From a virus, in the IMG/VR virus record IMGVR_UViG_3300036760_000314, positions 1 through 40,854 of that record: a DNA stretch of 40,854 nt, one strand, 5' to 3'. The position numbers and the translations under genes were made by a program. Shown one piece after another: positions 1 to 40,854 of this stretch. The notes under the pieces are model-generated. The model was given only the letters and a program-made list of their open reading frames with translations, made no database searches and was not told where the DNA came from. How positions within the stretch are numbered: position 1 is the stretch's first letter; each line of letters begins with the position of its first letter.

Positions 1-662
1 GTGAGGTTCAGTTCGAGCTGCGCCGCGCGGTTCTTCGACGTGATCAGGTCGTAGGTGGTGACCGTGTTGTGCAGCGCCTTCTGCGCGCCGTCGACTGAGC
101 CGGTGAGCGACCCATAGACATTGGACACGCGCTCAAGCTGGTCCGCCATGGACGCGAAGCCTTGAAACGCACCGGAGATCGCGCTTGGGATCGCACCCAG
201 TGCGCCGCCGAGTAGCTGCGCGACGTTGGCCGCATCGCCAAGTGACGCCAGGTCCCTGCGCCAGGCATTCGCCTCGCTCTTGCGCGTGCGTTCGATCTCC
301 TTGGATACCCTGATCTCTTCCTTGAGGCGATCGCGCGCTGCCTGCTCTGCCACCCGTGCCGCCGACGCCGTGGCCTTGGCGGCCGACGCCGCCGCGCGCT
401 GTTCCTCTTTCTCGATGCGCTTGAGGATGTCGAGCACCACGCGCGCGCGGCCCTCTTCGGTCTTGATCTGCTCTTGGATGCGCGCCTTGTCGGTCGCGAG
501 CATCATCTTGCTCGACTTGTCGTGCAGCTTTTCGAGCTGCCCGGTGATCTTCGTGGTCATTTCGCGGAGTTGGCCCTCGGTGGAAGCGGCCAGTCGCGCC
601 ACCTCGGCCGGGTCAACCCCGCGAATGGAGAGCCGCAGGACTTCTTCGTCAGCGACGCTCAT
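1..662 (-). CDS. Tape measure protein, N-terminal part (runs off left end)
   Basis: This is the first 220 residues of the tail tape measure protein, the long helical protein that sets tail length and helps DNA entry. It opens MSVADEEVLRLSIRGVDP and is followed by a long charged, Ala/Glu/Arg/Lys-rich coiled coil (about residues 30-135). A small hydrophobic Gly/Ala stretch follows (about 145-170), then the conserved-looking segment near the cut (TTYDLITSKNRAAQ). The start is fixed by an ATGA overlap with the stop of the preceding chaperone frame (659-661). Its position directly after a frameshifted chaperone pair is the usual tape measure place. The rest of the gene is at 39389-40854. The two parts do not join in frame, so a few residues are missing between the window ends. 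Confidence 0.85.
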   Translation of the reverse strand, partial: MSVADEEVLRLSIRGVDPAEVARLAASTEGQLREMTTKITGQLEKLHDKSSKMMLATDKARIQEQIKTEEGRARVVLDILKRIEKEEQRAAASAAKATASAARVAEQAARDRLKEEIRVSKEIERTRKSEANAWRRDLASLGDAANVAQLLGGALGAIPSAISGAFQGFASMADQLERVSNVYGSLTGSVDGAQKALHNTVTTYDLITSKNRAAQLELNL

Positions 663-997
663 CGGGCCCTCTTTTCCTTGCGCTCTTGCTCAGCGAATCG
701 GAACGCCGCCATACGCTCGCTCTGCATCAGGCGGGCGAGACCCACCACCTTCGGCGCCAGGTCGCGCGCGCGGACAGCGCCGGCCTCGAGCTCGGCCACG
801 GCGCCGGCGACGATCTCGGCCGGGTGGCGCCCGCCCACCAGGAAGCGAGCATCGAGCCCGTTGGAGCCGGTGCGGACGAAGTAGCCCGGGCACTCCGGGA
901 ACTCGTATTCGCTGCCCGGCACCGGGATCGGCGTGATCGGACGCTCGGGAGGCCCGAGGTCAGGGCATCCGTGGCGCTGCTGATATTCGAGACCCAT
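659..997 (-). CDS. Tail assembly chaperone, frameshift (GT-like) extension
   Basis: This open frame of 112 codons counted from the ATG at 997 ends in an ATGA overlap with the tape measure start. It is best read as the C-terminal part of a frameshift product. The same frame is open upstream without a stop to the A8 run at 1099-1106. A -1 slip there in the 196-aa chaperone gene would add about 146 residues. The upstream part contributes a CLGC motif just before the ATG, and a Cys follows in QRHGCPDLG, which looks like one small Cys-containing unit split by the apparent start codon. This favours frameshifting over independent initiation. By analogy to lambda G/GT, the product would hold the tape measure protein during tail assembly. 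Free initiation at 997 cannot be excluded. Confidence 0.7.
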   Translation of the reverse strand: MGLEYQQRHGCPDLGPPERPITPIPVPGSEYEFPECPGYFVRTGSNGLDARFLVGGRHPAEIVAGAVAELEAGAVRARDLAPKVVGLARLMQSERMAAFRFAEQERKEKRAR

Positions 998-1011
998 GGC
1001 GCGCCGACACC

Positions 1012-1602
1012 CTAGGCACCCCTTTGAGCCGTCGTGTCGCTTGCCGGTGGCCCCGAAGGACCCGAGGACGCGCTCGGCGTGGACGGCTGCGATGATGCTT
1101 TTTTTTCGTCGTCAGTCTCCGATGCGGCGTCGAGGATGCGCGAGCCGTAGAAGAACGCGATGCCGGAGAACTTGCGCAGCACGGCGTTCGTGAAGCCGTC
1201 GGAGAGGCCGCGGAACGGCCCCACCGCGCTCACGATCGGGCACTTGGCAGCCCCGCCGGGCGCCACCAACTCAGGTGGCGCCTCGGGGAAGCTCACGCAC
1301 AGCCGGAACGCGACCAGGCACGCGCGAATGAAGCCGGGGCCGCCGGGCGTCTGCGCCCTGATGCCGTCGCAATACGCCGCCTCGTCCATCGTGAGCGGCC
1401 GCACCTTGATCGGCTCGGGGTCGATGCCTGCAGCGGCGAACGGCTTGAGGTGCTCGCCGCGCATGTCCGCTTCCCACGCCGCCAGCGACGCCGCCGCGAT
1501 CAACGACTTGCCATCGGAGCCGACGAACGCCGGGTCGCGATGCCAGTGGGAATCCACCACGGCGGTGGGCTCCCAGGCAAACGTCTCGAAGCCGAATCCC
1601 AT
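1012..1602 (-). CDS. Tail assembly chaperone (G-like)
   Basis: A 196-residue protein encoded between the tail tube gene and the tape measure gene, which is the standard position of the lambda G-like chaperone. It starts 3 nt after the tube gene stop. The folded part spans about residues 1-160. The tail after residue 166 (EKKASSQPSTPSAS...) is low-complexity Ser/Pro/Ala, as expected for the unframeshifted short form. The codons GAA AAA AAA at 166-168 form the slippery run. I recognise no family by sequence alone; the call rests on gene order, the slippery site and the open -1 frame beyond it. Confidence 0.75.
   Translation of the reverse strand: MGFGFETFAWEPTAVVDSHWHRDPAFVGSDGKSLIAAASLAAWEADMRGEHLKPFAAAGIDPEPIKVRPLTMDEAAYCDGIRAQTPGGPGFIRACLVAFRLCVSFPEAPPELVAPGGAAKCPIVSAVGPFRGLSDGFTNAVLRKFSGIAFFYGSRILDAASETDDEKKASSQPSTPSASSGPSGPPASDTTAQRGA
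1097..1107 (-). promoter_or_regulatory. Programmed -1 ribosomal frameshift site (A8 run)
   Basis: On the minus strand the sequence is GAA AAA AAA GC, with eight A in a row at 1106-1099. A slip of -1 leads into a frame that is open to 659 and contains the 112-codon ORF. The fusion would be about 314 residues (168 + 146). The run sits near the 3' end of the chaperone gene, as in lambda G/GT and many siphoviruses. Confidence 0.75.
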
Positions 1603-1605
1603 CGG

Positions 1606-3261
1606 CTAAGCCCAGATGAACGCGATGGGGGCGAGCGTCGTGTCGTAGCTCGACGACACGATCGCCGGCTTCACCGCGTGGAACGGCGCGGAGTACTCGT
1701 AGATGCCGTCTTCGTCGGCCGTGTCGGCACCGTCGAACTGCAGGCACGGGATGCCGATGCCGAACACCTCTTTTGCCGCTTTGCCCTTCTGGTACAGAAA
1801 CTCAAGGATCGCGCGGCGGCGCATGGAGTCGATGATGGCTTCCCGAGACGCGGTGGCGTCGTCGTCGGCCTGAATGGTCATCGAGCCGGACACGCCGGTG
1901 TAGACAACCGCGTAGCCCTCGCGCATGTTCGCGCCGCACAGCCAGGGGCGCGGCACGAGCTTGAACATGCCGCCGATCTTGAGCGTCTTGATGGTGATCG
2001 CGTTGCCACCAAGGATGCACCGCGCGCCCTTGCCGTCGGTCGGGATGCCGCGCTCGCAGAACGGCACCGGCCAGGCCGTGCCCTCAACGACGGGGAAGGT
2101 GCGGTTGTAGCCGATGGCGTCGGCCGACTCGTACGAGAAGTTCATGGTGATCACCTTGTCGCGGGTGACCTCTATCTCGAACGTGCCCACGCAGCCCATG
2201 AGCTTCTTGAGGTACTCGCGGCCCTCGTACACGTCGTACGTGCACGACTTGTGGCCGGTCTCTTTCGGCTGATACCAGCACGACGCGTACACCACGTCGC
2301 CGGTGAGCACGCTGGCCGCCGTGATGTGCCCAGATCCCATGGTGAGCACGGAGCCGCTCTTGGATATGATCTGTCCGAGCATGCCGCGCACCAGGGCGCC
2401 ACCGCCCACCGTGTAACCCGACGCCGACGCCACCGTGAGCGCCGCGCCCGTCATGGGCGTGCCGCCAGAGGCGGTGGAGCCGGTGTCGCGCGTCTCCGTG
2501 AAGTTGTCCGAGAGGAGGTCGGACGCTTCGACGGGGCGCGTGGCCTGGGTCGCGTCGCCGGCGGCCGCGGTCACCGGGCGCACCGCGATCGGGAAGCTGA
2601 TTTTGCCGTCCGCGGAGAGCGGAACGGAAATGTTCTTGTCGCCGTAGCCGGCGATCATGCGCTCGGCCGACTTGGTGTCGATCGAGACCGAGAGATCGCC
2701 CTCGTGCAGGATGCGCGCGGCGACGTCGAGCAGTTCGTCGGTGACGGTCGACGTCACGGCCGGCGAGAACGTGATCGTTCCCGTCGACGAAGCGAAGGTG
2801 CTGATGGAGGCTGCCTTGCCCGCGTTCGCGCCCCCCTTGAAGATCGCCAGGTAGTTGCGGGCGCCGATCCAGTAATCGTTCGCCTCGCCGGTGACGCTGG
2901 CATGCACCGACGAGACCGCCGTCAGCGTCGTGCCGGAGCCGGTGGTGCGCCACGGCATCTCGGGCGGCTTCCAAAGCGACGCGGCGGACACGCCGGTGAC
3001 GCTCACGAGCGGGGTGTCGAACGTACCCACCGTCGCGGCGACGGATTTGATTTGGCGCCAGGCGCCGCGGGCATTGCCGTCCTCGATGCAGACCAGATCG
3101 CCTACGTTCGCGTTCGTGAGGTTGGCGTCGGTGATCGTGGTCGTCGAGATCGCCGAAGGCACGAGGGCCGAAGGGGTCGACGGCTGCAGGCCGCGCTGCT
3201 GCACCTCCTGCTTTCGCAGAACGATGGTGAGGGCTTTGCGCCGTGCTTCGTTGTACGCCAT
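1606..3261 (-). CDS. Major tail tube protein
   Basis: A 551-residue protein directly upstream of the chaperone pair and tape measure gene, the usual place of the tail tube subunit that polymerises into the tail. It is rich in Thr, Ser, Gly and Val with repeated beta-strand patterns. The middle (about 245-340: STASGGTPMTGAALTVASAS) looks like an inserted Ig-like or surface domain. The C-terminal third (TFEIEVTRDKVITMNFSYES, AIVSSSYDTTLAPIAFIWA) resembles the closing part of tube proteins. At 551 residues it is much longer than the roughly 150-250 of simple tube proteins, so extra domains probably decorate the tail. A ribosome site GAGGAG lies 10-15 nt upstream of the ATG, overlapping the stop of the small gene before it. 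Confidence 0.75.
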   Translation of the reverse strand: MAYNEARRKALTIVLRKQEVQQRGLQPSTPSALVPSAISTTTITDANLTNANVGDLVCIEDGNARGAWRQIKSVAATVGTFDTPLVSVTGVSAASLWKPPEMPWRTTGSGTTLTAVSSVHASVTGEANDYWIGARNYLAIFKGGANAGKAASISTFASSTGTITFSPAVTSTVTDELLDVAARILHEGDLSVSIDTKSAERMIAGYGDKNISVPLSADGKISFPIAVRPVTAAAGDATQATRPVEASDLLSDNFTETRDTGSTASGGTPMTGAALTVASASGYTVGGGALVRGMLGQIISKSGSVLTMGSGHITAASVLTGDVVYASCWYQPKETGHKSCTYDVYEGREYLKKLMGCVGTFEIEVTRDKVITMNFSYESADAIGYNRTFPVVEGTAWPVPFCERGIPTDGKGARCILGGNAITIKTLKIGGMFKLVPRPWLCGANMREGYAVVYTGVSGSMTIQADDDATASREAIIDSMRRRAILEFLYQKGKAAKEVFGIGIPCLQFDGADTADEDGIYEYSAPFHAVKPAIVSSSYDTTLAPIAFIWA

Positions 3262-3264
3262 GAC

Positions 3265-3474
3265 CTACTCCTCAGTGGGCGGTGTGAGCGCGGCGAGCTT
3301 CGCCGCCAGCTTTCTGGTGGCTTCGTCGAGGTTTCCGCCGTCGGCTTCAGCCACAACAGCGCCGGCTTGATCCTTGGCGGCGAGCGCCGCGCCCTCGCCG
3401 CGCTCGACGGAAAAACCGAGCATTGTCGACCCGTCGAAGGAGGCAACGGCGGCTTCGATCTCGGCGTTCTTCAT
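3265..3474 (-). CDS. Small protein between tail completion and tube genes
   Basis: A 69-residue acidic, Ala-rich protein (MKNAEIEAAVASFDGSTML...LAALTPPTEE). Its start overlaps the stop of the upstream tail gene by ATGA. It has no visible signal peptide or membrane segment. Its reading frame begins within 10 nt of an 18-bp intercistronic repeat (3483-3500). I do not recognise a family. The position between a tail completion gene and the tube gene suggests a small structural or assembly factor. Confidence 0.65.
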   Translation of the reverse strand: MKNAEIEAAVASFDGSTMLGFSVERGEGAALAAKDQAGAVVAEADGGNLDEATRKLAAKLAALTPPTEE

Positions 3475-3956
3475 TGGCCGCCGCCTGTCACACGGGCAAC
3501 GACGACGCGCAAGCCGCCGATCAAATCGCCAGTGGCCTCGAGGATGTTGAGGTTCCGCTTGAACCGGCGCTGCTTGGCCGCCGCGTAGGCCTTCGACAGG
3601 GGGGCGAACGGAGATCCGCTCTTGTTGCGCTGGGCGCCCACATTGGCCTCGATGGCCTCGATCATCATCTTGCCGATCTGGCGGAGCACCGCCTCGGTGA
3701 TCCCTTCTGGGCTCTCCCACGCCTTCTTGACGACCCGTCGGATCTCAAACAACCGCTCTTTCCCGATGTAGTACGGGTTGCGGCGGGCGTCGGCCTGCAC
3801 GTGCGCGATCATGGCGTTCTCGTCGGCTCCGCGGCGGCCGCCCGTCATCACCGAGACCACGGCGTCACCGGAAGCAAGGGGTCGCATGCGCCGCTCAATG
3901 GCCCTTTGCAGTGCCCCGGCGTTGATCTCGACCGCGATGTGCGGCGGCGGAATCAT
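3471..3956 (-). CDS. Tail completion / virion morphogenesis protein (HK97 gp10 or Mu G-like)
   Basis: A 161-residue protein. The C-terminal half carries the pattern of phage virion-morphogenesis proteins: GSPFAPLSKAYAAAKQRR (about 115-132) followed by LNILEATGDLIGGL (about 136-149), close to the 'S P F a P L ... tG.L' signature of the gpG/gp10-type tail completion family. The N-terminal half has an amphipathic helix (ALQRAIERRM). It starts in an ATGA overlap with the terminator-like gene and ends in an ATGA overlap with the next small gene. Its last codons (VARVTGGGQ) are encoded by one copy of the 18-bp repeat, so the repeat is tolerated inside coding sequence here. Confidence 0.7.
   Translation of the reverse strand: MIPPPHIAVEINAGALQRAIERRMRPLASGDAVVSVMTGGRRGADENAMIAHVQADARRNPYYIGKERLFEIRRVVKKAWESPEGITEAVLRQIGKMMIEAIEANVGAQRNKSGSPFAPLSKAYAAAKQRRFKRNLNILEATGDLIGGLRVVVARVTGGGQ
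3483..3500 (-). repeat. Intercistronic 18-bp repeat, copy A
   Basis: The minus strand reads GTTGCCCGTGTGACAGGC. It lies at the 3' end of the tail completion gene, 8 nt before the ATG of the next gene. It is identical over 18 bp to copies B and C. Confidence 0.85.
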
Positions 3957-4438
3957 GGCGCGTAGACGTCCGAGCGCCAGATCACGCGGAAGCGGGCCAC
4001 CCAGATCACGATCTCTCCGGCCTGGCGCACCATCTCGGCGCCGAGGAAGTTGATCTCGCGGATGCCCGTAACGTCGCGGTTGTAGCCGTCGTTGTTGGGA
4101 TTCTCAATGGTGTCGCTGAGGTTCACTGCGTCCGTGGTCGCCAGTTCCATGACCGAGCGCGCGTCGCCATCGTTGGCGTCGCCGCCGCCCTGCACGTAGC
4201 CGAGCTCGACCGCCAGCTCCACGGATCGGAACACCTCACCCGTGCCGTACTCGGCGCGCTCGGGCTTCGGCGCCGGCGCGCGCAAGGCGTATTTGCCCTG
4301 CACCGCCCCCGTGGGCTGCTTGTCCATCGGGTAGCGGTAGTCGATCGCCTCGAAGGCGGCCCCGCTCGCCGCGCTCGTGATCGTCGCCAGCTTCGTGTCG
4401 AAGTGGTCGAGGATGGTGCTGAGGTACTGCACCGCCAT
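3953..4438 (-). CDS. Tail terminator-like protein
   Basis: A 161-residue protein starting MAVQYLSTILDHFDTKLATI, a helix typical of the start of tail terminator (gpU-like) proteins. A beta-rich body follows with FRSVELAVELGYVQGGGD (about 70-87) and the end EIVIWVARFRVIWRSDVYAP. Alternating beta strands plus a helix of this size fit the ring protein that ends the tail tube. It begins two bases downstream of the preceding stop and ends in an ATGA overlap with the virion-morphogenesis gene. The role rests on size, pattern and order rather than on a diagnostic motif. Confidence 0.6.
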   Translation of the reverse strand: MAVQYLSTILDHFDTKLATITSAASGAAFEAIDYRYPMDKQPTGAVQGKYALRAPAPKPERAEYGTGEVFRSVELAVELGYVQGGGDANDGDARSVMELATTDAVNLSDTIENPNNDGYNRDVTGIREINFLGAEMVRQAGEIVIWVARFRVIWRSDVYAP

Positions 4439-4440
4439 GG

Positions 4441-5301
4441 TCAGGCCCGAAAGATGGGGATGCCCGTGCGCGGGCCGTCTTCGCGGCTGGTCAGGTTGCC
4501 GTCTTGGTCGGCGTCGACCGGCACCTGCCCCTGCAAGCGCTCGATCAGCTCGTCGAGCTCGTCCTTGAGCACCTTCCGGCGCTCCAACCACTCGTCGCCC
4601 CACCCGAGCATCCTGGTGAGCCAGAATTGCAAGGCGCAGGGGTAGCGCAGGTGGTCGGTCCCACGCATCGTGTGGGCGCGCGCCTTGCCCCCCAGGTGCA
4701 GCAGGAGCTGATCTCGGGCCTCTCGCACCGCCATCTGGAGGTTCAGCTCGGCGTCGAGCAGCTTGGCCTCTTTCGGGAACTCCTGACGCAGGTAGTCGAG
4801 CCCGATCAGGAGCGTCGGGATGGGCCGCTGCATGCAGTCGACCGTCTCGCTGATGATTTCCCCGCTCGCCGGCACCCAATCGGCCACACCGTCGAACCAC
4901 ACAGCCGCCGCCTGAGAGGCCGAGACCGCGTAGGTGCCCCGAATGCCCGCAAAGGTGGCCAGCGTGGCGTGGGCGAAGCGTGTGGGGGCGTAGAGCGTCG
5001 CCACCATGCCCGAGACGCTTTTGACCTCCACCACCTCCCAAGGCTCAGCGGCGCCGACGCTGCCGAGCTGGTAGCGCCGCCCGGCGACGATGTTCGTCAC
5101 GGCGGTGAGGGTGATGGTGGCCGCCTTGGCCGCCACCGCCCCGTTGCACGTGGTGCTCACCAAGTCGAGCGTGACCGAGCCGGCGGTGACCTTTTGCGCG
5201 CCCGCCGCGTCGAACAGGTTGAGCGTGGCCGAGGCCGGGCGCCCCCCGTAGAAGTAGGTCTCCAACTCGCCGCCGTAGCCCTTTTTGAGGCACTGGTACA
5301 T
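4441..5301 (-). CDS. Head-tail connector region structural protein
   Basis: A 286-residue protein. Residues 1-150 are beta-rich (TYFYGGRPASATLNLFD, RYQLGSVGAAEPWEVVEVKS) and resemble an Ig- or decoration-type fold. Residues 160-265 are helical and charged (LRQEFPKEAKLLDAELNLQ, DEWLERRKVLKDELDELIER), like connector proteins that bind the portal. The ribosome site AGGAGGAA is strong, consistent with a first gene after a gap. It stands before the terminator-like gene, in the head-completion position. I do not recognise a named family. Confidence 0.6.
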   Translation of the reverse strand: MYQCLKKGYGGELETYFYGGRPASATLNLFDAAGAQKVTAGSVTLDLVSTTCNGAVAAKAATITLTAVTNIVAGRRYQLGSVGAAEPWEVVEVKSVSGMVATLYAPTRFAHATLATFAGIRGTYAVSASQAAAVWFDGVADWVPASGEIISETVDCMQRPIPTLLIGLDYLRQEFPKEAKLLDAELNLQMAVREARDQLLLHLGGKARAHTMRGTDHLRYPCALQFWLTRMLGWGDEWLERRKVLKDELDELIERLQGQVPVDADQDGNLTSREDGPRTGIPIFRA

Positions 5302-5417
5302 GTGCTGTTCCTCCTACGCGGTAACGCGCTCGCACCCGGCTGTCACCGCCTGGCCACGCGGAGTCCGTCCCGCCGCACCACTGAGACATGGGCGCAGTTC
5401 GTGCTCTGTCGGTGGGC

Positions 5418-5612
5418 ATGAGTCGGCTGCGGATCGTGGCGTTGCTCCTGATGGCTCTGGCGAGCCACTCGGCGGGGTTCGTGACCGGGACGCTCGTGGG
5501 TGGGCGAGTACTCGACCAGCGCGGCCCGGCCACCTCGCCGAGCGCCGGACCGCCGTCAACCTCGGTACACGTCGTGGACCTGGGACACCGCCGAGCCCCG
5601 AGAGGCCGATAA
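5418..5612 (+). CDS. Small exported or membrane protein on the plus strand
   Basis: A 64-residue frame reading against all its neighbours, in the 320-bp gap between two minus-strand genes. It starts MSRLRIVALLLMALASHSAG, a positive N-terminus and hydrophobic core that look like a signal peptide or membrane anchor. A Pro/Ser-rich and basic tail follows (PATSPSAGPPSTS). An in-frame upstream ATG exists at 5388. No strong ribosome site is visible. It resembles an Rz1-like or moron peptide in build, but no lipobox is visible. It is the only feature of this gap, so the gene call is moderate. Confidence 0.4.
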   Translation: MSRLRIVALLLMALASHSAGFVTGTLVGGRVLDQRGPATSPSAGPPSTSVHVVDLGHRRAPRGR

Positions 5613-5621
5613 GCGCCTGGG

Positions 5622-5960
5622 TCATCGCGACCTACGGGCGCTCACCGAGTTGGCGAGTTCCGCGATGTCGGCGCGAATGAACCCGGACTCTCTCGTCACG
5701 CCGTCCATCTTGTCGCCGAGGCTCCGCACGTCGCTGCGCGTGGCGGCCATGTCCTTGTCGCGCTGGCGCTCGGCTTCTTTGTAGGCGGCCTGCGCGGCCT
5801 CAAACACTTTCTTTTCAACGTAGAAAGCATTCGCGAGTCCACCGAAAAAGCCGACGAGGACCATGACGCCAACGACGGTGGCAACGATGCGCCCGAACGA
5901 CGGCAACGTCACCTTGGCCGGTGCGTCCTCAAGCGCAGGCGTGCCGTTGCCCCAGTCCAT
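5622..5960 (-). CDS. Membrane-anchored coiled-coil protein
   Basis: A 112-residue protein. A short soluble N-terminus is followed by one membrane segment (IVATVVGVMVLVGFFGGLAN, about 27-46). A long charged helix comes next (VEKKVFEAAQAAYKEAERQRDKDM) and a heptad-like end (DVRSLGDKMDGVTRESGFIR). This build (one transmembrane helix then a periplasmic coiled coil) is shared by i-spanins and XhlA-like proteins, but neither is proven. It starts just after the stop of the exported protein upstream. It is the last gene of a block of four membrane or exported proteins (5622-8438). Confidence 0.6.
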   Translation of the reverse strand: MDWGNGTPALEDAPAKVTLPSFGRIVATVVGVMVLVGFFGGLANAFYVEKKVFEAAQAAYKEAERQRDKDMAATRSDVRSLGDKMDGVTRESGFIRADIAELANSVSARRSR

Positions 5961-5966
5961 CGGTCC

Positions 5967-6386
5967 CTACTTCGTCCCGGGAACCAGCTTGGCGGTGTCG
6001 AGCGCTGCCGCCACGGCGTCGAGCTTCACGGCGTTCGTGCCTTCGACCTCCGACGCCTTCGCGATGTTCGCCGCGCAATCGGTGTCCACCTTCGTGAACA
6101 CCTCCACCCCGCCGCCGCTCTTGGCCCTGACGCCCTGGCACTCGGTCGCCGTCGCACGGAGCGTCTGCGGCACCTCGGTCGCGTCAGAGCGCACCAAGGC
6201 CACGTCGACGCGGGTCTCGTCGGTGCAGATGTGCACGCACTTCACGGCGAGCCCCTTGGTGGTGGCGTCGGTGATGGGCGTGTCGAAGTCCTTCGCGGCG
6301 CCGGCCGTGCCGGGTTGCAAGGCGATGGCGCCGATGACGCCAGCGAGAACACCGATGGAGATGAGGCCGAGAGCGGTCTTGTTCAT
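5967..6386 (-). CDS. Exported protein with signal peptide, unknown function
   Basis: A 139-residue protein with a clear signal sequence or anchor: MNKTALGLISIGVLAGVIGAI, then QPGTAGAAKD with an A-x-A cleavage pattern. The mature part is about 110 residues with four Cys (CVHICTD, ATECQG, DTDCAANIAK) that may form disulfides outside the cytoplasm. It starts in an ATGA overlap with the stop of the upstream small membrane gene. I recognise no family. A secreted or periplasmic role is inferred from the signal sequence and the Cys pairs. Confidence 0.6.
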   Translation of the reverse strand: MNKTALGLISIGVLAGVIGAIALQPGTAGAAKDFDTPITDATTKGLAVKCVHICTDETRVDVALVRSDATEVPQTLRATATECQGVRAKSGGGVEVFTKVDTDCAANIAKASEVEGTNAVKLDAVAAALDTAKLVPGTK

Positions 6387-6664
6387 GGGGCGTCCTTGGT
6401 TGAGGGCGAGACGGAAGTGAGGCGGTCCACCTCGACGGGAATCGTCGAGCGGCGGACCTTCGTCGGGACGTGGGCTCCGACGCTGTTGAGACGGTCCACC
6501 TCGACAAGCGGGTCGAGCCTGTCGGCCGAGGTGATGCGGTCGGCTTCAAGCTGTTCGGGCGTGGGCGCCGGGTCTGACATCGCCGCGCCGATCGCAATCG
6601 TCCCGCCGACCACAAGCGCGGCCAGGCCACCAAGGGCGACGGTCTTTGTCTTGTCGTCGGCCAT
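6383..6664 (-). CDS. Small membrane protein with internal VEVDRL repeats
   Basis: A 93-residue protein. It has a short charged N-terminus, one hydrophobic segment (VALGGLAALVVGGTIAIGAA, about 9-28), then a hydrophilic tail. The tail carries a repeated motif: ADRITSADRL, VEVDRLNSVG and VEVDRLTSVS. At DNA level two 19-bp stretches (6418-6436 and 6487-6505) are identical at 18 positions, 69 bp apart, so the repeat arose by in-frame duplication. It starts 1 nt downstream of the stop of the fibre-like gene and ends in an ATGA overlap. Function is unknown. Confidence 0.6.
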   Translation of the reverse strand: MADDKTKTVALGGLAALVVGGTIAIGAAMSDPAPTPEQLEADRITSADRLDPLVEVDRLNSVGAHVPTKVRRSTIPVEVDRLTSVSPSTKDAP

Positions 6665-6665
6665 G

Positions 6666-8438
6666 TTAGTTGGCCGGATTGATGATCAGCACGTCGGACA
6701 CCAGGAGCTTGTTCACCCCAGCACTCGCACCGGCGTGAGACCAAAGCAGCATATTCATAGCCGTCGTGGGCGACAGGTCCACGCCCGTTGACACCGGGGT
6801 CTCGCCGTCGACCTGGAAGTAAGAGAGCGTGTCATCGCTATAGAAGCGGAACGTGTGAAAGCCCGTGTCTATCGCCACGGTGCTCGCCGCCGTCACCGTC
6901 ACGCTGTTCACAACGCCGTAGACCCGGTAGTTGGTGGTGCTCTGACTTCCGATCACCCCGGCGCGGATAAAGTCGGTGTCGATTGCATCGCCCACCGAGA
7001 AGATATCGTTGGAGGTTGCGGTTACGGTGCTCGGGATGGCCATGCGAACCGAGACCCCCCACTTCGACCCGCCCGTTGGCACGTTCACCGTTTGCTGGCC
7101 GCTCAGCCCCAGCGCCCAATAGACATTGTTGTTGGCGCCCGCGCCGGTCTCGAAGTGAAACACACCACCAGCAAGCGTCGTCGACATGACCATTGAGCCG
7201 GTCGACGACGAGAGGAGGAACCAATTCGCCTTGCTGGTACACGGGTCGTAAAACACCTGCGCCGTTGACGCCGTGATTCCGGTTGCCGTGGCGAGCGCCG
7301 CCGCTTCGGTGACAGCCCAGCCGGTTCCCCCGCTACCGCCGCCCACCGCCTGCCACGACGAATCGTCGTACACGTACAGCGCAGGAGGTGAAGCGCTGGT
7401 GTTGATGCCGATGGGCACCCTACCCGTGTGCGATGCAGTCGGCGCAGTCGTCGGAACACCAGCGAACGTCGGCAGGTACACGTGATTGACCACGCGACTG
7501 ACCGTGGTGACTTCACCGCCCAGCACCACGTTGCTGCCGGTGACGTTCACCATCGTGCCGCCCGAGGAGTTGTCGTAATTCACGGCCAGCGCCGCCGAGT
7601 TGTTGGCTTGGTCGCCAAGTCGGACGGACGAGTTGTAGCCCAAAATCTCAATGGCCCGGCCGGAAGGACCCCAAATGCCGCCGCCGGCTCCACCCATGTA
7701 GATGGCGGGGCTCCCAAGGTACGACCCGCCCCCGAGGTTCAGCATCGACGCCGCGCCTTTGATTTGCAGTTCGCCGGTGCCCAAAAGCCTGAACCGCTCG
7801 GCCGCGGCAGCGCCGCCCTCGCGGAGCTTGATCACGAAGTCGCTATCCTCGCTAGCCGCCGTGGCGTCTGACCACACCGAGCAAATCCCCGCCATCGCAT
7901 CGGAGCCACCGGAGGCGTCCTCGCCCTTGAACGGGAAACAAGCGCCGTAACCAACGCCTGCGGCGCCACTCGTCGCCACCTCAACGCCGCCCACGTCGGT
8001 GGTGGTGGTGGTGGTCGCACCGGAGACGACGCAGCTTTGTAGCGGGCCGCAGTAGTCGGTGCCAGCGGTGGCGATGGACTGCACGCCCGTGGTGGTCGTG
8101 TTGTAGACGATGCCCGAGGCGAGCGCGCCCATGGCTTGCTCGGCCGAGAGCGTGGCGTCTGCCGTCTGCGTGATGTAGGTGGCGTTCGTCGGAGCGGCGC
8201 CGGTGCCGCAGGCCTGGCCGATGACGGTCGCGCCCGAGCGCACCGGGCACTGCCCGTCGGTCCACGAGCCGATGCGCAAGAGCGTCGGCCCCGAGGTTTC
8301 ACGTAGCACGCGTGCGGCGGTCTGCGTGCCGTACTCGTCGGCGATGGCGGTGCCCACGTCGGTGACGAGCGCGGTGAGGCAGCACGCCAGGAGGACGCCG
8401 AGAAAGGCTTGAAGGCGGGTGATCGGGCGGTTCGTCAT
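6666..8438 (-). CDS. Fibre-like protein with signal sequence and C-terminal lectin-like domain
   Basis: A 590-residue protein. The N-terminus (MTNRPITRLQAFLGVLLACC...TAIADE) looks like a signal peptide with cleavage near residue 34, unusual for a virion fibre. The centre is Gly/Ser/Thr/Ala-rich and fibre-like (GSYLGSPAIYMGGAGGGIWG, NNSAALAVNYDNSSGG). The last 200 residues form a jelly-roll-like domain containing FHTFRFYSDDTLSYFQVDGE followed by TPVSTG. This resembles the end of the protein at 32323 (HVFELWCDGDYQYLSVDDE). It may be a receptor-binding fibre or an exported surface protein. It lies in a block that separates the capsid genes from the connector genes. Confidence 0.65.
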   Translation of the reverse strand: MTNRPITRLQAFLGVLLACCLTALVTDVGTAIADEYGTQTAARVLRETSGPTLLRIGSWTDGQCPVRSGATVIGQACGTGAAPTNATYITQTADATLSAEQAMGALASGIVYNTTTTGVQSIATAGTDYCGPLQSCVVSGATTTTTTDVGGVEVATSGAAGVGYGACFPFKGEDASGGSDAMAGICSVWSDATAASEDSDFVIKLREGGAAAAERFRLLGTGELQIKGAASMLNLGGGSYLGSPAIYMGGAGGGIWGPSGRAIEILGYNSSVRLGDQANNSAALAVNYDNSSGGTMVNVTGSNVVLGGEVTTVSRVVNHVYLPTFAGVPTTAPTASHTGRVPIGINTSASPPALYVYDDSSWQAVGGGSGGTGWAVTEAAALATATGITASTAQVFYDPCTSKANWFLLSSSTGSMVMSTTLAGGVFHFETGAGANNNVYWALGLSGQQTVNVPTGGSKWGVSVRMAIPSTVTATSNDIFSVGDAIDTDFIRAGVIGSQSTTNYRVYGVVNSVTVTAASTVAIDTGFHTFRFYSDDTLSYFQVDGETPVSTGVDLSPTTAMNMLLWSHAGASAGVNKLLVSDVLIINPAN

Positions 8439-8445
8439 GGGCGGC

Positions 8446-8877
8446 CTACAGGAGCGGGAATCCGATGTACGTGGAGACCACCGGCGTGGTGCCGGCCAGA
8501 TCCTGGAGCGAGGTCGCGTAGCGCTGGTAATTGCGCCCGGACACCTCGAACGACTCACAGCGACGGATGCGCGTGGCGCTCGGGCTGTGCGTCTTGGCGT
8601 CGATGTTTATCACCGATCCCTGGTTCATCGAGCCCAGGTAGAACCAGTTCGTGCCGTCGTAGCCGTACAGGTGCACGGTGAGCGCCGGGGTTCCGGCCGC
8701 CCACGACGCGTCCAGCTTTACGTGCACGCGCCGGCCGCCGGGGATGGGCGCGGCGCTGGACACGTCGCCGTACTTCACGCCGGCGCCCGCGGTACTTGGA
8801 TAGGCGACGTTAACCGCTGACGCGGCGATGTCGGCCAACCACTTGATCTCGCCTTCGGTGATCTGCGTCTGATGCAT
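8446..8877 (-). CDS. Beta-rich virion-associated protein, unknown
   Basis: A 143-residue protein (MHQTQITEGEIKWLADIAAS...VSTYIGFPLL). After a short helix the sequence alternates hydrophobic and polar residues (RRVHVKLDASWAAGTPALTV, NWFYLGSMNQGSVINIDAKT), as in beta-sandwich decoration or adhesion proteins. The start ATG at 8877 follows a purine-rich ribosome site GGAGGAAGG. The frame is open further upstream only because of the high GC content. Its position two genes after the capsid gene fits a head decoration or accessory structural role, which is inference. Confidence 0.55.
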   Translation of the reverse strand: MHQTQITEGEIKWLADIAASAVNVAYPSTAGAGVKYGDVSSAAPIPGGRRVHVKLDASWAAGTPALTVHLYGYDGTNWFYLGSMNQGSVINIDAKTHSPSATRIRRCESFEVSGRNYQRYATSLQDLAGTTPVVSTYIGFPLL

Positions 8878-8912
8878 GGCCCGGGGGCCTTCCTCCGGGC
8901 GAGGCCCGGTCG

Positions 8913-9470
8913 CTATTTGGCTTTCTTCTCGGTTCTCTCGACCGCGGCCATGACCTTCTCGGCGCGGGCGTAAATCTCGGCGATGCCGTCGTCTTCCTTG
9001 TGCTCCTGCAACCACTGCCACTCGGCCACGGTCCCCTCGCGGTTGCCGTTCGTCTTGATGTCCAAGACGGGCATGCCGAAGAGATCGAGGATGTCGCGCG
9101 CGATCGCGTGCGAGACGGTCGCCACCTTGCCGAGCTTCCGCACTTCCTTGACCTGCTTCACGCGGTCGGAGCCGAGGACGCGCTTCTTCACGATCTTGCC
9201 GTGCGTGATCTGGCCGTCGTCCTTGCCCACGTAGACCAGCGTCACGTCGGGCATCTCGTGGGTGGTGCCCATGCTGACGGGCACGTGTGATCCGTCCTGA
9301 AGCGCGATGCCGTCGATCAGCATCAAGGCCTCGGTGCGCTCGGGCTCTTTCGCGATGAGCAGCTCGGTGACGCGAAAAGTGTCGTCCGCGATCTTGCCGG
9401 CGAGCAACACCTCGATCTTTTCGATCTTGGTGGCTCGGCTGCCTTCCTTGGTGATGTCGAGTCCGAACAT
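8913..9470 (-). CDS. Structural-region protein after the capsid gene, unknown
   Basis: A 185-residue protein starting MFGLDITKEGSRATKIEKIE. The first half is beta-rich, the second half helical and charged, ending in RAEKVMAAVERTEKKAK. The ribosome site GGAGG is 6 nt before the ATG. It is the first gene after the strong terminator that follows the capsid gene, so its expression should be lower than that of the capsid protein. I do not recognise a family. A head-associated role is inferred only from its place. Confidence 0.55.
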   Translation of the reverse strand: MFGLDITKEGSRATKIEKIEVLLAGKIADDTFRVTELLIAKEPERTEALMLIDGIALQDGSHVPVSMGTTHEMPDVTLVYVGKDDGQITHGKIVKKRVLGSDRVKQVKEVRKLGKVATVSHAIARDILDLFGMPVLDIKTNGNREGTVAEWQWLQEHKEDDGIAEIYARAEKVMAAVERTEKKAK

Positions 9471-9489
9471 GCGAGGCCTCCTCCTTGGT

Positions 9490-9544
9490 GTGAAAAACCA
9501 ACCGGCGGGCGCGGGGCGAAAGGAGAAACCCCCGCGCCCGCCGG
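9490..9544 (-). terminator. Strong intrinsic terminator after the capsid gene
   Basis: On the minus strand a perfect 15-bp GC stem (arms 9544-9530 and 9516-9502) with a 13-nt loop is followed by a T-rich run (TTGGTTTTTC) and lies 8 nt after the capsid stop codon. It should end or attenuate transcription after the capsid gene, giving more capsid message than downstream message. Confidence 0.85.
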
Positions 9545-9551
9545 CGGTGAA

Positions 9552-10493
9552 TTACGCGGTGAGCGTCGTGATCTTGATGTTCTTGCGCGGGTCCGTGCAG
9601 GCGATGCCCTTGGCCATCGTCACCAGGATTTCGTCGGTGTCCTTGGTGGCGCCGAGCGGCTTCACGGTGATGTCACGCTGACGCGTGATCTTCCAGGTGT
9701 CACGCTGCAGCCCCAACAGGATGCTGTTGGTGAGCGTGGGCACCGGCAAGATCGGGGCGTTGCCCACGGCCATGCCCATGAAGGAGCCGAGGTTCACCTC
9801 GTAGCCGTTCGCGCCCGCGATGGTGCGGACGGGCGCGTTCGAGGCGCCAGGCAGGCCGTAGACCCCGAGGATCTTGTTGCACTGCTTGAACGATCCCATC
9901 CACAGGTCGGTCTTCGCGCCGCCCGGCGAGTCCGCCGTGGTCTGCACCGCCAGGTGGATGTCGGTGAAGGCGATCGTGGTGGCCGCGCCGGCCGCTTCGT
10001 ACGCCTTGAACCAGGTGTACGTGCCGCGCGCCAGGCCCGCGACCGTCACCGATGCGCTGTCGACGATGTACTCCATCGACGCGAACGGCGTGGAGCCGGT
10101 GCCGAGCGCGACGTCGTTCCAGTACGTCACGAGGTCTTTCACCCCGTCCTCGTACTCCATCGCGATCTGGTCGAAGAACGCGGCGCCGTTGCCCTTCTCG
10201 AGCTGGTCGCGGGCGTGGCCCGTGACGCTGATCTTGAACCAGTAGTACCCCACCGGCCATTGCTGGGTGATGTACGTCTGGTTGCTCGCGGTCGGAGCGG
10301 CGTCGGCTTCCGAGTACGCCGCGACCGTGGCCGCCGTGTACTGCGTCTTCTTGTTCCACGTGGCGCCACCGGTCAGATCCGCCACCTCGAAGAGCTGGTG
10401 CAACGTGTCGTGTCGGTACACGACCTTCTGGATGCCTTCGGCCGCTTGCCCGCGGAGGGCATCGGCAATGAGGGTTGTATCGAGTCCTGCCAT
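9552..10493 (-). CDS. Major capsid protein (HK97 fold)
   Basis: A 313-residue protein of the size and position of an HK97-type major capsid protein. It follows the scaffold gene and is followed by a strong terminator. It begins MAGLDTTLIADALRGQAAEG. It has an E-loop-like region (NKKTQYTAATVAAYSEADAA, VGYYWFKISVTGHARDQLEK), a long backbone-helix region (AAFFDQIAMEYEDGVKDLVT) and a P-domain-like C-terminal part ending NIKITTLTA. The ribosome site AAGGAC is 8 nt from the ATG. A separate scaffold gene explains the lack of an N-terminal delta domain. The call rests on order and fold pattern. Confidence 0.85.
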   Translation of the reverse strand: MAGLDTTLIADALRGQAAEGIQKVVYRHDTLHQLFEVADLTGGATWNKKTQYTAATVAAYSEADAAPTASNQTYITQQWPVGYYWFKISVTGHARDQLEKGNGAAFFDQIAMEYEDGVKDLVTYWNDVALGTGSTPFASMEYIVDSASVTVAGLARGTYTWFKAYEAAGAATTIAFTDIHLAVQTTADSPGGAKTDLWMGSFKQCNKILGVYGLPGASNAPVRTIAGANGYEVNLGSFMGMAVGNAPILPVPTLTNSILLGLQRDTWKITRQRDITVKPLGATKDTDEILVTMAKGIACTDPRKNIKITTLTA

Positions 10494-10505
10494 GACGGTT
10501 GTCCT

Positions 10506-11186
10506 TTACGGGCCGCCCGAGTCCTGACGAGCGCCGAGCTTCGCTTGCAATTCAGCAGCGAGAGCGGTGCGCGCGGCCTTCGGGTCCGATCCGTTCTTGT
10601 CGGTTTTCTTCGACGGCTCGTCGTCGTCGGCAGGTGGCGCGGTCTTCTTTCCGCTGCCCTTGGTGCCGGCGCCGGCGTCCTCTTTCCAATCCGGGTTCTT
10701 CAGATGCGGCTTGGCCTTGAGCAGCTCGTCGACGAGCGAATCCACCTTCGCGCCCTCGGGTCCGGTCACCTTGTCGTCATCGCTGACGGTCAGGCGGCCG
10801 GAGAGGAACGTCTCGGCGTCTTCGGGATCGCGGAAGCGCTTGGCGAACGGCGCGAGCGCCTTCCCCTTGAGCGCCGACGAACGGAAGCCCGTGAGCTTCT
10901 CGATCGCCGCGGTCTTCTCTTCGAGTGCGGAGGTCAGCTTCTTGTTCGCGCTGATCGCCTTGTCGAGCTCGGTCTTGGCTTGCTTGCCCGACTTGAACGT
11001 CTCGCCGACCTTTTCAAGGTCGTCGTCGTCTTCCAACCCCAGCTTCGCGAGAAGCTCAGTGCGGGTCTTCGACGCAGCATCAGTGGCGGCCTTCTTGAAT
11101 TCGTCCTTGAGCGCATTGCGCGCCCCCTGGAAGAACTCACCGTCCCCCTCGAACTGGTGCTTGTACGTTTTGGTCTCGTCGGCCAT
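10506..11186 (-). CDS. Capsid scaffold protein
   Basis: A 226-residue, strongly charged helical protein between portal and capsid genes, the standard place of the scaffold that guides procapsid assembly. The long coiled coil is clear (FKKAATDAASKTRTELLAKL, ALEEKTAAIEKLTGF). The acidic, Lys-rich linker (GAGTKGSGKKTAPPADDDEP) and a short basic C-terminal helix (AARTALAAELQAKLGARQ) match scaffolds that bind capsid protein with the C-terminus. The ribosome site GGGAG is 6 nt before the ATG. No protease gene is visible next to it, so removal may not need a phage protease. Confidence 0.8.
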   Translation of the reverse strand: MADETKTYKHQFEGDGEFFQGARNALKDEFKKAATDAASKTRTELLAKLGLEDDDDLEKVGETFKSGKQAKTELDKAISANKKLTSALEEKTAAIEKLTGFRSSALKGKALAPFAKRFRDPEDAETFLSGRLTVSDDDKVTGPEGAKVDSLVDELLKAKPHLKNPDWKEDAGAGTKGSGKKTAPPADDDEPSKKTDKNGSDPKAARTALAAELQAKLGARQDSGGP

Positions 11187-11313
11187 CTGTGTCTCCCACT
11201 CGGCTCAACGGTGCCGAGAACCGGACCCCGATTGCGGCCGGGGAACCGTCAGGCCCGGCTATGCCGCCGGGAGGCTTGAACGGCGCCGCCTGTCACACGG
11301 GCAACGGGGGTCG
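11187..11313. other. Intercistronic gap between portal and scaffold genes
   Basis: A 127-bp gap, the longest in the head cassette. It holds the 18-bp repeat copy B next to the portal stop. The ribosome site of the scaffold gene is at its left end. In between I see only GC-rich sequence with no convincing gene. Confidence 0.5.
11288..11305 (-). repeat. Intercistronic 18-bp repeat, copy B
   Basis: The minus strand reads GTTGCCCGTGTGACAGGC, starting 8 nt after the portal stop codon. It is identical to copies A and C. Confidence 0.85.
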
Positions 11314-12921
11314 TCAACCGCGAGGCGGCGAGAGCTTCTTGCCGGGCGGCTTCTTGGCGTCGGGCGCAGGTGGCTCCGCGCTCTCGTCGGCCTTATCGGG
11401 ATCGGCGTTCGGGTCGACGTTGGGCGCGCGCTCGTTCGCCGTCTCGGCGTGGGCTTCCATGTCGGCGGCGAGGCGCTTGATCTCTTCCGGCTCGGCGTCG
11501 GGCATCGCCTTGCGGATCATGCGAGCGCCGAGCGCGCCCTTGACCGACGCCGGAATTCCAAAGTTCTTGAGCGACGTGGCGTCTTCCAGCTCGGCCTTGA
11601 GGCTCTGCAGGTTCGAGAAGCGGCGGTTGTACTTCACCGAGATCGCGTCTTCATCGCCGCCGCCCGAGTACGCCAGCAACAGCTTCGAGGCGCGCGTGTC
11701 AGCGTCTTCCATCTCAGTCGCGACGTCGCCGAGGATTTGCACGCGGTCTTGCCCCTCAAGCTCGAGCGCGTCCGCCGACTGCACCTGCTTCGAGCCCTCG
11801 GACCGCCCGCGGCCGATGCCGCACGATGCGCGGTACTGCTCGAGCAGGGCGCCGATGCCCTCCATGATCACGCGCGGGTTTTCGGGATCGGGCGAGATGT
11901 ACGCCGGCTGCCCGCCCTTGCTCGTGAAACCAAAGGCGCGGTTGGTGCCAAGCTCGATGGAGCTAAGTTTTCCGCCCTCGTCGGGCACGCAGAACACCGA
12001 GAACACCTGGTCACCGATGAGCTGCTGCCATCGGCTGTGCAGGTTGAAGATCGCGTTTTGAATCTTCGCACCGTCGGCCAGGAGCGGCATGCCGTCCGGG
12101 TACGTGCGCCCTTCGGCCGCGACCGAGCGCCCATAGATCGGCTCCCACGGCACGCGATCGGCCCCGTGCTTGCGCTTGGCCTTCACACCGTCGGCCGTGA
12201 TGATCGTAACGTGCGAGCGGTCCCAGATGCGGAACTCCGCGGCGGTCTTCACCTTCGTGCGGTAGGTGCGTGACGCCTCGGTGAGCACCACCTGCTTGAG
12301 CCAGATGAGACGGCCGTCTTCGTCGAGGTGGTAATCGAGCACGTCGATCGGCGAGACCGCGTACAGGTACGGGCGGGCGCCCACCTCCGGCTTCTTGTCC
12401 GCACACACCCACCAGATGCCCACCGCGGCAGCCCACCGAAAGACGGCGGCCATGAACTCGTCCATGGTCTTCGAGCCGCGTTCGTCGACCGCTTCCCACA
12501 CCTTCGTGAGCTTTGACGGCCCCTCGCGCTTCGGTGCGACCTGCGCAGCGGCCGAGACCAGCGCGTTGATCGTCGGCGCGTAGATGTTCACCAGGTACGA
12601 CTGCCGTGCGCGGTTCTCGAACTCCCAATCCTTCTCGCGGTCGGAGCGGAAGAGCAGGCGCTGATAGCTGGCCGACATCACCTTGATCTCTTCGACGACT
12701 CGCGCGGCGTCGGTGCCGGCGCCTTCGGTGCGGGTTGTGACCGTCGGGTACTGGAACTCGATCGAGATGTCCGACGGCTTCAGGTACTCGCGCCCGCCGA
12801 TGTAGCTCAGCCGAAAGAAGCGCCACCACCACTCACGCTCCTGGTAGGCCGGGTGCGTGTAGGCCAACTCAGGGGCCACTTTCAGGACGCCGAGCGCCGC
12901 TGCTGTTCCTGTGGCGGCCAT
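11314..12921 (-). CDS. Portal protein
   Basis: A 535-residue protein just downstream of the large terminase gene, the usual place of the portal ring through which DNA is packaged. It has the charged helical and beta pattern of SPP1/HK97-type portals: REWWWRFFRLSYIGGREYLK near the start, SDREKDWEFENRARQSYLVN (about 111-130), a wing/clip region with YAVSPIDVLDYHLDEDGRLI, and a long helical crown region (AELEDATSLKNFGIPASVKG). An acidic Pro/Ala-rich tail ends the protein. The ATG at 12921 follows a copy of the 18-bp repeat by 13 nt. Confidence 0.85.
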   Translation of the reverse strand: MAATGTAAALGVLKVAPELAYTHPAYQEREWWWRFFRLSYIGGREYLKPSDISIEFQYPTVTTRTEGAGTDAARVVEEIKVMSASYQRLLFRSDREKDWEFENRARQSYLVNIYAPTINALVSAAAQVAPKREGPSKLTKVWEAVDERGSKTMDEFMAAVFRWAAAVGIWWVCADKKPEVGARPYLYAVSPIDVLDYHLDEDGRLIWLKQVVLTEASRTYRTKVKTAAEFRIWDRSHVTIITADGVKAKRKHGADRVPWEPIYGRSVAAEGRTYPDGMPLLADGAKIQNAIFNLHSRWQQLIGDQVFSVFCVPDEGGKLSSIELGTNRAFGFTSKGGQPAYISPDPENPRVIMEGIGALLEQYRASCGIGRGRSEGSKQVQSADALELEGQDRVQILGDVATEMEDADTRASKLLLAYSGGGDEDAISVKYNRRFSNLQSLKAELEDATSLKNFGIPASVKGALGARMIRKAMPDAEPEEIKRLAADMEAHAETANERAPNVDPNADPDKADESAEPPAPDAKKPPGKKLSPPRG

Positions 12922-12934
12922 CTTTGCCGCTGGC

Positions 12935-12952
12935 GCCTGTCACACGGGCAAC
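12935..12952 (-). repeat. Intercistronic 18-bp repeat, copy C
   Basis: The minus strand reads GTTGCCCGTGTGACAGGC. It lies 8 nt after the large terminase stop and 13 nt before the portal start. It is identical to copies A and B. Confidence 0.85.
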
Positions 12953-12960
12953 ACAGGCGG

Positions 12961-14328
12961 TCAATTAGCCGCGTGGAAGCTCGGCGCCTTCTCGGCCCAC
13001 GTGATCGGATACCGCACGGCGGCGATCGCGTGGTCGGCTTGCCCGTGCGCCGGGTTCTCGCCGTGTGCGTCTTCGCTGTCCTTGCTGTGCGGGTTGGCGC
13101 CCCACTTGTAGTTGAGCATCTCGGCCTGGAAGTTCGGCGTGCGCGGCCCGAGCGTGAGCAGCTTGCCGTCGTTGATTGCGATGCTCATTTGGCGAATACC
13201 GGCCCGCACCGATCGCGCGTGCTCGTCGTGCTCGGCGCTCTCGAAGTTGCGGTGCTTGAGCACCTTGGCGCGCGTGTTCGTGAGTGCCTCGCGCAGGCGC
13301 TGCAGGTTGTCGGGCTCGGCCGGGTCGCAGATCCAGTGCGAGACGTTCCACCGGTTCGTGAGCCGCGCCGCCTGCGGCCCCCAAAACTTCTCCACCAGCT
13401 TGCCGCGCTCGTACACCTCGTCGAGCACCCACTTGAAACCGAGCGGCGTGAACCCGACCACGGCCAGCGCGCCCGGATTCGTCGAGCCCCAGTCGGCGCC
13501 GCCGAGCATCTTCGCCCACACCATGCCGGCGGCGAGCTGCTCGCGTACGTACTTCGCCGGATCCCACTCGGGGAACACCTGACCCTCGAACGCGTCGAAG
13601 GCGGCTTCGTACTCGCGGCGGAAGTACGACGCGGGGAGCAGCTCTCTCGCGCGCGCCACCTCGCGCTGCAAGATCGGATTGTTCGTGTTCTCCAACGTCT
13701 TCCACGTGAAGAACTCCATGCCCGCAACGCCGCGCATCGCCGGCTCGGCCAGGTCCGTGTAGAGCCAGTTCTTGCCGAGCGGCGTGGTGGTGACGATCAG
13801 CCACCCGCCCTTGTCCGCCAGGCGCTGCTGCAGGCGGCCCTTCCACACGCTGCCGTGCATGAGCGCGGCCTCTTCGAGCCACAGGCCGTTGAGGCCCACC
13901 GAGACGAGCTTGCGGCCCTTGTTCTCGGCGCTCTTGAATTCGATCAGGATGTCGGGCTTGAGCCACAGCATCCGCTTCTGGGCGTCGTAGTGCTCAATTA
14001 GGCCGGGGTCGATGAGGTCGAGCAGCACGCGCAGCGCCTCGTCGGTCAGCGCGTAGTCGGGGGCGACCACCCAATAGTGCAGGCGCGGGCGCCGGCGGTA
14101 CCACAGCGCGGAGTTGCGGGGCGCGTGTGGGTTGTACGGCTTGCCGATCGCGTTTGGCAGATCGTGCAGGTAGATGCAGATCAGGAACTCGGCGCCGCCG
14201 GCGACCGTCTTGCCGCCGCGCGCGCCGCACACCGCAACTTTGTAGTGCGCCCCCGACTGGTGGAACGCGATCGCCTTGGGGTTCTTCTGGACGTAGCCCC
14301 AAGGCACGCGCCAGTCGGGCGCCCCCAT
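12961..14328 (-). CDS. terL: Terminase large subunit
   Basis: A 455-residue packaging motor with ATPase and nuclease domains. The Walker A motif is CGARGGKT (about 34-41) and the Walker B-like segment is LNGLWLEEAAL (about 128-138). The coupling motif region is WLIVTTTPLGKNW. The RNase H-like nuclease begins with GADWGSTNPGA (Asp at about 279) and continues with ...DEVYERGK and HWICDPAEPDN, giving the three acidic positions. Length and motifs fit the terminase ATPase/nuclease family. It starts directly after the stop of the small Ala-rich gene and is followed by the portal. It would cut and package concatemeric DNA. Confidence 0.92.
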   Translation of the reverse strand: MGAPDWRVPWGYVQKNPKAIAFHQSGAHYKVAVCGARGGKTVAGGAEFLICIYLHDLPNAIGKPYNPHAPRNSALWYRRRPRLHYWVVAPDYALTDEALRVLLDLIDPGLIEHYDAQKRMLWLKPDILIEFKSAENKGRKLVSVGLNGLWLEEAALMHGSVWKGRLQQRLADKGGWLIVTTTPLGKNWLYTDLAEPAMRGVAGMEFFTWKTLENTNNPILQREVARARELLPASYFRREYEAAFDAFEGQVFPEWDPAKYVREQLAAGMVWAKMLGGADWGSTNPGALAVVGFTPLGFKWVLDEVYERGKLVEKFWGPQAARLTNRWNVSHWICDPAEPDNLQRLREALTNTRAKVLKHRNFESAEHDEHARSVRAGIRQMSIAINDGKLLTLGPRTPNFQAEMLNYKWGANPHSKDSEDAHGENPAHGQADHAIAAVRYPITWAEKAPSFHAAN

Positions 14329-14331
14329 GAG

Positions 14332-14724
14332 CTACTTCGCGCTGTTGGCGAGCTCGGTGCGCTTGATGCGCAGGGCGACGGCTTCCACCACCTGCGCGGC
14401 GTGGGCCTCGCGGGCGCGGGCGTCTTGGCGGGCCTTGTCGGCGGCCTTCAGCGCAACGCGCCTCGGCGCGAGCGTCGACTCAGGCAAGCCCGGGGTGGCG
14501 ACGGCGGTGTATTCGTCGTTCGCCTTGCGCCAAGCGGCTGTCGCGTCCTCGGTCGCCTTCACGGCGGCGGCGTGCGTCGCGGCGGCTTCGTCCATGCCCA
14601 GCCCGCGGGCGCCGTTGCCCTTGGGTGCCACCGGGGCGTCGGCCTTCACCGCCTCGGGGGGCACGGTGTCGGCTGGTTCGGCTTTGGCCTCGGGGAGCAC
14701 GACGGTGTCGGCGCGATGTCTCAT
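14332..14724 (-). CDS. Small Ala-rich coiled-coil protein before the large terminase
   Basis: A 130-residue protein (MRHRADTVVLPEAKAEPADT...KRTELANSAK). The first 45 residues are Pro/Ala-rich and probably unfolded. The rest is one long helix with Ala/Glu/Arg heptads (AAAVKATEDATAAWRKANDE, DKARQDARAREAHAAQVVEA). A TTG 24 nt upstream would extend it, but that codon is part of the 18-bp repeat, so the ATG is preferred. Lying between a small terminase candidate and the large subunit, it may be an accessory of packaging, but I recognise no family. Confidence 0.6.
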   Translation of the reverse strand: MRHRADTVVLPEAKAEPADTVPPEAVKADAPVAPKGNGARGLGMDEAAATHAAAVKATEDATAAWRKANDEYTAVATPGLPESTLAPRRVALKAADKARQDARAREAHAAQVVEAVALRIKRTELANSAK

Positions 14725-14731
14725 GGGCGCG

Positions 14732-14749
14732 GCCTGTCCCACGGGCAAC
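14732..14749 (-). repeat. Intercistronic 18-bp repeat, copy D
   Basis: The minus strand reads GTTGCCCGTGGGACAGGC, one base different from copies A-C. It sits exactly between the stop at 14751 and the start at 14724. Confidence 0.85.
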
Positions 14750-14750
14750 G

Positions 14751-15206
14751 TCAGGCGTCCACCTTGCCAGGATCGGGCGCTGCGGGCGGCGCCGCCTCCA
14801 CGCGCTTGGTCACGTCCACGCGTAGGCCGTCGGGGCCGATGAAGCCGATCTCGATGCGCGTGGGGCCGGCGGGTGATTCGTCGTCGCCCCCAGCTTCGAG
14901 GAGCGCGAGCTCGGCGCGCAGCTTCCGCCCTTCGAGCGTGTCCGGATCTGTGCCGCGCCTGCCCACGGGCCCCGCCACGCGCTCAAGGAGCACCTTCGCC
15001 GCCGCCACGTCGCCGGCCTCGGCCATGCGCGCCAGCTTGGCCACCACCTTCGGGATCCGATGGCTGAAGCGATCGCGCAGGTCGGTCTCGATCTCAACCC
15101 AGCCCTTCGGCCTGCCGTTGGGGTTGCCGCTCACGCCGCGTCGAAAGCGGCCCTGTTTCGTCCTGTTAGCAGGTGCGGGATTACCCTTCGCCTTGGTCGT
15201 GCTCAT
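14751..15206 (-). CDS. Terminase small subunit candidate (DUF5681-like N-terminus)
   Basis: A 151-residue protein. Its start carries NRTKQGRFRRGVSGNPNGRP, the signature of the DUF5681-type domain that in phages often precedes terminase genes. A helical region follows (DRFSHRIPKVVAKLARMAEA, DVAAAKVLLERVAGP) that could bind DNA or form the ring. The end is Pro/Ala-rich. The ATG at 15206 is chosen because the family begins near it, although this overlaps the upstream gene by 26 nt; an ATG 27 nt further up is possible. Recognition of the packaging site is inferred from place and domain. Confidence 0.65.
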   Translation of the reverse strand: MSTTKAKGNPAPANRTKQGRFRRGVSGNPNGRPKGWVEIETDLRDRFSHRIPKVVAKLARMAEAGDVAAAKVLLERVAGPVGRRGTDPDTLEGRKLRAELALLEAGGDDESPAGPTRIEIGFIGPDGLRVDVTKRVEAAPPAAPDPGKVDA

Positions 15207-15699
15207 AGCCCTTGATTTCTTCGATGATCGCACGAATCGCGGCGCGGCCCTCCACGGACCAGTACCACTCGTCTTGATCGGCGTTCCGGTGCGTCGCGCG
15301 CGCCTTCATGTGCGGCTCGGTCTCGGCCTCGCCCTGGGCCATGATCTCGACATTCCCGGGGCCGCGGGCCAGCTGCTTCGGGAGCGGCGGCGCCTTGCCG
15401 CGCTTCTTCCGCTTGCGTCGGATGAGGCCGCGAGGGAACGGCGCGAAGATGTACTTTCGAATCGGGGTCACGCCTGGCGCTTCGCTCGGTGCCGCCTTGC
15501 CGCCCTTCTTGCCCTGGCACACGCACCGGTGGCGCTCGAAGCGGTCGGCGCGCATCACCCGCTTCCGCTTGCAGCGCGCACACTCGGCTTCCCACATGCT
15601 GCGGGTGCTCGCGTCCCACGTCGGGCGAGACGCAAAGGCCTTGCCGGGGGCGACTATGCGCACGGCGCGCCACGTTCCCTGTGTCTCTCCGGCCTTCAC
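15181..15699 (-). CDS. Zinc-ribbon protein, unknown (GTG start)
   Basis: A 172-residue basic protein. A Cys cluster CARCKRKR...HRCVC (about 38-61) looks like a small zinc ribbon. A very basic stretch follows (RGLIRRKRKKRGKAPPLPKQ). The GTG start at 15699 is chosen because it overlaps the upstream stop by GTGA, the junction type used throughout this operon; the frame has no better start downstream. The 3' end overlaps the next gene by 26 nt. DNA or RNA binding is likely from composition, but no family is recognised. Confidence 0.6.
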   Translation of the reverse strand: MKAGETQGTWRAVRIVAPGKAFASRPTWDASTRSMWEAECARCKRKRVMRADRFERHRCVCQGKKGGKAAPSEAPGVTPIRKYIFAPFPRGLIRRKRKKRGKAPPLPKQLARGPGNVEIMAQGEAETEPHMKARATHRNADQDEWYWSVEGRAAIRAIIEEIKGYEHDQGEG

Positions 15700-16079
15700 C
15701 GCTTCGGACCTCCTGCGGAGCGAATCTTGAGCGGCGGTGGCCACTCCTGGTTCACGTTCATCGGGATGAACGGATCGTCCATCACGATGTCGCCGGCCCA
15801 GGTCAGCCACGGGCGTTCGGCGTCTTTCTTCTCGAGCGGCAGCTCGGGGCGTGACTGGCACAGGTTGCCGTCGCGGTGCGCCAAGTCGATGCGCGCGAGC
15901 ACAACCTCGGCTGATTCGGCGCCGTCGATGTGACCTTGCCCCGTGCGGTTGCACTTGGGGCACCAGTACCGGAAGCGCTGCACGATGTAGTCGGAGCCCC
16001 ACCAGCCGGATTTCTTCTCGTGCACGCCGTCGGGGAGGCCGGTGGCCATCTTCTGGCGAAGGCGGGAGACGTGGCCCAT
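15696..16079 (-). CDS. Small Cys-containing protein, unknown
   Basis: A 127-residue protein starting MGHVSRLRQKMATGLPDGVH. A CPKC motif (about residues 40-43, YWCPKCNRTGQG) and a later Cys suggest a partial zinc-binding knuckle. The C-terminal part has Trp/Pro patches (RPWLTWAGDIVMDDPFIP). The start overlaps the stop of the upstream gene by 1 nt (TGATG type) and the end overlaps the next start by GTGA. It is one of three Cys-motif genes in a row between helicase and terminase genes. Confidence 0.6.
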   Translation of the reverse strand: MGHVSRLRQKMATGLPDGVHEKKSGWWGSDYIVQRFRYWCPKCNRTGQGHIDGAESAEVVLARIDLAHRDGNLCQSRPELPLEKKDAERPWLTWAGDIVMDDPFIPMNVNQEWPPPLKIRSAGGPKR

Positions 16080-16753
16080 CAGCGGCGACGCTTTCCATTG
16101 CGCGGGCCGCCTGGCTCGTGGCCAGGGCGGAAGCCGGGCACGGGCTGCAAGCGCGCTTGGGCGGGGGCCGTCTTGCGCACAGCGCGCTCGTGGCACCGCT
16201 CCGAGCAGAACAGCACCACCTGGTGCAACTCGGTCACGTCCGGCGGCAGGGGCGCGTGCGGCGGTGGCTGGAAGCTCACCGTGTCGAGCACCCAGCCCTG
16301 GGGCGGCGGCGGCCCGCCAAAGGTCACGCTTTGGCCTTGCGGCGTCACCTCGACCGTCCAAGGCAGCGGCGCGGGTTGCTTTTGCTTGCAGGCGAAGCAC
16401 ACGTGGTACACCACCGCGGGCACGGTGTCGGGCAGCATCTTGTCGAGCGTGGGCGCTGGGGGCGCGGCGGGCGGCGCGGGCACGACGGGTTGCTCGGGCT
16501 CGGCCGCAAGGTCCGCGTCGCAGTCGCGGCCGAGGTGCTCCACCGGCTTCACGCCCGGCGCGCAGGGTGTCGCGCGGCGCTTACAGGCCTTGCACTGGTG
16601 CTGCAAGAGCGGTCCGTCGACGCCTTCGATTTGGCCGGTCTTCTCCCAGGCGTGCCCTTTGACCCAGGCGTGGTTTTCGTCCTGCTCGTATCCCTCGGCG
16701 ACCGTCTCAGTGAGCGGCGCTGCGTCTGTTGCTGGGGTCGTCTCGTCGGTCAC
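16079..16753 (-). CDS. Cys-rich protein downstream of the helicase (GTG start)
   Basis: A 224-residue protein with several Cys pairs: CKACKRRATPC (about 52-62), CFACKQKQ (about 119-126) and FCSERCHERA near the C-terminus. They look like separate zinc knuckles joined by Pro/Ala-rich linkers. The start is GTG at 16753, overlapping the helicase stop by GTGA. An open frame continues upstream inside the helicase gene but is composition-driven. It is probably a small nucleic-acid-binding or scaffold-like protein; no family is recognised. Confidence 0.6.
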   Translation of the reverse strand: MTDETTPATDAAPLTETVAEGYEQDENHAWVKGHAWEKTGQIEGVDGPLLQHQCKACKRRATPCAPGVKPVEHLGRDCDADLAAEPEQPVVPAPPAAPPAPTLDKMLPDTVPAVVYHVCFACKQKQPAPLPWTVEVTPQGQSVTFGGPPPPQGWVLDTVSFQPPPHAPLPPDVTELHQVVLFCSERCHERAVRKTAPAQARLQPVPGFRPGHEPGGPRNGKRRR

Positions 16754-18204
16754 GGGTTCTCCTTTGCCAAGGCGGCCAAGATGTTGCGCATCTGCGCCGG
16801 TGGGTCGGCCATCGTGTGTGTGCATCGCTCCGATCTCGCCACCGCGTTCGCGTCTCGAAGTGCATCGAGCGCCATCTGTTCGGCGCCCTGGTCGGGTAGT
16901 GGATCGCGAAAGCGCATCCGATCCGCCTCCCACTTGAGCCGAAAGCGCCCGGTCTGCCCTGCGCGTTGCTTCGCGAGCACGAACTCTTTTTCGTCGGCGG
17001 GCCACTCGTTCAAGTACTCGGGCCGCGCCTGGCGGTGGCCCTGCTCCGCTCGCCAGATGAACAACACGATGTCGCTGTCTTGCTCGATGCTCCCGCTCTC
17101 TTTCAGGTCGGCAAGGCGCGGCTCTCGGTTCTCCTTTTCCATCTCGCGACCGAGCGCCGAAATCATCACGATCGGCATCTCGAGCTCGCCGGCCAGCTCC
17201 TTGAGGCCGGCGGTCATCTCGACGAGGTGATCGCGCATCTCGTCGTCGGGCTTGCGCTTTGTGATCTGCAGGTAGTCGACGGACACCAGCGCCTTGCCCT
17301 TCGGAAACTTGCGACGAAAGCGGCGGGCCAGTGATCGAATCTCGCCGAGGCCCGGGCGCACGCGGTTGTCACGGATGAACAGCGGCGCGCCGCGCAGCTC
17401 TTTGTGCAGGGCGTTGATGCGCTGCCAGTCGGGCGCGCCGAACTTCCCCGCGCGAAGGTCGTTGCTCGCGATGTCCGCGCGCGAAGACACGCAGGCCTCG
17501 AGCACCTCAGCGCGCGACATCTCGAGCGAAAAGAGCAGCGACGGGATTCCGCATTCAAGGCTGGCGTGCGTGTGGATCTGCCGAAGCAACGACGACTTCG
17601 CGCCACCGGGCCGCGCCGCGATTGTCACGAGTTGCCCGGGCCGCAGTCCGCCGGTGAGCGTGTCGAGGCGAATCACGCCGGTGGGCACGCCCACCACCAC
17701 CTCGCGCCGCTGGTTGCGGCCGTCGAGATCGTCAATCAGCGCGCCGAACCCGTCCGCGAGCGGCTCGAAGTCGGAGCCACGATCGCGCGTGAGCCGACCC
17801 AGGTCCCGCATGGCGTCGTCGACTGCCTCGGCCTCACCGCCGGCGCCGGCCAGCCGTCCGCCGATCTCGATTGCGCGGCGGGCGTTCGCCTCGCGCCGAA
17901 CGATCGCGACGTAGTGCCCGATGTTCTCGGCCACCGGGACCGCGTCGGCCATCGTCACGAGATGCCCCGCGTTGATGCGCTCGCCCAGGCCGCGCGCGGT
18001 CAGCTCGTCCGCCACCGCCAGCACGTCGATCGGCGCGCCGCGCTCGTGCACCGCCGCGATCGCCCCCCAAACCTCGCGGTGAACCGGGAGCCAAAACGCG
18101 CCCGTGTCGAGCTCGTCCGACACCTCCACGAAGGCCTGCGGCTTGAGCAGGATTCCCCCGAGCACCGCCCGTTCGGCGTCTGCGTTGTGCGGCGCGTTCG
18201 TCAT
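16750..18204 (-). CDS. dnaB: Replicative DNA helicase (DnaB-like)
   Basis: A 484-residue hexameric helicase for phage fork movement. The N-terminal helical domain begins with HNADAERAVLGGILLKPQAF, typical of DnaB. The RecA-like domain starts near VVGVPTGVIRLDTLTGGLRP. Walker A is ARPGGAKSS (about 197-205), and Walker B/H3 is LVSVDYLQI (about 315). The late motif region has GSIEQDSDIVLFIWR. The residue before the Walker A Lys is Ala where DnaB proteins nearly always have Gly, which is odd but may still bind ATP. The start overlaps the initiator gene stop by ATGA, so loader and helicase are made together. Confidence 0.92.
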   Translation of the reverse strand: MTNAPHNADAERAVLGGILLKPQAFVEVSDELDTGAFWLPVHREVWGAIAAVHERGAPIDVLAVADELTARGLGERINAGHLVTMADAVPVAENIGHYVAIVRREANARRAIEIGGRLAGAGGEAEAVDDAMRDLGRLTRDRGSDFEPLADGFGALIDDLDGRNQRREVVVGVPTGVIRLDTLTGGLRPGQLVTIAARPGGAKSSLLRQIHTHASLECGIPSLLFSLEMSRAEVLEACVSSRADIASNDLRAGKFGAPDWQRINALHKELRGAPLFIRDNRVRPGLGEIRSLARRFRRKFPKGKALVSVDYLQITKRKPDDEMRDHLVEMTAGLKELAGELEMPIVMISALGREMEKENREPRLADLKESGSIEQDSDIVLFIWRAEQGHRQARPEYLNEWPADEKEFVLAKQRAGQTGRFRLKWEADRMRFRDPLPDQGAEQMALDALRDANAVARSERCTHTMADPPAQMRNILAALAKENP

Positions 18205-19010
18205 CGGTCGAGGTTCGCGTAGCGGCTCTCGCGTGCGCCGTTGCCATTCACGCCGGGGCTCGCGCCGCCGCGGTCTTGCGCCTTGCCCAACCACCGCCCG
18301 AGAAACGCGGTCATACCCACGAACGTCTTGCGCTTCGACGGGTTGTCGGCGCACCACTGCTTGGCCTTTTTCACCTCGGCCACGATGTCGACAGCCGGGA
18401 ACGCCTCGCGCCACTCGGCCACCTTCGAGGGCATGAGCGGCCACGACTTCGGGCCCGACCCGACGCACGGCATGAGCAGGATCGCGCCCTCGGCGGGCCC
18501 CACTGGAACCCCATGATCTTTCTTAGAAAGTCTTCTTCTTGTCTTCTCAGAATCCGGATCCGGATCAGATCCCAGATCCAGATCAGAGTGCTGCGAGCTG
18601 TCGCCCCCGACAATCGCCCCCGACAATCGCCCCCCATCATCGGCCCCGACTATCGGGAGCGATGATTGCCCCCGACCGGCCCACCTGGTCGCGTTCGTCT
18701 TGGCCGCCCCCGCGCGCATGCGCAGGTAGCCCTCGAGCACCTTCCAATCGAACCCTTCAACGTACAGGTCTGGCCCAACCCCACCGTCACCCCACGATGC
18801 CAAACCCGCGGCAACCACGCCGTCGCACGTCTCTCGGTTCACGCCGGGCCCGAGGAGCCAGTCCTCGGCGCTCCAGTCCTTCGCGCCACGAAGGAACCCG
18901 GCGTCTTTCCGGTATGCAAATGCAAGAAGACGCACCCAACCGAGCACGATCGGCGCCGGCGTTTGCCGGTGCTCGTCGAGCAGCTCGAGTGGGAGCGTCG
19001 CAGTCTTCAC
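18201..19010 (-). CDS. Replication initiator / helicase loader-like protein containing the origin
   Basis: A 269-residue protein (GTG start, 10 nt after the previous stop). The N-terminal 110 residues are helical and may be a winged-helix DNA-binding part (VLGWVRLLAFAYRKDAGFLR). The middle (about 110-160) is low-complexity: SLPIVGADDGGRLSGAIVGG and SDLDLGSDPDPDSE, encoded by iterons and a GATC cluster. The C-terminal 90 residues (KVAEWREAFPAVDIVAEVKK...KTFVGMTAFLGRWLGKAQDR) match the helicase-recruiting end of DnaT- or phage replisome-organiser proteins. With DnaB directly downstream and DNA repeats inside, it corresponds to lambda O in layout. Confidence 0.75.
   Translation of the reverse strand: MKTATLPLELLDEHRQTPAPIVLGWVRLLAFAYRKDAGFLRGAKDWSAEDWLLGPGVNRETCDGVVAAGLASWGDGGVGPDLYVEGFDWKVLEGYLRMRAGAAKTNATRWAGRGQSSLPIVGADDGGRLSGAIVGGDSSQHSDLDLGSDPDPDSEKTRRRLSKKDHGVPVGPAEGAILLMPCVGSGPKSWPLMPSKVAEWREAFPAVDIVAEVKKAKQWCADNPSKRKTFVGMTAFLGRWLGKAQDRGGASPGVNGNGARESRYANLDR
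18512..18678. other. Putative origin of replication with iterons, inside the initiator gene
   Basis: Three elements lie side by side. Six direct 13-bp units in exact register run from 18601 to 18678 (plus-strand consensus TCGCCCCCGACAA; units 1 and 2 are identical). Five GATC sites lie in 28 bp at 18557, 18563, 18568, 18575 and 18581. An AT-richer stretch at 18512-18555 contains the palindrome TTTCTTAGAAA (18519-18529). A 13-bp period is not a multiple of three, so the repeats are kept as DNA, not as protein. The layout equals the lambda origin in gene O. Binding by the encoding protein is inferred. Confidence 0.75.
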
Positions 19011-19020
19011 GCGCAGGCCT

Positions 19021-19311
19021 CTACGCCGCTTCCGAGTCGTCGTCCGATTCCGCCCCGTCGCCCAGCTCCTCCACCTTCACGCCGTCTTTGGTCTTCAGTG
19101 TGACCACCAGGGGGGGGGCCGCGTCCTCGTCTTTGTAGACGGTGAGGCCGTGTTTTTTCATCACCTCGATCAGCGAGAGCTTGGCCTCGCTCTCTTTCTC
19201 GGTGAGCTTCATGCGCTTGTCTCGCATGTCGACGTAGGCCTCAGCGGCGTCGCCGACCTCCTTGATGCGCTTGGGTTCTGTCCCCGGGATACGGGCTTGG
19301 CGTTTGCTCAT
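19021..19311 (-). CDS. Small charged protein with coiled coil, unknown
   Basis: A 96-residue protein (MSKRQARIPGTEPKRIKEVG...AESDDDSEAA). The middle is one long charged helix (DAAEAYVDMRDKRMKLTEKE, EAKLSLIEVMKKHGL) followed by a beta hairpin-like part (TVYKDEDAAPPLVVTLKTKD) and a very acidic tail. A ribosome site AGAGGAA lies about 11 nt upstream. The pattern is seen in many small phage early proteins of unknown role. It sits between a small membrane protein and the initiator. Confidence 0.6.
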   Translation of the reverse strand: MSKRQARIPGTEPKRIKEVGDAAEAYVDMRDKRMKLTEKESEAKLSLIEVMKKHGLTVYKDEDAAPPLVVTLKTKDGVKVEELGDGAESDDDSEAA

Positions 19312-19313
19312 GG

Positions 19314-19487
19314 TCAGCGGTTCCTCTCTTCGGTTGTGGTTGGTGGTGTCGGTGGAAAGGCGATGGAGGCGTAGGCGCCAATGGCGAGCACGAGAGCCAC
19401 GACAAACGCGATGTCGAACCACCCGGCGCCGTCTTGGTTGCGACGACTGAGGGTGCGAGCGTCGCGATAGGGGTTGGGGCGGGTCAT
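19314..19487 (-). CDS. Small single-span membrane protein
   Basis: A 57-residue frame (MTRPNPYRDARTLSRRNQDG...TTTEERNR). It has one hydrophobic segment, FDIAFVVALVLAIGAYASIA (about residues 24-43), preceded by many Arg, so the N-terminus should stay in the cytoplasm, followed by a Pro/Thr-rich tail. It overlaps the stop of the upstream small gene by ATGA and ends 2 nt before the next start. The coupling on both sides supports a real gene. The role is unknown; it may be a small inner-membrane effector such as an exclusion peptide. Confidence 0.55.
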   Translation of the reverse strand: MTRPNPYRDARTLSRRNQDGAGWFDIAFVVALVLAIGAYASIAFPPTPPTTTEERNR

Positions 19488-19633
19488 GCGAGCACCGCCA
19501 AGAACTCGGTCTGCCCGTCGGGCGCTCGGTGGCCAACGATGCGCACGACACGCAGGCCAAGGCGCGTGGCCTCGGCGTTCACGTGATCGGCGGCGGCTTC
19601 GATGCTCGGGCGGCGCCCTTTTAGGATGGTCAT
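19484..19633 (-). CDS. Very small early protein, unknown
   Basis: A 49-residue protein (MTILKGRRPSIEAAADHVNA...TEFLAVLA). It is predicted to form a helix (IEAAADHVNAEATRLG) followed by two beta strands (LRVVRIVGHR and GQTEFLAVL). It is tightly coupled: ATGA overlaps with the methylase stop before it and with the membrane peptide after it. No membrane segment and no Cys are present. No function can be assigned. Confidence 0.55.
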   Translation of the reverse strand: MTILKGRRPSIEAAADHVNAEATRLGLRVVRIVGHRAPDGQTEFLAVLA

Positions 19634-20586
19634 GCGGTCACCGAGGCGAACAGCTCGCCGTTCGCGTGTGGACTCAGGCAGTGGGGCGACAACCAGATGC
19701 GCTCGCGGTGGGGGTTGCCGTTGGGGTCGCTGGAGCGCTGCGACGAAAAACCACCGCGCGCCTTCCACGGATGCACGCGCCATGAAGCCGGCATCTCGTG
19801 GTCGCCCTCGTAGCCACACAGCGCGATGCGCAAGCGCTCGTCGTCGCCATTGTCACGCGCCCATGCCGCCACGTCGGCGGCGACGCCTCGCCCGCCAACC
19901 GCATAATCAATCTCGCCATCGTCGTATGGCGGGTCGAGAAACACGCCCGTTGTCCCGTGGCGCCATGTCACCGAGTTGCCGAGAACCCGCGTCCAATCGC
20001 CGCAGGCCACGCGCACGCGCCGGAGACGCGCGCATAGGTCGCCGAGGTAGGCCGTGAGCGATCCCCCTTGCCCTGCGTTGCCGAGGTGTGGGAGCTGGCG
20101 GTGCACCCCTTGCCCGTTGCCGAGGTGTGGGAGCTGGCGGTGCACCCCTTGCCCGTTGCCGAGGTGTGGGAGCTTGCTCCCAGATGCGCACCATCCGGAA
20201 CCGATCCAAAGCCCGATACCCCAAACCCACCAACCGGCCACCTTGGCGTCGTAGAAATAGGGCTCCGTCGCCATGCGCTCGCGGAATACAGCCGCGTCCA
20301 CAAGCCATTGATGGCGCGCGGACAGGTCGGCCTCGTTACACGGCCAATCGGCGTGGATGGCCACCGCCTCGTGGTCGGCGGCGACGGCGCGCCAAAAGTT
20401 CGCGAGGTAACAATCGAGGTCGTTGACGGTTTCGGTTCCTGGCGTCGTCGGCCTCCCGAGCAGTACAGCGAGCGACCCGGCGAACGGCTCCACGTAATTG
20501 GGCACGTCGCCAAAGGCGTTCCACACGACGCCGGCCACGCGGGATTTCCCGCCGAACCACGGAAATGGAGCGCGAAGGCCGCCCAT
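19630..20586 (-). CDS. dam: DNA adenine methylase (D12/Dam class)
   Basis: A 318-residue N6-adenine methyltransferase. The S-adenosylmethionine motif is PFPWFGGKSRVA near the N-terminus (about 8-19) and the catalytic motif is DPPYDDGEIDYA (about 215-226), the order of the Dam class. YVEPFAGSLAVLL (about 31-43) follows the first motif as usual. Between them, in the target-recognition part, an in-frame 13-residue repeat (LPHLGNGQGVHRQ) occurs twice and then in part. The start ATG at 20586 overlaps the upstream stop. Methylation of GATC is inferred from class only. Possible roles are restriction avoidance or control of the GATC-rich origin. Confidence 0.88.
   Translation of the reverse strand: MGGLRAPFPWFGGKSRVAGVVWNAFGDVPNYVEPFAGSLAVLLGRPTTPGTETVNDLDCYLANFWRAVAADHEAVAIHADWPCNEADLSARHQWLVDAAVFRERMATEPYFYDAKVAGWWVWGIGLWIGSGWCASGSKLPHLGNGQGVHRQLPHLGNGQGVHRQLPHLGNAGQGGSLTAYLGDLCARLRRVRVACGDWTRVLGNSVTWRHGTTGVFLDPPYDDGEIDYAVGGRGVAADVAAWARDNGDDERLRIALCGYEGDHEMPASWRVHPWKARGGFSSQRSSDPNGNPHRERIWLSPHCLSPHANGELFASVTA
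20077..20174 (-). repeat. 39-bp tandem repeat inside the methylase gene (2.5 units)
   Basis: Two identical 39-bp units (20077-20115 and 20116-20154) are followed by about 20 bp of a third. The unit encodes 13 residues, so changes in copy number keep the frame. It codes for Gly/His/Leu loops in the likely target-recognition region of the methylase. Confidence 0.9.
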
Positions 20587-20867
20587 CAATTCGGAGCCCC
20601 TTTCAAAATCTCCTTGGCCTCGGGCAACAGAATCACGTGCCGCATCGCCTCGCTTAGCAGCTCGCATTGAGCCGCGAGAACCGCCGACCTCCCAAGCTCC
20701 GACAGCGCCGCGATTCGTGCGTCTTGTCGTGCAAACTCCGCCTCACCGAGAGCCAGGAGCAGGAGCCGGTTGCGTCGTCGGGCCTCGCGCCACAACGGGA
20801 CGATGACCACGAGCGCGCCGATGGCGTAGGACGAGAGCAGGATGAGCATCGAGTCAAACGGCGTCAC
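20586..20867 (-). CDS. Small membrane protein with cytoplasmic helix (GTG start)
   Basis: A 93-residue protein. The N-terminus has one membrane segment (MLILLSSYAIGALVVIVPLW, about 7-26) followed by REARRRNR, so the C-terminus is cytoplasmic. The rest is an amphipathic helix (LLLLALGEAEFARQDARIAA, VLAAQCELLSEAMRHVILLP). The GTG at 20867 overlaps the upstream stop by GTGA, and the end overlaps the methylase start. Unknown role. Phage early membrane peptides of this build often act in exclusion or lysis control, but nothing here shows that. Confidence 0.55.
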   Translation of the reverse strand: MTPFDSMLILLSSYAIGALVVIVPLWREARRRNRLLLLALGEAEFARQDARIAALSELGRSAVLAAQCELLSEAMRHVILLPEAKEILKGAPN

Positions 20868-21124
20868 GGTGCCGCCACCGCGTTGACCTCGGCCATCACC
20901 GCCCGCGCCGCCCGCCTCGCCTCGTGCTTACGCCAAGCCGCGACCGTGGCCGCCTTCGCTTCGTCGAGTTGCTTGAACACCCCGACGCTTCGCCCCGTGC
21001 CGGCCTTGATGTGCGCCGCCCACACCTTGCCGACGTGGTAGGTGTGGCCCATCTCGTGGCCCGCCGCGTCGTGAGCGGTGAGCAGGGAGCCGTCGCCGTG
21101 GGCGCGCCAGGTGATGCCGTTCAT
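20864..21124 (-). CDS. Small basic protein, unknown
   Basis: An 86-residue protein (MNGITWRAHGDGSLLTAHDA...MAEVNAVAAP). The first half is beta-like with many His (HEMGHTYHVGKVWAAHIKAG), the second a basic Ala-rich helix (EAKAATVAAWRKHEARRAAR). The ATG at 21124 overlaps the previous stop by ATGA. An HExxH motif is not present; HEMGHTYH is close but differs. Probably a small nucleic-acid-associated protein. Confidence 0.55.
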   Translation of the reverse strand: MNGITWRAHGDGSLLTAHDAAGHEMGHTYHVGKVWAAHIKAGTGRSVGVFKQLDEAKAATVAAWRKHEARRAARAVMAEVNAVAAP

Positions 21125-21726
21125 TTGGACACCGCGATGAGGCGGTCGAGCAGCGCGAACGCCGACGCCTGGATGCCTTGGACGGTGGGCTTGAGTTTCG
21201 ATCTCGCCGCATCCCCCGCCGCAGCCCTCGCCGCATCCCACGCCGCAGCCCCCGCCACAGCCCCCGCCACATCCCCCGCCACAGCCCACGCCGCAGCCGA
21301 TCTCGTTCGCGCCTCGTTGAGCACGCCCATTGAGGCGGCGGCGCTCGCCTTGGTGATTTCCGGCAAGCCACGAACCGCCGCCGCTTGCTCGGCGAGGCCG
21401 GCAAGGTCGAGCCACGCGGGCGTGTGCTCACGCACCATCCAATCGGTCACCATCCACGCGCGTCTGGTTTCGATTTCTGCGCTCGCCTTCGTGTTGAGCA
21501 CCTTCGCGGCGTACGGCTTGAGCTTTTGCCGCGTCTCGTCGTCCAGGTCGTCGTTCCACTGACGGAGAAACGCGCCGATGACCGGCGAAACACACGCGGG
21601 CCGATCGGAGTGCGGCTCCTTCGCGAGATAGGCCGCCATCTCCATCACGCACATCCCGAATTCGGGCGTGCCGTGCCATCCCTTCGCCAGCTTCACCGTC
21701 TCGATATCGATCGTCGCTTCGCTCAT
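21121..21726 (-). CDS. Conserved-type phage protein with Ala-rich repeat tail
   Basis: A 201-residue protein. The first 140 residues resemble a recurrent phage protein of unknown role, with GTPEFGMCVMEMAAYLAKEP and ACVSPVIGAFLRQWNDDLDD near the start and RAWMVTDWMVREHTPAWLDL in the middle. Residues about 142-174 are an Ala/Gly/Trp repeat (VAGDVAGAVAGAAAWDAARA) encoded by eight 12-bp tandem units. The C-terminal end (GIQASAFALLDRLIAVSK) closes the fold. ATGA overlaps on both sides place it in the early operon. The same N-terminal pattern is common in phages of high-GC hosts, from memory of the family. Confidence 0.65.
   Translation of the reverse strand: MSEATIDIETVKLAKGWHGTPEFGMCVMEMAAYLAKEPHSDRPACVSPVIGAFLRQWNDDLDDETRQKLKPYAAKVLNTKASAEIETRRAWMVTDWMVREHTPAWLDLAGLAEQAAAVRGLPEITKASAAASMGVLNEARTRSAAAWAVAGDVAGAVAGAAAWDAARAAAGDAARSKLKPTVQGIQASAFALLDRLIAVSK
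21205..21300 (-). repeat. Eight 12-bp tandem units in the Ala-rich gene
   Basis: Eight consecutive 12-bp units (plus-strand type CGCCGCAGCCCC, with G/A and T/A variants) run from 21205 to 21300. Each codes for four residues such as AVAG or AARA, so expansion keeps the frame. Confidence 0.85.
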
Positions 21727-22406
21727 GGGGTCTCTCCAATGGGTTGGATCACGTCGTCGCTCAAAAGCAAAAAGCCGGCACCGCTCGGTGGTTTCTCGGC
21801 CGCGAGGAGCGCCGCGTGGTTCCGCTGCCTCAGCCGCCACCACCCCTGCGTCTCCGCAATGCGGTCGTCGAGCCAGGCCCGCATGTAGCCGTAGCCGAGG
21901 TGCCGAAACTCACCCGCCGCCGCGTGGCGCTGGGCGTGGGCCAGCTTGCAAAGCGGGATGCAGGTCGTGTCGTCCGCCTTCTGTCCCTTGCCCCTGCGCC
22001 CTGCGTGGTCAGCCTCGATCGGGCCTTCGCACGCGTGGCCCAAGAACACGACCGCGGCGCACGGCAAGGTGCGCACCCAGGCCATGTAGAGAGCGTCGCG
22101 AACCCTCGTGGAACGACGTGCCTTTACGCGGAACGGCGTCGCCCTGGTGCGACGGGCGAGGGGCTTGCGGGCTTTGGGACCGCGCTTTGCCGGCTTCGGC
22201 CAGGCCGGCCTGAGATCGCCTTCGAAGGCCGATGCTCTATCCAGTTGAGCTACGGGCGCCCGGGGCGACAACCTACCCGATGGCGACCCGGCAGTCTCTG
22301 AAAAATCGCCCGAACGCCCTGCGCTTTGACCGTCGCGTGTGCTGGCACTGAAGGCGGCGCGTGAACTGGCGTTCGAGGCGAACTTTTTGGCGCGGGCGGT
22401 CTTCAT
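21723..22406 (-). CDS. HNH-fold nuclease, 5' end uncertain (overlaps attP-like site)
   Basis: The certain part is the C-terminal 120 residues. They carry CEGPIEADHAGRRGKGQKAD and CIPLCKLAHAQRHAAAGEFR, the Cys/His pattern of phage HNH proteins of the Ref/NinG-neighbour type that cut DNA during recombination. The basic region before it (KARKPLARRTRATPF) also looks coded. No ATG, GTG or TTG lies between the tRNA fragment and the ATG at 22085. The frame is open upstream through the tRNA fragment (giving PVAQLDRAS) to ATG 22406. So the start is either 22085 (truncating the basic region), a rare codon, or 22406. The true 5' end may have been replaced when the attachment site formed. Confidence 0.65.
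   Translation of the reverse strand: MKTARAKKFASNASSRAAFSASTRDGQSAGRSGDFSETAGSPSGRLSPRAPVAQLDRASAFEGDLRPAWPKPAKRGPKARKPLARRTRATPFRVKARRSTRVRDALYMAWVRTLPCAAVVFLGHACEGPIEADHAGRRGKGQKADDTTCIPLCKLAHAQRHAAAGEFRHLGYGYMRAWLDDRIAETQGWWRLRQRNHAALLAAEKPPSGAGFLLLSDDVIQPIGETP
22215..22259 (-). other. attP-like site: 5' half of a tRNA-Arg gene (anticodon TCG)
   Basis: Minus-strand bases 22259-22216 match nucleotides 1-43 of a tRNA-Arg: acceptor strand GCGCCCG, TA, D-arm GCTC...AGAGC, and anticodon arm with loop CTTCGAA (anticodon TCG). The 3' anticodon strand has one G-G mismatch. After that there is no variable loop, T-arm or acceptor 3' strand. The fragment lies 227 bp downstream of the integrase gene. 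A truncated tRNA next to an integrase is the usual form of a phage attachment site, but phages normally carry the 3' half. The crossover would lie in the anticodon loop. Confidence 0.7.
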
Positions 22407-22485
22407 CTTCAATACCAGCGTTCGTAGAAATGCCGAAAGCGATCGAAGTCGTCAACAAAAAAACAACATGCGCCCCGTTGCGCGA
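22260..22485. other. Region between integrase and tRNA fragment
   Basis: 226 bp between the integrase stop and the tRNA fragment. A TTGACG box (minus strand, near 22454) follows a T-rich stretch and could be a -35, but the -10 is weak. In a lysogen this stretch would be upstream of the restored tRNA and would have to supply its promoter. The frame of the HNH gene is also open across most of it. Confidence 0.35.
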
Positions 22486-23370
22486 TCACGCGACACGCCT
22501 TAGCGCCTCGGCCCCGCCCGCCAAAAGCTGCGGCGTGACGCGCACATAGTGCTTCTCGGCGATGGCTTCCGAGTGTCCGAAAAAAAGTGAGCGGAACTCG
22601 GCCGTAGCGCCGGCTGCGACCATGTTGCTCTCGCACGATCGGCGCATGTCGTTGGGGCCGATGCGGACGATCCCGAGGCGCATGCATGCCGCGGCCAGGT
22701 CCCGCACCACCATCGTCCACGCCCCGCACACCGGCTCTTTCGGGCCCGGCGATTCGGTGGCGTCCCACTCCCGGATCATGTCGGCGAGCTCCTGGTGCAT
22801 CGGCATCGGCTCGGCCGGGTAGCGGGCCTTCGTCTTCGTCGAGCGGCGCAGGAAGGTACCGGCCTCAAGGTCGAAGTCGCAACGCCGGGCGCGCGCCAGG
22901 TCGCTCTTGCGCATGCCCGAGCGGTAGGCCAGCACCACCCACCGCCGCCACCGCCCCTCGAACTCGCCTTGCAGCGCCCGGTATTCGGCAACGCTCGCCA
23001 CCCGCGTGCCCGCCAGGGCGTCGTTCGGGAGCACGGGCCAAGGTGGCAGGCGCTCGATGATCTCGCGGCGTTGGGCTTCCTTGAGCGCCATGCGCAGCGT
23101 GGTGAGGCGCTTTCGGATCGTGGTGTATGTGATGCCTCGGCCGTTCGGCCCCTCGGCGTCCCGGTACCTGCACAGTCGCTCGTAGGTGATGAGGTCCAAG
23201 GTGCACCCGCTGCCGAAGTGCTGCCACAACCAGCGGGCGTGATCCTCGTGCTGGCCTCGGGTGGCGTCGCTCCACGTGTGCAGCGATCGGCTCAAGAACC
23301 AATCGAGCGTTTCCGCGAGCGTCCCGCGCTGAATGATGCCCGGCAAGATGAGTTGCGATCCGCTTTCCAT
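22486..23370 (-). CDS. int: Tyrosine recombinase / integrase
   Basis: A 294-residue site-specific recombinase. The N-terminal part (about 15-105) is a SAM-like core-binding domain (TLAETLDWFLSRSLHTWSDA, ITYTTIRKRLTTLRMALKEA). Catalytic residues in order are Arg154 (YRSGMRKSDL), Lys179 or Lys181 (STKTKARY), Asn240 in place of the usual His followed by Arg243 (GPNDMRRS), His266 (FFGHSEAI) and Tyr275 (AEKHYVRV). No long arm-binding domain is seen, so it is a short integrase. The tRNA-Arg fragment lies just downstream. It should integrate the phage into a tRNA-Arg gene and makes the phage temperate. Confidence 0.88.
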   Translation of the reverse strand: MESGSQLILPGIIQRGTLAETLDWFLSRSLHTWSDATRGQHEDHARWLWQHFGSGCTLDLITYERLCRYRDAEGPNGRGITYTTIRKRLTTLRMALKEAQRREIIERLPPWPVLPNDALAGTRVASVAEYRALQGEFEGRWRRWVVLAYRSGMRKSDLARARRCDFDLEAGTFLRRSTKTKARYPAEPMPMHQELADMIREWDATESPGPKEPVCGAWTMVVRDLAAACMRLGIVRIGPNDMRRSCESNMVAAGATAEFRSLFFGHSEAIAEKHYVRVTPQLLAGGAEALRRVA

Positions 23371-23543
23371 CCGTCTCCGTCCCTTCGCCGCGCCTTGTAA
23401 CGAAAACGAAACGCAGTGATCAAGACCTCCGACGCTGCGAATGCGTCCAGTGAAACAGGGTGTTACGTGTGTCCGGTCACGGTGTTACACCGTCAACCGC
23501 TTGACGGCAACCCGGCCTCGCGAGGGTGCGGGCCGGGCGTGGG
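23371..23543. promoter_or_regulatory. Integrase control region with adjoining palindromes
   Basis: A 173-bp gap with two dyads: ACGGTGTTACACCGT (23479-23493) and CCGTCAA N4 TTGACGG (23490-23507). A further direct half GGTGTTAC lies at 23459-23466. A weak minus-strand promoter is possible: TTGATC (23423-23418), 17 bp, TTACAA (23400-23395), 24 nt before the integrase start. These could be an operator or integrase arm sites. No gene is visible in the gap. Confidence 0.45.
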
Positions 23544-24359
23544 CTACTCGGTCCAGGCTGCTTCTTCGGGTGACACCGAGGCCGTGAACGAGAGCGCGAC
23601 GGCCGCGACGTTTCGCGCGCCGTGCGGGCACCGCTCCCAATACCCGCAGAACTTCGGAGTGCACACCCACGACGTGGGATCGGCGGGCGCGAAGATTCCC
23701 GCCTCGATGCCTTGCGCGGCGCTCCCGGCGAGGGCAAGCGAGGCGGCGCGGTCGGCGTCGTTGACGTGCGCCTCCACCGAGACCACGCGCGGAACCTTGG
23801 TCTTCGTGATCACGTCGAGGCGCACGGTGTCGAGGCTCACCCCGTCGAGCGCTTTCACGGCGGCGCTGTAGAGCGCGAGCTGCGGCGTGCGGATGTCGGA
23901 CTTACCGGGTGCTTTCGCGGCGGTCTTCGTGTCGTGTACGGCGTGGGCGGTCTGCACGTCGATGCGCCCGGAGATTTCCAGGCCCGGAGCCGTGAGCACG
24001 AACGGGCGCTCGACGTGCACCGGCGTGATGCTCGGCGCCGTGTCTTCGTGGTACGCCGAGGCGAGCAAGACGGCTTGGTCGATGGCTTGGCCTCGGTCGA
24101 GCGCGTCTTCGTCGGCCACTGGCTGATCTTCATCCCACCGCTTCGAGGTGGCGTCGCGCGCCGCGTCCGCCACCGCCTCGGCCGGCAGAAGCTCGCCGGT
24201 CTTGAGCTTGGACGACAGATCCGCATCGATGGCCTCGTGCGTGCCGCTTCCGACGATGAGCGCCACGCCTGGCGGCGTCTTGATGCCCTCGCCGTACCTG
24301 TAGAGCCATTGAAGCCCGCAGCGCCTGAACATCGAGACCTGCGACCACGAGAGCCTCAT
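23544..24359 (-). CDS. PD-(D/E)XK exonuclease with Fe-S cluster motif (Cas4/RecB-like)
   Basis: A 271-residue nuclease. RecB-type motifs are visible: His41 (GSGTHEAIDAD), Asp134 (ISGRIDVQ), Asp143-x-Lys145 (VHDTKTAAK) and Gln160 (PQLALYSAAVK). Cys14 (FRRCGLQW) plus Cys233, Cys238 and Cys244 (VCTPKFCGYWERC) form the four-Cys pattern of the Fe-S cluster seen in Cas4, AddB and related phage exonucleases. It starts in an ATGA overlap with the RecT-like gene. An exonuclease paired with an annealing protein makes a two-component recombination system like RecE/RecT or Red. Confidence 0.85.
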   Translation of the reverse strand: MRLSWSQVSMFRRCGLQWLYRYGEGIKTPPGVALIVGSGTHEAIDADLSSKLKTGELLPAEAVADAARDATSKRWDEDQPVADEDALDRGQAIDQAVLLASAYHEDTAPSITPVHVERPFVLTAPGLEISGRIDVQTAHAVHDTKTAAKAPGKSDIRTPQLALYSAAVKALDGVSLDTVRLDVITKTKVPRVVSVEAHVNDADRAASLALAGSAAQGIEAGIFAPADPTSWVCTPKFCGYWERCPHGARNVAAVALSFTASVSPEEAAWTE

Positions 24360-25228
24360 TGCGCAGCCTCGGCCCCGGCGGGCGGCGCCATCGCCTTGGC
24401 GTGGTCCTCAATGGCCTGGAGCACGTCCAGGCACGTCTCTTTGTCGAGGTGCTTGATTGTGCGCTCGGTCTTCGCGCCCTTCTTCGTTTGCAGCGTGTGA
24501 GTTTCGAGCGCGCGCCCGATCGTACGTTCGATCCAGTCCTGCACCTCGGCCTTGTCTTTCGAGATCACGTCCTTCGCGCGCATGTAGATGATTCCCTGCA
24601 GCTTCGCCAGCTCGGCGGCGAAGGCCTTTGCCTTGTCGTCGTCGGTAGGCTCGACGGGGGCCGGCTCGGTGGCCTTCGCCGGCTCCGGGATCACGTCGAT
24701 CACCTCGACGTGCGCGACGGGCGCCGCCGCCTTGCCGTTCTTCGGCGGCTCGAAGTCCTGCACTTCTTCCGGCGTGTACACGCCCGCCACCACCGACGGC
24801 ATCGCGAGGCGGATGCCCTCGGAGATCACGCGAGCGCGCAGCATTTGGCGCGGGTACTTGCTCCACGTCGGGTTGCTCGTGAGCCCCGCTCGCTTCGCGT
24901 CCGCCATCGTCCATTTCACGGCGACCGGCGCCCCCATCGCGGGCGACATGAAGACGCCTTCGCACTCGGCGTCGGTCGTCGTCTTCCACGTCACCTTGCC
25001 GCCGCGCTCCATGAAGTCGCCAAGCATCGCGTCGGCCTTGAGCGCCGGCTTGCCGTTGATGATGTGGTACCGACGGAGCGCCGTGATCGGATGCAGCCCC
25101 TCGGCCTGGCACAAGAGCATCAGCGTCAACGCCGCCTCCGGGGTTTTGATGTCGGAAAACAGCCGCGACGACACAGCGGCAGCCGCCATCTCGCGCACCT
25201 CGGAAAACGGAACCAGCGCCGTGCTCAT
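24356..25228 (-). CDS. recT: RecT-family single-strand annealing protein
   Basis: A 290-residue protein. The core (about 25-165) has the family's look: DIKTPEAALTLMLLCQAEGL, HPITALRRYHIINGKPALKA and, near the end of the core, PRQMLRARVISEGIRLAMPS, the RecT helix-turn signature. After residue 175 comes a Pro/Ala/Glu linker (EPAKATEPAPVEPTDDD) and a C-terminal helical domain that may bind its partner. The ATG at 25228 has ribosome site GAGGAG and overlaps the upstream stop. It anneals complementary single strands made by the adjacent exonuclease, serving recombination and repair of phage DNA. Confidence 0.88.
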   Translation of the reverse strand: MSTALVPFSEVREMAAAAVSSRLFSDIKTPEAALTLMLLCQAEGLHPITALRRYHIINGKPALKADAMLGDFMERGGKVTWKTTTDAECEGVFMSPAMGAPVAVKWTMADAKRAGLTSNPTWSKYPRQMLRARVISEGIRLAMPSVVAGVYTPEEVQDFEPPKNGKAAAPVAHVEVIDVIPEPAKATEPAPVEPTDDDKAKAFAAELAKLQGIIYMRAKDVISKDKAEVQDWIERTIGRALETHTLQTKKGAKTERTIKHLDKETCLDVLQAIEDHAKAMAPPAGAEAAQ

Positions 25229-25548
25229 TGTGGATTCTCCTCGTGTTGTTCCCATGACTTCGAGTCTTCGGTTTCCGCGCACCCCGGACGACACACCGCC
25301 CTGCCGCACGAAGAACACAGCCCCGCCGCCTGCACCTCGTTCGTTGGCTCGCTACAGCCAGCGGACGGCGGGGCTTTCGACGCACGCACCATTGCGAGCG
25401 CAGAATCTTTCAAACCGATGCGGTGCGGCGCCTCGGGGCACTTTGTGCGGCAGGCCTCACCGGCAGGCGCCCCGCACACGTCACACGCGCCACAATCGTC
25501 CCAAGGCACGGCCACGGTGTCGGGGTTGTCTTCGGGAGAGAAGGGCAT
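25225..25548 (-). CDS. Zinc-ribbon protein, unknown
   Basis: A 107-residue protein with two Cys clusters: CGACDVCGAPAGEACRTKC (about 19-37) and CSSCGRAVCRPGC (about 77-89). Each could bind zinc. Between them is a short helical part (GLKDSALAMVRASKA). It ends in an ATGA overlap with RecT and starts in an overlap with the Lar-like gene. It is the last of six small coupled early genes, five with Cys-motif clusters. Role unknown; such proteins often block host enzymes. Confidence 0.65.
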   Translation of the reverse strand: MPFSPEDNPDTVAVPWDDCGACDVCGAPAGEACRTKCPEAPHRIGLKDSALAMVRASKAPPSAGCSEPTNEVQAAGLCSSCGRAVCRPGCAETEDSKSWEQHEENPQ

Positions 25549-25982
25549 CACCTCCCGCCCTTCACGCGCGGCTCGTACTCCGACACCTTCCAATTCCAAT
25601 CGTCGATGGCCTCGGCCTTCGTCCCACCGCTCCCCTGGATGCACGACGTGACGTACTCAGGCGGGTCCCCAACGCAGTCAGCGTCGAAGCAGTTCGAGCA
25701 ACACAGGTCCCACCCGCCGCCGTAGTTGGGCTCAGGCGTCGGCGTCCTGTCCTTGCAGACCGGGCAAGGCGCCGGCTCCCCGTGGTAGCAGGGAACGCCC
25801 GGCTCAACCGGACGCCCGCAACCTTCGTGGGTGCAGGCCGGGGCGGTGTCGCCAGCGACCTCGCCCACCGGCAAAGCGCCAGGCCACGCCTGCCACGGCG
25901 GGGGCTCGTGGTCGTCGCGCTCGTCGGTGATGGGACAGCGGGCGCAGTGGTCAACGAGCCCGTGAATACAAGCCGGCCTCAT
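25548..25982 (-). CDS. Lar-like restriction alleviation protein with extra Cys clusters
   Basis: A 144-residue protein. The C-terminal half has the Lar pattern: CPVC (about residues 73-76), a spacer, CCSNC, and a closing helix with KAEAIDDWNW (about 122-131), matching the C-x2-C ... C-x2-C ... A-x-x-x-W-N form. The N-terminal half adds CIHGLVDHCARC and CTHEGCGRP, which look like further zinc sites. Lar-type proteins reduce type I restriction by changing methylation of host DNA. The ATGA/TGATG couplings on both sides put it in the early operon. Confidence 0.6.
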   Translation of the reverse strand: MRPACIHGLVDHCARCPITDERDDHEPPPWQAWPGALPVGEVAGDTAPACTHEGCGRPVEPGVPCYHGEPAPCPVCKDRTPTPEPNYGGGWDLCCSNCFDADCVGDPPEYVTSCIQGSGGTKAEAIDDWNWKVSEYEPRVKGGR

Positions 25983-26176
25983 GACCGCGCTCCGCGCTTC
26001 GCCCGCTGCATCTCGGCCCGCTTCTCAGCCTTCACCGGGTCGAGCGACACATACGACCCAGCCGGGAACGCCGCTCGTGCGTACGCTCGCCCGTCCACCT
26101 CGGTCACCTCGCCGTCGAGAGCCATGAACGCCAGGCGACGCCCGGACGCGAAGGCCGAGAGGTCGGAGAGGCTCAT
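25979..26176 (-). CDS. Small early protein, unknown
   Basis: A 65-residue protein (MSLSDLSAFASGRRLAFMAL...KRAEMQRAKRGARS). The centre looks like a beta hairpin (LAFMALDGEVTEVDGRAYAR), the end is a basic helix. It overlaps its neighbours by ATGA on both sides. It has no Cys, unlike the genes around it. No family is recognised. Confidence 0.55.
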   Translation of the reverse strand: MSLSDLSAFASGRRLAFMALDGEVTEVDGRAYARAAFPAGSYVSLDPVKAEKRAEMQRAKRGARS

Positions 26177-26502
26177 CGCGCCGCCTCCGCGATCGAGTAG
26201 GCCACGTTCGCCGCAATCGCTGCTACCTGCTCAGGCGTTGCGGACACCCCATGAGCAGCCAACTGGCGACACAGCGCCGGCACCAGCACTTCGGCCACCG
26301 TCACCGGGTTGCGCAGGCGATGAACCATCGCAGCCGCCGACAGCTCCCCGGCGCACTTCACGCACCGGCCCGTCTGGCACCCAACGCACACCTCGATCGG
26401 GTTGCCCCCGCACTCGCACGCCTCGGTCGACGTGCAGAGCACCCACGTGTGGCGCTGGCAGAGACGCCGGCCGGTGCGGGGCTCGCGCTCCAAGGCAGGC
26501 AT
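26173..26502 (-). CDS. Small zinc-binding protein with B-box-like Cys cluster
   Basis: A 109-residue protein. Residues about 15-50 carry CQRHTWVLCTSTEACECGGN and VCVGCQTGRCVKC, a dense Cys/His cluster able to hold two zinc ions. The C-terminal part is helical (TVAEVLVPALCRQLAAHGVS, EQVAAIAANVAYSIAEAAR). It ends in an ATGA overlap with the next gene and starts directly before the stop of the previous gene. Unknown function; protein-protein binding seems more likely than catalysis. Confidence 0.6.
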   Translation of the reverse strand: MPALEREPRTGRRLCQRHTWVLCTSTEACECGGNPIEVCVGCQTGRCVKCAGELSAAAMVHRLRNPVTVAEVLVPALCRQLAAHGVSATPEQVAAIAANVAYSIAEAAR

Positions 26503-26715
26503 CTACAGGCCCTCCGCTTTGTCGTGTGCCGCATCCACCAGGTCGTCGTGGTGGCGCTCGTCGCGGCTCAGTTGCTCGGCCGCTTCAGCCGCAGTCTCGT
26601 GCCTCGGGCAATGCCCGCCCCCCGTGCGCCAAAGGCACCGCGCGTTCGGGCAGTACAGCTCGGGGTGCGCCTCCTTGGCTTGGCGGACCTTCGCGGCCGT
26701 CGAGCGGTAGCTCAC
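26503..26715 (-). CDS. Small Cys/His protein, unknown
   Basis: A 70-residue protein (MSYRSTAAKVRQAKEAHPEL...DDLVDAAHDKAEGL). It carries CPNARCLWRTGGGHCPRH (about residues 22-39), a zinc-knuckle-like pattern, between two helices. It starts in an ATGA overlap with the first gene of the operon and ends directly before the next start. No family is recognised. Confidence 0.6.
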   Translation of the reverse strand: MSYRSTAAKVRQAKEAHPELYCPNARCLWRTGGGHCPRHETAAEAAEQLSRDERHHDDLVDAAHDKAEGL

Positions 26716-26873
26716 GACACCACCTCGGCATCGGCACGCTCAAAGCACGCGTCGCTGCACGCATCCTCGATGTCCCAATCAGCCTTGCCCGGGGCCGGGT
26801 TGTAGAACCGAGTCGGGGTGCAGCAGGGCTCGGGGGCCGGGGTCGCGGGGGCGGCGGTTTCGTTCGTCGTCAT
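26712..26873 (-). CDS. First gene of the leftward early operon, small Cys protein
   Basis: A 53-residue protein (MTTNETAAPATPAPEPCCTP...). The N-terminus is Pro/Ala/Thr-rich; the rest has CC and CSDACFERADAEVV. The ATG at 26873 is 7 nt from a predicted -10 box, so translation may begin on a leaderless transcript; no ribosome site is visible. A longer frame would start upstream inside the promoter and is less likely. It ends in an ATGA overlap with the next gene. Confidence 0.5.
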   Translation of the reverse strand: MTTNETAAPATPAPEPCCTPTRFYNPAPGKADWDIEDACSDACFERADAEVVS

Positions 26874-26956
26874 GGTTGAAACTCTAGCGCCAGTGTCGCG
26901 CATTGTCTAGCACAATCGACATGGCTCGGTCGATTCCTCGCAACACCGCGAAGCCC
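26874..26956 (-). promoter_or_regulatory. Early leftward promoter with overlapping operator
   Basis: On the minus strand -35 TAGACA (26909-26904), a 17-bp spacer and -10 TAGAGT (26886-26881) are followed after 7 nt by the ATG at 26873. The 13-bp dyad TTGTCTAGCACAA (26903-26915; arms TTGT/ACAA) covers the -35. A related pair of sites lies at 27240-27271. A bound repressor would block this promoter. Confidence 0.6.
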
Positions 26957-27466
26957 CTAGGCTTTCGAGCGGGTGATTTTCGGGCGCTCGGGGAAGTCTT
27001 CGGCGGTGAACTTCACGTCAGGCATGGCGCGACGTACTTCGTCGGCGGCGTCCTGCGTCCACCCGATTCTGCCAGCCAAACGGCCCGTCATGGCCTTGTA
27101 GCTCAGGTCGTGCGATCGGCACCATGCGGCCAGGGAAAGGCGGCGGGCGGCGAGCGCCTTGTAGAGCCGATGGTTCTTGTAGGTGGCCTGCGGGCCACGG
27201 CCGGGGCTGTTCTGCGGAATCTCGGTGGGCATGTCTCTTTTGACTAGCACAGTCTCGCGCGAGCGTGCTAGGGATTTTTCATGCGCTGCAATCTCTCGCT
27301 CCAAGTCGGAGCCCGGTTCCACCTCCACGGCCTTGCTCATCGCGCGGACTACGGCGGCCTCGGCCTTCCGAAGTTCAGCGGCAGCGGCGAGCAGCTCGGC
27401 GGCGTGAGCGGCGTGCGTCTCGGCGAGCGCCTCGAGCTGCTCGGGCGTGTAGTCGCGGCGCGCCAC
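26957..27466 (-). CDS. Candidate regulator with C-terminal DNA-binding region
   Basis: The secure part is the last 91 residues (ATG at 27232). They contain HRLYKALAARRLSLAAWCRS, HDLSYKAMTGRLAGRIGWTQ and EVRRAMPDVKFT, which read as a helix-turn-helix of the Cro or phage-regulator kind. The same frame is open upstream to GTG 27466 and encodes a coherent coiled coil (DYTPEQLEALAETHAAHAAE, ELRKAEAAVVRAMSKAVEVE), giving 169 residues. If the short form is used, the two operator half-sites at 27240-27271 lie directly upstream of its start; if the long form is used they lie inside it. Both forms may exist. It is the only lysogeny-type regulator candidate I can see. Confidence 0.6.
   Translation of the reverse strand: MARRDYTPEQLEALAETHAAHAAELLAAAAELRKAEAAVVRAMSKAVEVEPGSDLEREIAAHEKSLARSRETVLVKRDMPTEIPQNSPGRGPQATYKNHRLYKALAARRLSLAAWCRSHDLSYKAMTGRLAGRIGWTQDAADEVRRAMPDVKFTAEDFPERPKITRSKA
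27240..27271. promoter_or_regulatory. Paired operator half-sites before the regulator start
   Basis: TTGACTAGCACAG (27240-27252) matches the early operator TTGTCTAGCACAA at 11 of 13 positions, and an inverted GTGCTAG lies at 27265-27271. Together CTAGCAC...GTGCTAG is a dyad with a 14-bp centre. The site is 8 bp before the ATG at 27232, suggesting autoregulation. Confidence 0.55.
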
Positions 27467-27498
27467 GGCGCGGACCGTAGCACGCGAGGTGCCGCGTG

Positions 27499-28116
27499 AT
27501 GCGCGAGCGGCCGATCCTCTTCTCCGCTCCGATGGTGCGCGCGCTTCTCGCGGGGAAGAAGACACAGACGCGGCGCATCCGACGGCAGGCGCTCGACGAA
27601 GACGCGACGTGTCCCTACGGCGAGGCGGGCGATCGGCTGTGGGTGCGCGAGACGTGGGGGATTCGAGGGTCACACTGGTGCAACGCAAGCCCCGACATTC
27701 ATGATGTGCAGGTGGCATATCGCGCCGACGCCGCCGCACGCGTGGTGCCGATCTCATGCGCGCAGTACGACGCCAACATTGGCAAGCAGCGGTGCCGCGC
27801 CGACTGCGATGGCGACCCGGGTGGAAAGCACGGCGACGAACTCACGGCGTTTTGGCGGAAGTGGCGCCCGGCGATTCACATGCCGCGCTGGGCCTCGCGC
27901 ATTGAGCTCGTGGTGGTGGGCGTCGGCTGCGAGGCGCTGCAAGACATCAGCGAGGAGGATGCCAGGGCCGAAGGCGTGGAGCCATTCGACGACGGCGACA
28001 CGTTCAAGAACACCTACGCCGTGTATCGCGACCTGTGGAACTCCATCAACGGCCAGCGGGCGCCGTGGGGAGCTAACCCGTACGTGTGGGCCATCGAATT
28101 CAAGGTGCTCGCGTGA
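27499..28116 (+). CDS. ASCH/PUA-like phage protein
   Basis: A 205-residue protein, first gene of the plus-strand operon. The start MRERPILFSAPMVRALLAGK and then KTQTRR are the well-known opening of a phage family related to ASCH/PUA domains. Other family marks are DRLWVRETW (about 50-58), HMPRWASRI (about 129-137), ALQDISEEDARAEGV (about 149-163) and the end LWNSINGQRAPWGANPYVWA. These folds bind RNA or modified bases; the exact job in phages is unknown. A GAGGT ribosome site lies 9 nt upstream. Its stop overlaps the RuvC-like start by GTGA. Confidence 0.75.
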   Translation: MRERPILFSAPMVRALLAGKKTQTRRIRRQALDEDATCPYGEAGDRLWVRETWGIRGSHWCNASPDIHDVQVAYRADAAARVVPISCAQYDANIGKQRCRADCDGDPGGKHGDELTAFWRKWRPAIHMPRWASRIELVVVGVGCEALQDISEEDARAEGVEPFDDGDTFKNTYAVYRDLWNSINGQRAPWGANPYVWAIEFKVLA

Positions 28117-28604
28117 TCCTGCTCGCAATCGATCCCGGCACGACCGAAAGCGCGTGGGTGCGCTACGACACGATCGCGCGCTCGCCGCTCGTGTGGGCCA
28201 AGGAGCCAAACGCCGACGTGCTCAAGCAGCTTCACAGCGACCCAGCGCCCGGACGCCTTGGCGACCCGCACCACGTCGTGATCGAGATGTTGCAGAGCTA
28301 CGGCATGCCCGCCGGGCGCGAGATGTTCGAGACGGCGGTTTGGATCGGACGCTTCATGGAGGCCTGGCTCAACGGAACCGACGTGCAGACGATCTCGCGC
28401 ATGTACCGCCCGACGGTGAAGGGCCACATCTGCGGCGACGCGAAGGCCAAGGACGCGAACGTGCGGCAGGCGTTGCTCGACCGCTACGGCGGGAAAGAGG
28501 CCGCCATCGGCAACAAAGCGAAGCGCGGCCCCCTTTGGGGCATGAAAGCTGATGTCTGGGCAGCCCTCGCACTCGCCATCACATGGAGCGAGACGCACCA
28601 ATGA
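28113..28604 (+). CDS. RuvC-like Holliday junction resolvase (GTG start)
   Basis: A 163-residue RNase H-fold nuclease. Acidic active-site positions are Asp7 (LAIDPGTTES), Glu58 (VVIEMLQSYG), and near the end Asp114 (KDANVRQALLDRYG) and Asp147 (GMKADVWAALALA). It would resolve recombination or replication intermediates before packaging. The GTG start is chosen because it overlaps the stop of the ASCH-like gene and puts the DPG motif at residue 7. The last 25 residues are echoed, 19 identical, in the small ORF after the HNH gene. The stop overlaps the HNH start by ATGA. Confidence 0.82.
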   Translation: MILLAIDPGTTESAWVRYDTIARSPLVWAKEPNADVLKQLHSDPAPGRLGDPHHVVIEMLQSYGMPAGREMFETAVWIGRFMEAWLNGTDVQTISRMYRPTVKGHICGDAKAKDANVRQALLDRYGGKEAAIGNKAKRGPLWGMKADVWAALALAITWSETHQ

Positions 28605-29134
28605 GCGGCCGCGTTTGCAGCCAGTGTCTGACCGAGAAGGACGCCTCCCATTTCACTTGGCGCGCAGACCAGAACTACCGACGCCTCACGTCGCGCTGCC
28701 ACGAGTGCAGGAAGGCCAACTACAAAGAGAACCCACATAGGACCAGGCAGCGTTCGCGGGACTATTACTACGCCCATCGCGACGAGGTGGGCGCCAAGGG
28801 GAAAGAGAAGCGCCGAAGCAATCCCGCGCGCGAGCTGGTGCAGGGGGCTCGCAGGCGGGCTCGCCTACTTGGGTTGCCATTTGATCTCACTGAGGCCGAC
28901 GTTGCTATTCCTTCGTCATGTCCGGTGCTCGGCATTCCACTCGCGGTGAACAGTGGTGTGTGTGGACCAAACAGCCCGACCCTCGATCGGGTCGTGTGTT
29001 CCGGCGGATACGTTCGCGGCAACGTCCTGGTAGTCAGTTTCCGAGCGAACACGATCAAGAGCGACGCCACGATCGATGAATTGCGCGCCGTCCTGGCCTT
29101 CTACGAAACCGCCACTGCGGCGAGGGCTGCATGA
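28601..29134 (+). CDS. HNH endonuclease, free-standing homing type
   Basis: A 177-residue protein. The N-terminus has a zinc ribbon (CSQCLTEKDASHF...CHECRKANY). A basic linker follows (PHRTRQRSRDYYYAHRDEVG). The C-terminal nuclease part has CPVLGIPL, then SPTLDRVVCSGGYVRGNVLV and SFRANTIKSDATIDELRAVL, the signature of a widespread phage HNH family. Such genes spread by cutting a site in a related genome that lacks them. It lies exactly between the RuvC gene and a second RuvC tail, coupled to both by ATGA overlaps, so it looks like a mobile insert that carries a replacement 3' end for its target gene. Confidence 0.82.
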   Translation: MSGRVCSQCLTEKDASHFTWRADQNYRRLTSRCHECRKANYKENPHRTRQRSRDYYYAHRDEVGAKGKEKRRSNPARELVQGARRRARLLGLPFDLTEADVAIPSSCPVLGIPLAVNSGVCGPNSPTLDRVVCSGGYVRGNVLVVSFRANTIKSDATIDELRAVLAFYETATAARAA

Positions 29135-29223
29135 CAGGGCCGCTGTACGGCATGAAGGCAGACGTGTGGGCGGCGTTCGCCCTCGCGGTGACGTGGGCGG
29201 AAACGAAGGAGGCGACTCGATGA
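29131..29223 (+). pseudogene. Displaced second copy of the RuvC C-terminus
   Basis: A 30-codon frame (MTGPLYGMKADVWAAFALAV, then TWAETKEATR). It matches the last 25 residues of the RuvC-like protein (GPLWGMKADVWAALALAITW, then SETHQ) at 19 positions and includes the catalytic Asp of KADVWAA. DNA identity is visibly lower than protein identity, so it is not a recent exact duplication. ATGA overlaps join it to the HNH stop and to the methyltransferase start. It is probably the original end of the resolvase gene left behind when the HNH cassette entered with its own version. Confidence 0.75.
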
Positions 29224-29720
29224 CGAAGGCGCGCAAGATGCCGGCGCAGAAGCCAGGCAAGAGCTTCCAGTCGTACGCCACCCCGCTCGCATTCGTCGAG
29301 ACGGTGGAGCGGGAGATCATCGGCTGCGACTTCGCGCTCGACCTGGCGGCGACGAAGGACAACACGAAGGCGCCGAGGTGGCTCGGGCCGGGGTCGCCCA
29401 TTGCGACCGATTCCCTCAAGGCTGATTGGGCGGGGACGCTCGACGGGGATTGGGGGTTCCTGAATCCGCCGTACGCCCACATTCGACCGTGGGTGGAGAA
29501 ATGCGCCGACGAGGCGAAGAAGGGCGCGCGGTTCTGCCTGTTGGTGCCGGCGTCGGTCGGGGCGGATTGGTTCGCGAGGTACGTGCACCGGCGCTCGATG
29601 GTGCTGGCGTTGCTGCCGCGATTGAGCTTCGACGGCAAGGCGCCTTTTCCGAAGGACACGGTGCTCTGCGTGTACGGGCAGCCGGGGCGCGGGTTCGATT
29701 GTTGGAGGTGGAAACCATGA
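29220..29720 (+). CDS. Phage DNA N6-adenine methyltransferase (PF05869-like)
   Basis: A 166-residue methyltransferase. SYATPLAFVETVEREIIGCD leads into FALDLAATKDNTKAPRWLGP, then GDWGFLNPPYAHIRPWVEKC with the catalytic NPPY (about residues 82-85), and GARFCLLVPASVGADWFARY. This order and length fit the small phage Dam-like family. The ATG overlaps the stop of the RuvC-tail ORF. It is the second adenine methyltransferase of the genome; the other is D12-class. It probably protects phage DNA from restriction or marks it. Its recognition site cannot be read from sequence. Confidence 0.85.
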   Translation: MTKARKMPAQKPGKSFQSYATPLAFVETVEREIIGCDFALDLAATKDNTKAPRWLGPGSPIATDSLKADWAGTLDGDWGFLNPPYAHIRPWVEKCADEAKKGARFCLLVPASVGADWFARYVHRRSMVLALLPRLSFDGKAPFPKDTVLCVYGQPGRGFDCWRWKP

Positions 29721-30274
29721 ACGACATCACCCTCGACACCCTCGCTATCAAGGTCCACCAGCTGGTGACGCGCGTGGCGGCGTTGGAGGCCGGGCGCGAC
29801 GAGACGCTTACGAGCGGCGAGCGAGCGTTTCTCAAGGAGGACCGCGACGAATGGCAGGCGAAGGCGCAGACGGGCGAGGCCACGATTCGGCGGCTCGCGT
29901 CCAACGCCGAAATTGACGCGCGTAAGATCGCCGAGCTTGAGGCCACCATCGCAAGGCTGACGGCGCCGGTGACGGAGGCCGAACGCATCCAGGCGTGGCG
30001 AGACCTTGGCCACCGCAGCGAGGCAATCAGCGACACCAACCGCATGGGCGACGTACTCAAGGCGTTCATCGCCCGCCGCATGAAGGGCGAGGCTGGGGCG
30101 GTTGTCGAGGCATCCGTGGCGTTTGTCTGCGGTGAAGACCGAGCGAAGGCTGCCGCCCCTGTTGGGGCTCCTGGGGGCTATCTCGTATTTGCCACGCCGC
30201 CGAGTGCCGCCCCGCCGTCGAGCACCGGCAACGGCGAGAACGCCGGCACCGGGACCCCACGGGGCCAGCGGTAG
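29717..30274 (+). CDS. Coiled-coil protein, last gene of the plus operon
   Basis: A 185-residue protein starting MNDITLDTLAIKVHQLVTRV. Residues about 10-95 are a continuous coiled coil (AALEAGRDETLTSGERAFLK, IDARKIAELEATIARLTAPV). A smaller helical part follows (RIQAWRDLGHRSEAISDTNR). The last 40 residues are Pro/Gly/Ser-rich, and their coding sequence is antisense to the end of the lysin gene (97-bp tail-to-tail overlap). The ATG overlaps the methyltransferase stop. Unknown role. Confidence 0.6.
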   Translation: MNDITLDTLAIKVHQLVTRVAALEAGRDETLTSGERAFLKEDRDEWQAKAQTGEATIRRLASNAEIDARKIAELEATIARLTAPVTEAERIQAWRDLGHRSEAISDTNRMGDVLKAFIARRMKGEAGAVVEASVAFVCGEDRAKAAAPVGAPGGYLVFATPPSAAPPSSTGNGENAGTGTPRGQR

Positions 30275-30720
30275 CCGATGATGGCCGACTCGGCCGTGCG
30301 CTTGATGCTCACGCTGTCGCCCTGATTGCCTCCCAGCAGGTGCAGGTACTTAGTTGTGGCATCCCGCCCCACCACGAAGGCGACGTGCCCTCGTCCACCA
30401 GGATGCTCGATCACGGCGACGCACCCAAGGCGCGGCTCCTTCAAGAACACGCCCCACGGAGCGAATGAGAGAGCCCTGGCGCTACCTGTTGCGCGGATGC
30501 CGACTTGAGCGAAGGCCCAGTTTACAAAGCTGGCGCACCACGGTGTCTCGTCGCTGGTGGCCTTGAGCGAGGTGGCCTTGTGGTACTCGACGATTCGGGC
30601 GGTGGCCTTGGGGCCGAGCGTCTCGTGAACGCCGAGTTCGCGGCGGGCGATGGGGAGCCAGGGCGGCTCCAGCTCGGGGAGCGGCGTCTTGTCGAAGGGC
30701 GACGGGGGCAGGTGGACCAT
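30178..30720 (-). CDS. CHAP-like endolysin (TIGR02594-type peptidase)
   Basis: A 180-residue cell-wall hydrolase. ARRELGVHETLGPKATARIV starts the domain; the catalytic Cys62 is in TPWCASFVNWAF, His112 in GGRGHVAFVVGRD, and Asn132 in LLGGNQGDSVS. This is the pattern of phage CHAP/NlpC-like lysins that cut peptide bonds or amides in peptidoglycan. No signal peptide is visible, so a holin should release it. It begins in a TGATG overlap with a membrane protein gene and ends inside the last plus-strand gene. It is the last gene of the leftward late transcript. Confidence 0.82.
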   Translation of the reverse strand: MVHLPPSPFDKTPLPELEPPWLPIARRELGVHETLGPKATARIVEYHKATSLKATSDETPWCASFVNWAFAQVGIRATGSARALSFAPWGVFLKEPRLGCVAVIEHPGGRGHVAFVVGRDATTKYLHLLGGNQGDSVSIKRTAESAIIGYRWPRGVPVPAFSPLPVLDGGAALGGVANTR

Positions 30721-31196
30721 CAGGGCGCCTCGTGCTCACGGTCGTAAGCGTCTACCTCGAAGGGATTCCCCCGGTACGCCTCGTACCCACCGAACGCCAT
30801 CGCCGCAAGCGCCGCCACCACCAGCGTGGCCACCTTCGCCGTCCACCTCGAGCGCCACCACGAGGCCAGCGGGTACGCCACGAGGATGGCGGGCCCCCAT
30901 CGAAAGCATTGCTCGACGTGGACGCGCTCGTGCAGCCGCGTCTCGGTGTCCGGGCTCTCCCAGCACATGATCACCAGGCCGTAGGTCACGGCCGCCCACT
31001 GGCGCTTGCGCATCCAGGTCCCGAGCGGGCCGCGGGCCACGAGCTCCACGGCGCCCAACGCCCACGAGAAGCGCCACCAGGCGAGCGGCCAGAGCAGCAG
31101 GGCCACGAGGACGCCCAGGGCCGTCGGGGTGGCCACCCACAGCGCGGCGAGCGCCTTGAGCGCAGGGTGGCGAGGCCACGGCCACGGGAACGTCAC
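30720..31196 (-). CDS. Membrane protein with HERVH motif next to the lysin
   Basis: A 158-residue protein with several hydrophobic segments (PTALGVLVALLLWPLAWWRF about 25-44; WGPAILVAYPLASWW; KVATLVVAALAAMAFGGY). Between them LHERVHVEQCFRW carries an H-E-x-x-H metal-binding motif, as in a recurrent family of small phage and bacterial membrane proteins. A Zn-peptidase or transglycosylase activity is possible but unproven. GTG 31196 is chosen because GGGAGG lies 6 nt before it; a TTG at 31202 would overlap that site. Coupling to the lysin suggests a lysis role. Confidence 0.6.
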   Translation of the reverse strand: MTFPWPWPRHPALKALAALWVATPTALGVLVALLLWPLAWWRFSWALGAVELVARGPLGTWMRKRQWAAVTYGLVIMCWESPDTETRLHERVHVEQCFRWGPAILVAYPLASWWRSRWTAKVATLVVAALAAMAFGGYEAYRGNPFEVDAYDREHEAP

Positions 31197-31262
31197 TGGC
31201 AACCTCCCTCGCTGTTCTCGGCCGCGCCCCCATCGTGTGGACCGGGGGCGGCCAAGGGGTTG
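31197..31262. other. Short gap with GC hairpin
   Basis: Between the 219-aa structural gene and the lysis genes a GC-rich dyad (31220-31231 and 31244-31253, with a 2-nt bulge) is present. There is no T-run after it on the minus strand, so termination is doubtful. It may instead slow transcription into the lysis genes. Confidence 0.4.
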
Positions 31263-31922
31263 CTAGTTGATGTACGGAAGCTCGGCGAACAGGATCGCCG
31301 CGGCGATCGTGAACGACGTGCCGACCGCGCCGGGAGCCAACGCGAGGACGCCACCAGGCGGCACCTCGATCATGCCGTCGACGTTGTCGACGATCGAGGA
31401 CGCGCCGAGCGCCGAGGCGCCGGTCGTCCAGCCGCCAACGTGGCTGTGCTTCGTCATCGCGAGCGAGCCGGTGGCCGTCACGTTGCCGGTGATCATCTGT
31501 GCGGTGCAGGCGGCGCCACCGACGAGGCACGGGCGCGGCGCGGTCGTCGTCCCGGTGATCGCCGCAACCTGCATCGCGGTGTTGTACCAGAGGCCACCGG
31601 CGCCGGGCGTGCCCGACACGAGGTGGGCCACGGTGCGCAGGATGGACAGCGTGACGTCCGACCCGACCGGGTTGATCAGCATGAGCAGCGGGTCCGTGGG
31701 CGCCGCCGCGAGGGGCGAGATCGAGCCGCCGACCGCCGTGATCACGGTGAAGCCAACGCTAGCCGTGCCGGCCACGAACAACTTGCCGCGACGGGCGAGT
31801 TCGCGGTAGCGGGAGGTGCCTTGGGCCACGATGGTCTCCGATTCCTCGCCCAGGCGGATCGGTCCCTCAGAGCCCTCGCTGATCGCGGCCGCGCCCATTC
31901 TGCCTCTCGAAAGTTCTGACAT
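31263..31922 (-). CDS. Virion-associated Thr/Gly-rich protein
   Basis: A 219-residue protein. The start has GPIRLGEESETIVAQGTSRY and RELARRGKLFVAGTAS, a helix leading into a beta-rich body (GFTVITAVGGSISPLAAAPT, VIT- and GA-rich strands). The C-terminus GVLALAPGAVGTSFTIAAAI and LFAELPYIN is smooth and hydrophobic. Similar builds occur in tail-associated trimeric proteins. The ribosome site AAAGGAAGAG is 5-10 nt before the ATG. It lies between the holin-like and the lysis genes in the late operon. Structural role is inferred. Confidence 0.55.
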   Translation of the reverse strand: MSELSRGRMGAAAISEGSEGPIRLGEESETIVAQGTSRYRELARRGKLFVAGTASVGFTVITAVGGSISPLAAAPTDPLLMLINPVGSDVTLSILRTVAHLVSGTPGAGGLWYNTAMQVAAITGTTTAPRPCLVGGAACTAQMITGNVTATGSLAMTKHSHVGGWTTGASALGASSIVDNVDGMIEVPPGGVLALAPGAVGTSFTIAAAILFAELPYIN

Positions 31923-31976
31923 GTGCTCTTCCTTTTGCTGGTGGTGATGTGTTGCATGATGTGTTGCAGAAACGGC

Positions 31977-32282
31977 CTAGCGGTCGCCCTTGCCGCCGCG
32001 CGGGGTGTCCATGTCGACGATCACGTTGCGGCCCGGCTGCGCCACGCTGGACTCGAGCACGGGCGCCGCGTTGCTGTTGATCTTGGCGGCCTCCTTGCCG
32101 TGATCGCTGGCCGCGAAGCCGAGGATCACCGACACGGTGAGCGCCACGATCTCAAGCCGGTTCTGCTCACTCAGGCCGGGCAGCAGCTTGGCGAGCGCGA
32201 AGCCGATGATGGCCGCCAGCACCTTCTTCGAGGTGGGCAGGGCCAGGAGCGAGATCAGGAGGCCTTTGAGCATCGCTAGCAT
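31977..32282 (-). CDS. Holin-like small membrane protein
   Basis: A 101-residue protein. Two hydrophobic stretches are visible: MLAMLKGLLISLLALPTSKK with VLAAIIGFALAKLL (1-34), and IVALTVSVILGFAASDHG (about 44-61). A hydrophilic tail ends GGKGDR. Size, two or three membrane spans and closeness to the lysin fit a holin that times lysis. ATG 32282 is preferred over 32318, which lies beyond the 18-bp repeat copy E that would then be coding. Confidence 0.55.
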   Translation of the reverse strand: MLAMLKGLLISLLALPTSKKVLAAIIGFALAKLLPGLSEQNRLEIVALTVSVILGFAASDHGKEAAKINSNAAPVLESSVAQPGRNVIVDMDTPRGGKGDR

Positions 32283-32288
32283 GGCCGG

Positions 32289-32306
32289 GCCTGTCGCATG
32301 GGCAAC
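32289..32306 (-). repeat. Intercistronic 18-bp repeat, copy E
   Basis: The minus strand reads GTTGCCCATGCGACAGGC, two bases different from copies A-C. It lies between the stop at 32323 and the start at 32282, in the same orientation as the others. Confidence 0.8.
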
Positions 32307-32322
32307 GGGTCGCGGCAAACGA

Positions 32323-32994
32323 CTACGACGCCGAGCGGTCCCAGCACCACAGCGCCCAATCGAAGCGCGCCGTCTTGGCCCCGCCGCCGCTGCCGTTCTG
32401 ACACCCCATGACGGCCAGGGCCGCGCCGCCGGGGTTGCCCATCGTTCCGAAGGCCACGGGCGTCTCGTCGTCGACGCTCAGGTACTGGTAGTCGCCGTCG
32501 CACCACAGCTCGAACACGTGGTAGCTGGTGGTGTCGACCGCGATGGTGCTGTTGGCCGTCTGGGCGCCGCACTTGGCCGAGAACAGCGTGGTGCTGGTGG
32601 CGCCGCGCCCGCCGACGAAGCAGTGATCGTTGCCGGTGAAGAGGCCCGAGGTCTCGAGCCCGATGCCCACGTTCATCGTGGCCGTCATCGCGCTCACGAC
32701 GCGCATGCGACAAGCCACATAGAACTTCTCCGCCGCCGCGCCGTCGTAGAGCATGGCGGCCGACGACAGGCCACTCGTGGCGCTTGCGCCGGCGCCGGTG
32801 ACGCAGTTGAGCGCCCCGCCTCGCTCCGACGCGTCCACAGGGCTCGTGCCCACCGCGGTCCACCCGCCGGGGATGCAATCGAGATCGATGAACCTGTGCC
32901 CCATGTCCTTCGAGCTGATGGCCGCCTGGCGCGCGCGCAGGAGGTACTTCGCCTCGAGCACCCCACCCATCACGTAGCCGAACATGTCGCTCAT
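32323..32994 (-). CDS. Tail/fibre protein with lectin-like domain
   Basis: A 223-residue protein starting MSDMFGYVMGGVLEAKYLLR. From about residue 40 to the end it forms one beta-rich domain (KFYVACRMRVVSAMTATMNV, STIAVDTTSYHVFELWCDGD, YQYLSVDDETPVAFG) like LamG/concanavalin-type folds. The same last motif (DG/D-E-TPV after F-x-V-D-G-E) appears in the fibre-like protein at 6666-8438. Binding to host surface sugars is likely. It overlaps the upstream gene by ATGA and is followed by repeat copy E. Confidence 0.6.
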   Translation of the reverse strand: MSDMFGYVMGGVLEAKYLLRARQAAISSKDMGHRFIDLDCIPGGWTAVGTSPVDASERGGALNCVTGAGASATSGLSSAAMLYDGAAAEKFYVACRMRVVSAMTATMNVGIGLETSGLFTGNDHCFVGGRGATSTTLFSAKCGAQTANSTIAVDTTSYHVFELWCDGDYQYLSVDDETPVAFGTMGNPGGAALAVMGCQNGSGGGAKTARFDWALWCWDRSAS

Positions 32995-34121
32995 GCGATC
33001 ACGATGCTCGGGATGGGGTACAGCGCGAAGGCTCCGATCCTGACGTACTTGGCCGCGGTGTCGCTCTTGGCCGCCAGGTGCACGCGCAGCGGGCCGTCGA
33101 CGGTGGCCGCGAGCAAGGCGCGGCTCTCGCCGTTGACGGCGAAGGTCGGATACCAGGCGAAGGCGGTGCCCGAGATGCCGGTGATGACGTCGGAGAAGGC
33201 GCTCGTGTTCGAGCTCAAGCCGATCTTGCCCGTGCACCCGGTGGCGCTCATGGCCGCGTAGACCGCGCACCCGACGTACACGGTGAGTTGCACGCCGGCC
33301 GCGCTCTTGTACAGCGGGAAGGTCATGCCCGGTCCGTTGACGGCGAGTGGTGAGCCGCCGTCGCCGTAGGTCTGGTCGAAGATGTACCGGTAGGCCTGCG
33401 CCGAGGTCGAGAACTCGATGTAGTTGGTCCCCGGCTTCGAGATCGACCACGCGATCGACGGCCGCATGCGGTTCCACGCGTGCAGGAGCTGCAGGCGGAT
33501 GCGGTTCATGTTGCGCGTCGTTCCCGAGACACTCGCGGCCACGATGCCGCTGTTGGGCGCGATCCAATCGAGCGGGATGTAGCCCTCCGACGAGGCCGGA
33601 TCGATGTACGGCTGTGCGGCTTCAAACAGGCACCCCGAGTTGAGGGTCGGGCCGTTGGCGGTGCGTGAGCCGATCGAGACGTTGCGCGGGCCCTGCGCGG
33701 CTTCTTCGATCCCCGAGCCGATCTCAAAGGGCTCGAGGTCGTGCGGATCGCTCGGCGCCGAACCACCCGAAAGGTCAGCTTCACCGCTCGGGTAGTCGTA
33801 CGTACCGAGATCGGTGGTGACGCGGATGGCCTGCCCGTCCACTGGCGCGCCGTTGCGACGGCGGATCAGCAGGTGGGCTCGAAGCTGCCGCCCGGGCTTG
33901 TGGTAGTTGTTCCACGCCGTTCGCAACACGTCGTCGCTGTCCGAGATCGGATCGCCCGCCCACCAGTGATAGAGCGAGCGGCCGCGGTACTGCAGGCGGT
34001 TCAGGCGCTGCGCGGCGGCGGCGATCACCTCGGCAAAGGGGGGCTCGCCGTTCTTGCCGAGGTCGCACACCGCATCGTCGACAGGCTCAAAACCGGGAGA
34101 TACCGGGACGGTGTCAGCCAC
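32991..34121 (-). CDS. Minor tail/baseplate-region structural protein
   Basis: A 376-residue protein (MADTVPVSPGFEPVDDAVCD...VRIGAFALYPIPSIVIA). The first 100 residues are helical and mixed (EVIAAAAQRLNRLQYRGRSL). The rest is beta-rich with aromatic patches (LYHWWAGDPIS, EGYIPLDWIAPNSGIVAASV, SISKPGTNYIEFSTSAQAYR). It ends in an ATGA overlap with the lectin-like gene. It follows the large tail tip gene in the transcript, so it is probably part of the adsorption apparatus. No family is recognised. Confidence 0.55.
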   Translation of the reverse strand: MADTVPVSPGFEPVDDAVCDLGKNGEPPFAEVIAAAAQRLNRLQYRGRSLYHWWAGDPISDSDDVLRTAWNNYHKPGRQLRAHLLIRRRNGAPVDGQAIRVTTDLGTYDYPSGEADLSGGSAPSDPHDLEPFEIGSGIEEAAQGPRNVSIGSRTANGPTLNSGCLFEAAQPYIDPASSEGYIPLDWIAPNSGIVAASVSGTTRNMNRIRLQLLHAWNRMRPSIAWSISKPGTNYIEFSTSAQAYRYIFDQTYGDGGSPLAVNGPGMTFPLYKSAAGVQLTVYVGCAVYAAMSATGCTGKIGLSSNTSAFSDVITGISGTAFAWYPTFAVNGESRALLAATVDGPLRVHLAAKSDTAAKYVRIGAFALYPIPSIVIA

Positions 34122-34173
34122 GTGAACCTCCGTTCAGTTTCGCGCCGTGGCGCTCGGTGAGATCCTGTTTGCC

Positions 34174-34587
34174 ATGCGAACGATGCTGGTGTGCTTGGTG
34201 CTGGTGGCGGCGTGCGGGGATGGGAAAACGGACGGCTTCGTGCTGGCGCCGGTGTGCGACGAGCCGAAGGCCGTGGCCTTCGATGGCTTCGTGTGCGACG
34301 GATACCGAGGCACCGAGTGGGCCCCGGCTGCGATCGTGCCGGGCCATGAACCTGATGCGGCTGGCGGCGCTGTCGGCGTCGACAGCGTGGGCCGGTGCGC
34401 CTCCTGCTCGGTCAACGAGGTCAAGCCTGGCGGGACGGACTTCCCGGCCTATCGCCCGCCGGCGGCATGCCGCGTCGGTGACAGCGAGCGCCCCGACGTG
34501 TGCATGCCCGACACCAAGTGCCCGGCCGACTTCTGCGCGTGGCTCTGCAAGGAAGACGGCGCGGCGTACTTCTGCAAGAAGCGCTAG
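34174..34587 (+). CDS. Cys-rich lipoprotein on the plus strand
   Basis: A 137-residue protein, opposite in direction to its neighbours. The start MRTMLVCLVLVAACGDGKTD is a short lipoprotein signal with lipobox LVAAC and lipidated Cys14. The mature part has about ten further Cys (PVCDEPK, FVCDGYRG, RCASCSVNE, ACRVGD, VCMPDTKCPADFCAWLCKED), which may form disulfides in the periplasm or on the surface. It lies between two tail genes with its own gap upstream. A lysogenic conversion (moron) or exclusion role is plausible. A GTG at 34147 would give a longer start. Confidence 0.65.
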   Translation: MRTMLVCLVLVAACGDGKTDGFVLAPVCDEPKAVAFDGFVCDGYRGTEWAPAAIVPGHEPDAAGGAVGVDSVGRCASCSVNEVKPGGTDFPAYRPPAACRVGDSERPDVCMPDTKCPADFCAWLCKEDGAAYFCKKR

Positions 34588-34592
34588 CCGCA

Positions 34593-35276
34593 TCACACGT
34601 ACTCCGGCCAGATCGAGAAGTCGAAGCAGCGCGCGAAGCGCTGCCCGCCGCCGGCCACTGCGGTGACGGTGAGGATCGCGTAGCACCAGGGATTGTCGGT
34701 GTCGCTGCCGTTGAAGATGGACGACAGCGGCATGGGCGGGATGAAGCCCGTGGTGGTGTCCGTCGCCAGCTCGTACTGCTTCGTGGTGGTGGAGATCGAA
34801 AGCGAGTCGGAGCGCGCGCCCGCCACGTCATCGGCCAGCAAGAGCGACGTGTCGAAGGCCGGCGCCGTCGAGGCGTCGCCGCTGGTGCCGAGGTAGGGGC
34901 GGCCGCTCAAGTACACCGTCGCCGCCGTGATCGAGCAGACGCCCGCGCCCGCGACGTTGCGGCCCTCGATCCCAGCCGTCCACAGGAGGCGCTTCGCCGT
35001 CTTGTTGATTCGGATCGGGCACTGCGACATGTAGATTTCGCGCGAGCTGGTGTGGATGAGCCGCTCGACGGCGCCCCAAGGCGTCTCGGCGGACACCCAA
35101 CCGGCGGCCCGCGGCGACATGATGAACGCCACGTCGCGCGCGCAGTAGGCGCCGAGGTTGTTGATCTGGTCGTGCAGATCGCGCGCAATCCAGGTGTGTG
35201 CGCCGTAGCCGTCGCCCCACCTGGTCGTGCCCGAGTAGGGCGGGCGGTGCACTTGGCGTGTGATTGTGGCGGCCAC
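34593..35276 (-). CDS. Minor structural protein, unknown
   Basis: A 227-residue protein (MAATITRQVHRPPYSGTTRW...FARCFDFSIWPEYV). Helical/aromatic start (HTWIARDLHDQINNLGAYCA) then beta-rich strands with Thr/Ser (LSISTTTKQYELATDTTTGF, YAILTVTAVAGGGQRFARCF). The build resembles the 376-residue neighbour. Between them stands the plus-strand lipoprotein gene. It is probably part of the tail tip or fibre base. Confidence 0.55.
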   Translation of the reverse strand: MAATITRQVHRPPYSGTTRWGDGYGAHTWIARDLHDQINNLGAYCARDVAFIMSPRAAGWVSAETPWGAVERLIHTSSREIYMSQCPIRINKTAKRLLWTAGIEGRNVAGAGVCSITAATVYLSGRPYLGTSGDASTAPAFDTSLLLADDVAGARSDSLSISTTTKQYELATDTTTGFIPPMPLSSIFNGSDTDNPWCYAILTVTAVAGGGQRFARCFDFSIWPEYV

Positions 35277-35314
35277 TTTATTGACCTCCGGCGGTGGCGG
35301 GCGAGCATAGCGCC

Positions 35315-35533
35315 ATGGAAAACGCGGCGGGTTCGACTATCACCGTGGTGCAGGGTTTGGGCTTCGTGTCCTTCGTGCTGCAGGTGTTTCTGGTGGCGGC
35401 CTTGTGGCGCATCGGAACGCTCTTGCAGGGCATCGAGGCGCGCCTTGGCGTGCTCGGCACCAATGGCAAGGAGGCCACGAAGGCCGTGCACGACGTCGAG
35501 CAGGCGGTGTTGTTGGGTGTGAACAAGCCGTAG
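35315..35533 (+). CDS. Small membrane protein on the plus strand
   Basis: A 72-residue protein (MENAAGSTITVVQGLGFVSF...VLLGVNKP). One membrane segment covers VQGLGFVSFVLQVFLVAALW (about 12-31), followed by an amphipathic helix (RIGTLLQGIEARLGVLG) and a short helix (EATKAVHDVEQAVLLGV). It starts 38 bp from the divergent minus-strand gene and ends 4 bp before the stop of the large tail gene. An upstream in-frame ATG at 35294 is possible. It may be a second holin-like or an exclusion protein. Confidence 0.5.
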   Translation: MENAAGSTITVVQGLGFVSFVLQVFLVAALWRIGTLLQGIEARLGVLGTNGKEATKAVHDVEQAVLLGVNKP

Positions 35534-35537
35534 GTGC

Positions 35538-38500
35538 TCATGCGAAAAGGTTGAGGCGGGCGGTGCTCTCGATGAGCCCCGAGGCGGCGGCGCCCATGAA
35601 CGACACGCCGGATTGACGGACGGCCGTCTGCGCCGAGTAGGTCTGAAGGATCACGATCCAGTGCGGGAACAAGCCGCCCGCACCCGTGCTGATGCCAGCG
35701 CCAGCCGTCGGGTCGGTCGTGAGCGTGCACGAGCGCCCGTCGGCGGCGACCGTGGCCACCGTGCCCGAGTACACGGTGGGCGCGCCGTCGTTGTCGCGCG
35801 TCATCATGATGATCGGGTCGCCCGCGAGCAGGTCGATCCCGTCGTAGTAGGCGGCGTTGCTGTTGTTCGTGTACCAGCGGTCGAAGTAGATGGTCTTCGA
35901 GGTGGGCGCGTAGCCGTAGTACGTGGGCGGGTCCCCGCCGCCGCCCACCTCGGCCACCACGTCGCTGTCAATGAGCCCGCAGGGGCTCCACGGCCGCACG
36001 TTTGAGGTGTCGAAGCCGGCCACAATGAACTCGATGTCAGCCGTGCACGTCTTCGGGTAGCGCGAGACCTTCACGAGAATGCCGTAGATGTTGTCGCCGC
36101 TCGTGATGCCCATGACGCCCGTGTAGGGGTTGTGGATCGTGGCGTCGACGATCTTGTGAACGCTGCCCGGCGCCAGGAGCATGCCGCGCAGGTTCACCCG
36201 TCGTCGGTAGCGCCTCCACGGGTAGCGGTGGAAGACGCTGCGCGCAATCAAGCGGCCGAAGATTTCCGCCGCGGGCCCGTCGAGCCCCACCGGAAGCGTC
36301 GGGTCTTCGATCGTCTCGACCTTCGAGGCGGCTTGGAACTGCGCGCGCGCGAACGGGTCGAGCTGGTGAATCTCGGTCATGTACTTCTTCGAATAGAAGC
36401 TGTAGCCGTACTTGAGCGTCCACCCGGTGCGCAGCATCGTTTTGTCTTCCTGCCCGTCGGTCCAGTTATCCCACTCGGGGCGGTTGGACTCGGTGAATTG
36501 CAGGGTGACGGCCTCGGCCGATGTGGGCAGGTGCAGCTTTCGGATCGTGAAGTACTCGGTCTCGGGGTCCCACAGGAGGTGTGCGTGGTTCTCGCGCGCG
36601 GCCGGGCGAAAGAGGTCCATCCACTTCGTGCGTGAATCGACGATGCACAGTCGACCGAAGCCGCCCACGTCGTCGATGCCACGCCGAAATGACGCCTTGT
36701 CGACGATGGTGTTCCACCCGAGGCCAACGCCGGTGACGTTGAACCACTGGTACTCGCCGTCGTTGACGCTGCTCTGCCATGTCGAGCACAGCAGGCGCCA
36801 GATCGCGGCCGCGCTGTCGGGGAGCACCCCGGACACACCAGTGGGGTCGGGGTGCACGATGATCTGCTCGACGGTAGCGGCCTGCCCCTGCGGCACGTAG
36901 TAGGCCATGGTGCCGCCGTGGGCAGCGGCCAGGCCCGCGTCGAACCAGTACAGCGCCCCGGCCGCGTTGTGGACCGTGATCGTGCCCGCGGCCTTGCCCG
37001 TCAGGTAGAAGACTTGGCCGTCGCCGAAACGCACGTACGCCTTGTCGTAGGCGCCCGGGCCGGTGTCGAAGCGATAGCCGGGTGACGGGTTCGTGGCGTC
37101 GTTGGCGGCGAGTTGCAAGGTGCACGTGGCGTCTGAGTCCGAGGGAACGAAAACGGTGGGCGGCGCCCGCTCGGCGGCAATTGAGAAGAGGTGCTCGCCT
37201 GCGGCGGTCGTATCGCCGTCCACCGACGTAAAGAACCGCGTCGACGCCGGGAAGCCCATAACGACCAAAAGCGAGCGGTAGTTCACTTGGCCCTTTGCCA
37301 GCGCGCCGACCGCTCCGGACGCAGCGTGGGTCACCATGATCCGCTCGTCGCCATCGAGCCCAGCCGCGTCGGAGACGTTGCCCTCGAAGACAATGCGCCC
37401 CCCGTCCGTCCCTGGGGCGACGCGTACATTTCGGATCAGCTTGCGGATGGGGTTCGTGAAGCCGAGAAGCGCGATCTTGCCCATGACCGAGCCGCAGAGA
37501 CGCTCTGCCGCCGTGCCGAATCCGCTGTCCGTCAGCACGGTGTCGTCGATCGTGATCTTCTCTCGGATGGGCTCACCGCCCGACATGGCGATGCCCCAGT
37601 TCCCCGACGCATCGAGGCGCGTGGCGTAAATCCAAAAGCTGCGCCACTCGGCGTCAGGCGTGTGTATCTGCGGCACCAGCTTCGCCTGCGGCAGGTCGGG
37701 CGCCGCGAGCGACTGCTCCAGGTCCGACGACACCGATTCAAGCTCAATCACCCACTTGCCGGCCTTGTAATTGACCGACTGGATGCGGCCAATGAGCATG
37801 CACAGTCGCTGTGATTCAGCCTCGGGCCAGCCGGCAGGGTTGCCCGGCAAGCGGTGCCCCACGTAGAGGCACGCAATGCGCCCCACAATGGTGTAAGGGA
37901 CGGTGGCCACCATCGTTTCGCGGGTGGGCACCTCGGACGCGGCCGAGCCGTCCCACGAGCGGTAATAGGGCGTGGGCGGGAACGTGCGCGCCCCGTCGGC
38001 ACTGGTGTACGCCGGGTACTGGTTGCGGGCCGAGATGGTGAACGTGCTGACGTTCGAGGCCTTCGACACCGATGAGTAGGCGATCGCCTCGCCGCCGATG
38101 TGCAGCACACCCGAGGCGTCGAAGGTTTGGTGACTGCGCACCTTGACCGTGGTGGACGTCGGGAACACGTCTTCGCTCAAGAAGCCGTACTTGACCGACG
38201 TGTCATTGAAGACGCGGCCGGTGGCGAAGAGGCGCCCGAAGAACTTGTACATGATGCCGCTGGTGGCGTCGCCGTAGTCGTGGTCGACCAGCTCGAGGCG
38301 GATGCGCTCGGGCGTGCACACGCCGCCGAGGATGTCCTCCATGGACTGCTCCATCTGGTCGTCGGGCGTCATCAGGCCGGGGATGGCGGTCACGCCCGCG
38401 GGGAGCGTCCACGGCACCGGCCACGACGAGGCATACGGATTGATCGACTCGTACACGCGGTACGGCAGCCCCGAGAGGCGCAGCTCGTAGAAAAGATCGA

Positions 38501-38549
38501 CGCCGGGGTTGTTGGCGATGCGCCAGGCGGTTGATCGCTGGGATGCCAT
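35538..38549 (-). CDS. Large tail tip / baseplate hub protein
   Basis: A 1003-residue protein, the largest of the genome. It follows the tape measure gene and one distal tail-like gene, the place of the tail tip (Tal/J-type) protein. The first 300 residues look like a hub fold (PYRVYESINPYASSWPVPWT, IACLYVGHRLPGNPAGWPEA, IQSVNYKAGKWVIELESVSS). The centre is beta-rich with Ig-like parts. A helical/basic segment (ARSVFHRYPWRRYRRRVNLR) lies near residue 780. The end has LIDSDVVAEVGGGGDPPTYY. It should form the tail end that contacts the cell and passes DNA. The single ATG at 38549 is clear. Confidence 0.7.
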   Translation of the reverse strand: MASQRSTAWRIANNPGVDLFYELRLSGLPYRVYESINPYASSWPVPWTLPAGVTAIPGLMTPDDQMEQSMEDILGGVCTPERIRLELVDHDYGDATSGIMYKFFGRLFATGRVFNDTSVKYGFLSEDVFPTSTTVKVRSHQTFDASGVLHIGGEAIAYSSVSKASNVSTFTISARNQYPAYTSADGARTFPPTPYYRSWDGSAASEVPTRETMVATVPYTIVGRIACLYVGHRLPGNPAGWPEAESQRLCMLIGRIQSVNYKAGKWVIELESVSSDLEQSLAAPDLPQAKLVPQIHTPDAEWRSFWIYATRLDASGNWGIAMSGGEPIREKITIDDTVLTDSGFGTAAERLCGSVMGKIALLGFTNPIRKLIRNVRVAPGTDGGRIVFEGNVSDAAGLDGDERIMVTHAASGAVGALAKGQVNYRSLLVVMGFPASTRFFTSVDGDTTAAGEHLFSIAAERAPPTVFVPSDSDATCTLQLAANDATNPSPGYRFDTGPGAYDKAYVRFGDGQVFYLTGKAAGTITVHNAAGALYWFDAGLAAAHGGTMAYYVPQGQAATVEQIIVHPDPTGVSGVLPDSAAAIWRLLCSTWQSSVNDGEYQWFNVTGVGLGWNTIVDKASFRRGIDDVGGFGRLCIVDSRTKWMDLFRPAARENHAHLLWDPETEYFTIRKLHLPTSAEAVTLQFTESNRPEWDNWTDGQEDKTMLRTGWTLKYGYSFYSKKYMTEIHQLDPFARAQFQAASKVETIEDPTLPVGLDGPAAEIFGRLIARSVFHRYPWRRYRRRVNLRGMLLAPGSVHKIVDATIHNPYTGVMGITSGDNIYGILVKVSRYPKTCTADIEFIVAGFDTSNVRPWSPCGLIDSDVVAEVGGGGDPPTYYGYAPTSKTIYFDRWYTNNSNAAYYDGIDLLAGDPIIMMTRDNDGAPTVYSGTVATVAADGRSCTLTTDPTAGAGISTGAGGLFPHWIVILQTYSAQTAVRQSGVSFMGAAASGLIESTARLNLFA

Positions 38550-38552
38550 GGC

Positions 38553-39389
38553 TCAGTCGGTCAGCGGCGTTTCGCCGTTCTCGGTGATCCAGTAGTCGAA
38601 GGTGACATCCCAAAAGTTGATGCTGGGGGGTGAGAACTTCGCCGCGGGCAGTCCCGCGCGCATCGAGTCGGCGGGCGAACACTCGACGTAGTTGTACGGC
38701 GTGGCGCTGCCCTCGCTTGGGGCCGCCGAACCGATCGCGTTGTCGCGCGAGCGCCACCACAGGTAGCGGCGGCCCTTGGCGGCTCCGTTCTTCCACCAGG
38801 TCTCGAGATCCTGGTTGGTGTAGCCGCTCTCGGCTCTGATCTTGTAGTAGCCCTCGATCCCGAACCACTTGAGCGAGCTGTCGTACAGGATGCCGTTGCT
38901 CACCGAAGCCGGCGTGCCATCCGGGGCGCGGTGCATCGCGCCGTTGGCCTTCGGGATGCCGGCGCTTTTCTCGACATGAAAATCTGCGTCTCCGATCGCC
39001 TGCCCCGGCGACCACCACCACACCGACGGGTAATCAGCGGTCACCGCCGTGCCCGCTGCCACCACCTGCGCGGCCGCGGTGAAGCCGAGCGCGGTGGCCA
39101 GCGACGAATCTAAGGTGGCCGTGCGGCTGGCGCCGTTGTCGTGCGAGAGCTGCACCTTGTAGCCGGCGGACAGCTTCACCGTCCACGTGGTGCCGGCGAG
39201 GCTCGCCTCGAGCGCGAGCTTGAGCGCGTGCAAGAGCGACATGCCATTGGCAGCGGTCGTGCGGTTGCTCACGAAGTAGTACCAGATCGAATCGTCCATC
39301 ACCTGCGCGGTGCCGGTGGTGACGATCACGCCGTCGACGCTGGTGTCGAGGATGATCTGCGAGGCAAAGCCGGGAATGCCGATAGCCAT
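38553..39389 (-). CDS. Distal tail-like protein
   Basis: A 278-residue protein (MAIGIPGFASQIILDTSVDG...TFDYWITENGETPLTD), starting in an ATGA overlap with the tape measure stop. It is beta-rich with Trp/Tyr patches (DDSIWYYFVSNRTTAANGMS, GTTWTVKLSAGYKVQLSHDN, SVWWWSPGQAIGDADFH). Its place between tape measure and tail tip genes is that of the distal tail (Dit) ring. No motif proves it. Confidence 0.6.
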   Translation of the reverse strand: MAIGIPGFASQIILDTSVDGVIVTTGTAQVMDDSIWYYFVSNRTTAANGMSLLHALKLALEASLAGTTWTVKLSAGYKVQLSHDNGASRTATLDSSLATALGFTAAAQVVAAGTAVTADYPSVWWWSPGQAIGDADFHVEKSAGIPKANGAMHRAPDGTPASVSNGILYDSSLKWFGIEGYYKIRAESGYTNQDLETWWKNGAAKGRRYLWWRSRDNAIGSAAPSEGSATPYNYVECSPADSMRAGLPAAKFSPPSINFWDVTFDYWITENGETPLTD

Positions 39390-40854
39390 CAGTGCGCCCC
39401 CTTCTGCGCCTTCTGCGCCTTGATCGCCTTATCGATGGCCCTGCCAGCTTCGTACTCGGCGCCCGGATAGATGGTCTGGCTGATGTTGTAGACATTGGAG
39501 GTCGCCCCGCCGCTACCAACGCCGCCGGCGCCGCCGCCAGCGTTGGCGAACCCGCCGCCGCGCGAGACCGGCGCGCCACCGCCACTACCCGCGCTGGCGC
39601 CTCCTCCTCCACCGCCGCCCGTGAGCGACCCGGCCGCGCTGGTGACGGCGAGGATCGCCGCCGCCGTGCCAAAGAACTTGGCCGAACGCGCGAGGTGCAC
39701 CCCGCCCATCGGCGTTGGGTCGAGGAACCCGGCGGCGGCCTCAGAGAGGCCCAGCGCGATGTTCTCGGCGGCCTTGGCGCGCCCGAGGCTCATCAGACCT
39801 TTCTTGAGGTTCGTGTCTTGGCCGAGCATCGCCCCGGCGATCGAGTCGGCCAGCATGCCGCTCATCTGCGCGCCCGCGTCGGCGAGCGAGCCCATGATGG
39901 TCAGGCTGTCGGCGCCCCACGTGGCCAACTCGTCGTGCAGTTCCTCGGGCGTCTTTTCGCCCCAGAGCATGCGGGCCATGACCCCGCCCTCTTCGATCCC
40001 GAACTTGCCCAGCTTGTCGGTGTTCTCGCCCTTGTAGAGATCGCTCAGCGCCTTGTCGCGCTCGGGTCCGAAAGCATCTAGGCCGGGCGCGTCGTCGTCA
40101 TAGGACAGGTTTATCTGGCGGTCGCGCTCTTCGTCGCCGCTGAGGCCACGCCCCGGGGCGTTCGGCGCCGCGAGCAACTCCATGAGGGCCGCCAATTGCC
40201 GCTGCTTCTCGGCCGCGGCGCGCAGAGCATTGGCGTTTCCCTTCTTGGCCTTGTGGGTGGCGTCGACCTCGGAGCGGCCCTTCTTGCTGAGAGCGTTGCC
40301 GTCGTATCGCTGGACGATCTGCCCGTTCTCCCAGGTGTCCGTGCCCATGTCGCCGTCGTAGGCGGCCATGCCCGGATACTGCTCTCGCGTCTTTGCGTCG
40401 CGGGCGAGTTGGGCCTTCTTGCTGTCGTTGTCGAGTTCGCGCTGCGCGTCGACGTCGATCTGCTGCTCGTAGAACCCGGCCATGTAGTTGTTGCCGATGA
40501 GGCGCGACACAGCCGACATGAACTTGTTGAACGAGATACCTCCGGCGCCAGCCTTGATGGCGTTGAAGAAGTCCTCCACCTGCACCACCACGCCCTTCAT
40601 CGCCTCGCCGAGCGTGAGTGTGGTGTCCGCCAGGTCCCCCACGCGCCCATTGATGAGCTTCAAAGCCTGTTCGCGGGTGGCTTCGAGCTTCTCTTCCTGA
40701 GTGAGGTTCTCGACGATCAGGCCGTGTGCTTCGGCGTACTTCTTGGCCGCGTCTTCGGCGTCGACCATGATCCCGATACTCTTGAGCATCCTGAGTTGAC
40801 CGGTGCCGAGGCCCTGGATCAGCGAATCAAGCGCCTCTTTCGTGTCGGTACCCA
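39389..40854 (-). CDS. Tape measure protein, C-terminal part (runs off right end)
   Basis: The last about 487 residues of the tape measure protein. The part at the cut reads TDTKEALDSLIQGLGTGQLR, MLKSIGIMVDAEDAAKKYAE, a pattern typical of the tape measure domain that follows the N-terminal coil. Then come long helices (AEAHGLIVENLTQEEKLEAT), a charged middle region (SKKAQLARDAKTREQYPGMA) and a hydrophobic part (GAQMSGMLADSIAGAMLGQD). Near the end lies a Gly/Ser-rich linker (LTGGGGGGGASAGSGGGAPV). The N-terminal part is at 1-662. Joined directly, the frames differ by one, so the missing piece has length 3k+2. Confidence 0.85.
   Translation of the reverse strand, partial: GTDTKEALDSLIQGLGTGQLRMLKSIGIMVDAEDAAKKYAEAHGLIVENLTQEEKLEATREQALKLINGRVGDLADTTLTLGEAMKGVVVQVEDFFNAIKAGAGGISFNKFMSAVSRLIGNNYMAGFYEQQIDVDAQRELDNDSKKAQLARDAKTREQYPGMAAYDGDMGTDTWENGQIVQRYDGNALSKKGRSEVDATHKAKKGNANALRAAAEKQRQLAALMELLAAPNAPGRGLSGDEERDRQINLSYDDDAPGLDAFGPERDKALSDLYKGENTDKLGKFGIEEGGVMARMLWGEKTPEELHDELATWGADSLTIMGSLADAGAQMSGMLADSIAGAMLGQDTNLKKGLMSLGRAKAAENIALGLSEAAAGFLDPTPMGGVHLARSAKFFGTAAAILAVTSAAGSLTGGGGGGGASAGSGGGAPVSRGGGFANAGGGAGGVGSGGATSNVYNISQTIYPGAEYEAGRAIDKAIKAQKAQKGAH

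Follow-up and report, generated by a model that had tools for sequence, protein, structure and literature searches.

Two diverged 3' ends of a ruvC-like gene enclose an Endo VII/HNH-type nuclease gene in a virus: a candidate homing cassette that carries a replacement gene end

Homing endonucleases of phages are usually encoded between genes, in introns or in inteins. In fungal mitochondria, mobile ORFs (mORFs) with carried C-termini have been described at atp6, atp9, cox2 and nad3 of Glomus and at atp6 of Allomyces (PMC3630166). F-CphI possesses an Endo VII-type domain with DHHRN catalytic residues, including D-H, and insertion of the psbA intron at the site is known to protect from self-cutting (PMC6083498). 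For T4 mobA and the 50-nt bypass insert of gene 39-60, the adjacent sequence is thought to protect and to limit damage (PMC5009743).

In this work we focused on a 40,854-nucleotide stretch of viral DNA (IMG/VR record IMGVR_UViG_3300036760_000314, positions 1 to 40,854), hereafter called the window, in which a putative nuclease gene lies between the end of a ruvC-like gene and a second, diverged copy of that end. As in the fungal mORFs, an endonuclease ORF follows an in-frame, presumably foreign C-terminus, with the presumed native C-terminus downstream (PMC3630166). This layout was met in the window and at three further loci (L030, L354 and L456). We consider it fairly probable that the element is a free-standing homing endonuclease bringing along a diverged 3' end to replace that of its target, ruvC.

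The locus and its two ruvC tails

The features of the locus are given in Table 1. ATGA overlaps chain the ruvC-like gene to the nuclease gene, the nuclease gene to a 30-codon ORF and this ORF to the Dam gene, the last overlap lying at 29220-29223. The gene ends, the overlaps and the 30-codon frame are as the first-pass annotation had described them.

Table 1. Features of the ruvC-nuclease-dam region (window coordinates)
Feature	Coordinates	Strand	Evidence or remark
phrog_874 gene, function unassigned	27496..28116	+	PHROGs E=2.5e-60; upstream neighbour of ruvC-like gene
ruvC-like Holliday-junction resolvase gene, GTG start	28113..28604	+	phrog_1770 E=3.8e-18
Resident (in-frame) ruvC tail GPLWGMKADVWAALALAITWSETHQ, presumed donor-derived	28527..28604	+	third-position GC 16/24
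Endo VII/HNH-type nuclease gene, N-terminal CxxC...CxxC	28601..29134	+	phrog_3322 E=8e-31
Leftover second ruvC tail MTGPLYGMKADVWAAFALAVTWAETKEATR, 30-codon ORF	29131..29223	+	family tail HMM 45.0 bits
Dam-type N6-adenine methyltransferase gene	29220..29720	+	PF05869 E=2.7e-15; downstream neighbour

The ruvC-like product falls within the phrog_1770 family and qualifies as a RuvC-fold Holliday-junction resolvase. Its AlphaFold2 model, obtained with 40 sequences, has a mean pLDDT of 92.6, gives a TM of 0.72 against E. coli RuvC 1hjr and matches the RuvC proteins of D. radiodurans, T. thermophilus and E. coli with E values from 2.5e-08 to 8.9e-08. D7, E58 and D114 are invariant in the alignment of 40 sequences; D147 is present, and some other members have H there. 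In the predicted fold the tail forms the last helix (residues 148-162), with D147 just before it. We take D147, by comparison with RuvC, to be the last active-site acid. Its codon (28551-28553) lies within the repeated part and is copied at 29161-29163, so that the residue is indeed duplicated, as had been claimed; the label 'last catalytic Asp' is borrowed from RuvC, since relatives have either D or H at this position (KAD or SSH).

In an ungapped alignment of the two tails starting at GPLWG/GPLYG, residues are identical at 19/25 positions and bases at 50/75, the residue count being the same as that noted earlier; likewise, identity is lower for DNA (67%) than for protein (76%). By codon position, identity is 20/25, 23/25 and 7/25 for the first, second and third positions, respectively. 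A family tail profile, built from relatives with the window left out, scored the 30-codon ORF (i-Evalue 5.8e-12) above the resident tail (38.6 bits), and another tail-profile search gave the ORF 47.6 bits. As a control, each ruvC tail was compared with the DNA behind the next genes, over 610 ORF ends at 338 loci; the window ranked 1/610 with a score of 113, the 99th percentile being 37. These profile scores and this rank argue that the repeat is not due to chance, and the second tail copy is real and undecayed.

Where both tails specify the same residue, the codon is identical in 10/46 cases, whereas the codon use of loci with similar GC predicts 17.0 (P=0.016); tails are no more alike than unrelated family members, and perhaps less. 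Such synonymous divergence is consistent with a foreign origin of the tail. It may also reflect selection against re-cutting, although differing base composition of donor and recipient gives the same effect.

The nuclease matches, besides phrog_3322, the endonuclease VII family phrog_1035 (E=1.1e-23), and keeps all residues that are invariant among 13 relatives. It contains D129-R130 (window 28985-29000), R130 standing at the position of Endo VII H41; throughout the phrog_3322-type family the invariant D precedes R, K or Q, in contrast to the D-H of Endo VII and I-HmuI. Assignment to the DHHRN enzymes (Endo VII/F-CphI type) was rejected, as D129 is kept but R130 replaces H41 and the aligned phrog_3322-type family contains no conserved His; for the same reasons 'HNH' is used here as a family label, which does not assure nuclease activity. 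A predicted structure from 3 sequences was discarded as a poor model (pLDDT 59.7), and a PDB profile search with the nuclease returned no match. In phages, relatives of the nuclease adjoin or lie near genes for DNA polymerase, ribonucleotide reductase and exonuclease, which are usual neighbourhoods of homing endonucleases.

Nuclease genes behind ruvC at other loci

Relatives were collected by scans of viral and bacterial contigs, to which seven annotated phages were added, resulting in 475 records, 356 of them distinct; the survey is a sample, limited to the best 80 matches per scan. Single-protein scans yielded no close relatives of the window ruvC: among the matches listed, the nearest in phages had less than 40% identity and the best overall 56-59% (body). 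A degenerate DNA pattern for the tail motif GMKADVWAA matched no other viral contig.

A nuclease gene lies straight after ruvC in 5 of the 356 distinct loci listed (the window, L030, L354, L456 and L164), so that a conserved gene is found with the nuclease beside it and, in relatives, uninserted, as is typical of free-standing homing endonucleases. At all of these except L164 (4/5), a leftover tail follows the nuclease. In L030 the resident tail ends in LAVAVTYEEMERRSVA and the nuclease is followed by MAVAVTYADTRQSEAA, of 15 residues each; this nuclease (NUMOD4+HNH_3) belongs to a family unrelated to that of the window. The same DNA is also present in an isolate, on a genome contig (L090) from a strain of Alkalilimnicola ehrlichii, and L030 is therefore not a metagenome chimera. 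L354 and L456 both carry phrog_3322 Endo VII-like nucleases, placed between YAVGVTFYDLYIKKKEGF and YAVGVTYHDLYIKPQQ in L354, and between GFSKDQWSAAAVGVTYLD and the partly decayed GNSKDNNRAAMAVGTTCLD in L456. In L164 (909-1564) a NUMOD4-HNH_3 nuclease directly follows an actinobacterial ruvC with no leftover tail, so that the insertion was clean or the remnant has since been lost.

In the comparison over 610 ORF ends, L354 ranked 2 (score 63), L456 8 (37), L030 11 (34) and L164 179 (23). Even with the window excluded, three of the four adjacent-nuclease loci fall in the top 11/610, with a binomial probability of about 2e-5. The scores of L456 and L030 are weak by themselves, and become convincing through the position of the copies directly after the nuclease and in register with the ruvC end. 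HNH hits farther downstream of ruvC, at seven loci, showed no tail copy within the stretch scanned. Over 31 loci of the window's nuclease family, the tail of the neighbouring gene was repeated only at two, both of them ruvC loci, and seven annotated phages had no such repeat. The three ruvC-linked phrog_3322-type nucleases (window, L354 and L456) are mutual best hits, yet they do not group in the nuclease tree, whose resolution is too low for a ruvC-specific lineage to be either supported or dismissed.

Candidate tail repeats at L026, L239, L257, L339, L341, L378 and L442 were ascribed to low complexity, shared ribosome-site DNA or chance. Downstream of ruvC, L239 (3750-4030) has a low-complexity ORF with GCNATG-type repeats (Ala-Met/Ala-Leu), followed by a duplicated ribosome site and gene start. 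In L354 a short antisense ORF, ribbon-helix-helix-like (MRKKFTTTLDEELIKSIKIKAIEENTDVSKLLEKMIKDYLARKEG), lies between ruvC and the nuclease gene (3504-3640); judged by this resemblance, the cassette may carry its own regulator.

Two further loci have two tails around ORFs for which no known family was recognised. In L156 (3477-4030) a 168-aa ORF is followed by an exact 22-bp repeat of the ruvC tail (TCTACGCCCATCACGTTCTCAA), located about 517 bases downstream of it; in L015 (3400-3740) the tail VAVTWSDGQKT recurs about 215 bases downstream as VAVTWSDAQKT, fused to an 84-aa ORF. Relatives with two tails and no HNH gene, which the first-pass annotation would have taken as refuting its insertion model, do occur (2/356 loci) and partly count against it. 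Given these layouts around non-nuclease ORFs, two tails alone do not prove a nuclease mechanism; recombination can also produce the arrangement without a nuclease, and genes of other kinds can be accepted at the ruvC end with a duplication of this sort.

Origin of the two tails

Third-position GC in the window is 0.90-0.91 in the ruvC body, 0.67 in the resident tail and 0.72 in the nuclease gene, then 21/23 in the leftover tail and 0.89 in Dam. The resident tail differs from the ruvC body with p=0.0045, and the value of the nuclease gene is lower than in 12 other stretches from the same phage (p=5e-6). Values as low as that of the resident tail occur in some 7% of 24-codon segments elsewhere in this phage, so that the argument depends mainly on the nuclease and on where the shift lies. 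At the other loci the shift is a weak trend (L030) or is absent or reversed (L354 and L456).

Joining the ruvC body of the window to the leftover tail gives an in-frame empty site that scores 194.8 bits versus 189.6 for the resident protein, and the joined site beats the resident score at 3/4 loci (window, L354 and L030). At the same three loci the residues found in relatives weakly favour the leftover; in L456 they point the other way, the leftover fitting relatives worse than the resident tail and looking decayed. It had been proposed that relatives lacking the nuclease should resemble the small ORF more than the present ruvC end. This is weakly borne out at the nucleotide level, where the small ORF is favoured in 7 of the 8 nearest relatives with a tie in one, but base composition confounds the nucleotide comparison, protein identity is nearly equal and the relatives reach at most 59% (body). 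The surveyed ruvC loci include no empty site in a close relative. Overall, these comparisons favour the leftover being the old native tail.

The mobile unit would then consist of a diverged ruvC tail, a stop and the nuclease ORF. On entry it would join ruvC in frame near codon 139, between GNKAKR and GPL, where the donor tail would restore the active-site helix and the recipient's own tail would be displaced behind the nuclease with its old Dam overlap retained. In phages lacking the insert, the putative nuclease would cut the conserved 3' end of ruvC; repair would copy the cassette, with ruvC as the left homology arm and the tail copy as the right one. Because the donor tail is synonymously diverged, ruvC would still work, and the cut site would no longer be matched. 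The anatomy of the cassette, its recurrence, the divergence and, in the window, the change in composition are observed; mobility, cutting and self-immunity are properties that we infer for it.

The main rival, owing to L015 and L156, is recombination without homing, in which crossovers between phages would often fall in the conserved ruvC tail and the nuclease would be only one possible passenger. By single-crossover entry of a circle or by mosaic exchange, any gene behind a foreign tail could be inserted, and the 168-aa and 84-aa ORFs of the two loci show this layout with no recognised nuclease. Leftover tails, however, follow 4/5 adjacent nucleases versus 2 of about 330 other loci tested, and 4/6 two-tail loci hold nucleases, from two unrelated families. 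We regard this explanation as rather unlikely, although it deserves more weight than the remaining ones. An ancient tandem duplication affecting the ruvC 3' end within one lineage, with later insertion of a nuclease between the copies and independent drift of both, predicts the same gene order, and the two tails of L015 do have high DNA identity. Third-position identity in the window is nevertheless saturated while the protein is kept in both copies; a copy that is not translated or not used would be expected to decay, whereas the small ORF outscores the resident tail; the resident tail and the nuclease are alike in composition and unlike their flanks; and no relative with two tails and no insert was seen among the surveyed loci. 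A duplication of this kind is accordingly hard to credit. The earlier preference for an old replacement by a diverged tail over a simple duplication is in line with the saturated third positions.

Least probable of all, if barely so, is that the small ORF is a selected functional peptide or translational coupler, for instance one that bridges nuclease and Dam or regulates the resolvase. The ATGA overlaps on both of its sides and its intact motif would suit such a role, but the L456 copy is decayed, and the lengths and start points of the leftovers vary between loci.

The best account is still, in its core, that of the first-pass annotation, namely a homing nuclease that entered the ruvC 3' end with its own tail and left the old one as a mini-ORF; its basis now includes the three further loci, one with an unrelated nuclease, and the shift in third-position GC within the window.

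Comparison with known homing systems

If this account is true, it shows how a homing element can occupy coding sequence of a useful gene whose function is kept, with neither intron nor intein, and how distant phages come to exchange gene ends. According to the model, the nuclease should cut the joined empty site but not the resident tail.

Among phage systems, the T4 Seg/Mob and F-CphI free-standing homing endonucleases also adjoin conserved phage genes, and F-CphI shares the Endo VII-type domain with the window nuclease; unlike the window, they have no carried replacement coding tail in the accessible parts of the two reports (PMC2988022, PMC6083498). With T4 mobA, too, a homing endonuclease entered a phage gene; there gene 39-60 is split and its insert bypassed, whereas in the window the gene is restored by a replacement tail (PMC5009743). 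No phage precedent for a carried coding tail was found in the openly accessible literature, an absence that is not proof.

The proposed cassette also resembles engineered HomeR drives, in which a nuclease cassette targets an essential gene near the end of its coding sequence and carries a re-coded 3' end that restores this gene (PMC7968924). These drives are CRISPR-based and work in flies, so that the analogy is one of logic, with no common descent (PMC7968924). Tentatively, at least two unrelated nuclease lineages may have produced a natural phage counterpart of a home-and-rescue drive, in which the synonymously recoded catalytic 3' end of ruvC rescues the target and blocks re-cutting, the duplicated tail acting as a second homology arm between distant phages. 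If so, the logic of engineered rescue drives would have a precedent in nature.

The closest likeness is to the fungal mORFs. The two atp6 tails share 63.5% of bases and 91% of residues (PMC3630166), compared with 67% and 76% for the tails of the window. The fungal nucleases are of the LAGLIDADG or GIY-YIG type and mitochondrial, whereas those behind ruvC are Endo VII-like or NUMOD4/HNH_3 and occur in phages and prophages; the target also differs, being a recombination nuclease. On account of these other nuclease families and of the phage and prophage records, we do not file the ruvC cassette as an mORF, although it would work like one. By analogy, the tail-carrying layout is one already known from fungal mitochondria, and its phage setting is a variant of it.
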